Of a DNA stretch of 38,144 nucleotides, positions 1-38,144 are shown in pieces. The stretch is from a virus. Position numbers and translations under genes: made by a program. Location of the stretch: IMG/VR virus record IMGVR_UViG_3300030329_000515, positions 1 through 38,144 of that record; one strand, 5' to 3'. How positions within the stretch are numbered: position 1 is the first letter of the stretch; every line of letters begins with the position of its first letter. Below the pieces are notes generated by a model that was given only the letters and a program-made list of their open reading frames with translations, was not told the DNA's origin and made no database searches.

Positions 1-150
1 CAAGTCATGGACGAAACAGGCAGTCCTATGCAAATCTCCAAGGACAATGTTAAAGTTATTGGTGGATATAAGAGTGCTGAAAACGTCCTAGATATTATGG
101 AAAGCGGTCAATACAAGAACGCGATCTATAAAAAGATATCTCTCGACTAG
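1..150 (+). CDS. 3' end of an unrecognised small protein (5' part off the left edge)
   Basis: An open frame enters at base 1 and stops at TAG 148-150, giving 49 residues rich in Lys, Asp and Ile with no motif I recognise. The frame is in phase with the incomplete gene at 37854-38144. If the map is circular the two make one protein of 146 residues, with similar charge and composition on both sides of the join. It would then be the last gene of the small early cluster before the replication genes. Function unknown. Confidence 0.6.
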   Translation, partial: QVMDETGSPMQISKDNVKVIGGYKSAENVLDIMESGQYKNAIYKKISLD

Positions 151-248
151 TCTGAACCTCCTAGGTAGAGAGATAGAGGGAGAAGCTGCTGTGACCGTTA
201 AATGAGATCTCAGGCTTCTTCCTCACCTTTCTATTGACACACAAAGGA
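151..248 (+). other. short intergenic region with a weak inverted repeat
   Basis: This gap holds a purine-rich stretch at about 163-188 and a possible stem pairing AGAAGC (near 181) with GCTTCT (near 213) around a loop of roughly 25 bases. No U-tract follows, so it is not a convincing intrinsic terminator. A TTGACA-like hexamer lies at 234-239, but no good -10 sits at the right distance. I see no gene here. Confidence 0.3.
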
Positions 249-449
249 ATGTGTGCTATGTGCAATCACAAGTTCGATTGGAGAACTAATTACTGCATCT
301 ATTGTGGTAGTAAAAAAGATACAGAAAACAAATGTCACGATCACACAAATGTAATCTCATTCTCCCATGCAAAACGTAAGAAAGAACTTGATGATGTCAT
401 ACGATCCCCCTTACAAGATATCGATACCTACTCCGAGCATAATTCCTAA
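249..449 (+). CDS. small zinc-ribbon protein
   Basis: A small basic protein of 66-71 residues. Two CxxC knuckles near the N-terminus (CAMC and CIYC, 11 residues apart) look like a four-Cys zinc ribbon, and a charged tail with His and Lys follows. Such proteins in phages are often DNA- or protein-binding regulators, but no specific function can be read. The start is uncertain. ATG 249 and TTG 234 both keep the first Cys. ATG 258 has the best spacing from AAAGGA but loses that Cys. The 3' end overlaps the next gene in another frame by about 59 bases, which suggests translational coupling. Confidence 0.6.
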   Translation: MCAMCNHKFDWRTNYCIYCGSKKDTENKCHDHTNVISFSHAKRKKELDDVIRSPLQDIDTYSEHNS

Positions 450-672
450 AGGATTCGGTCCCAATTCCACTGGTAAAAGAGGCGGGAACCTTAGAATCCG
501 TTGTACTAATGCTGAATATGATATGTTAGCAGAAGAAGCAGCGGAACTAGGGATCTCAATAGCTAACTTTGGCCGTTGGTGTTCTGTTCAAGTCGCTCAA
601 CAATTAAAAGAGCATAGACTTAATAACTCAACGGCTCAGACCGTTGAGGGTACTAATGAACAATGGACTTAA
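391..672 (+). CDS. ribbon-helix-helix-like DNA-binding protein candidate
   Basis: About 93 residues from ATG 391 (or 394), preceded by a weak purine-rich AAGAAAGAA. The middle part reads as a short basic beta strand (LRIRCT), then two helices with a turn (AEYDMLAEEAAELGIS then IANFGRWCS). This is the layout of MobC/Arc-type ribbon-helix-helix proteins, which bind DNA as dimers and often act as repressors. The N-terminus is Pro-rich and probably disordered. It overlaps the zinc-ribbon gene upstream and the helicase gene downstream by 17 bases, so all three are likely co-translated. The family call rests on pattern only. Confidence 0.55.
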   Translation: MMSYDPPYKISIPTPSIIPKGFGPNSTGKRGGNLRIRCTNAEYDMLAEEAAELGISIANFGRWCSVQVAQQLKEHRLNNSTAQTVEGTNEQWT

Positions 673-1918
673 ATTTGATGAGACACAGGCTAAAGCTATC
701 GGTGCTTGCTGTGATATTAGCCGTAGAATCGTTCCGATTACGGGTGCTGCTGGCACTGGAAAAACAACGATACTTGAAAATGTCTATAAGACGCTTAAAG
801 CAAGAGGACACAAGGTTGTTTTGTGCGCTCCTACTGGAAAGGCAGCTAAACGAATACAGGAAGCAACAGGTATCCCGGCTAGGACGATTCATAGGTTACT
901 TGAATACCCCCATCCGGGAGAAAGAGATGAGAAAACTGGAAAAACGCTTATCTCTACCGATCCAAAACGTGATCGACAAAACCCAATCGATTACGATACG
1001 GTGCTAGTTGATGAATATGCAATGGTCAACGTGGAGTTACACCGTAATCTAATAGATGCATTGCCTCACGGTGGAATAATAAGAATGTTTGGTGATGCTA
1101 ACCAACTCCAACCAATAGAAACCTCCAAAAGAATACAAGCAGAGCCTTCATCTTTCTTAAAGATGCTTAGTAAGTATGACGGGATCAGACTTACAAACAT
1201 TCACCGACAAAAAGAAGACAGTAACATCATTGCTAATGCTAACAGGATTGTTCTTGGTGGTATGCCAATTCGTAAGCCTGACTTCAGTATACAAATGACT
1301 AGTGAACCAGTTGAAACAGTCCAAGGATTTGTTCAAGACTGTTTAGCAAATGAAATCGACTATGGAATTATTGAAAACCAAATGATAACTCCTACTAAAG
1401 TTGGTTGGGTCGGGACTGAAGCCTTGAATGGATGCATCCAGAACTTATTACATCCAACTAGTAAACCTTATACAGAAGTTGAGCGTCATAAGTGGAATGA
1501 CCAAGATTACATAAGAATGTATGAAGGCGATAAGATTATCTATACCAGCAACAACTACCCCTTAGAAGTTTTCAACGGAGAGACAGGAGTGATCAAGTCC
1601 CTAAACGCTGATGCTAGTATCACAGTAGACCTTGGCGATAGAGAACTAGACATTCCTGTTTCGTTGGAGATGGAGGGTAGAGGGGGAATGTATTATATGA
1701 ACCCTCAAAAAGACTTGGATCTAGCTTATGTAATTACAACTCATAAGGCTCAAGGGAGTGAGTATAACCGTGTCTGTTATATTATGAACTCATCTCGTTC
1801 ATGGCTGTTGAATAGAAAGAACTTATATACAGCAGTTACTAGAGCTAAAGAGCATGTGCATATCATCACAGATCAAAAGTCTTTATCCCGTAGTCTCTAT
1901 AAGGAGGGAGATAAATGA
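656..1918 (+). CDS. Dda/RecD-like superfamily 1B DNA helicase
   Basis: An ATP-dependent 5'-3' DNA helicase for replication or recombination, 420 residues, close to the length of T4 Dda. In order it shows Walker A GAAGTGKTT at residues 30-38, motif Ia CAPTGKAAKR at 57-66, Walker B VLVDE at 116-120, motif III GDANQLQPI at 146-154, a NIHRQ motif IV, motif V THKAQGSEY near 370 and motif VI LYTAVTRAK near 395. All motifs are intact. ATG 656 was chosen over TTG 644 because GAGG at 646-649 lies six bases before it. The last four bases overlap the next gene as ATGA. The nearest known role is helping the replication fork pass bound proteins; that role here is inferred. Confidence 0.93.
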   Translation: MNNGLKFDETQAKAIGACCDISRRIVPITGAAGTGKTTILENVYKTLKARGHKVVLCAPTGKAAKRIQEATGIPARTIHRLLEYPHPGERDEKTGKTLISTDPKRDRQNPIDYDTVLVDEYAMVNVELHRNLIDALPHGGIIRMFGDANQLQPIETSKRIQAEPSSFLKMLSKYDGIRLTNIHRQKEDSNIIANANRIVLGGMPIRKPDFSIQMTSEPVETVQGFVQDCLANEIDYGIIENQMITPTKVGWVGTEALNGCIQNLLHPTSKPYTEVERHKWNDQDYIRMYEGDKIIYTSNNYPLEVFNGETGVIKSLNADASITVDLGDRELDIPVSLEMEGRGGMYYMNPQKDLDLAYVITTHKAQGSEYNRVCYIMNSSRSWLLNRKNLYTAVTRAKEHVHIITDQKSLSRSLYKEGDK

Positions 1919-2187
1919 CAGATAAAGTGGATGAGTTGTTAGATGAACGTGAACAAACTCATGGCCCTGCTGCTGAAACATTTGAAATAGGAATAAACTT
2001 TGTAAATGTCGTCGTTAATTCTGGTGCTGTTACTAGTGAATCACTTAGACCTCATCACTTCGCTATTTTAAATATCCTACACAAAATAGCTCGCATACTT
2101 TGTGGATCTTACAATCCTGATCATTGGGATGACATCGAAGGTTATGCTCGTCTAGGCAAGAAGATACAGGAGAATAATAATGCCTGA
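1915..2187 (+). CDS. DUF6378-family protein
   Basis: A 90-residue protein matching the DUF6378 pattern found in many phages: an N-terminal LLDEREQTHGP box, a middle helix with a KIARIL segment, and a C-terminal DHWDDIEGYARLG block. The biochemical role of the family is not known to me. The conserved Arg, His and Asp residues and its usual place among replication or nucleotide genes suggest a DNA-metabolism role. It is coupled to the helicase gene by ATGA and overlaps the polymerase gene by eight bases, so the three are probably translated together. Confidence 0.75.
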   Translation: MTDKVDELLDEREQTHGPAAETFEIGINFVNVVVNSGAVTSESLRPHHFAILNILHKIARILCGSYNPDHWDDIEGYARLGKKIQENNNA

Positions 2188-4621
2188 AGTAACTGAAGCA
2201 TGGCTTATGCAAGAGTTTACTAAGAGAGCTAAAGCCTGTCAGTTGACTGTTGATTGTTTAGGTTCTGGTAAATTAGATAGTGAGATAGTTATCATCGGGG
2301 AAGCCCCCGGTGAACGTGAAGCTATGATGAAGATGCCACTCGTAGGCGGTAGCGGCAAGTTACTGTGGGATGTACTACAACCATTAGATATATCTCGTAA
2401 AGATTGTTACGTAACTAATGTAGTTAAAAGACAAGTATCATTATCTACTAAGACTGAAGCCCGCAATCCAGTTAAGCGGGTAGAGATAGAGCATTGGGAA
2501 GGGCTACTTGAATGGGAGTTAGAACAACTTCCCAACATTAAGTACATATTAGTACTAGGTAACATGGCATTACACGCATTACTAGGTGAGTCAGGCATAA
2601 CTAACTGGCGTGGCTCAGTCTATGATGTAGCTATAGGAAAGAGTAGGCGACAAGTAAAAGCAATTATAACTAACAACCCTGCTCATGTACTCCGCAACAT
2701 ACAAATGGAGCCGTTCTATAAGTTTGATGTTGCTAAACTCAGGAGAGTTATGGATGGACGATTTAAACGACATGACATTAGAGCAACAATTAACCCATCT
2801 TACGGAGAAGCTATCGAATATCTCGATAGACTTGGTGAAAGTGAACACCCAATTGCATTTGACATTGAGATCATGTCAGGAGAGACAGCTTGCATCGGAT
2901 TTGCCAACAACTCAAGAGAGGGTATATCTATCAATTTTAGATCTGCTAAAGCAAACCGATATAGTCTTGATGAAGAGAGACTGCTCCGTAGAAGAATCGG
3001 ACAGTTACTATCTGATAAAAGATCCAAACTAGTAGCACAGAACGGATCGTTTGACTGTGGTTGGTTATGGTACAAGGACAGAATACATGCACCAAAAGTT
3101 TGGTTTGATACATTACTTGCACACCATACACTTTACCCATCACTCCCGCACAACTTAGGATTCCTTACTGCCCAATACACTGACCATCCTTACTACAAAG
3201 ATGAAGGTAAGTCTTGGCGTGAAGGTGGAAACATCGATCAGTTCTGGGAGTATAATGTTAAGGATTGTTGCATTACTTGGGCGGCTCACGAAAAGTTATT
3301 ACAAGAATTACAATCGCAAAACATGGAAGACTTCTTCTTCTCTCATGTCATGCGACTACAACCCCACCTTGTCCAGATGCAAGTCGGCGGTGTGAAACTT
3401 GATATGGATCTTAAAGAATCTATCGTAGAAAGATTAGATGTAGAACTCCAAGAGAAGTTAAAAGATATACAAGAACAAGCAGCTAAGTTAGCTGGTGAAC
3501 ATTGGCGATCCCTCAATCCCAACTCTCCAAGACAATTAGGACAGTTCTTCTTTGGCGAACTACATCTTGTAGGTCGTGGTAGTAGTACCAACAAGGAGAA
3601 CAGAGACAGGATGAGGAAACATCCGAGAACAAGTGAAGAACAAATCAAGTTCATTGAAGCAATTGATAGTTATAAAGAAGATCATAAGTTCTTCTCTACT
3701 TATGCAACCCAGAAACCTGACCCAGATGGTAGGTTTCGTTGTGAATATAAACAGTTCGGAGTTCAAGCTGCACCGGGAAGATTAAGTTCAAGTGGAACCT
3801 TATGGGGAAGTGGAGGTAACTTACAAAACCAACCACATACTGCTTATCCAATGTTCGTATGTGATGAAGGTTATATGTTATCTTACTTTGACCTTAGACA
3901 AGCGGAGGCAAAAGTTGTCGCGTATTTATGGAATGTGGAAGGACTCATCGAAAATTTCGAGAGGGCCGAAATTGAAGAAGGCTTCGACGTACATCGAGGA
4001 AATGCTTCAAGGATATTCAGATTACCATACGATGAAATACCAGAATCTGACTACGATGACGATGGCAAACGTTCTCTTAGATACCTTGGAAAGCGGTGCG
4101 TACACGGACTTAATTATAGAATGCAAGCTCCCAAACTCGCAACTGTCTGTGGCATTCCAATTAGTCAAGCAGAAGAAGCGTTTGCCTCGTATCATAGAGC
4201 TTTCCCTGAGATCAACAAAGCATGGCAGCGTACAATTTCAACTGTTAGAGAAGAACGTTGCTTATATACACCTCTCGGAAGAAGATTTATCATCCTTGGT
4301 AGAGTAACGGAGGATAGTTTCGATAGTGTTATCGCATTTGTACCTCAATCAACGATTGGTGATAAAGTCAGTAGTGTTATTTATCTTTGTCACGAAGATG
4401 AAGAGTGGCCCGAAGACGCACGTATGCTACTCAATATCCACGATGCCCTCATCGCAATACATAAACCTACTGACAAAGAAACTGTCCAACGACTTATGAA
4501 GAAACACGCGGAAGCTCCTATTACTATTAGAGGTAATCAAGTAAGTATTGGTACTGACTTTAAGGAATCAGTACCAGATGAGAAGGGGATACATAGATGG
4601 TCAACGCTACAAGAAATATAA
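2180..4621 (+). CDS. polA: uracil-DNA glycosylase-like / family A DNA polymerase fusion
   Basis: The 813-residue replicative polymerase. Residues 20-190 resemble a family 4 uracil-DNA glycosylase: GEAPGERE at 40-47, YVTNVVK at 77-83 and LVLGNMAL at 124-131. The usual HPS motif reads NPA at 166-168, and the last two Fe-S Cys positions seem to be lost. Residues 225-365 are a 3'-5' exonuclease with all three motifs: FDIE (D228, E230), N288-D292 and YNVKD (D362). Residues 390-813 are the Pol I fold: motif A with D571 and E576, motif B R634-K638-H642-Y646, and motif C IHDAL (D755). H642 stands at the E. coli Phe762 position, and Ala replaces the Glu of HDE in motif C. The gene overlaps DUF6378 upstream and the next gene downstream. 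Confidence 0.95.
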   Translation: MPEVTEAWLMQEFTKRAKACQLTVDCLGSGKLDSEIVIIGEAPGEREAMMKMPLVGGSGKLLWDVLQPLDISRKDCYVTNVVKRQVSLSTKTEARNPVKRVEIEHWEGLLEWELEQLPNIKYILVLGNMALHALLGESGITNWRGSVYDVAIGKSRRQVKAIITNNPAHVLRNIQMEPFYKFDVAKLRRVMDGRFKRHDIRATINPSYGEAIEYLDRLGESEHPIAFDIEIMSGETACIGFANNSREGISINFRSAKANRYSLDEERLLRRRIGQLLSDKRSKLVAQNGSFDCGWLWYKDRIHAPKVWFDTLLAHHTLYPSLPHNLGFLTAQYTDHPYYKDEGKSWREGGNIDQFWEYNVKDCCITWAAHEKLLQELQSQNMEDFFFSHVMRLQPHLVQMQVGGVKLDMDLKESIVERLDVELQEKLKDIQEQAAKLAGEHWRSLNPNSPRQLGQFFFGELHLVGRGSSTNKENRDRMRKHPRTSEEQIKFIEAIDSYKEDHKFFSTYATQKPDPDGRFRCEYKQFGVQAAPGRLSSSGTLWGSGGNLQNQPHTAYPMFVCDEGYMLSYFDLRQAEAKVVAYLWNVEGLIENFERAEIEEGFDVHRGNASRIFRLPYDEIPESDYDDDGKRSLRYLGKRCVHGLNYRMQAPKLATVCGIPISQAEEAFASYHRAFPEINKAWQRTISTVREERCLYTPLGRRFIILGRVTEDSFDSVIAFVPQSTIGDKVSSVIYLCHEDEEWPEDARMLLNIHDALIAIHKPTDKETVQRLMKKHAEAPITIRGNQVSIGTDFKESVPDEKGIHRWSTLQEI

Positions 4622-5154
4622 AAGAAGAAGAACTATATATTCTTGAAACCATTGACGACAATATTATAAAGGACCGAGCAAAGATTGGAGTAGCAAAAGA
4701 TGCTAGAAAAAGAATAAGCACCTTAAAACAAGCAAGTCCGATAGCTTTGAGAGAATATAGAACCTATTTTGCTTCCGAATTATATCCATATACTGCTCGA
4801 CAAGTAGAGGGAAGAGTAAAAACGCTCCTTAAATTTAATGATTACTGTTCCCACGAAAACTCGAGAGAATGGTTTAACATGCCGGGGCATGTATTAGAGT
4901 GGTTTGTTTCTGGTGCAGTAAATTCTCTTGTTACACACGATGTTACGAACAAAATTTTATCAGTACACGAAATGGCTAGGTTAGGAAAAGCAAAATTATT
5001 GTATAGGGCTAACAATGGTAGAATGGCATTTCAACTTCCTTCGGGACGGCTTGTTGATGGATACGGAGATCCTATCTCTCCTTCAGAAGCATTAAAAGGA
5101 CACCCAATAAACGAGTGGAAAAGTCAGTATGAATTACAAGAAGTTAGTGCATGA
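4597..5154 (+). CDS. T5orf172 (GIY-YIG-like) domain protein
   Basis: A 185-residue protein whose first 110 residues match the T5orf172/MUG113 pattern, a branch of the GIY-YIG nuclease fold. It has YILETI near residue 14, KIGVAKDARKR near 31-41, a central A-x-x-V-E segment with the likely catalytic Glu in RQVEGR, and the closing REWFNMPGHVLEWF. The C-terminal 60 residues are not recognised. Known members include proteins of unknown role and possible nicking nucleases. Here it could be a repair or replication nuclease, or a homing-type element; I cannot tell. AAGGGG precedes ATG 4597. It overlaps the polymerase gene by 25 bases and the next gene by 26, so it is built into the replication operon rather than loosely inserted. 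Confidence 0.75.
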   Translation: MVNATRNIKEEELYILETIDDNIIKDRAKIGVAKDARKRISTLKQASPIALREYRTYFASELYPYTARQVEGRVKTLLKFNDYCSHENSREWFNMPGHVLEWFVSGAVNSLVTHDVTNKILSVHEMARLGKAKLLYRANNGRMAFQLPSGRLVDGYGDPISPSEALKGHPINEWKSQYELQEVSA

Positions 5155-6349
5155 AGATTCATTCATAGGACAGTACATGAAGTACATGTCCTATGTAGAA
5201 ACAGCAGAGTCATACGATTTTTGGTGTGCAGTTTGGGCAATAGGAGATGCTTGTGGTAGAGGCGTATATGTGGATCGGCCTAACATTCCAGTTTATCTTA
5301 ATTGGTATATTATCTTGGCGGCTGAATCTGGCTCTACAAGAAAATCGACAGCAGTTACGTCGATTGCTGGAGTTGTTGAGACTATTAGACGACCACTTCT
5401 TACAGGTAAAACATCTCCCGAGTCATTGGATCTCTTGCTTCACGAACAAAGCAGGAGCAGCGGGGGAGCTTCCGTCTCTTTCGCGGTATCGGAATTAGTA
5501 ACAACACTTGGCAGAGAAGGTTACATGTCTTCAATGCCGGGACTTTTAACAGACTTATACGACTGTCCATCTATCAGGCGTATTCCCGGAACAATTAAAT
5601 CAGGGGAGATAATACAGAAAGATGTCTTCGTCAACTTCCTATCAGCGTCAACTCCTTCTTGGCTTGTTACTGCGATCAATCCCTCAGTCATTGAAGGAGG
5701 ATTTACGTCCAGAGTTATGTTCGTGGTTGACGATACTAGAAAACGAGATATTCCGTGGCCTACAAGAAGAGAGTCAACAGATGGAGCTAACCTTAGAGGA
5801 CAACTATCAGACCTCCGAACAACTGGAACTTCCATTGGAGCTATCGGAATCTCAGATGGTGGACTCAAAAGATTTACCAAATGGTATAGATCCAAAACAA
5901 ATAGCAATGATCCATTCTTGGGTAGCTTTGAAGCTAGAGAGGATGATCATGTCTTACGCCTCGCAGCCGTACTATCTATCAACGACGGAACCTATGAGCT
6001 TCAGAGTAAACACATCTCAAATGCCATTACTGTTATCAGTAGAGTTAAAAGTGGAGCGAATAAACTCTTCGGAGGAGACTTCAGCCAAAACGCAAGACTA
6101 GCTGATGCTGTTACACGTATGAGAGAGGTATTAATTACTGCTGGATCAGACGGGATTTTGCACTCAGAACTTTTACGCAAGATGCAAAAACGCTTAGATG
6201 CCAAGGAGTTAGGGACGTTAGTTAAAGTACTACATGAATGTAGTATGATACAGATATTCGAGGTAGGCCGAAAGAAATTCTATAGAGCTACAAGAACTAT
6301 AGAAAAGTTTGGAGTTACATCTGAAGTATTAGGTAAGCTAAGTATTTAG
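5129..6349 (+). CDS. DUF3987-like P-loop ATPase, putative replication helicase/primase-associated protein
   Basis: A 406-residue protein. A modified P-loop, ESGSTRKST at about 66-74, has Arg where the canonical Gly precedes the Lys. A SEL triplet (about 130) in a strand-like context may be the Walker B equivalent. Then come GLLTDLYDCP and a strongly DUF3987-like GGFTSRVMFVV segment. The last 70 residues look like a winged helix (GILHSELLRKMQKRLDAKEL). Relatives occur in phage and plasmid replication modules, often beside or fused to primases, but no primase domain is visible here. GGAAAAG precedes ATG 5129. It is the last rightward gene, and its TAG overlaps the stop codon of the opposing 1492-aa gene. 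Confidence 0.7.
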   Translation: MNYKKLVHEDSFIGQYMKYMSYVETAESYDFWCAVWAIGDACGRGVYVDRPNIPVYLNWYIILAAESGSTRKSTAVTSIAGVVETIRRPLLTGKTSPESLDLLLHEQSRSSGGASVSFAVSELVTTLGREGYMSSMPGLLTDLYDCPSIRRIPGTIKSGEIIQKDVFVNFLSASTPSWLVTAINPSVIEGGFTSRVMFVVDDTRKRDIPWPTRRESTDGANLRGQLSDLRTTGTSIGAIGISDGGLKRFTKWYRSKTNSNDPFLGSFEAREDDHVLRLAAVLSINDGTYELQSKHISNAITVISRVKSGANKLFGGDFSQNARLADAVTRMREVLITAGSDGILHSELLRKMQKRLDAKELGTLVKVLHECSMIQIFEVGRKKFYRATRTIEKFGVTSEVLGKLSI

Positions 6350-9300
6350 GGAGTCATCATTCTTTCCAAGAAAGACTTACCTTCTAAGCGGGACTGTGGG
6401 ATATCTCCTTCTAGATTAATTTCTATACTTGGATCACCTAGTCTGCCTTGTAACCACTCGGACATATCTCTTTCCCATTGCTTAACTAAAGCATACTGCT
6501 CATTGTAGATGTCATTTAGTGCAGCATTGTTAGCATCTATCTGACGCTTAACCTGTCCTACACTCTTTCTTCCATCCATTCCAAGAGAGTTGTTATCCTT
6601 ACGAAGAGAAGTTATCTCTTCATTTCCCGGTTGTAATGTCTGAGTAAGATTTCCTACTGATAGTGCTACATGATTCCATGCAACATTATCATTCATCATA
6701 TTAGTAAAACCACTTCCACTAAAGATCCTTCTTAGATCACCTACACCACCTGTCTCTGCCATCTGGCGCATGTTCTGTAGACCTTTAATAGTCTCTTTAA
6801 TTCGGAACATTCTCTTGGCGGCTGGCTGCATAGTAGATAGTTTATGCGTTCTACCAAATATGGAACTACCAAATTTAAGTTGTTGGTTAATGGCTAGACC
6901 AGCGGCTTCTGTTCCTCGTTGGACAGCATTACCGATAGATCCTTTAACTCTGTCATTACGTCCAGCACTGGAAGCGTTCCATACATCTACTAATAACTTT
7001 CCACCACTACCAAATATATCTTGGAATATTGCCCCAATTGTTTCATCCATAGCACCTTGGGCATTAGCCATATCTTTAGAAGAATAACGAGAACCACCAC
7101 CAATAGGCATAGCTTCTGTTAAACTTACATCTCCCTTATCTGGATCGAAAGACAATCCACCTCTTACACTCTGACCTGTGATCGCAGTAAACCCTGCTGC
7201 GAATAATGGAGGCATAGCTATATCTAAAACCCTATTTCCAGCAGCTACTACGTTCCATTGTTCTGGCTTTAAGTCATTGAAACTTCTAGTACCAGAGAAA
7301 TTAAATATTGCGTCCATCGAATCTATAACAAATCCTCTTATTAATCCCCACTCTGGACTAACAGGCCATTGATGTGCTTCCCAAGGAGGTTTGCCCGGAA
7401 TCATTACTATATTAGTAGAGGCACGTTGTTGGGCATTAAACCCTTTCCAGTAATATTCGTTATGAGTCCACGGCCTACCATTCTCATCATAGTAAACTTC
7501 GTCATCGGAACTCATTGTAAAGTTCCACATAACTTCAGCAGCGGTAGGCGCACCAATTAATGCTGCTACTCCAGAAAAGAATCTACGAGGGTTAGCTTTA
7601 ATTGCTCCACCAATTGATGCCCATGATTGGATCATGGCTGGTGCAAATGGAACTGCATTATTAAAGTACTTAGCTGCTGTACTAGATCCAACTCTTCTCA
7701 TGTCGCCAGCTAATTCCTTAGAGATGTCTGCTCCTTCTCTAAGTATTCTTGCTTCATCTGCTTCGGACATTCCTTCGCGTATATTCTTGCGGTAATGTTT
7801 AAGCATTTGTGCATAAGCTGGACCTTCGTGCCATGCATGATTCCATGCTTTCCACATACGCCACAAGTAAGTAGCTTCTCCAAGTCCAACATGATTAACA
7901 AAGTTAGCTTCGTTCTGGTTGAGAGAATCTAGAAAGTTATTTCTATATCCTTGAGCTTCTGCACCTATATACCCAGAGGTTCTACCAGTTTCTTTCTGGG
8001 TTCTAAGACTAAATGAATTTCTATAAGCAGCTTCTAATCTATTTCTTAAATCTATTTGTGCCTGAGTCGGCATCTCTCCGCGAGATATCTTATCTGCGAT
8101 ACGTTGGGCTAGATAGTCGGCTCGTTCTTTGGCCCATCCATCCTTCATTAGTTCCCATGTACCTTTAAGTCCTTCCAACCGACTAATAGCTCCTTCACCA
8201 ATAGCACCGCCAGTAGTCTTAGCTGCACTACGACCAACAATATTACTAGCTATTTGTTGGGAAGAGAAGATATGGGCAACAGGAGCGAACATAGATAATG
8301 GGCCAGTAGTTCCAGCTTTGAATACACTATTCCAATGTCTAAAGAAATGTTCCCCCGGACCAAGGTTACGATTCAAATCTAATGATGCACGAAGACCAGC
8401 ATCAGGAACTTTCCATGCATGAAGCCTTCCATGTTGCATAGTCCATACAACTTCTGGATCGGCATCATCAACCGCCCTAGCTGCTGCTTTTGGGTATGGA
8501 ATAAAGCCTTTCCACTCACCCAAACTATCATTAGTAGTATCGAATGGCCTATAACCTAAATATTGTGGGTCAGCAGTATTTTTTGAACGATCAGCAGCTT
8601 CTGACATTCCTTGTTTTAATTCTTTTAGCCTCTTAATATTACCATCAGCATCCCTACCTACATATTGTAGATCATGTAAATCATCGCTACCTTTACCAGT
8701 AGCATGACGCATTTGAGTAAGAAATTTAAGAGTGTGATGTTGATAAGCATTAATGTTAGAGCCTTCTATAGTACTCTCAGCATATCTACGTAGTGCATCT
8801 AGAGGTAACATAGGTTTATCAACAGACTTACCATGTTCAACTGATCGTTGATGTAATTCTTTAGCGTAATTTAGTTCTTTAGCTTGCCTTGTTTTGAATC
8901 CAGCCATACTTTTTAGACGATCAAGAATTCCTGGCTGGTCTGTACTGGTTATCATAGGAATATAAGCAAGTCTTTGGTCCTTCGCGCCTCTGTTTATAGT
9001 AAACCTATCTCTAAGTTGTTGAGCCTGTTCGACAGTCAAATCTCCTCTATGTACTCTATAATCTAAGAGTGCATCTAGAGTCTGAGAAGTTTTCATACTT
9101 AGTTGTTTAATAGCTGGATCTGCATCAGCCGCAGCTACTATCTTATCAAGCATCTCATCACTTATGCGGCTACCTTGGCCCCATATAATATTCCTAACGC
9201 CCTCTTTCTCTCTTAATCCTGTCCTGATTTCTCGTGTAGTATCCCACATCTTAGTGGTCCCATCACGATTAACCATGTTGGGATTTGCATCTATTTCTAA

Positions 9301-10824
9301 ATCAGTAAGAGTACGTCTTATGTAATCTACATCTTCAGCGTTAGTATCAAGTATGCGTCTAACTTCACTTAGATCAGACTTGGCAAGTGCTTCAGCTAGT
9401 CCGGGAATTTCCCTATTAGCATTTGCTGATCTTTCAAGGACATCAAAAGCTGTAGCCATAGTTCTATTAGTTTGGTCTGTCCTTGCGACTTCACTAAGAT
9501 CATATAGTTGTCGTTGTGTTAAATGATTCTTAGGACCAATCTGTAATACAGGATCAGTTTGGTTAAGTGCTTGATATTCAAGGCGTAATTCTCTAGGAGC
9601 GTGGGTTTTAATTCCACTTCCCTGCCCCAACTCTCCTGTCCAATCGAACTGTCCAGCTATACTCTTCCAATCACTATGAGCAACATTAGTTAAAGTCCGT
9701 ATAGTATCTTCGTCTGCACCTTTAGACCTTAACATTGCTACGGCATGTTGAGTTTCATCAGTCCAATCAGTGTGTAGATATGATTTAGCTAGACTTGCGG
9801 CTTTCTTAGTCTTGTTCAATCCCCCATGTGTTTCATGTATTTCAAGAAACGCTTTGTCCAATCCTGTAGCTTCTGGACTAGAAGAACCAAGAGGACCAGC
9901 CCTATCTGATGCTGCTTGTATTCTTTTGCCAATCGCTCTTTTAGCCGTATAACTTCCAGCTAATGCAGCAAAAACAGTAGCCACGCCCCACGCAGTATCG
10001 GACATAGCTTCTCTTTCATTCTCTTCATGCATAGCCCTTTCAGCTTGGGCTATATTATTAACCATTCCTTTGTTTTGTCCTCTAGATACAGGAGCATCTA
10101 AAGATGTTGGAGGTCTGAAGTCTAAATCATTAGGATCAGTTTGTGGTCTAAAATCTAAATCATCATCACCTTGTCCACCACCTAATCTATCATCACCAAC
10201 TCCACCACTTATAGCTTCCTCAGACCACATAGTAGGAAACTCTGGATCTTGTTGTAATGCTCGAAACCCTTGATCAACAGTTCCACCCATTCCAACTTGT
10301 GCGCCACCTCTTATTACATTTCCTTTAGTTAAATAAGAACCAGTTGGACTCTTAGTAACTTTCATAACAGGAGTAAGCATCCTACCAGCGGCAGCTAACT
10401 TTCCCGGAGCATTAGCTAGTGTTCCTGCTACTCCAATTCCCGGAATAAACGTACCAGTAAGTAGTCTAATTGCTTGGTTTTCTGCTAATACAGGTTCTTT
10501 TATTCCTAGAAATCTATTAACAGCATCACGCCCTGCTTTAGTTATTCCATATGCTCCACGCATGAAAGGTAACTGATTATGTTCCTCAAAACTTTCCATG
10601 AATGGTTTATCAGTAGTTGCTGCTTCGTAACTAGCACCAATCGCTGCGGGAATTAGGCCAGCTAATGAAGGCATACCAGTAGCTACATCAGTAACACCAG
10701 CAATACCTTGTCTAGCTGTTACTGATAAATCTGTGCCTCTACCCTTTTCTTTAGGAGCAGATGGTTTCTCTCCTTTAGGGATAGTAGCTGGATCTCTAAA
10801 GTCTAGGTCAGGTAATTCAGTCAT
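6346..10824 (-). CDS. giant internal virion/ejection protein candidate (1492 aa)
   Basis: The largest gene and the last in the late operon. The protein is rich in Ala, Gly, Arg and Asp. Its N-terminal 300 residues have low complexity and three copies of the short motif DLDFR (residues 6-10, 222-226 and 233-237). They also include hydrophobic segments at about 120-150 and 278-291. The middle is largely helical and charged. The C-terminal third has Trp/Tyr-rich stretches and further possible membrane-active segments. I see no lytic transglycosylase motif. Position at the end of the structural operon, after three other Ala/Gly-rich proteins, matches the ejection proteins (such as T7 gp16 or P22 gp16/gp20) that cross the envelope. 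This is inference from context. ATG 10824 overlaps the previous stop by four bases. Confidence 0.7.
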   Translation of the reverse strand: MTELPDLDFRDPATIPKGEKPSAPKEKGRGTDLSVTARQGIAGVTDVATGMPSLAGLIPAAIGASYEAATTDKPFMESFEEHNQLPFMRGAYGITKAGRDAVNRFLGIKEPVLAENQAIRLLTGTFIPGIGVAGTLANAPGKLAAAGRMLTPVMKVTKSPTGSYLTKGNVIRGGAQVGMGGTVDQGFRALQQDPEFPTMWSEEAISGGVGDDRLGGGQGDDDLDFRPQTDPNDLDFRPPTSLDAPVSRGQNKGMVNNIAQAERAMHEENEREAMSDTAWGVATVFAALAGSYTAKRAIGKRIQAASDRAGPLGSSSPEATGLDKAFLEIHETHGGLNKTKKAASLAKSYLHTDWTDETQHAVAMLRSKGADEDTIRTLTNVAHSDWKSIAGQFDWTGELGQGSGIKTHAPRELRLEYQALNQTDPVLQIGPKNHLTQRQLYDLSEVARTDQTNRTMATAFDVLERSANANREIPGLAEALAKSDLSEVRRILDTNAEDVDYIRRTLTDLEIDANPNMVNRDGTTKMWDTTREIRTGLREKEGVRNIIWGQGSRISDEMLDKIVAAADADPAIKQLSMKTSQTLDALLDYRVHRGDLTVEQAQQLRDRFTINRGAKDQRLAYIPMITSTDQPGILDRLKSMAGFKTRQAKELNYAKELHQRSVEHGKSVDKPMLPLDALRRYAESTIEGSNINAYQHHTLKFLTQMRHATGKGSDDLHDLQYVGRDADGNIKRLKELKQGMSEAADRSKNTADPQYLGYRPFDTTNDSLGEWKGFIPYPKAAARAVDDADPEVVWTMQHGRLHAWKVPDAGLRASLDLNRNLGPGEHFFRHWNSVFKAGTTGPLSMFAPVAHIFSSQQIASNIVGRSAAKTTGGAIGEGAISRLEGLKGTWELMKDGWAKERADYLAQRIADKISRGEMPTQAQIDLRNRLEAAYRNSFSLRTQKETGRTSGYIGAEAQGYRNNFLDSLNQNEANFVNHVGLGEATYLWRMWKAWNHAWHEGPAYAQMLKHYRKNIREGMSEADEARILREGADISKELAGDMRRVGSSTAAKYFNNAVPFAPAMIQSWASIGGAIKANPRRFFSGVAALIGAPTAAEVMWNFTMSSDDEVYYDENGRPWTHNEYYWKGFNAQQRASTNIVMIPGKPPWEAHQWPVSPEWGLIRGFVIDSMDAIFNFSGTRSFNDLKPEQWNVVAAGNRVLDIAMPPLFAAGFTAITGQSVRGGLSFDPDKGDVSLTEAMPIGGGSRYSSKDMANAQGAMDETIGAIFQDIFGSGGKLLVDVWNASSAGRNDRVKGSIGNAVQRGTEAAGLAINQQLKFGSSIFGRTHKLSTMQPAAKRMFRIKETIKGLQNMRQMAETGGVGDLRRIFSGSGFTNMMNDNVAWNHVALSVGNLTQTLQPGNEEITSLRKDNNSLGMDGRKSVGQVKRQIDANNAALNDIYNEQYALVKQWERDMSEWLQGRLGDPSIEINLEGDIPQSRLEGKSFLERMMTP

Positions 10825-11588
10825 TTCCAGAAGTGTCTTTGACCGTTAATTATTACTCCACTACCATTCTTTGCTGGATCTCTAAAGAATGTAACACTAC
10901 CATCTTGTAGTCCCTTAACTACTATATCAACTAATTGTCGGACACTAATATTAAGATGTTTGGCTGATTGTTCCATTCCATATCTCAGTTGGTCTTGTCT
11001 GCCAGCCTTAAATAATTGTTCTGCATCAGTTTTCGGACCTACTGGACCTTGCTTAGTTTTCGTGCCTGTGGATTGTTTACCCTTAACAAATCCAGTAAAT
11101 GGCTCTCCGGGGCGAGGAGGTCTATAACCAGTAGCTTCATCAGTAATATTAGTAACTACTTGTTCTTGTACTGGAAGTCCGGGAGCAACAGTAAAATTAC
11201 CGCCAGCAATTTGTGCAGGGGTTCCAGCTTGCACTGTTGGATTAATACTAGCTTTTTTACCTGATAATAGACCAGCCATATGATCTCTAAATGTTCCAGC
11301 AGTAGTAGCTTTATCAGCCAAACCGCGAGATGTTTGTAAAGCCTGTGCTAATCCAGTCGGATTCATACCTATTCGTGATATAAATTCCTGTCCGGGATGA
11401 AGATTCTCACCAACAAGTTTATTAGCAAATGCGGTTTTTTGAGCCAATAAGTTACGTGCAGCAGCAGCCTTATTTTTCATCCCTTGTATATGAGCATCAG
11501 TTAGTAACTTCTGAACAGGACCATGATCTATTGGATCAGCCCTATACTTACCAATAAGTGCAAGTGGATTAATATCAGGAACAGCCAT
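10821..11588 (-). CDS. unknown virion-associated protein, ejection cluster (255 aa)
   Basis: A 255-residue protein with no family I recognise. An N-terminal helical, Lys/Ala-rich part (residues 1-90) is followed by a Pro/Thr/Gly-rich linker (about 110-185). A compact C-terminal domain (about 190-255) ends in VIINGQRHFWK. Its start is fused to the previous stop as TAATG, with AGGA about eight bases upstream; its end overlaps the 1492-aa gene by four bases. That tight packing suggests fixed stoichiometry with the other ejection candidates. It may be a small internal virion protein or a chaperone for the giant protein. Confidence 0.6.
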   Translation of the reverse strand: MAVPDINPLALIGKYRADPIDHGPVQKLLTDAHIQGMKNKAAAARNLLAQKTAFANKLVGENLHPGQEFISRIGMNPTGLAQALQTSRGLADKATTAGTFRDHMAGLLSGKKASINPTVQAGTPAQIAGGNFTVAPGLPVQEQVVTNITDEATGYRPPRPGEPFTGFVKGKQSTGTKTKQGPVGPKTDAEQLFKAGRQDQLRYGMEQSAKHLNISVRQLVDIVVKGLQDGSVTFFRDPAKNGSGVIINGQRHFWK

Positions 11589-12424
11589 TATACATTTCCT
11601 AAGTGTCTTATTGCATCTAGAAGCATTTGATTTTCTTTCTTTGTATTCGCAGCATCAGTATACTCTCTAGCTGCTTGTGCAATTCCAGCATATGGTATAG
11701 CTGAACTATAATCTGTTGGTACAGCAGGAGTTCTAAGTTGCTGTGCTATATTAGTAGAGGCTGTTGGTCCTACAGACTGTTGATTGCCATATCCCGGTGC
11801 AGCAGCAAGAGGACTTAAATTACCTAGTGCGGCACTTCTGACCCCCTCACCTTTCTGTGCATAGTCATAGAATAAATCACCTGCGGTTTTATTAATATCA
11901 GGAAGACCAGCCCTTGCGTAGTAATCACTAAGTGCATTAAGTAAAGCTGGCTGGAAGTTAGAACTATTTAATCCACCATGAGATCGTTGTGCAGCAGCAG
12001 TTACTTGTCCAGCACCTTTAGCTAACTCTTTTTGTTTCTGACCAATACTTCCCGCGACAAATTGTTTAGCCTTCTCAATACCAGTAACGGGATCAAGCCC
12101 GAATGGTGACATTTCTCGACCAGTTAAGTCTTGAATACGGGGAACATTCGCCGCATCAATCCCTGCGTATCTTGTTCTAGTATCAGAAGCAGTATCGGCT
12201 CCCGGCGATCTCGTTTGAAATCCTTTACCGCCTTCCCCTCTACCTACTTGAGAAAACTCATCTCCACCAGTTAGCGCATCAAGCGATGCTTCTCTATCTG
12301 CTAGAACATCTGCTCTTGTTTGACCATAAGCCTTTTGTTGTGCGTCAGACACTTTGCTTCCACCAAGGATGGAACTACCTAACGATATTGCTGGACCTAT
12401 TAAATCCTTTGGGGAAAATACCAT
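11588..12424 (-). CDS. internal virion protein candidate (278 aa)
   Basis: A 278-residue Ala/Gly/Ser-rich protein. It opens with a short hydrophobic glycine-rich segment (LIGPAISLGSSILGGSK). A Gln/Ala/Asp-rich helix follows, of the kind seen at the start of small ejection proteins such as T7 gp14. The rest is low in hydrophobic residues, with helices at about 110-190 and 235-275. No enzymatic motif is visible. It directly follows the 623-aa gene (TAA then ATG, no gap) and is joined to the 255-aa gene by TAATG. The ejection role is inferred from position and N-terminal character. Confidence 0.6.
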   Translation of the reverse strand: MVFSPKDLIGPAISLGSSILGGSKVSDAQQKAYGQTRADVLADREASLDALTGGDEFSQVGRGEGGKGFQTRSPGADTASDTRTRYAGIDAANVPRIQDLTGREMSPFGLDPVTGIEKAKQFVAGSIGQKQKELAKGAGQVTAAAQRSHGGLNSSNFQPALLNALSDYYARAGLPDINKTAGDLFYDYAQKGEGVRSAALGNLSPLAAAPGYGNQQSVGPTASTNIAQQLRTPAVPTDYSSAIPYAGIAQAAREYTDAANTKKENQMLLDAIRHLGNV

Positions 12425-14296
12425 TTAAAATACTCCACTTCCGCGAGAACCAAGTCCTCTTCTGTCTCTACCAGTTCCCGGAGTACTTTCTCTTTCTGCT
12501 AGTACATCAAGAAAACTTGGTGTTCCACTTACTACTCCTTGCTGTCTTCCTCCTTCTTGTAAGGCACTAACAGCGTCGAATAACGGATCAGTTCCAATAG
12601 CTTCACTAATTTCAGTTCCTATTGCTGGCGCACGTTCACCTAAATAATCAGATGCTTGTTGTGTAAATGGTTGAACATCAAACAACTCATCACCTAATTT
12701 ATATCCTTGTGCTTGTTCTAATGCTGATCCTCTTATTCCTTCTAATCCACTTTCGAGTCCACTTCTAACTCCACTAACGATATCAGAGATACCGCTACGA
12801 ACATCTGGTCCTTGTGATAATAGACTCTCACTAGCTAAACGTCCACCTCTAGGACTTAATTGACCTCTTGATCCAGCCCTAGCAATAATATCTTGTGCGC
12901 CTTGTAACTTCTGTCCGTATATATTTTCTGCTGCATCACTAAATGCTTTAGGATCAAAGATTTCACTAGAGAATCCTTCTGGAAATGCTTGATTTATTGA
13001 CTCTATTCCTTGTTGCCTAAACTCACCTTCTTTAGCGGTTAATGCTTCTTCCGCAAAAGCTCTACCTATTTTCTCATTGAGCATTGTATCTACATCTTGT
13101 CCGGGAAGTAGCTCATCGAAGATAGTTTTGGAACGATCTCTGGCTGCTTGTGCATATCCTTGACCAGTAAATCCTCTTTCACCTACTACTGCATCAATAC
13201 CTCTAATAGCATTTTGATAAGCTGCCATAGCAGAAGCTGGATCTATTTGTGGAATGTTACCGTAAACAGGATCTTGTAAGAATCTACGAATAGCTTGTAT
13301 GTTTCCATCATCTGTTTCGCCCCAAGGATCAGGTGCGCCTCTAAATCCTGAAGTTGTTGGTGGTATATCTGCTGCCAAACCTACAAATGTATCACGATCC
13401 ATATTAGGATTAACTCCCGTCCCTGAAGCATTCCAAGGATTTCTTTCGGGAGCATGAGTGCCGAATAAATCATTAATTCCTTCAGCTATGCCACCTCTAA
13501 TTCCTTTAGTAGTATCTGGAGCAACTAGTTCCGCTACCCCACCAAATGGAACAAACCCTTGCAATATACCAGCTACTAAATCACCAGCAGTATTACGGGC
13601 GGCTTCCCACCCCGATGCCATTTTTGGATTATATCCCATTTCTCTAAAAGCAGCGAGTTGGGCTGCATCACCTGAAAGCTGAGATGGTGGAGTTCTATTT
13701 ACTTCCTTTATAGCTGCGTCGGCTGCTGCTTGTTTTTCCATAGCTTCATTAGTAAATATTCCACGCTCATCTTCTCTTGGTTTATTAGCATTAAAAACAC
13801 TTTTATCATAGTTAGGTAAACTTGTTTGATTACGTATACCAAATACATCATATAGTTCATTATAAGGCATTGTAGGATTATTAGTCCTACCAGCAGGAGT
13901 AGGTATCCCTGATTTTTCATACCCGGCCCCAACAGACATATCTTCAAACAAATTCTCAAGTTCACTGGCTGCGGTTGACCAACTTCCTTCTTGGTAGCCT
14001 TTTCCCCCATACTGCTCAGTTGGATCATATCCCGCAGCCGCCGCCGCAGAACGCCGACCACTAAGATCCCATCCCATACTACTTAACTGATCTATTATAT
14101 CTTGTACTTGTGCATCTTGTGCAGCTTGGGCAGCAGCAGCACTAGCAGCTTGTTGGTCTGCTATAGATTGGGGTGTCCCATAGCCCCAACCCGGTTGACC
14201 GCTGCCATAAACTCCCCCACCAGCTTCAGCTACACCCCTGCCAGCAGCAGCGTCCATTGCTTCAGCAAAATCACCAAAATCGTCAGCTATTCCCAT
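12425..14296 (-). CDS. large Ala/Gly-rich virion protein, ejection cluster (623 aa)
   Basis: A 623-residue protein of low complexity with an Ala-run helix at about 45-65 and many Gly/Pro/Asn turns. A helical middle (about 340-480) contains YAQAARDRSKTIFDELLPG. Repeated Ser-Gly-Leu segments occur near 500-530, and the tail is Arg/Gly-rich (RDRRGLGSRGSG). There is no signal peptide and no recognisable catalytic motif. It starts 10 bases after the endolysin stop, with TAGGTAGAG as a loose ribosome site. It leads the block of four probable internal virion proteins, and its function is inferred from that position only. Confidence 0.6.
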   Translation of the reverse strand: MGIADDFGDFAEAMDAAAGRGVAEAGGGVYGSGQPGWGYGTPQSIADQQAASAAAAQAAQDAQVQDIIDQLSSMGWDLSGRRSAAAAAGYDPTEQYGGKGYQEGSWSTAASELENLFEDMSVGAGYEKSGIPTPAGRTNNPTMPYNELYDVFGIRNQTSLPNYDKSVFNANKPREDERGIFTNEAMEKQAAADAAIKEVNRTPPSQLSGDAAQLAAFREMGYNPKMASGWEAARNTAGDLVAGILQGFVPFGGVAELVAPDTTKGIRGGIAEGINDLFGTHAPERNPWNASGTGVNPNMDRDTFVGLAADIPPTTSGFRGAPDPWGETDDGNIQAIRRFLQDPVYGNIPQIDPASAMAAYQNAIRGIDAVVGERGFTGQGYAQAARDRSKTIFDELLPGQDVDTMLNEKIGRAFAEEALTAKEGEFRQQGIESINQAFPEGFSSEIFDPKAFSDAAENIYGQKLQGAQDIIARAGSRGQLSPRGGRLASESLLSQGPDVRSGISDIVSGVRSGLESGLEGIRGSALEQAQGYKLGDELFDVQPFTQQASDYLGERAPAIGTEISEAIGTDPLFDAVSALQEGGRQQGVVSGTPSFLDVLAERESTPGTGRDRRGLGSRGSGVF

Positions 14297-14306
14297 AACA
14301 CTCTAC

Positions 14307-14753
14307 CTATACAGCCAAGAACAATTCACGTTCTTTAGCTCTACGTTTCACTAAGCCTTTAAGTATTCTACCACCCGCTCTTCTCCATTTAGGAAACTCA
14401 TTAGCAGCATCTTCGTACCAACCTCTATTTAATTTCATTCTTAAAGTACTGCGTTGAAAGTTTCCACTGCCGATATTGTATATTATAGAGGCTAAACTTG
14501 AGTACATATTCTCAGTTAATTCAGCAGTAACTAATTTTCTAATTGCATGATCAACATGTTTTAGTTCTCTTAGTAATAGTAACTCTCCATGACCTTTATC
14601 TATCTTCTTATGGTTCATATTAACTTTTTCACCGTTAATATCCCAAGTTGAACCGTAACCTATGGTAGCAATACCCGCAGGACACTTATAAGGGCGACTC
14701 GACCACCCTTCGTAGTACTTAATAATGTCTAATCCTGCTTTGTTTATCTTCAT
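14307..14753 (-). CDS. endolysin, T4-type lysozyme (glycoside hydrolase family 24)
   Basis: A 148-residue muralytic enzyme that cleaves the glycan backbone of peptidoglycan at the end of infection. The catalytic E-x8-(D/C)-x5-T signature is present: E15 in YYEGW, C24 replacing the usual Asp, and T30 in ATIGYG. The TIGYG turn and the C-terminal RWRRAGGRILKGLVKRRAKE-type helix of the family are also clear. There is no N-terminal signal or anchor, so export would need a classical holin. ATG 14753 overlaps the stop of the holin candidate as ATGA. No strong ribosome site precedes it, so its translation is probably coupled to that gene. Confidence 0.92.
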   Translation of the reverse strand: MKINKAGLDIIKYYEGWSSRPYKCPAGIATIGYGSTWDINGEKVNMNHKKIDKGHGELLLLRELKHVDHAIRKLVTAELTENMYSSLASIIYNIGSGNFQRSTLRMKLNRGWYEDAANEFPKWRRAGGRILKGLVKRRAKERELFLAV

Positions 14754-15187
14754 TTTCTATTAAAACTTCTTTGACCAAACCAAAAACTAACAACAGCGGC
14801 CCAGACAGCTTGGAACTCATCATTCCAAATCATTTTGTACTGTTCCATTGTTATCCAATCCATATTAACACACACAGAAAGTGCAGCAAATTCAATGAAT
14901 AAGCAGTATGTTATTATAGGTCTAACGGAAGAGCTTAAATTAATAACCCACTGGCTGGACTTGGCGGTTATTGTTGCGTGTTCTTTATGTAATGTTTCAG
15001 TCTCTCGGATATCTGCTTCGATATCCATCATCTGCATCTTTTGTTTTCCGATCTGCAACTGTTGTTCTAGTTGCTTGTCCATCATAGCTAGTTCATGTGC
15101 TTGATCTCTCTTCTCTTCAAAGAAACTAAGAACCTTTGGAAGAAATGAAGTACCGAAACCAAGGACTGATCCAACAAGAGATAACAT
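14750..15187 (-). CDS. holin candidate (GTA 3TM-holin-like membrane protein)
   Basis: A 145-residue membrane protein. It has a hydrophobic N-terminus (residues 1-23), a long Gln/Met/Lys-rich coiled-coil region (24-75), a membrane segment at 90-108 starting with RPIITYCLFIEF, and another at about 127-138, ending in FWFGQRSFNRK. This layout and the RP just before the second segment resemble the three-helix holins described for gene transfer agents (Pfam GTA_holin_3TM). Holins form inner-membrane lesions that release the endolysin. Its neighbours support this: endolysin immediately downstream, two membrane proteins immediately upstream. The family match is from memory of the pattern. Confidence 0.72.
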   Translation of the reverse strand: MLSLVGSVLGFGTSFLPKVLSFFEEKRDQAHELAMMDKQLEQQLQIGKQKMQMMDIEADIRETETLHKEHATITAKSSQWVINLSSSVRPIITYCLFIEFAALSVCVNMDWITMEQYKMIWNDEFQAVWAAVVSFWFGQRSFNRK

Positions 15188-15249
15188 TATAAGACTCCAA
15201 TAAGTAACGGAAGTGCTACAGTAAAAATTAGTATAGTTAGTCCAACCAT
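15187..15249 (-). CDS. 20-residue transmembrane micropeptide in the lysis cluster
   Basis: A short frame read from ATG 15249 to TAA at 15189-15187 encodes 20 residues, nearly all hydrophobic: MVGLTILIFTVALPLLIGVL. AGGAG lies six bases upstream (15260-15256), and the stop overlaps the holin candidate start as TAATG. An alternative ATG at 15255 adds two residues but abuts the ribosome site. The site overlaps the stop of the preceding gene, so the arrangement looks designed for coupled translation. One membrane helix with no soluble part suggests a holin partner, antiholin or membrane-targeting peptide. This role is inferred from position; the coding evidence is the ribosome site, spacing and coupling. 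Confidence 0.6.
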   Translation of the reverse strand: MVGLTILIFTVALPLLIGVL

Positions 15250-15258
15250 TAACATCTC

Positions 15259-15612
15259 CTATTTATTTATATCTGGGTGCTTCCCATTATGTATTGCATT
15301 AAGATGAGCTATTTGACTCTTCATAACTTTAACTTCTGCTTGTAGTGTTGCCATCTCACGATTCTGATCTCGTAATGCTCCAACACTATTAATGTCTTTT
15401 AGTACATCAATTTGGCTAGTAAATACAGCACGTTGACTTTCTGCGTCGTCTAGCCTTGTATCAAAGTCTGCCTTCTGCTTTTCATAGCGTTTCATAAATG
15501 TTTCAAGGTCGCCCATAACTCTAGCAAGGTTACTTTTAACTACCGCATAACCTCCAGCTACAGTTGCAAGAACCATAACACCTTGTATTGCGTGACTAGC
15601 TGTTAATTCCAT
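15259..15612 (-). CDS. membrane-anchored coiled-coil protein, candidate inner spanin
   Basis: A 117-residue protein with one N-terminal membrane segment (about residues 8-24, GVMVLATVAGGYAVV). A long charged helix with heptad-like spacing follows (about 40-105, with EKQKADFDTRLDDAESQ and LQAEVKVMKSQIAHL). This is the topology of an inner-membrane spanin, which helps disrupt the outer membrane after lysis. No lipoprotein partner (o-spanin) is visible in this cluster, so a role in holin control or another membrane function is also possible. It lies six bases after the 183-aa gene and just before the 20-residue peptide. Confidence 0.6.
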   Translation of the reverse strand: MELTASHAIQGVMVLATVAGGYAVVKSNLARVMGDLETFMKRYEKQKADFDTRLDDAESQRAVFTSQIDVLKDINSVGALRDQNREMATLQAEVKVMKSQIAHLNAIHNGKHPDINK

Positions 15613-15618
15613 ATTACT

Positions 15619-16170
15619 TTACCTAATTGGTCCTGTATCATAAGCGGTAAGAAGCATCCAACCGATGCCCATTGTGACAATAACTAAAAAGCCGAACTTT
15701 AATGCTTCTATTCCAATTTTTTTCCATCTTTCTCTTGATTCTTCTGCCTCTCGTTTTGCTCTTTCTGCTCTTTCTCTTTTCTGTTTAATCTTTAGAGCCT
15801 GTATTCGGGATTGTTCTCTCTTAATATTCTCCCACATTGTGGGTTCGCCCATAGGAGTAGGAAACTTTTTATTTAATTCCCATTCTAAATCTTTAATCAT
15901 CTCTGCCATTTCTCTACGATGAATCATAAGATCAATAGCTTCTTGTAAAGATTCTTCTGGCTTAATTTCTCCTTTTTCTACCCCTTCTTTATAAGCATGT
16001 TGTGCTTGGTATGCTTTATTAGCTTCTCTACTATGGTGAAATAAATCACTTATATGATGACTAATGCTACTAATATCATCAGCAGTATCTAAGGCTTCCC
16101 TAATCGCTGTTATAGAAGATTGGGCAGCTTTGAATGCAGCAACACCAGCAGCGATTGTAACAGGGTCCAC
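15619..16170 (-). CDS. C-terminally anchored coiled-coil protein, common in marine phages
   Basis: A 183-residue protein. It opens with an Ala-rich helix starting MDPVTIAAG, then a His/Ser-rich region (about 35-50) and a long Lys/Glu/Arg coiled coil (about 80-150). One membrane segment at about 159-176 (FLVIVTMGIGWMLLTA) and a short tail finish it. I recall similar MDP-start proteins with one C-terminal helix in many marine podoviruses and myoviruses, always of unknown function and near tail or lysis genes. It could be a structural protein or part of the lysis cluster. The gap to the tail chaperone gene is 12 bases. Confidence 0.65.
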   Translation of the reverse strand: MDPVTIAAGVAAFKAAQSSITAIREALDTADDISSISHHISDLFHHSREANKAYQAQHAYKEGVEKGEIKPEESLQEAIDLMIHRREMAEMIKDLEWELNKKFPTPMGEPTMWENIKREQSRIQALKIKQKRERAERAKREAEESRERWKKIGIEALKFGFLVIVTMGIGWMLLTAYDTGPIR

Positions 16171-16182
16171 TCACAACCTCCT

Positions 16183-16521
16183 CTATGGTTTAGTAGGCCA
16201 AGGATCGCTAACACCAGATTTCTTTGCAGTAAAATCATGCCATTGAGTCTGAAACGCTACTGGATCAGAGTTATCTTTAGGTACATCTCGTAGTGCTTGG
16301 CGATAGGTTTTCATATTATCTGCCAAAGTTACATCGGACAGTGCATAAAAATCTGTTGAGACTAAACGGCTATCGCGTTCCCTTCGGATAGCCGCCCAAG
16401 CACGATCTGCTTTGCCAGCTTCCCATGCTTCTTCACGCTTAACGCACTCGTCTATTTCTTCTTCAGTAAGATCAACTCGCTCACCGTCTACCATTTTATG
16501 TGTATAATCTGATCTTGCCAT
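16183..16521 (-). CDS. phage tail assembly chaperone-like protein
   Basis: A 112-residue protein with the pattern of the small tail assembly chaperone family (Pfam Phage_TAC/XkdW type). It has an acidic N-terminus with EEEIDE, then RRERDSRLVSTDFYAL, then an AxNMKTYRQALRDVP segment, closing with a DPWPTKP tail. Members usually lie beside tail-fibre genes and are thought to help fibre assembly; here fibre genes lie immediately upstream. The start ATG 16521 has AGGAG nine bases before it, within a 17-base sequence repeated at the start of the 323-aa fibre gene. Confidence 0.7.
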   Translation of the reverse strand: MARSDYTHKMVDGERVDLTEEEIDECVKREEAWEAGKADRAWAAIRRERDSRLVSTDFYALSDVTLADNMKTYRQALRDVPKDNSDPVAFQTQWHDFTAKKSGVSDPWPTKP

Positions 16522-16532
16522 TTTAATTACTC

Positions 16533-17222
16533 CTATTGATAAGCTAGGCCATAAAGAGTGGCTCGTCCTGATGTTATATTTCCACTAGACATTGCAAACC
16601 GAACACCCGTTACTGCCGTGGTTCCACCATTGTATCCACCAGCATATGTAGTTAAGTCTAACCTTGAATATCCACCAGAGTTATCCCAATAAGTAGCATT
16701 ACCTTGAAACATTGTATGCTTGCTTGTCGATGCTGGATCAGTGAAATAAACATGACCTTGGATACCTTCGGTAGAAGCATTTCCAATACCCGGACTTGCA
16801 GCAATATCCATTGCACTATCACCACTGTCACTTCTGTTTATTGACCATGCCCCTGCTGATGTTTGGATTTTTGCATCTATCCACTGATAATTTGATGTCT
16901 GCCAAGCTGAGTTAGTATAAATTTGAATTTGAAGTTCAACGTTATCTGTGGCAGGGAGAAATGCATACCGAATAACATAATCATTGTATGTCGAGTTTAT
17001 ATTGCTTGTAAATTCACAGTGAGAATCATCATCTGGAACTTGGGTTGAGATAATGTTCCATGCTCCACCAGCCAAATCAAGAACACCTTGTAGCGTATCC
17101 TTTTTGGTTAAATTTGAATCCCCTACATCGGCAAAGGTGATGACATCCGAAGCAGTAATTGTGTGATCGGTTAGGGCTGTACCTACACCAAGCATACGTT
17201 GGTCTAATGTTGTCTTTGCCAT
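16533..17222 (-). CDS. tail-fibre or tail-tip adhesin protein (229 aa)
   Basis: A 229-residue beta-rich protein, high in Ser, Thr, Asn, Gly and Tyr. After a 50-residue N-terminal linker (TLDQRMLGVGTALTDH...) it has a single domain running to the end, which reads as a jelly-roll-like receptor-binding module. The C-terminal domain is clearly related to that of the neighbouring 323-aa protein: shared features are an aligned LPA-D-V strand, a TS-Y pair and a terminal GNI-SGR-Y ending. The two genes are four bases apart. The role in host recognition is inferred. Confidence 0.7.
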   Translation of the reverse strand: MAKTTLDQRMLGVGTALTDHTITASDVITFADVGDSNLTKKDTLQGVLDLAGGAWNIISTQVPDDDSHCEFTSNINSTYNDYVIRYAFLPATDNVELQIQIYTNSAWQTSNYQWIDAKIQTSAGAWSINRSDSGDSAMDIAASPGIGNASTEGIQGHVYFTDPASTSKHTMFQGNATYWDNSGGYSRLDLTTYAGGYNGGTTAVTGVRFAMSSGNITSGRATLYGLAYQ

Positions 17223-17225
17223 CTC

Positions 17226-18197
17226 TTAACTCCGTTTTCGTCTGTATTGCCAAAATCTACCCGAAGCGATATTGCCTCCAGACATCTCAAACTTAACTGA
17301 CGTATGAGCCTCTGCTGAGTTATAACGACCTCCTCCAGAAAAAAAGCATTGTCGTGTGCTTTCGTCCATAAACTCACCTACAAATCTATAACAAGTTTGA
17401 TTTGCTGAAACGGCTGGTGAGGCTAGGTACAGAGTTGCAAATTGTAATCCTTCGCCAGACCCATTGCCGAATGTTTCAGAAGTGTAAGGGCCATGAATGT
17501 GATCAGTAAGATTACCACCCAAAGATGTAGCCTGTTGAATTGCATGACCGCCTGAGAGATAAGAGCTTGTTCTATATGTCGGACCAGCAACTCCTAGTTC
17601 AATTTTCATATACACACTATCATTTGCAGGAAGGACATGCTCAAGAACATACTCATAATCATAACCGTCAGCCATGTTTGTGAAAGCAATATCAGAACTT
17701 GAGCTTGCGGTTTGAGAACTTACAAACTCAAAATCAGCACTCGTTGTAACCGTTGCCCACTCAGGAGCCGAAGCACCACTGTTAATTCTTAATTGTTGTA
17801 AAGCCGTGCCTTTAGCTAATCTAACGTAATCAGTGCCGTTGTAATAAAGTATATCACCAGCAGCGTCAGACCCCATTGCTATCTTTGCACCTGTAACATG
17901 GTTATCTACTATCTTAGATGTAGTAACACTATTATCTTCTATAACAGGAGTAGATCCTCCAGCATCATGTATAATATAAGTATCAATAACTATTCCTGTA
18001 GCTATTGTTTCTGTTGTTGTTAAAGTCGTTCCAGAAACCGAATAATCAGTTACAGGTTTTTGTAACACACCCCCAATACTAACTATGACAGAGTTAGTGC
18101 TTGCTGATTCATCTAATGAATAAGTATCCGCACCTGACGCTGTAAAAGACTTAAAGGTTACTCCAGAATTTCCGGGTTCTCTTCCTATATACGCCAT
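17226..18197 (-). CDS. tail-fibre protein (323 aa)
   Basis: A 323-residue fibre. Residues 1-80 match the common phage fibre N-terminal module: AYIGREPG, a field of short strands, then VIVSIGGVLQKPVTDYSV. Next is a repeat-rich neck with VTTSKIVDNHVTGAKI (about 95-112). The C-terminal 165 residues form the adhesin-like domain shared with the 229-aa protein. It lies five bases after the 101-aa gene, and its ribosome site is the GGAG that forms part of that gene's last codons. It probably binds a cell-surface receptor. Confidence 0.78.
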   Translation of the reverse strand: MAYIGREPGNSGVTFKSFTASGADTYSLDESASTNSVIVSIGGVLQKPVTDYSVSGTTLTTTETIATGIVIDTYIIHDAGGSTPVIEDNSVTTSKIVDNHVTGAKIAMGSDAAGDILYYNGTDYVRLAKGTALQQLRINSGASAPEWATVTTSADFEFVSSQTASSSSDIAFTNMADGYDYEYVLEHVLPANDSVYMKIELGVAGPTYRTSSYLSGGHAIQQATSLGGNLTDHIHGPYTSETFGNGSGEGLQFATLYLASPAVSANQTCYRFVGEFMDESTRQCFFSGGGRYNSAEAHTSVKFEMSGGNIASGRFWQYRRKRS

Positions 18198-18202
18198 TTT
18201 AA

Positions 18203-18508
18203 TTACTCCGGTTTCGGATTGTCTGATTTCACTTTGGCTATGTGATCTTTAAAAGTTGTTGTTCCATTAACTTGATCCCAATAAATCATATCAAGTTGCT
18301 CTCCAATCATTCCATATGCCGCCCTACGTTTCTGTGCATATGTCTTTGTCGGCTCAACATGTTTTACAACTTTGCCGTCAACGTAAGTGTCAGCATCAAC
18401 AACTGTATCGTTAGGAACATCTACCCATTTTAAGTCAGAGTGGGCTTGAAAGGTCTTATCGTCATCAACAATTTGGCAGATGCGAGTACCGTGAATTAAA
18501 GCCTTCAT
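18203..18508 (-). CDS. small conserved tail-region protein (101 aa)
   Basis: A 101-residue protein whose C-terminal half reads YAQKRRAAYGMIGEQLDMIY followed by WDQVNGTTTFKDHIAKVK. I know this block from many phage proteins placed between fibre genes; it is thought to be a fibre assembly or tail chaperone protein but is not characterised to my knowledge. The N-terminal half is beta-like (ICQIVDDDKTF). Its start overlaps the Gly-rich fibre gene stop as TAATG, consistent with the pair acting together. Confidence 0.68.
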   Translation of the reverse strand: MKALIHGTRICQIVDDDKTFQAHSDLKWVDVPNDTVVDADTYVDGKVVKHVEPTKTYAQKRRAAYGMIGEQLDMIYWDQVNGTTTFKDHIAKVKSDNPKPE

Positions 18509-19353
18509 TATTTGTACTCCTCCACTACTACAATTCCTGCACCACCAGCACCACCATCAGAATCTCCACTACCACCAGCTTGCTGTCCTGCGCCACCTCC
18601 ACCACCTTGGCTTCCAGCCTCACCAGTGTCTGCCGACGAGCCAGAATTAAAAGTGTAATTACCTCCATTACCAAACAGACTTGAACCACCAGCACCGCCG
18701 ACAAACCCACCTTGGTTGCCAGCAAATCCGTTCATTCCTGTAACATTAATATTTCCACCTGACCCTGCACCTCCGGGTCCGGGCAATCCTATATCACTGC
18801 CGAAAGTTCCGCCCTCACCACCAGCACCACCAGTTGCAGAACAATGAGAACCAAAACTGCTAGTTCCTCCAGTTGATCCCTGCGCTCCTGCTGATGTAGC
18901 TCCAGCACCTCCAGCACCAATTGTTACTGTTTCGCTACTAATCGAACTAACATCAATAACCTCGACTGCCATCCCACCAGCACCGCCGCCGCTTGCAATA
19001 TCGTTGGATGAACTGGTCGAAGAATTGTTTCCTCCACCACCCCCACCACCGACCACATAAACTTTAACCAAGGTAATCCCAGATGGTTTTGTCCAAGTTC
19101 CTGATGAAGTGAAAACTTGCATGGATGCAAAGCCGCCTCCAGCAGCAGCGAAAACTGGAACCGATCCAGCCCCTTGTGATTTTAAGAAATGGCCGCTGGT
19201 TCCAGCCGCTACGGTTGCAGGGTTTCCTGACGCATCCCAAGTAATTAATTCGCCGTCAGTGCCGCTTTGAATTTTTGCAAGAGTAACTGCATCGTCAGCT
19301 AAATCTCCTGTTTTTAATGCTGTTACTGCTGGTTGTTTACCAATAAAAGGCAT
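18508..19353 (-). CDS. glycine-rich tail-fibre/adhesin protein
   Basis: A 281-residue fibre. Residues 1-75 are a trimerising-type N-terminus (MPFIGKQPAV, DDAVTLAKI). An entry strand follows (FTSSGTWTKPSG, about 82-93), then a Gly-run domain from about 100 to 275 made of polyglycine blocks such as VVGGGGGGGN, ending GIVVVEEY. This is the Gly-rich tip domain known from phage adhesins, where polyglycine helices pack together and the loops bind the receptor. Host-range variation would be expected in its loops. It is coupled to both neighbours by TAATG. Confidence 0.82.
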   Translation of the reverse strand: MPFIGKQPAVTALKTGDLADDAVTLAKIQSGTDGELITWDASGNPATVAAGTSGHFLKSQGAGSVPVFAAAGGGFASMQVFTSSGTWTKPSGITLVKVYVVGGGGGGGNNSSTSSSNDIASGGGAGGMAVEVIDVSSISSETVTIGAGGAGATSAGAQGSTGGTSSFGSHCSATGGAGGEGGTFGSDIGLPGPGGAGSGGNINVTGMNGFAGNQGGFVGGAGGSSLFGNGGNYTFNSGSSADTGEAGSQGGGGGAGQQAGGSGDSDGGAGGAGIVVVEEYK

Positions 19354-19712
19354 TAAGTAATCTCCATTATCGATAATGTTCCAGAAGTCTTATCAGCTAC
19401 TGAACAATCTATCTTTAAAACATCTGTAGCTTCTAAGACAATCTTTCCACCAGATAGTACTTCTAAAGAAGACCCAACAGGGATTTCTACATCTTTAAGT
19501 AGAAATGATGTGCCATTATTAGCTCCTCTACCTCCTCCAGAAGTATCAGATTCTAATTCAAGTTCTGCTGTTACTGCTGCACTATGTAGATTACTAATAA
19601 TTAATCCTATAATAATCGTAGTAGTGCTTGAAGGAACTGTATATATCGTATAGGGAGTTCCAGCAGAATTTGGCTCTGCTGCCCATGTTACTACTCTAAA
19701 TGTATTAGCCAT
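19353..19712 (-). CDS. small beta-rich virion protein (119 aa)
   Basis: A 119-residue protein with alternating short strands (YTIYTVPSSTTTIIIGLIISN, with later strands near 60-110) and no enzymatic motif. Proteins of this size and pattern recur in the tail-fibre region of marine podoviruses as minor virion components. It shares the idea, though not the sequence in detail, of the 134-aa protein two genes upstream (a TVPS strand followed by an Asn/Ser/Ala turn). Stop and next start overlap as TAATG. Confidence 0.58.
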   Translation of the reverse strand: MANTFRVVTWAAEPNSAGTPYTIYTVPSSTTTIIIGLIISNLHSAAVTAELELESDTSGGGRGANNGTSFLLKDVEIPVGSSLEVLSGGKIVLEATDVLKIDCSVADKTSGTLSIMEIT

Positions 19713-19721
19713 TTCCTTTTC

Positions 19722-20372
19722 CTATCCCAAAGCAATTATTATTCCTACATCGGCATCTGCTCCATCACTTCCAGCAGCCCCCGTAGATCCAGTTGCTCCT
19801 GTTGCACCAGTAGGAATACCAAATGTAAATACACCATTAGTTGCATTAAAGGCCACAGTAGCAGAAGACCCAACACTCAAAGTAGTAGCTACAGGACTAG
19901 TACTAACTAGATCTGATGCGTCTATTAGTGTAAGTATATTTCCATCACTTACGCCTTGGTTATAAGAAGTAACCGATGTATGTGCAGTAGTAACAACTCC
20001 GTATCGTCTAGAGTCGGAAACAAACTGATTAACAGTATAACTTTCTCCTGCTGCCCAAGCTCCAGCAAATGACGCATCAACACTAATTGATTGCCAATAA
20101 GTAGACTGTGCTGCACGTTCAGCAGAAAAAGTAAGAGTACTTGATGTTGTATGTGCTACAAGTACTTCCCAAATAGTATCATCAGACGAATCAACGTATC
20201 TTTCTCCTACAGTAACGGCTAAAGCATTCTGCCAAACCCCTTTAACATTGCTAATAGACAGATAACGAGCTAATAAAGCATCCACTTCATGCCAATTATC
20301 ATGTTCATCCTCATGCCAAGGGATCTGATCGAAGTCGATCAGTTTGAAATTATAGTTAGTAGTTGTAGCCAT
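19722..20372 (-). CDS. tail-fibre protein with collagen-like C-terminus
   Basis: A 216-residue structural protein. The first 40 residues include a Trp/His/Asp-rich helix (IPWHEDEHDNWHEVDALL). The middle contains two similar carbohydrate-binding-like stretches (VWQNALAVTVGERYVD and AWAAGESYTVNQFVSD). Near residues 188-210 there are about seven Gly-X-Y triplets (GATGATGSTGAAGSDG). Collagen-like triplets help trimerise phage fibres. ATG 20372 is preferred over TTG 20375 because AAGGAG lies seven bases upstream. Confidence 0.72.
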   Translation of the reverse strand: MATTTNYNFKLIDFDQIPWHEDEHDNWHEVDALLARYLSISNVKGVWQNALAVTVGERYVDSSDDTIWEVLVAHTTSSTLTFSAERAAQSTYWQSISVDASFAGAWAAGESYTVNQFVSDSRRYGVVTTAHTSVTSYNQGVSDGNILTLIDASDLVSTSPVATTLSVGSSATVAFNATNGVFTFGIPTGATGATGSTGAAGSDGADADVGIIIALG

Positions 20373-20383
20373 CAAGCCACTCC

Positions 20384-20788
20384 TTAAACGTCTACTTCAA
20401 CTCCTACCACTTGAAAGTGGATCTCTTGCATAGCATCAGTGCCAATCGTGTATTGGACTGTATCACCAGCAGAAAGCCAGAATATTTGTGGTGCTGGAGC
20501 GCAAGTTAGAGTTGGAGTTGATCCATCTGGTTCTGTACTAGCAGAAGGATCGTGAATTAACGTAATATTATTAGAGTAGAAATACTCACCAGCGGGCATG
20601 TTGAGGCGATTAGCAACAACAATCCCATTAACAAGAATTTCAAAGTCACCGCTTGAGTTACTAGCGTGAGCTAGTCCCTTCCACATAATCTGGGCTTTTG
20701 CCCCTTTACCTGATGGGACCGTATAAGCGGTAGTAGTGGCGGCTGTAGCTGTCGTAGCCTCACCAAGAACACCAATTTTGTCTGCCAT
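20384..20788 (-). CDS. small virion protein (134 aa)
   Basis: A 134-residue beta-rich protein: N-terminal GVLGEATTATAATTTAYTVPSG-type strand region, a central strand pair around FEILVNGIVVANRL, and a C-terminal IFWLSAGDTVQYTIG. Similar small proteins are found in the tail region of marine phages, probably as tail or fibre accessory parts. A clear AAGGAG precedes the ATG. No catalytic residues are apparent, and the assignment rests on composition and context. Confidence 0.58.
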   Translation of the reverse strand: MADKIGVLGEATTATAATTTAYTVPSGKGAKAQIMWKGLAHASNSSGDFEILVNGIVVANRLNMPAGEYFYSNNITLIHDPSASTEPDGSTPTLTCAPAPQIFWLSAGDTVQYTIGTDAMQEIHFQVVGVEVDV

Positions 20789-20798
20789 AGTCTTCTCC

Positions 20799-21056
20799 TT
20801 AATCGTTTGAAGTCATTGAGACACGCCCAAACGCAATGTCTCTTATTACATCCCCTTGCGAATCGTGAAACGAGTTTACGATTTGTCGCACTTCTGCTTC
20901 ATCAACAAATGCGTTAAATGCTTGTGTACCAGCAACACTTGTACGTTGTTGTAGGGCTGTAATTTCGTTTTTGATAATTAACATTTGCGCTCTAAATGTA
21001 GCTTTAGAGACTTTTGTATTATCAGCGGGAAATGTCGAATCAACTGCACTTGCCAT
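20799..21056 (-). CDS. small fibre-base/tail protein (85 aa)
   Basis: An 85-residue protein whose N-terminal half reads FPADNTKVSKATFRAQMLII then a helix with NEITALQQR. This resembles a short segment at the N-terminus of many phage fibre proteins that docks fibres to the tail. Here it is a separate small gene directly after the large tail protein. It may be a stand-alone docking or chaperone protein. No other motif is visible. Confidence 0.55.
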   Translation of the reverse strand: MASAVDSTFPADNTKVSKATFRAQMLIIKNEITALQQRTSVAGTQAFNAFVDEAEVRQIVNSFHDSQGDVIRDIAFGRVSMTSND

Positions 21057-21059
21057 TTT

Positions 21060-22868
21060 TTATCTCCTTGGAGAGCCTACAGAGTAAGCCATTGTAATAG
21101 AAACAAATTTTAGGGCTTTCGTTGCTTCTCCAGACATACGAAGTTTCATTATTTTATAACGACTTGTCCAAGCATACAACTGTTCTAGTCTTGTTGGCCG
21201 CCCTCCACCAAAATCATCTCCGTACTCATCTGCACCAAATCCCGGACTATCGCCACCTTCAAATACCATCTCTAAAGTTGGATCAAGTACATCAACATCG
21301 AATCCTAAACTATCATCAAACTTTAATTCGTCTTCTTCCCAATCTTCACCAAAGTCTTTCTTGTCCTTATATATATTATCTGTGAACATATTGGCAGTAA
21401 ATTTATTATCTCCGAGAGTATCAAAGTTAATATATCTACTGGATTTAGTTAAGAATCTCTGCCCAGAGTCCGACCAAGGAAGTTCCCAGACAAATGGAAT
21501 TGGTACTCCACTGTCTGCTGTATCTGCTACTGGAGTAAATCCAGTATAATCTTCAAATACTGTATCATCATCAAACATTTCTTCTGAGCCTTCACGATCC
21601 TTTCTTATTGGATCTTGCTCAGTTCCATAGAGAAATATTTCTGTCCCACTAGTAAAGAATAATCTCTTTAATGCAGATCTACAGGCCGATGACCAATTCC
21701 AATTCTTGAATTCGTACCAAGCCTCAATCTTCAGAGTTTCATTCTTCTTGAAAACAAATGTCCGAGTCTCTGTAGTATTATCAAGTAAATCAGCATTAGG
21801 TATCATCAACATATAGTCTCTAGCTTGACTATCGAATATACTAAAGGTTCGATCTTCCAAGGTTGTAGTACTAGTTAAGTTATTGATATCTCTCTGTATT
21901 TCTGGATCGACTAATTGGGAGAATCTTTCTGGTCTTACTGATCCAGTGAACAATGCACGATTAACACTACTAACTCCAATCTGATCAGCGAACAAAACAT
22001 CTTCACCGATTGTCTGTATTACTCTATGAGATATAGATCCATGACCTTCAATTGCATCAGTAAATGTTGGAGTATGATCCGAATCTGTAAATGTCCCTAG
22101 AGTTCCTGGCAATATAGCATCATCGAAGAATACTAATATCTTGTCACGGAAACTTCCTAGACCTTTTATAGTATAACTTCCACTTGGAACCCGACTACCT
22201 AGATCAAGTGCAACAGAATCATTAGGTGCGCCATCTCCTACCCATACACCTGATGTATCTGTAGAAGATATATGTATACGATCTGGTACGTCTGGATCAC
22301 CAGCCATTACTAAATAACGTCCATGAGCTAATAAGTATTTAGCTATTGGTGTATTAGCATTAGATCCTGTAGCTGGATCATTTAAATACTGACAATTAAG
22401 TGATGCATCAATTATTAGTGGCTTATTTAATCCATTAGCGACAATTAAAGATCCACTAAATAATGCAAATGAAGCGAATGTTAGTCCAGTACTCCAGCCA
22501 CTAGGACTACCAGCTAGATTATTGGCCCAATCATCAGACCAGATTTCGTAGACAGTTCCAGATGCATCTACTCTTACTAACTTTCCATTCTTTCCTACAC
22601 ATATAATATTACCAGAGAAATACTCACTGGCTATGATAGAATCCAGATGATCAGAGGTATCAGCAAATAATTTGGTCCCATGTCTAACAGCATTTGATCC
22701 ATCTTCATTCCGCTGCATGTTACGAAGAATCTTACTAAACTTGGTAGTAAGATTTAAGTCGTTATCAATAACATTCCATCCACCAGAGAAATCTCGAATA
22801 GTTGCGTCTAATAGATTATTAGATCGCCGTATATTTCTGTTTTTGGGGAATAGGAATGTATCAACCAT
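21060..22868 (-). CDS. large tail hub/nozzle or DNA-stabilisation protein candidate
   Basis: A 602-residue protein. It opens IRDFSGGWNVIDNDLNL, a GG-N-D start often seen in podovirus tail nozzle, hub or P22 gp10-like proteins. Repeated short strands with Gly-Asp turns follow from about 60 to 470 (NIICVGKNGKLVRVD, SLIVANGLNKPLIID, GRYLVMAGDPDVPDRIH), which suggests a beta-propeller. The C-terminal 130 residues are acidic (EDWEEDELKFDD). Position just after the connector-type gene and before the fibres fits a tail tube/nozzle role. The gene is joined upstream by TAATG. Confidence 0.66.
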   Translation of the reverse strand: MVDTFLFPKNRNIRRSNNLLDATIRDFSGGWNVIDNDLNLTTKFSKILRNMQRNEDGSNAVRHGTKLFADTSDHLDSIIASEYFSGNIICVGKNGKLVRVDASGTVYEIWSDDWANNLAGSPSGWSTGLTFASFALFSGSLIVANGLNKPLIIDASLNCQYLNDPATGSNANTPIAKYLLAHGRYLVMAGDPDVPDRIHISSTDTSGVWVGDGAPNDSVALDLGSRVPSGSYTIKGLGSFRDKILVFFDDAILPGTLGTFTDSDHTPTFTDAIEGHGSISHRVIQTIGEDVLFADQIGVSSVNRALFTGSVRPERFSQLVDPEIQRDINNLTSTTTLEDRTFSIFDSQARDYMLMIPNADLLDNTTETRTFVFKKNETLKIEAWYEFKNWNWSSACRSALKRLFFTSGTEIFLYGTEQDPIRKDREGSEEMFDDDTVFEDYTGFTPVADTADSGVPIPFVWELPWSDSGQRFLTKSSRYINFDTLGDNKFTANMFTDNIYKDKKDFGEDWEEDELKFDDSLGFDVDVLDPTLEMVFEGGDSPGFGADEYGDDFGGGRPTRLEQLYAWTSRYKIMKLRMSGEATKALKFVSITMAYSVGSPRR

Positions 22869-24268
22869 TAGAATGGAATCTCCGGGTCAAGTAGAACTTC
22901 AGAAGGGCTAATGTCATTTTGTCTCAATATATTTTCAAATTCTTCTTGTATTCTATCTTGTCTACCTTGTTCGCCGCGTACAACTTTAGTTCCTTTTGGT
23001 CCTAGATGCTCCCGCATATGATATGGGGATATTCTATAAGGTCTTGCGTCTTGATACATTCGATATGCTTGTATTAAAGCATCTCTATCATTGGAAAGCT
23101 CACCGAAATTGTTGACTATATCAAGAAGTTCTTGGGTTCTTTTATTCGCTTGTCGATGATCCAAACCACGTTGTACTTGCTGCGATTTTCTGTTTCCTCG
23201 TTGCATTGATTGTCTAATTGTATCCATTAATTTGGAGTTACGGTTACGGAATCTACTTGGTGTGGGAAGAGTTAAATCTTCTGCTGGTTTTACTCCTTGT
23301 TTAATTGCTCTATTCCGTAGTCTATCTATAGGAATTGATTGCCAACTACGCGCATAGGCATTGCCGCCCGGAGAAAGAATCTCATCTATAAAGGCTTCAA
23401 TTCTACCTGTATCATCATCTTGGTGTAACTGTTGTGTCATCCTATTTTTAGATCTTGCACCAGTTACCCTAGTACCTTCTATATTTCCTTTTGCTTTTCT
23501 AAGTGGCTTTGTTAATGTCATTGGGCCAGCAGTATCCATTATATCTTTTATTGATCTGCCAAAAGCTGTGCCACTTCTTACTGCATCGCCTACCCCACCA
23601 CTAATACCTTGTAATTTTAGCATATCATCTAGTAATTGATCACTACCCGTTCTAAATTTCTCATGTATTATTGGGGTTTCGTAGCCAAAGAAATCATCGA
23701 ATTGGTCTTTAGTTATTTGTCCTTGATCAAGTAATTCTTTTGCGTGTTTGTGGGTATCTGGGCCATGTGCTGCTGCAATAGTTACTCCATAATTCCCTTG
23801 TGGATCAATATCTCCCGTTATTCTTGTAGCTAGTGTATTATCACTTTCATCTACAATGCCATATGATGGATAATCGCCGCGTTTACCTCCTCTATCTAAC
23901 ATTACTGTCTTTAATGAGCCTACTGGCTTCTTTTTAAATTTCTGTGCAATTCTTGGAATACCTCCACCTAAAGGAAGAAATCCCAAAGAACTTAGTGCAG
24001 ATTGCCCGAGATCCCCTCTTCTCATTGCACTGGTAGCATCATCTACTGCTCTATGAGGACTAAAATCAAGTAGTTGGTCTAATCTATTTATTTCTCTTGC
24101 TACACCTCTTCCCTCAATTCCTACTTTCCCTAATAATTTTAATGCAAGGTCGGGTATTGTTGTTGGTGCATTACGTAGTTCTGGGCCTCTATTTGACGGC
24201 TGCTTATACGCCTGATCTTTCCAAGGCCGAGTTGGAAACTGTCTATAATTAGGCGCAGCATCAACCAT
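22868..24268 (-). CDS. unknown 466-aa protein between connector and tail hub
   Basis: Not recognised. The protein is basic and rich in Arg, Gly, Asp and Gln. Residues 1-45 are Pro/Arg-rich and probably disordered. About 85-125 contain a Gly/Leu-rich hydrophobic stretch (SSLGFLPLGGGIPRIAQKF). Residues about 125-230 look like a small folded alpha/beta domain with GKRGDYPSYGIVDESD and GVTIAAAHGPDTHKH. The C-terminal half is strongly basic and helical. There is no good ribosome site: the start is only joined to the previous stop as TAATG, so translation is probably coupled. It may be a virion protein carried in the capsid. Confidence 0.55.
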   Translation of the reverse strand: MVDAAPNYRQFPTRPWKDQAYKQPSNRGPELRNAPTTIPDLALKLLGKVGIEGRGVAREINRLDQLLDFSPHRAVDDATSAMRRGDLGQSALSSLGFLPLGGGIPRIAQKFKKKPVGSLKTVMLDRGGKRGDYPSYGIVDESDNTLATRITGDIDPQGNYGVTIAAAHGPDTHKHAKELLDQGQITKDQFDDFFGYETPIIHEKFRTGSDQLLDDMLKLQGISGGVGDAVRSGTAFGRSIKDIMDTAGPMTLTKPLRKAKGNIEGTRVTGARSKNRMTQQLHQDDDTGRIEAFIDEILSPGGNAYARSWQSIPIDRLRNRAIKQGVKPAEDLTLPTPSRFRNRNSKLMDTIRQSMQRGNRKSQQVQRGLDHRQANKRTQELLDIVNNFGELSNDRDALIQAYRMYQDARPYRISPYHMREHLGPKGTKVVRGEQGRQDRIQEEFENILRQNDISPSEVLLDPEIPF

Positions 24269-24942
24269 TACGTGGGTAGTTCAGTAAATGTGAAGCTGTT
24301 AGGTAGAGAAGTAACAGGATCAAGACTGATAGGTGCAGCATTGAATAAGTTCTTCAACTGCTTAACTCTAGCTTCAAACATTAATTGGAACTTCTGACTA
24401 GCATTAGGATTAGTACCGTCATCTTCTAGATAATCGAATACTGTTCCAAGTATTAATGCTTGATCATCGAAGTCTATTTCATCTGTAGTTACAAATGTAT
24501 CTGGTTTCGTCCTGTACTGGACTATTATCTTTCCAGTAGATGCTTTAGGCCATACTTGAAATACTCTTGAAGTTTTATAAGTGCTTCCAGAGCCTAAAGG
24601 TTCATAGTGAACAGGAGTTGTACCACTTAATTCGAATGGATTAGTTGTAAGTCCAGCCAATTTAGTTAGTGGAGTATTAGAATTCTCTGCGAATATGACT
24701 CTAATATCATCGAACCGTTTAATTTTACTAGTCATATCTGTGGTAACGATTCCAAGCGTACCATCTAGAGTTAATTCTTCCCAAGACATAAACTGAGGCC
24801 AGAAGACTTCATCAAATAACACATCAAATTTATGCTGGAGCATTTCAGCTATACGATCTTCTGCGTATACCTGAACACCAGTACCCGCAACCATCGAAAG
24901 ACGATCAGCAGTTCTAGCTATTAGTTGTGATAATGTTGCCAT
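24268..24942 (-). CDS. head-tail adaptor / tail accessory protein candidate
   Basis: A 224-residue protein with an N-terminal helical part (LSQLIARTADRLSMVAG; EMLQHKFDVLFDEVFWPQF), a central beta region with a DIRVIFAE strand, and a C-terminal helical pair. The overall pattern is like P22 gp4-type or other podovirus adaptor proteins that extend the portal. Placement between capsid genes and tail hub supports this. ATG 24942 has no Shine-Dalgarno sequence; it sits just after a stable hairpin (24949-24989). Confidence 0.6.
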   Translation of the reverse strand: MATLSQLIARTADRLSMVAGTGVQVYAEDRIAEMLQHKFDVLFDEVFWPQFMSWEELTLDGTLGIVTTDMTSKIKRFDDIRVIFAENSNTPLTKLAGLTTNPFELSGTTPVHYEPLGSGSTYKTSRVFQVWPKASTGKIIVQYRTKPDTFVTTDEIDFDDQALILGTVFDYLEDDGTNPNASQKFQLMFEARVKQLKNLFNAAPISLDPVTSLPNSFTFTELPT

Positions 24943-24996
24943 AATTAAGTGGGCGGGAATGGAAGGGGAGGCTAAACATCCCCGCCCTGCCTAATT
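24941..24996 (-). terminator. GC-rich hairpin after the capsid genes (attenuator or processing site)
   Basis: On the leftward transcript an imperfect inverted repeat starts at the stop codon of the 347-aa gene. GGGCGGG pairs with CCCGCCC, flanked by TAATTA on both sides. An alternative inner pairing GGGGA/TCCCC lies inside the roughly 22-base loop. A short CTTAATT follows rather than a long U-tract, so a partial terminator or an RNA processing/stabilising element is more likely than full termination. It is the only gap over 40 bases in the leftward block apart from its small leaders. Confidence 0.55.
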
Positions 24997-26038
24997 AGCC
25001 GTTATACTGCTCAACACCGTGAAGATCAGCGGTGTCTACGTTGTAACGAACCTCATAGGCATTGCTGCCATCACAAGCTGTAGTAACAAGGATAGTTCCG
25101 CGAGGATCTTCCGTTGTTGCAGTTTGTGGGTCTGTATCAGGTCCGGGAACAAACGTAAGCGGTTCAACAGTGATAAAGTAATTAGCTGCACCAGCACTAG
25201 GAGTACTATCAGGAGAAATTCCCATAGCTCCGTACTTGGCAACAGTACTAGTTGCTTGATCATCATCCGTAGTTGCCGTGTCACTATCTAAGTCAGCAAC
25301 AGAAGCTCCACCAGCAATCACGATAGAAAGTCCACCAACATCCGTAGAACCAACTACAACAGTAGATGTTGAAGCTCCCGTAGTGCCAGTAGTAACTACT
25401 GAATTAACTCCAGTAATTTGTCCAGCTACAGGTGCAGGAACTAGTACATCAGTTCCAGCAGCAAAACGAGTTGCATCTACTTCAACAGCAACTTCTACTG
25501 GATCAACAGGCATACTTACATCGTTTTCGGTGTAAGAAAGAATCTTCTGGGCCTTATAAGGAAGACCAAGACGATCTGACCAACCGATATCGCAAGTGTC
25601 GCCAGAAGCTCCAGAAGCAATAGCCATTGAATCAACGTACTTAAATGCCTTGTTGCCATAGATAACAGTGGTTCCAGAAAGAGTAAGACTTTCTTTCATT
25701 ATTTGACCAAGATAATCACGACCAGTAATCGTGCATACATGGTTTGAACCACCAGAACCTGTAGCAGTAAGACAACGACCATAAGTAGCGTCGATCATGC
25801 CAGAAGTTGAGGTTAGTGAAGTTGAACTACCATCAAAGGTGTTCTTAAAATCGGCACTTGTATAAGAAGTGTCACTATTAGTAGCACTTACTCCATCCCA
25901 AATACCGTCAGCATCAGCAGCAGCCGGACTTCCGAGTGCTACAATATGTACATCACCTACTACATCAGCAGCAAATTCCATATTAGGAACGTACTGACTA
26001 ATAGAACGTGGATGATAGTCTTGAATGACCTTAGACAT
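24995..26038 (-). CDS. structural protein after capsid, possible decoration or head fibre protein
   Basis: A 347-residue protein, low in Lys and Arg and very high in Ala, Thr, Ser, Gly, Val and Asp. It has many alternating strands, for example VGDVHIVALGSP, CTITGRDYLGQIMKES and FITVEPLTFVPG. Such composition is usual for exposed capsid decoration or head-fibre proteins. It follows the capsid gene by one small gene and is closed by a stable hairpin, a common place to tune capsid-protein transcripts. The exact role is inferred from context. Confidence 0.6.
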   Translation of the reverse strand: MSKVIQDYHPRSISQYVPNMEFAADVVGDVHIVALGSPAAADADGIWDGVSATNSDTSYTSADFKNTFDGSSTSLTSTSGMIDATYGRCLTATGSGGSNHVCTITGRDYLGQIMKESLTLSGTTVIYGNKAFKYVDSMAIASGASGDTCDIGWSDRLGLPYKAQKILSYTENDVSMPVDPVEVAVEVDATRFAAGTDVLVPAPVAGQITGVNSVVTTGTTGASTSTVVVGSTDVGGLSIVIAGGASVADLDSDTATTDDDQATSTVAKYGAMGISPDSTPSAGAANYFITVEPLTFVPGPDTDPQTATTEDPRGTILVTTACDGSNAYEVRYNVDTADLHGVEQYNG

Positions 26039-26040
26039 AA

Positions 26041-26400
26041 TTATTCTCCATTATCTGCGGTCTGTGTAATTGATGGACGGGTCTTTCGTCCACGACTAGT
26101 TAGTTGTTCCGACCTAGCTTTAAGAGAAGTCTGTCCTGTATTACCAACAACGTCACCGCTGTCCATATCTACTAAGTCAGCACTCTTATCAAAACCAAGG
26201 CGTTTCAGTTCTGGTTCATCGCGTACACGAATAGAAGCACCATTGGGGAAGTAAACCATCCAGCCAGCATCTTCTTCTACTATTTTAGATTCGAAGCCGC
26301 CCGAAGGTTTACCTTCATCGTCAACACGCATATTAAAGATTTCGTGTTCAACTTTGCCTTCTAATTTATGTACTTCATAACGAGGTCTAATATTTGACAT
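26041..26400 (-). CDS. small head protein candidate (119 aa)
   Basis: A 119-residue charged protein between the major capsid gene and the 347-aa gene. Residues 1-75 have strands around YEVHKLEGKVEHEIFNM and GWMVYFPNGASIRVRD, followed by a short helix and a Thr/Arg/Ser tail. It is of the size of head completion or cement proteins but I do not recognise the family. ATG 26400 is chosen because GGAGG lies nine bases upstream; a TTG at 26409 abuts that site. Confidence 0.6.
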   Translation of the reverse strand: MSNIRPRYEVHKLEGKVEHEIFNMRVDDEGKPSGGFESKIVEEDAGWMVYFPNGASIRVRDEPELKRLGFDKSADLVDMDSGDVVGNTGQTSLKARSEQLTSRGRKTRPSITQTADNGE

Positions 26401-26417
26401 CCCCTTCAACCTCCATA

Positions 26418-27377
26418 TTACGAGTTAATAAGAACTGCATGTGTACGGAAAGCCTTCCACAAGCACCACTGACCTTGCCAAACAATACGGCGACCATGAG
26501 CATCAATCGTCCAAGGAGCGACTAACTCTTTCACCTTCATGTTGACATGCTTCAGAATGTGCAAGCGAATGTACTTGCTGTTAATGAAGTAAGCCTTATT
26601 AACAGGGCAATCTTCATCATAAAGCATTGGAATTGCTTGGTGTTTTACGCCAGCAAATCCCAAGTCCATCATCTTCTTACCAGAATTAGATTCCGACAAG
26701 TTGATAACAACTTTATCCCGTACTGCTGTACGATAGTGCCTATAAAGATTTCTACCGCAAAGGATCAAGTCAGGCTTGTCACCTTTAAGCGTTAAATCCA
26801 TAAGCATATCATCAAAGGCTTCTTCAATGTTCGTTGAATCCAAGTTACCATTGAAGTCATAAGCCGATGTACGCCACTGGCTTTCATTAGCACGATTAAT
26901 GTTACCAACCGTACCAGTTGTCGGATCATCTGGAATTAGAGTAGTAATACCATTTGGGTCCGTACCAGCAGAAGAACCGTAAAGATAAGCACTGAACTTT
27001 TCTTTAATTGACTCTTCCAAGACATCAATCTTGGCTTTCATCAACTTAAAGATTTCAGCCGTACCACGGTTCTCATCTTCTTCTTGGTCGGAGATTACAA
27101 CAGAACCAGCAACACGCGACCAGTTATAAGTAACTGTGTCGAATTCGCTAGTTTGAGCAATCGGTAATTCATCATAGTATTCGTATGATGAAATGTTCGG
27201 GTTACGTCCCAACGTCAGTGGGTTCGTAATTTCGTGACCACCATCTTCAAATTCCACCCGATTGTTCGCAAAAGCCCAAGCCATAAGAGCATTAGACTTA
27301 ATAGAAGCCATAATCAGCTTCTTACGAGAACGAGTCAGTGTGGAGTTCAAGACAGTTGCAATTGGAGTACTTGCCAT
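26418..27377 (-). CDS. major capsid protein
   Basis: A 319-residue protein with HK97-type capsid features. An N-terminal helical arm is followed by RVEFEDGGHEITNPL (E-loop-like strands), the long spine-like helix MKAKIDVLEESIKEKFSAYL (about 128-147), and P- and A-domain strands such as DLILCGRNLYRHYRTAV and a terminal WTIDAHGRRIVWQGQW. It lies directly after the scaffold, in the usual portal-scaffold-capsid order. A strong TAGGAG precedes the start, fitting high expression. Confidence 0.85.
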   Translation of the reverse strand: MASTPIATVLNSTLTRSRKKLIMASIKSNALMAWAFANNRVEFEDGGHEITNPLTLGRNPNISSYEYYDELPIAQTSEFDTVTYNWSRVAGSVVISDQEEDENRGTAEIFKLMKAKIDVLEESIKEKFSAYLYGSSAGTDPNGITTLIPDDPTTGTVGNINRANESQWRTSAYDFNGNLDSTNIEEAFDDMLMDLTLKGDKPDLILCGRNLYRHYRTAVRDKVVINLSESNSGKKMMDLGFAGVKHQAIPMLYDEDCPVNKAYFINSKYIRLHILKHVNMKVKELVAPWTIDAHGRRIVWQGQWCLWKAFRTHAVLINS

Positions 27378-27386
27378 CTTTTTCTC

Positions 27387-28361
27387 CTAGATCTGAATGT
27401 TTGCATCTCTCATACTCTGACGAATTATGTCATCATATGAAGTTCCAACATCAGCAATATCTGCTGTGTCTGTAACATTCTGGACGGGAATATTTCCACC
27501 AGAAGGAAGTGTTTGTTGCGTATTAACTTCTGGAGTTTGTTGTTTTTGTTGCTCTTGTTGAGCTAACGTCTCCAGAGGAACTCCAAAATCCAGCCCCTTC
27601 TCTAGATAGAAGTTTTTTAACTTAAAATACGCAGCTTCTGGTGATAAGTTTTGGTCAGATTCTAGAAGCCGGGCTAAAGAGCCTTCGTGGATTTGAGCAT
27701 CAGGATATTGTGACATGAAGCCATTATAGACTTCCATAGCCTTTTGCTGATGAGCTTCCGCTTCAACTCTTTGTTGTCTGTCTTGTACTAGTGGTGAAAC
27801 TGCTTCATTTACCATTTGTTTTATGGCTGCTGCATCTACTCCACTAGTAGAGACATCATCAAGATTATGTCCCGCTGCTTGAGCTTGTGTCAACAAATAT
27901 TTAATTGTTGCAACAGGATCATCTTTGAATGATTTAACTATTTGTGCGCCAGTTGTAAGTTCATCTGGGGTTAGTTCGTATTGTGTTCCCAAATTTCCAG
28001 CATCAGTTATAGCTTTTAATTGGCTTTCTAATTGCTGTACTTGTTGATTTAAAGCCCCATTCTGCTGCTTTGTAGATTGTAGTTGTTCGTAAAAGCGGCG
28101 TTCTTTTCCACCTTTAGCTATTACATTTCCTTCTCTATCAACTAGGTCTTGGGGACCACGATTTTGTTGTTGTTGAGGCTCTGTTCCAGTGCCAGTGTCA
28201 CTACTTTGTCCACTATCGGCTTGTTGTGTTTCTGGACTAGCCTCTTGCGCCTCCGAAGTATTAACTTCTGTCGTCTCTTCAGTAGTCGGTTCATCTAACG
28301 AAGCTCCTTCTCCAATTGATTCAAGAATAGCTTCATCGGTACTTAGGTCTTGTTCAGCCAT
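27387..28361 (-). CDS. scaffolding protein
   Basis: A 324-residue acidic, Gln/Glu/Thr-rich protein with little hydrophobic core, placed between portal and major capsid genes. Residues 1-75 are acidic and disordered. About 85-130 form a Gln-rich coiled coil (QNGALNQQVQQLESQLKAI), and further helices follow to about 265. The C-terminus is short and helical (YDDIIRQSMRDANIQI), as in scaffolds that dock to capsid protein through a C-terminal helix. It is expected to guide procapsid assembly and then leave or be degraded; no protease gene is visible nearby. Confidence 0.8.
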   Translation of the reverse strand: MAEQDLSTDEAILESIGEGASLDEPTTEETTEVNTSEAQEASPETQQADSGQSSDTGTGTEPQQQQNRGPQDLVDREGNVIAKGGKERRFYEQLQSTKQQNGALNQQVQQLESQLKAITDAGNLGTQYELTPDELTTGAQIVKSFKDDPVATIKYLLTQAQAAGHNLDDVSTSGVDAAAIKQMVNEAVSPLVQDRQQRVEAEAHQQKAMEVYNGFMSQYPDAQIHEGSLARLLESDQNLSPEAAYFKLKNFYLEKGLDFGVPLETLAQQEQQKQQTPEVNTQQTLPSGGNIPVQNVTDTADIADVGTSYDDIIRQSMRDANIQI

Positions 28362-28375
28362 AATAAGTCATCCCC

Positions 28376-30544
28376 TTATTGCATTGGCGGTTGTTGTTGC
28401 ATCTGCGCCATTGCAGCTTGCAACGCTTGTTGTGGAGGCATTCCACTATCAATAGCTTGTGCTACTTGAGCTTTAACCTCCGTTGGTAATTGCTGTAATA
28501 CTTGTTGTAACTGGTCAGGAGGCATTTGTCCTCCTTGTTGTGGTTGTTGTCCTTGTTGCGGTTGTCCTTGTTGTGGACCTTGTGCTTGTTGCTGTTGTTG
28601 TTGATCTACACTCTGTAGTATCTCTTCCCAATCCTCTTCACGGATTGTAACTTCGTCAAAAGCCTCTTGCATAACTTCAAGCATGACTTTGAGTACTGGA
28701 CCGGGAGCCGCATTAACAAACTGTCCGAGAACTTGCCCAAGCTCCAAAGCCTCTTCTTTCTTAGCTTGTGAAGTTGGCTTCTTAGTGCTTCCACCAATAA
28801 CTTGTATTGAGAATCTATCTCTGATTTCTTGGGCAGACATATTCTCCCAAACTTCTCTGGCTTCTTCTCCAACGAGACTAACAACGGTTTCGATATCCAT
28901 GAACTGAAGACACAGTTGAGCCAATCCCCAATAGATCGCACCAATCCAATCTTCGATCTGGTCAGACTTTTCGTCCACTCGCATATTAGTCGCCGATACG
29001 TTGGCTTGAACTGCATCGTTAGTTGTATTGGTTTTGAATTGCGCTCCACGTAGTACCTCCCCGACACTAGATATGCGATCAATCGCTCTATATTTCCCTT
29101 CTTTATCGAATAACCTTTCGAACTGCATAGATGGCGGTACAACAGACCCAATGACATCAGTTATCTTCATCCCTTCAGGAATATTAATTCCTCTAGCTGT
29201 TCCATCATCACCGTTAAGTACGGCTTCGGCATCTTCTCTTTCTACAAGATTCTTATTGTAGAATATATTACGTCTAGCCCACCTTCTAGCTCTACGTTCT
29301 TCATCAGTTATCTCATTAATAGCGTCTTGTTGATCTAAATAATAAGTAACTTCACCTTTAGTTAGTGGTCCACGCGGCCCATCATAGAAACAAAGGGGAA
29401 ACAATGGATAGAATGTATCCAGTTGTAATGGATCATCCCAAACCCAAATAGGCCAAGTCCAATCTTTACTATTATACATAAGTACGCGACGAGTGATTTT
29501 ATCCCACACCATCCATACTTCAGTCATCTTAGCACGTTCAAATGTCTCTTCATCATCGAATCCAAAGTTAGTCATCTTCTCTTTAGGCTCGTAGACTGAG
29601 AACACATCATCATCATGTGATTCATCATCTTCGTTTATCTTAGCCTTCATAATATGTGTAGGCTTATAGATAGACTTATACTCATCGCTGCCTTTCTTCT
29701 TCTCAGCATATTTCGCTAAGATGAAGCTAGTTGGTAAGTAATCACGTACCATTATCCAGTTAGCATCAGATATATCTAACTCTTTACTATTAGGATCTAC
29801 TGCTACATCGAATGGTGAACGGACTTTAACTGTTGGCCCTGCTGGTTGAAGAATGTCGATGCCTTTCTCTAAAGCATCAATCTTTCCTTCGATCTCAGCA
29901 ATGTCTTGGGGCTTCTTTGCCTTTTGTAGATCAATAGACAACTTAGATAAATCAGCTAGAGCTTGTTCGCTGCTATCTTGTTTATGTACCCAATTCAATT
30001 CGATCCATGAACGATTGGTTAGAAGAGTTGTAACTACACAACGCTTTGCTTTTGGCTTTAGATTAATTCCCGGAGAAGATCGCCTTGTTCCGATTACATT
30101 AACTAATCGCTCAAGTATAGTTGCAAATCTTTTCCCACCTTCTGTAGTACTCGTAAATTCTGCATTTGGATTCCTAGCATACAAAGCTGGAACCATGGTA
30201 GTTACATTACTGAATACTACATTCTCTGTTTCAGTTATATTGTTGTTAAGTCTTTGATTTCCAATAAGATTTCCGGCTGCGTGTTCAGTTGGAAGTCGAT
30301 GCTTGCCCTGATCATTATCGAAATATCTAATGGCTTCTTCCCAAGTATCAGCTACTTCATCAGACACTTTTCGCCATTGAGCGAGTCGTGATTTCCACAA
30401 CTTACCATTAGCTTTAGATACAGGAATCTTGCTATCACCTACTACTTGATAAGTAGGTTGACGCTTACGACGAGTAGGCTTCTTATCGAGTGATTGGTCG
30501 ATATTATTTTCTACATCAGTCGGGATTTGATCTTCATCAGCCAT
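28376..30544 (-). CDS. portal protein (P22-like)
   Basis: A 722-residue portal, close to P22 gp1 in length. It has an N-terminal basic tail (THRRKRQ-like), a clip/wing region with KLWKSRLAQWRKVSDEVADTWEEA-type helices, and NNNITETENVVFSNVTTMVP at about 97-115. A core with FDVAVDPNSKELDISDANWI follows, then crown helices around GLAQLCLQFMDIE. The last 85 residues are Gln/Pro/Gly-rich and end in QQQPPMQ; such a tail resembles the barrel or disordered extension of some podovirus portals. It forms the dodecameric DNA entry channel and the TerL docking site. Confidence 0.87.
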   Translation of the reverse strand: MADEDQIPTDVENNIDQSLDKKPTRRKRQPTYQVVGDSKIPVSKANGKLWKSRLAQWRKVSDEVADTWEEAIRYFDNDQGKHRLPTEHAAGNLIGNQRLNNNITETENVVFSNVTTMVPALYARNPNAEFTSTTEGGKRFATILERLVNVIGTRRSSPGINLKPKAKRCVVTTLLTNRSWIELNWVHKQDSSEQALADLSKLSIDLQKAKKPQDIAEIEGKIDALEKGIDILQPAGPTVKVRSPFDVAVDPNSKELDISDANWIMVRDYLPTSFILAKYAEKKKGSDEYKSIYKPTHIMKAKINEDDESHDDDVFSVYEPKEKMTNFGFDDEETFERAKMTEVWMVWDKITRRVLMYNSKDWTWPIWVWDDPLQLDTFYPLFPLCFYDGPRGPLTKGEVTYYLDQQDAINEITDEERRARRWARRNIFYNKNLVEREDAEAVLNGDDGTARGINIPEGMKITDVIGSVVPPSMQFERLFDKEGKYRAIDRISSVGEVLRGAQFKTNTTNDAVQANVSATNMRVDEKSDQIEDWIGAIYWGLAQLCLQFMDIETVVSLVGEEAREVWENMSAQEIRDRFSIQVIGGSTKKPTSQAKKEEALELGQVLGQFVNAAPGPVLKVMLEVMQEAFDEVTIREEDWEEILQSVDQQQQQQAQGPQQGQPQQGQQPQQGGQMPPDQLQQVLQQLPTEVKAQVAQAIDSGMPPQQALQAAMAQMQQQPPMQ

Positions 30545-30545
30545 T

Positions 30546-32090
30546 TTACTTTACCTTTAAGGGTCCAAAATCGTATGGGAGTTCGCTAAGAGGAAATAAT
30601 GTTTGTTGTTGTCTAATTGCATCTGGCGATTCTTCTATCATTCTCTTAAATATCATTTCGAGTAGTTCTTCAGAAGACATAGCACTCCATTTTGTAGCTA
30701 AGTTTAAATCGTTTTCTGGTTGCTCACCTAATTCCTTGCCTAATCGTTGCCACATCAATTCCATTAATCTTTGTTGTGCTGCTTTTTCCTGTGCTACTTG
30801 TCTTGCAGCGGCTTTTGGAGTCATTGGGCCAGTTAGTTTTTCTTGTACTGCATCCATAGCTCCTTCTCTAACAGGATCAGTGACAGGACTTTTCTCAAAC
30901 CTTGCTATATTCTCACGCATATAACTAGGAGCTTCAATAGTTCCTTCTGGAGATATACGAGCTTTTCTAAAGGCTGGCCTATTAGCTGGATTTCTATAAT
31001 TAGCTGCTGGATTTGTTACTGGAACAGAGCCAGCCCTAACTCTTCCACCTTCTTGTACTAATCCCGTTCTGCCTGATTCTCCAGCGGCTTTGGCTGCTTC
31101 AGCCCTAACTCTTTCTATTGCTCTTTTCTGTGGAGTATCTCCTTTAACTCCATGAACAAATAGATCTTCTAATTGTCTAAGATTAAAGTTATCAACATTA
31201 CTTAGTGACGTAACTGATCCAGCATCGGGATCAACTACATCGGGAAAGGCTTCTTTATCTCTTCCGAATACTTGTCCTACAGATCGATCCATAGCATCTG
31301 CATCAAATATGTGTTGCTCCAAAATTGCTCTATTTTCTGGAGTATCCATATGTGGAGGAAGTTGGTCAGTCAGAGTTTTTAATTGCCTTTCGTATCTTTC
31401 ATTCATTATATCAGGTTCATCTGAATATCGTTTGGGTGCAGCGTGTATATCAGCAGCCTCTCCCGGTTCTACTTTCTCCACTTTTGCCCAATTAGTCGTT
31501 CTTTGTATTTCATCTAGAGTCATAGGACGGTCAACAATAACCGATTTACCTTCCGCATCTTCTATAGTTTCTTTTACTCTATGTTCTGGAATCTTCGGCT
31601 TTGGATTTTTTCTGCGTTCTTTAAGTTCTTCGCCAGCCTGTTTTAATTGCCTAGTTGTCTGTCTTCTTGGTTGAAGTTCTGCTGGTCCTGTAGGAGCTAA
31701 GTCAGGATTGAAGTCATCAGTTAATTCTAATATTCCGTCATCTATCAATTCGTTATGAATTCTATCTAGATGAGGCTCGGCATCCTCTCTTGGACTTATA
31801 TTTCCTTCTTCGATTTCCTGATCATATCTTGCCCATACTTCTTCGGGCCGATCTAATTGTTGTGCAGAAAGTGCAGTCTTATTAGGATCAGTAAGTTCTT
31901 CGTCTATCCGTCTAGTTTTGGTAGGACCGCCTTCCGCTTTTTCTGCTTCAAGTCTTTTTGATATAGCATATTGCTCACGCCTAAGTGGTTTAATAATCTT
32001 AGGGTTTACGGTTTTATCTTCTTTGGCCTGTGCCGATTTTCTCCTCTGCATTAAAATTTTCAGCATTTGAGGAGTTACAAGATTAACCAT
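30546..32090 (-). CDS. unknown charged 514-aa protein between TerL and portal
   Basis: Not recognised. The protein is highly charged, rich in Glu, Arg, Pro and Ala, with few hydrophobic runs, so large parts are probably disordered or coiled (for example LKQAGEELKERRKNP and AARQVAQEKAAQQRLMELM). A more folded segment may lie at about 255-320 (MDTPENRAILEQHIFDADAM). It overlaps the TerL stop by eight bases and ends just before the portal gene. Its position in the packaging module suggests a head-interior, packaging or assembly role, but no motif supports a specific function. Confidence 0.6.
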   Translation of the reverse strand: MVNLVTPQMLKILMQRRKSAQAKEDKTVNPKIIKPLRREQYAISKRLEAEKAEGGPTKTRRIDEELTDPNKTALSAQQLDRPEEVWARYDQEIEEGNISPREDAEPHLDRIHNELIDDGILELTDDFNPDLAPTGPAELQPRRQTTRQLKQAGEELKERRKNPKPKIPEHRVKETIEDAEGKSVIVDRPMTLDEIQRTTNWAKVEKVEPGEAADIHAAPKRYSDEPDIMNERYERQLKTLTDQLPPHMDTPENRAILEQHIFDADAMDRSVGQVFGRDKEAFPDVVDPDAGSVTSLSNVDNFNLRQLEDLFVHGVKGDTPQKRAIERVRAEAAKAAGESGRTGLVQEGGRVRAGSVPVTNPAANYRNPANRPAFRKARISPEGTIEAPSYMRENIARFEKSPVTDPVREGAMDAVQEKLTGPMTPKAAARQVAQEKAAQQRLMELMWQRLGKELGEQPENDLNLATKWSAMSSEELLEMIFKRMIEESPDAIRQQQTLFPLSELPYDFGPLKVK

Positions 32091-33630
32091 ATCTCAGATT
32101 CCTTGTGGCTTCTGGCAGATCTCGTTCTCCCCATTTACGCCAGCCAAGTTCTTTATTCTCTTGTGGAACAATCAACTTAGATACATTAGGTCTATGCGAC
32201 AACATATACTTAATAGTATCCATCGCGTGGTCATCCTTATCTACTGGAATGTCGAGTATATCTCCGCGAGGATCACGTTTCCAGTAATAAGAAGTAAACT
32301 CGTTGATAACGAATTCTAGTCTATCACTAAAGTATATGTATGGTGAATTATAAATTCCTGTAATTGGATTCTGGTGATTCCTTTGTGGAATTAAATACTG
32401 AGATACTTTAACTATACCATTAGCAATATCGTTGTTACCTCTAGTACAATAGATTCCATCATCACGAAACATATCGGATATAGATCTTCCGACTGTTCCT
32501 TTACTTACCCCTTTACGTCTGAAGATATCTGGATCTGAGTACATATGGTTGTCGTATGGAATCTTATAATAGTTACGACATTCAGTAATCTTGTTGGCCT
32601 GTATCTCTAGTGGCGTTTCTTTTTCGTACCCGCCATCCAACAGAAATATATTACCAAGCACATCAACGAAACCGCATATATAACAATACGGCACAGCAAG
32701 TCCGTAGTCGTAACCTTCAAGATGAGTTATCTCCGCTCCTTGAGTTAGTAGTTGGTTATAATATCCTACTATACTCTCATGGGACATAACATGTACTGAT
32801 TCATCGAATGAAGGATAAACTAATCCTTCGTAACTCGCCCATTGTCCTAATAAGAATCTATCACGCATTTGTCCATGATAAGATGCTTCTAATGTCTGTA
32901 TAAAGTCAGCTTCTAGATTATCTTTGTTCTCATAAGTACTTCCTTCATATAAACCAATAATAGGAGTAGGAAGACTATCTTCATTTAATAATGCTTTACC
33001 TGTTTCATCTGTTTCACACATTAGTTTATCATTAACTACTCCACGTTCTAAATCGTGAAGTGGTTTAACTAATTCTCTATATACCCAATTACGTGTTGGG
33101 TTACAGGTAATCAACATCCAACGTGGACCAGTACTAGGCATCGACGGATCGTTGCCTTCGTAAGTTGCCATGCCACGTAATCGTCCTAGTAAATCTAGAA
33201 GATCTTTGTGAACAATTTCTGGATCTTCGATTTGATCAACAACCACAAAGTCGTAAGTTGCTGATAACAAGTTACTTGTCGTCGCTTCATTAGCACCCTT
33301 CCCTTGCTGTGCGATATATCGAAAGTTGATTGTCGATCCGTTTTTGAGCGTACAGGTGTTCGATCCATTAGCACTCTTAGGAAATGATTTAATCCAATCT
33401 TCTGGACACCACTTTAGAAATTCTTTTCTAAGTGTATCGTTCAACTTTGGATAAGTTGATCTCGCCATAAGCGCATTGCATCCGGGATAATCCTTGGCAA
33501 GCTCTATCGCTTTAATACAAACATTGGCGGTTTTGCCATTAGCAAATCCTCCACCATACAATTGTATTTTGGAACGAGACTTCTGGAATCTATCTTGTAG
33601 ACTTCCTTCGAATAATCTGAATGTGGGCAT
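32083..33630 (-). CDS. terL: terminase large subunit
   Basis: The 515-residue packaging motor and headful or site-specific nuclease. ATPase: Walker A GGGFANGKT at 26-34, Walker B FVVVDQIED at 128-136 (Gln in the usual position after the Asp, with Glu two residues on), and the coupling motif TCNPTRNWVY at 175-184. Nuclease: RNase H-like acidic residues at GYDYG (306-310, first Asp), LLDGG (330-334), SDPD (365-368) and DHAMD (467-471). All expected motifs are intact. It follows TerS with one 77-aa gene between. Confidence 0.92.
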   Translation of the reverse strand: MPTFRLFEGSLQDRFQKSRSKIQLYGGGFANGKTANVCIKAIELAKDYPGCNALMARSTYPKLNDTLRKEFLKWCPEDWIKSFPKSANGSNTCTLKNGSTINFRYIAQQGKGANEATTSNLLSATYDFVVVDQIEDPEIVHKDLLDLLGRLRGMATYEGNDPSMPSTGPRWMLITCNPTRNWVYRELVKPLHDLERGVVNDKLMCETDETGKALLNEDSLPTPIIGLYEGSTYENKDNLEADFIQTLEASYHGQMRDRFLLGQWASYEGLVYPSFDESVHVMSHESIVGYYNQLLTQGAEITHLEGYDYGLAVPYCYICGFVDVLGNIFLLDGGYEKETPLEIQANKITECRNYYKIPYDNHMYSDPDIFRRKGVSKGTVGRSISDMFRDDGIYCTRGNNDIANGIVKVSQYLIPQRNHQNPITGIYNSPYIYFSDRLEFVINEFTSYYWKRDPRGDILDIPVDKDDHAMDTIKYMLSHRPNVSKLIVPQENKELGWRKWGERDLPEATRNLRYG

Positions 33631-33635
33631 AAATC

Positions 33636-33869
33636 TTATTCAATTCTAGCCCAATCTGTATTAGCCAAAGCAGTTGTGCTAGTAACATCAGTACGTTGAG
33701 CAACCCATACCTCATCGTTAGTAGTGTCAGTTCCCTTTTGTCCTACGAAAGAAGGAACAGTTGATCCATACAAAGCACTAGCTGTAACACTTGGGCGACT
33801 ATATTCATTTTCTGGACCTGATCCAGTTCGTCCACCACCGTTACCACTTAATTCTGTTACTGTAGCCAT
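33636..33869 (-). CDS. unknown 77-aa protein between TerS and TerL
   Basis: A 77-residue protein rich in Ser, Thr, Gly and Asn, with no motif I recognise. It begins with a Gly/Arg-rich stretch (ELSGNGGGRTGSGPEN) and ends in a short Trp-containing strand (TALANTDWARIE). Its ATG overlaps the TerS stop as TAATG, with GGAG upstream inside the last TerS codons. The composition suggests a small virion or decoration protein rather than an enzyme. Confidence 0.5.
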   Translation of the reverse strand: MATVTELSGNGGGRTGSGPENEYSRPSVTASALYGSTVPSFVGQKGTDTTNDEVWVAQRTDVTSTTALANTDWARIE

Positions 33870-34471
33870 TACATAACTCCTTCAGGTGTTATATCTATTG
33901 TTGGGATGTCTTGTTCTTCTTTTTTGACGTATTCGATTCGTAACCCGCCTTCAACTTTGTGACGATGCTCCACGATATCAGCAGGGCGATGACCGGCACG
34001 ATCAAGAATATTATTAGCAGCAGATAAACGTGTTCCAATGCCCATCTCTTTATCATTAACAGTATCAATAAACAATTGTGCAGAAGTCTTAGAGTTTAAT
34101 ACAAATAAGTCTCTGACTTCTGTTGCATCAGAATGAATAATAGATTGAACTAAATTTTGCTGCAACTCATTATATACATTATTCATCTTTATATTATGTA
34201 CTTGGTCTTCACTAAGACTAAGTACACTACTAATATCTTTATCAGATAAACCGAATACTGAATAAGCCATAACAAGACTTAGAGTATTCATTTGTTCTGG
34301 TGGGAGGGGTAAGTCTGCTATTCTTTTTCTAGCAGCGACAATATCCCGTTGAATTTCCCTAGTGTTGGGAACTTCAACGAGAATATCATCTTTTAGTATC
34401 TTACCGTCTAACGGATTTATCTTAGTACCGTCAGCAAGAACTAATGGTTCTGTACCAATAGGTAAGGGCAT
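33869..34471 (-). CDS. terminase small subunit candidate
   Basis: A 200-residue protein with a helix-turn-helix-like segment near residues 68-95 (VFGLSDKDISSVLSLSEDQV). Helical oligomerisation follows, and then a short block GTRLSAANNILDRAGHRPAD at about 146-165 of the type found in small terminases of the phage terminase-2 kind. The C-terminal tail (about 168-200) is charged. It would bind the pac/cos region of the concatemer and load TerL, which lies one gene downstream. No DNA-binding target can be read from here. It is coupled to both neighbours by TAATG. Confidence 0.72.
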   Translation of the reverse strand: MPLPIGTEPLVLADGTKINPLDGKILKDDILVEVPNTREIQRDIVAARKRIADLPLPPEQMNTLSLVMAYSVFGLSDKDISSVLSLSEDQVHNIKMNNVYNELQQNLVQSIIHSDATEVRDLFVLNSKTSAQLFIDTVNDKEMGIGTRLSAANNILDRAGHRPADIVEHRHKVEGGLRIEYVKKEEQDIPTIDITPEGVM

Positions 34472-35451
34472 TATCTTATTGGTTGGCCCCGTTGATTTAC
34501 ACGCCGAGGTTGTGGAGCCGCAGTAGTAGTAGGTCTGACTTTCTTAGTGCCTACTCGTTCTGGAGCTTGTGCTGCTTCACCACCCGGAGGATTCCTAGAA
34601 CTATAAGTAGCTGTTGATAATGCTCCCGGCACTGTTGCCGCAGCTTGCCTTGCTTTATCACCCGGAAATCCCATAGGAATACTTCTTACTCTTCCTCTAG
34701 GACCAATTAGTCCGTGCTTCATAATGTTCTGTATAGCTTGCCACATTCTGGGGGCGTGGGCTGGCGCACCAGCAAATATAGTTGGAAGTCCCGGAAGAGC
34801 ATCAAGTGGCGCACCTATAAATCTATTTACATCTGCTAGAAATCCTTCACCATACTTAATGTCATCGTAATCTTCGCCTCTTGCTTCAGCAGCTTGTCTA
34901 TCAGCTGATCCACCACCAATGCCTAAAGCACTTCTTAGAAATTCTTTGTTTACTGAAGACCAGAAGCCTTCTTCTTCTGGAGCTTCTGGTTTAAGAGGAG
35001 GTACAGGAAATTGAGGTGCAGTTATATTATCATCTTCAGTCATGGGATCACCCTGACCTTGAGCAGACATTTGAGCAAACTCAGGAATGTTAGCTAAGAC
35101 TTCTCCAGCCATACCAGTTTCTTCTTCAATAGCTGCATCTTGTGCATCAATATCAGCTTGAATACCTTTTGGCAGAGTTGGGCCACCTACCATACCTATT
35201 TGTTGTGGCATAAAAGTTCCACCAGTACTTCTTCCAGTTGCTAATGCAGTTGGATCGTGTGGAACATTAGGATCAAACTCCTCTTCTGGTCCCATACTTG
35301 GATCCCAAGCTCTTCCGGGAGTATAAGATGTGCCAAATAAATTAGATATGGCCTGACTCATTGCCGGGGCCATATCTCCAGTTCGGGGATCAGGGGCTGG
35401 ATTGCCTTGATGATCTACATACTGCCCTTGAGCATTATATCCAGCAGCCAT
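34471..35451 (-). CDS. unknown 326-aa protein, start of late operon
   Basis: Not recognised. It is Pro/Gly/Ala-rich with a Gly/Gln/Pro-rich disordered N-terminus (1-60), an acidic middle (about 100-165, with QGDPMTEDDN) and a helical region with amphipathic segments (about 165-250, for example NKEFLRSALGIGGG). A basic Pro/Arg-rich tail (about 285-326) ends it. Lying ahead of the terminase genes, it may be a virion component or packaging accessory. Both ends overlap neighbours as TAATG. Confidence 0.52.
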   Translation of the reverse strand: MAAGYNAQGQYVDHQGNPAPDPRTGDMAPAMSQAISNLFGTSYTPGRAWDPSMGPEEEFDPNVPHDPTALATGRSTGGTFMPQQIGMVGGPTLPKGIQADIDAQDAAIEEETGMAGEVLANIPEFAQMSAQGQGDPMTEDDNITAPQFPVPPLKPEAPEEEGFWSSVNKEFLRSALGIGGGSADRQAAEARGEDYDDIKYGEGFLADVNRFIGAPLDALPGLPTIFAGAPAHAPRMWQAIQNIMKHGLIGPRGRVRSIPMGFPGDKARQAAATVPGALSTATYSSRNPPGGEAAQAPERVGTKKVRPTTTAAPQPRRVNQRGQPIR

Positions 35452-35918
35452 TAGACATTCTCGCCTTTACCACCGCCACCGTTTCCAGAAGCATCAGTAG
35501 GATAAGTAGATGGCGCACGATTAGCACGACTTCCAGAAGGAATAATTTCCGTCTGAATTGCAGTTACATCAGCAGCCGTAACAGCCCGAGCCGTGTTCGC
35601 ACTTGCGTCATCTTTGTCACTATTAATAGTTAAGTCCATAGTTTCGTTAGCAGTTGTACCTCTAACTCCACCCATATTGTTCGCATTAACATTAACAGTG
35701 TGATCAACTTGCGTAGTAGTGACACTAGCAGTAGAAGAAGGAGAAGAATCAGTTAATAGTGTACTAAGTATCTCTCCGTAATTTCTCATACCACGTTTAC
35801 GCAACATTCTCATTAGATGATATCTATTAGGAGAACGAGCGTTTAGAAATTCATAAGTAGCGTTGGAGTCACCGGGGCCGTAACTGGACGACTCCCAAAA
35901 TTCTGCACTAGTAGCCAT
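35451..35918 (-). CDS. first late-operon protein, unknown (155 aa)
   Basis: A 155-residue protein starting MATSAEFW. ATG 35918 is preferred over 35933 because AAAGGA ends six bases upstream. Residues 20-50 are basic and helical (NRYHLMRMLRKRGMRNYGEI). The rest is Thr/Ser/Asn/Asp-rich with a Gly-rich C-terminal end (GNGGGGKG). This helical basic segment could bind nucleic acid, but no family is recognisable. As the first gene of the leftward transcript it lies next to the hairpin region, and its ribosome site is clear. Confidence 0.55.
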   Translation of the reverse strand: MATSAEFWESSSYGPGDSNATYEFLNARSPNRYHLMRMLRKRGMRNYGEILSTLLTDSSPSSTASVTTTQVDHTVNVNANNMGGVRGTTANETMDLTINSDKDDASANTARAVTAADVTAIQTEIIPSGSRANRAPSTYPTDASGNGGGGKGENV

Positions 35919-36038
35919 AACTCTTCCTTTCATTGTTTTGTTAGTGGCAATTAGTTATTATTATATGTATGTTCCGTCCCTGTGTTTGTTGTTAAATATC
36001 ATAAACACAATCATCCGTCAAATCTATTGCTAAAATAC
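35919..36038 (-). promoter_or_regulatory. leader with candidate late promoter (TATAAT, leftward)
   Basis: On the leftward strand a perfect TATAAT lies at 35965-35960, about 42 bases before the start of the first late gene. The hexamer 17 bases upstream matches TTGACA at only three positions, so a standard sigma-70 promoter is weak here and a phage-specific promoter or another factor may be involved. A further inverted repeat, TGTGTTT at 35981-35987 with AAACACA at 36003-36009, lies just upstream. No other leftward promoter is obvious for about 29 kb. Confidence 0.35.
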
Positions 36039-36401
36039 CGGGCAACGCAGTTGCCCGAAATCGTCCTCTGTTCTTCCCTTATATAGCGTTATTTCGCACA
36101 CAATTCCCCTAATTCGCATTTGGGGGGATGACTGATCTTGTTTAACGGATGGTGAACCATTCTGTTAACCCACGTTTTGGAAACGCGGGGGGAGTTTCAC
36201 CATCAATAGCTACGGGGTAGCTATTAGCCTACTAGTAATGATACTAGTAGGCATTAATTCTCTTACGAGAATGATTAAGGGAGATCTTATCCCCCTTAAT
36301 AATCCCCCTGCCCAACTGATGTCAGTTGGATCACACCAACGTGCCGTTGGATCCATAAGAAGAAAGAGTAATAGACACACTCCTTCGTCGTGTGACTTAT
36401 T
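36039..36401. promoter_or_regulatory. tandem hairpin array in the divergent intergenic region
   Basis: A non-coding stretch between the two transcription units. Hairpins (stem lengths in bp): 36039-36057 (8); 36149-36203 (outer 8, plus an inner hairpin at 36169-36189 with 8 of 9 paired); 36205-36225 (9); 36227-36252 (11, loop ATGA); 36257-36272 (6); 36274-36300 (8 plus 3); 36312-36329 (7); 36336-36350 (6); 36370-36401 (5 plus outer pairs). Loops are short, mostly 2-4 bases. From 36149 to 36350 nearly every base can be paired. No U-tracts follow, so these are not ordinary terminators, and no ribosome site or ORF of normal character is present. Role unknown. Confidence 0.85.
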
Positions 36402-36509
36402 TCCGCTTCGCGTACAGTTAAACCGTGTGGATAGTTGGTTGCGTACTTTCTTCTGTTATTGGGTATAGATGGAATCATTGGGAGTCCATCGCAACATTAG
36501 GAGGTCCAC
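36402..36509 (+). promoter_or_regulatory. leader before the 129-aa gene: weak promoter, DnaA-like box, start-codon hairpin
   Basis: Contains TATAGA at 36464-36469, with TTGCGT 19 bases upstream as a poor -35. CTATCCACA on the leftward strand (36434-36426) is one mismatch from a DnaA box; single near-matches are expected by chance in 38 kb. AGGAGG at 36499-36504 lies five bases before ATG 36510. GTCCAT at 36484-36489 pairs with ATGGAC at 36510-36515, so the start codon can be held in a stem with the ribosome site in its loop. All of these are candidates. Confidence 0.4.
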
Positions 36510-36899
36510 ATGGACACTACATCTAATATCAACGTTGAAGATTACGGCTTAACCATCAGCATCATCTCTTGCGATGAAGGTTACACTTTCACCTTCACCA
36601 AGGAAGCCACAGCCACTACGAAAGGTTGGGCTAACTCATTCACCCGTACATACGGAGTCTCTGAGTTAGACGTTGATGCTGATGGCAAGTCGCGAGTCTA
36701 TCCCAAAACGAAAGCCGCAGCTAAAGCAGCCGCCGAGCGATTCCGCGTATGGTTCAATCTCGAACTCCACGCGATTAAAACTAAGGCTGCAAAGCAACGC
36801 TTCATCCCATCACAACTCGAGGATATGCAGCTAGTAACTAGCGCAAAGGTCGAGCATAAAGATCCAATGCTCGTATCAATCCTCAACGCTAACTTCTAA
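36510..36899 (+). CDS. unknown early protein (129 aa) in its own transcription unit
   Basis: A 129-residue protein with no recognised family. N-terminal half: strands (YGLTISIISCDEGYTFTFT) and a Trp/Arg turn. Middle: an Ala/Lys helix (KTKAAAKAAAERFRVWF). C-terminal: charged helix and short strands. It looks more GC-rich by eye than the small genes around it. A near-perfect AGGAGG precedes the start, and a strong intrinsic terminator follows 11 bases after the stop, so it is probably transcribed as one abundant message. A nucleic-acid-binding or host-takeover role is possible but not shown by any motif. Confidence 0.75.
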   Translation: MDTTSNINVEDYGLTISIISCDEGYTFTFTKEATATTKGWANSFTRTYGVSELDVDADGKSRVYPKTKAAAKAAAERFRVWFNLELHAIKTKAAKQRFIPSQLEDMQLVTSAKVEHKDPMLVSILNANF

Positions 36900-36910
36900 C
36901 ATCTATCAAG

Positions 36911-36942
36911 GGGAGCCTCCCACGCGGAGGTTCCCTTTTTTT
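36911..36942 (+). terminator. strong rho-independent terminator
   Basis: A 10-bp GC-rich stem (36911-36920 with 36926-36935, one G-U pair) closes on the five-base loop CACGC. A run of seven T follows at 36936-36942. It lies 11 bases after the stop of the 129-aa gene and would end its transcript, separating it from the small genes to the right. Confidence 0.93.
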
Positions 36943-37176
36943 GTCAGCATAAAAGAAATGTCATGCTCGTTCCTCGCATGTCTTATTTCCTGCCCAAGAG
37001 GGCAGTACAGCGGTATATGCACCCTCGGGACTCAGCTTGTGTGTCATATATGGAGCATAAGCGTACGTAACGGTTATAATAAGCAACATTTAGCGTATTA
37101 TGGGCTAATAAGAATCACCAACCCACTATCTAACGTTATCAACACCTTATTAATCACAAACACAGAGGTATAATGA
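36943..37176 (+). promoter_or_regulatory. non-coding leader with candidate rightward promoter
   Basis: This 234-base gap shows no credible gene. A Cys-rich frame at 36958-37173 has no ribosome site and atypical composition. TATAAT at 37075-37080 with TGGAGC 18 bases upstream is the best promoter candidate for the genes that follow, though its -35 is weak. A 6-bp hairpin CTGCCC-AAGA-GGGCAG lies near 36992-37007. A small near-match to a DnaA box (TTATCAACA near 37136) is noted but expected by chance. Confidence 0.35.
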
Positions 37177-37317
37177 ATGAAAGTTATTAACTACATGCTA
37201 GATACAGCTAATTGGTTGGCTTTAATGGGTAGATTTGATGGGAATTCTTTCGTGGGTTCAACTTGGTTGCCACACTTCTTCTGTGTGCTGGTGAATTTAA
37301 TTATTTTTGGAGGTTAA
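37177..37317 (+). CDS. 46-residue microprotein with hydrophobic C-terminus
   Basis: From ATG 37177 to TAA 37315-37317, 46 residues, too short for many gene callers. AGAGG at 37164-37168 lies eight bases upstream. The N-terminal half is mixed (MKVINYMLDTANWLALMG). The last 17 residues (WLPHFFCVLVNLIIFGG) are hydrophobic and could enter a membrane. The stop lies next to the start of the zinc-ribbon gene, and the 3' codons contain its ribosome site, so the two are likely coupled. Unknown function; small early membrane proteins in phages often act on the host. Confidence 0.55.
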   Translation: MKVINYMLDTANWLALMGRFDGNSFVGSTWLPHFFCVLVNLIIFGG

Positions 37318-37318
37318 T

Positions 37319-37498
37319 ATGAAATACACATTAGCACAGGTAGCTCAAGCAGCAATGTTTGGATGGGATATTAATATAGAAACTGGTGAGTGGTCTAGTA
37401 ACTGCACCGTATGCAGAAAATACGCAGTAATCAATGAACCATCTGGCGCATGTGATGAATGCACAGATAAATTTAGAAGAGAAAGGGAAGTAGCATGA
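37319..37498 (+). CDS. small zinc-ribbon protein (59 aa)
   Basis: Start ATG 37319 is chosen because GGAGG at 37309-37313 lies five bases upstream; an upstream TTG at 37307 lies ahead of it. The protein has CTVC and CDEC separated by 11 residues, forming a four-Cys zinc ribbon, and an Arg/Lys-rich tail. Such mini-proteins can bind DNA or host RNA polymerase. It resembles in plan, but not in sequence, the zinc-ribbon gene at 249-449. The stop overlaps the next start as ATGA. Confidence 0.68.
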   Translation: MKYTLAQVAQAAMFGWDINIETGEWSSNCTVCRKYAVINEPSGACDECTDKFRREREVA

Positions 37499-37851
37499 GT
37501 AAATATATCAGCGCAGAAGATAACCTAATGAAGTACGACAAGGGAGCTATCATAGTTTATGGCTCAGTATATGCAGATGGAAAGCCAGCCATCTTAATCA
37601 AAGGTGCTGAAGATGATGCACCAGTAGCTAAAGCCACAGTTAATGATGAAGACTCTTCATTAGCAACGCGAGTAGTAGCTATTAAGAATTGGTCAGAGAA
37701 TGAAGGAGTCTTAGAAACATTAATGAACGCAGACATTATTGATCCGCTAATGGCAGTACAAATGAATCGAGTGAAGATTCATTACGTGTATGTAGCAGAT
37801 GATAGCATCATACAAGAAATCAAAGAAGCATCAGAGAAGAAAGGAGAATAA
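37495..37851 (+). CDS. unknown early protein (118 aa)
   Basis: A 118-residue acidic protein of unknown family. The N-terminal half is beta-like (GAIIVYGSVYADGKPAILIKGA) and the C-terminal half is helical (MAVQMNRVKIHYVYVAD, then IIQEIKEASEKKGE). No motif, signal or membrane segment is visible. It is coupled to the zinc-ribbon gene by ATGA and followed two bases later by the last gene in the window, so all three are probably one transcript. A regulatory or host-interaction role would be typical for this position. Confidence 0.65.
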   Translation: MSKYISAEDNLMKYDKGAIIVYGSVYADGKPAILIKGAEDDAPVAKATVNDEDSSLATRVVAIKNWSENEGVLETLMNADIIDPLMAVQMNRVKIHYVYVADDSIIQEIKEASEKKGE

Positions 37852-37853
37852 AG

Positions 37854-38144
37854 ATGAAAGTATCAATACCGTATACATGGGATCAAGAGATGATTAACAA
37901 GGCACTTGAAGTTCACAAAGTGGACAAAGCCAATAGCATAAAAGACAAAGGAGATACGATGATGCTTGATCAAGAAGAATCTTGGCATGGTAGAGGTGAG
38001 TACTTTGATATGTTGCCTGAATGGGCGAAAGACATACCTGAATTACATTATGTATGTCAGCATACTAAGCCAGAGAATATAGCTGAAGAGTACAAACACT
38101 TCTTAGCATTTAATGGGCAGATGAATGGTTGGAAATATAACGAG
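37854..38144 (+). CDS. 5' part of an unknown early protein (3' part off the right edge)
   Basis: From ATG 37854 with AAGGAG eight bases upstream, 97 residues run in frame to the last base. They include a charged helix, a Trp/His-rich turn (EESWHGRGEYFDMLPEWAKD) and a C-terminal WKYNE at the edge. No domain is recognised. The frame continues in phase at base 1 to a stop at 150, which would give 146 residues. See the circularity finding. Confidence 0.68.
   Translation, partial: MKVSIPYTWDQEMINKALEVHKVDKANSIKDKGDTMMLDQEESWHGRGEYFDMLPEWAKDIPELHYVCQHTKPENIAEEYKHFLAFNGQMNGWKYNE

Follow-up and report, generated by a model that had tools for sequence, protein, structure and literature searches.

Across the phage group examined here, the divergent intergenic region of the window (the whole 38,144-base stretch that was analysed) preserves a single hairpin, at 36039-36057 beside the predicted late promoter, which alone clearly shows the covariation sought for the entire array of hairpins, whereas the chain at 36226-36401 is not conserved in 28 relatives. 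Our preferred reading, in which confidence as a whole falls somewhat short of even, is that the divergent region would be where an uncultured phage group controls its early and late genes, and would contain a supercoil-sensitive DNA hairpin that tunes the late promoter or the start of replication, a function that we infer. It is based upon covariation of the stem, a loop rule resembling that of phage N4, the hairpin's single copy at the late promoter, its recurrence in two loci (L197 and L247) outside the defining set, and an accompanying pair of C-run motifs found in all 29 loci.

Genome setting and relatives

The source record covers part of the genome of a double-stranded DNA tailed phage that encodes terminase and portal. 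Gene calls and relatives agree with the originally predicted layout of late genes running leftward and early genes rightward, the former being a virion set (portal, TerL, lysozyme) and the latter a replication set in which one protein joins a family A DNA polymerase to a uracil-DNA glycosylase domain. The features framing the region are as follows.

2180-4621, + strand: DNA polymerase A, with the uracil-DNA glycosylase domain N-terminal
35451..35933, - strand: first late gene, 160 aa, the query used for collecting relatives
35993..36021, - strand: predicted late promoter TTGACG-N17-TATTTA with a TG extension, predicted to drive the leftward virion-gene operon
36039..36057, + strand: conserved hairpin CGGGCAAC-GCA-GTTGCCCG, loop c(GNA)g, 17 bp upstream of the late -35
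36510..36899, + strand: first early gene in the window, 129 aa

Relatives gathered with the 160-aa gene amounted to 27 and then 34 loci, and TerL was later used as well. Conservation was assessed over 28 relatives from metagenome contigs and the window, 29 loci of which several are near-duplicates, leaving 19 that differ in their hairpin rows. Bigger relatives reach 43,860 bases and carry some 10 kb of small early genes that are mostly absent from the source record. Terminase, capsid and polymerase proteins match phage records only at below 60% identity, phage records hold no DNA similarity to the divergent region, and a search with the capsid protein found no bacterial genome carrying one. 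The 129-aa protein has no PHROG or Pfam match, and its gene has one relative, L029, located on the same contig as L002; a typical intrinsic terminator follows it at 36908-36938 (+). Protein conservation within the group is uneven: the major-capsid-like protein at 26418-27377 (-) is ~91-92% identical between relatives whose other proteins mostly share 50-70%, and the largest late protein (1492 aa, 6346-10824, -) shows only 26-32% identity among relatives.

The conserved hairpin and the late promoter

Covariation in the stem is pronounced, with 96% of cells paired, six of the eight pairs changed on both sides, and none of 500 shuffles scoring as high. Double changes occupy 18 cells as opposed to three in shuffles, and shifting the pairing partner abolishes the signal. 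Chimeras that pair the 5' half from one locus with the 3' half from a second lose ~3.5-4 kcal/mol (native versus chimeric z=-8 to -9). The loop is equally constrained, reading c(GNA)g or c(GNNA)g on the + strand, with one case of GNNNA and the closing C-G always kept, a rule that rests on the unforced alignment, since some hairpin tables were picked by C-G...A-G and so had the loop fixed by construction. GCA is found in the majority, alongside GGA, GAA, GCTA, GTTA, GAAA, GTAA, GTGA and GAATA, and fitting the hairpin in L016, L022 and L049 required mismatches or a longer loop. An asymmetric loop of varying length with a closing C-G argues for a folded single strand. Three pairs in the stem are of the G-U type, all of them G-U on the + strand and none reversed, a pattern compatible with that strand folding as RNA or as DNA. 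Predicted DNA stability is approximately equal for both strands under standard parameters, which may not credit GNA loops; such GNA and GNNA loops are generally extra-stable in DNA. The hairpin lacks the U-tract of an intrinsic terminator, being followed by the tails TATTTTAG, TAATATAG or GAATATCA, or by none, as in L011, where the -35 is directly adjacent.

Each genome carries the hairpin as a single copy, always at the late promoter. In seven of eight contigs scanned no other hairpin with a stem of 7 bp or more had a loop of this kind (expectation, 0.2 per 38 kb), the eighth, G001, having a mismatch in the stem. Two loci that were not used for defining the features repeat the arrangement. 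L197 combines the same hairpin with the promoter TTGACT-N16-TAAAAT and a C-run match. In L247, whose TerL is 58% identical, the stem differs and the loop is retained; the promoter reads TTGACA-N17-TATAAT, motif 1 of the C-run pair is present with motif 2 degenerate, and the gene start reads like that of the 160-aa gene. In more distant relatives the region was mostly not included or the features were not seen. A scan of bacterial genomes for the combined hairpin and promoter pattern returned a single match, which lies within coding sequence and was taken as chance.

The neighbouring promoter is of the sigma-70 type and directed leftward, with TTGACR-N17 and a TA-rich -10 at this place in nearly all relatives. 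In all but a few loci the hairpin lies 0-31 bp upstream of the -35, and nowhere more than 76 bp, a variation that makes a fixed direct contact with RNA polymerase unlikely. On the + strand no promoter is conserved among relatives. The late leader (35934-35992) contains a conserved GTCACTGACAAAACAAC block in the window and relatives, and many relatives have a TGACACACA motif in this leader with an inverted copy across the late promoter. A k-mer comparison of early regions gave no strong common promoter motif; recurrent CTTCTGTGTTG(GG)TG and CTGGCCGGT precede early genes on the coding strand in L003, L004, L005, L014 and L049, and are possibly early promoter or leader elements.

The bipartite C-run motif

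To the right of the conserved hairpin lie two further elements common to the group.

36122..36138, - strand: C-run motif 2, AGATCAGTCATCCCCCC, in 29 of 29 loci, at fixed spacing to motif 1
36175..36194, - strand: C-run motif 1, CTCCCCCCGCGTTTCCAAAA, in 29 of 29 loci

Every locus reads, on the - strand, CTCCCCC(C)G...AAAA and then AGATCNNYCRTCNCCCCC or a close variant, with the C-run ends 62-66 bp apart and 44-47 variable bases between the first C-run and AGATCNNYCRTCNCCCCC. CCCCCC occurs only twice in the record, one occurrence being that in motif 2. The chimera test gave no clear covariation for these motifs, which points to a motif at the level of sequence, probably bound by a protein. With a simple pattern the pair was located in 12 of 14 records, at a single place in each, and AGGTC variants of the motif in G007 and G008 were missed; two extra matches look unrelated. 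When the collection was scanned with a pattern comprising both halves, convincing matches were confined to this phage group. A locus has between two and four C-run...AAAA repeats, and L022, L024, L049 and L054 carry additional copies.

The hairpin chain is largely lineage-specific

All inverted repeats named in the original prediction are present: perfect ones of 8 bp (36039-36057), 9 bp (36205-36225) and 11 bp (36227-36252), and a further one of 8 bp (36312-36329). Arms of 15 nt with 87% complementarity lie at 36271-36303, and a long-range 9-bp stem pairs 36148-36156 with 36196-36204. The proposed comparison with dinucleotide-shuffled copies likewise came out in favour of structure, on both strands and for RNA or DNA, with z from about -7 to -9. 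The + strand at 36110-36420 folds with z=-7.3 and the - strand at 36030-36420 with z=-8.0, no shuffle equalling the native sequence in either case, and folding as DNA gives z=-8.6 for 36130-36360. In a scan of all 38,144 bases the 200-base windows at 36101 and 36201 stood out, relative to their G+C, as the most structured of the record, and did so on both strands. A scan for promoters and terminators flagged two hairpins as weakly terminator-like, 36058-36038 (-) with the tail TATTTTAGCA and 36227-36252 (+), and found no real U-tract after either, as had been asserted. The small open reading frames over the region (e.g., 76 aa, 36238-36468) are merely mechanical, in line with the claim that no gene explains it, and an Rfam search found no family for the region, whether at the gathering score or at E<=1.

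The components of the chain are distributed among relatives as listed below.

36148..36204: long-range stem GATGGTGAA/TTCACCATC around motif 1, in the window and L002, absent in L007
36205..36252: two perfect hairpins of 9 and 11 bp, the first also in L002, the second not
36271..36329, - strand: two-hairpin module, common to L007, L045 and partly L019
36336..36401: other small hairpins, window-specific, replaced in L002 and different in L007

In L002, the closest relative whose region can be read, the flanks match exactly or almost exactly and the 129-aa gene survives at 96% identity, but a ~190-base stretch with most of the hairpins right of 36226 is swapped for ~65 other bases. This, together with the lack of a conserved + strand promoter, disfavours the originally suggested structured 5' leader for the 129-aa gene, which L002 retains although most of 36226-36420 is replaced. 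L007 has a different set of hairpins, with only the 36271-36329 module in common with the window. L045 and partly L019 carry diverged versions of this module, with compensatory changes in seven of 19 predicted pairs, a count drawn from only four sequences, and its + strand arm AGATCTTATCCCCCTTAATAATCCCCC resembles motif 2 in inverted form. Strong folding was considered as a general trait of the interval and rejected: over the 29 loci the early-side interval averages z of -0.6 and -1.2 on the two strands, hardly more structure than in shuffles, and besides the window only L007, L019, L049 and partly L002 are clearly structured. As a component of the same joint and somewhat tentative reading, the chain may be a mosaic, fast-changing addition rather than a conserved working part, a caution that a conspicuous row of hairpins in a single genome may not be the conserved element.

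One arm of the module also takes part in a wider resemblance. The sequence GGGGATT followed by a hairpin NNYAAGGGG...CCCCTTRNN occurs at 36271-36303 (-) and in many unrelated viral contigs (L111-L172), some of which are Zot-carrying filamentous phages. The pattern was found in 64 stretches compared with 23 for a permuted control, and its outer stem pairs in 31/52 versus 3/18 in the control; an upstream hairpin (15/52 versus 2/18) was not convincing. The match in the window may be a coincidence, since that arm also resembles inverted motif 2. In L111 and L155 the hairpin is near reverse-transcriptase-like genes, which perhaps belong to diversity-generating retroelements.

Possible functions of the conserved hairpin

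The mechanism we favour would begin with negative supercoiling of injected or replicating DNA, which would extrude the conserved hairpin as DNA in the manner of N4. The extruded form, the torsion it absorbs, or a protein bound to it would then set the timing of late promoter firing or of replication start, and the C-run pair would serve as a site for a phage DNA-binding protein or initiator. If so, supercoiling could act as a timer for late genes or replication.

The same elements can be arranged as a replication origin, in which the C-runs would bind an initiator, an AT-rich stretch would melt, and the conserved hairpin would be a site of single-strand priming or loading. This is an unlikely reading, although it draws upon the single copy, the divergent genes, and the C-run...AAAA repeats and AT-rich stretches nearby in many relatives. 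An iteron-type origin, for comparison, combines repeated initiator motifs with a neighbouring AT-rich unwinding element. In the GC-skew check proposed for an origin the cumulative minimum does fall near 36-37 kb, but skew also tracks gene orientation; the source record is missing several kb of the early region, and no initiator was identified.

Alternatively, the conserved hairpin could act as RNA in an early rightward transcript, as an antitermination or stability element resembling boxB or put. The G-U pairs confined to the + strand and the several GNRA loops (GAAA, GTAA, GTGA) are compatible with this, and some relatives have a promoter-like + strand match within the late leader, from which a transcript could form the same hairpin. 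Such a promoter is not conserved, however, and of the six tetraloop cases three (GCTA twice, GTTA) violate the GNRA rule of RNA. No boxA-like element was noticed by eye, and in L021 and L055 only 78-81 bp separate the hairpin from the late start codon, a space shared with the late promoter. An RNA function of this kind is rather unlikely.

It is very unlikely that the hairpin serves a dimeric regulator of the late promoter as its operator in duplex DNA. The sequence is a near-perfect palindrome close to the -35, with changes that are symmetrical between relatives, but its centre is asymmetric (C-G-N-A-G), the spacer varies from 3 to 5 and the helical phase to the promoter is variable, and the non-palindromic G/A of a loop 3 to 5 long is not explained by a dimer bound to duplex. 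Least probable by far is a pac/cos packaging site formed by the bipartite C-run motif for the terminase encoded ~1.5-3 kb downstream, for while its one copy, rigid spacing and position upstream of TerS and TerL would suit one, many contigs pass through the motif and end at unrelated places rather than clustering there, which disfavours the fixed terminus put forward in the original prediction.

Comparison with known systems

Filamentous phages of the M13 type have intergenic hairpins A-E in an almost continuous row, and the window resembles them in its near-continuous row within one intergenic region. It differs in belonging to a double-stranded DNA tailed phage in which no rolling-circle initiator was noticed, and in that the chain is not conserved in relatives. 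The boxB element of lambda nut and the put sites of HK022 are short RNA hairpins with a GNRA-like loop near divergent early and late genes. The conserved hairpin is likewise short, with a GNRA-like loop and divergent early and late genes nearby, but here half of the tetraloop cases are non-GNRA, no boxA was noticed, and no conserved promoter places the hairpin in a leader RNA.

A close parallel to a supercoil-sensitive DNA element is offered by phage N4, in which small hairpins are extruded from the DNA in connection with the virion RNA polymerase, extrusion and stability require a C:G closing pair with a 5' G and a 3' A in the loop, and polymerase recognition depends on a purine at -11 and a G at -8 (PMC4496689). 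Like the N4 early-promoter hairpins, the conserved hairpin has a short GC-rich stem, a C:G closing pair and a G...A loop on one strand, and in the unforced alignment it exhibits the closing pair and loop bases needed for N4 extrusion. Unlike them, its loop centre is mostly C in place of the -11 purine, the base beside the closing C is mostly A in place of the -8 G, tetraloops occur, and it is situated upstream of a sigma-70-type late promoter. No RNA polymerase of family PF00940 was found in 14 records, a search in which the control genomes were silent too, and the 1492-aa late protein had no polymerase match in PHROGs, Pfam or PDB; a very divergent enzyme, or one encoded in the missing part of the genome, could have escaped notice. 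With no RNA polymerase gene of known type recognised and the -11 purine and -8 G not kept, the conserved hairpin is not an N4-type promoter. It is conceivable, if somewhat doubtful, that in this phage group an extruded DNA hairpin makes a sigma-70 late promoter or an origin sensitive to topology, apparently without a virion RNA polymerase; were this true, hairpin extrusion as a means of phage gene control would reach beyond the N4 type.
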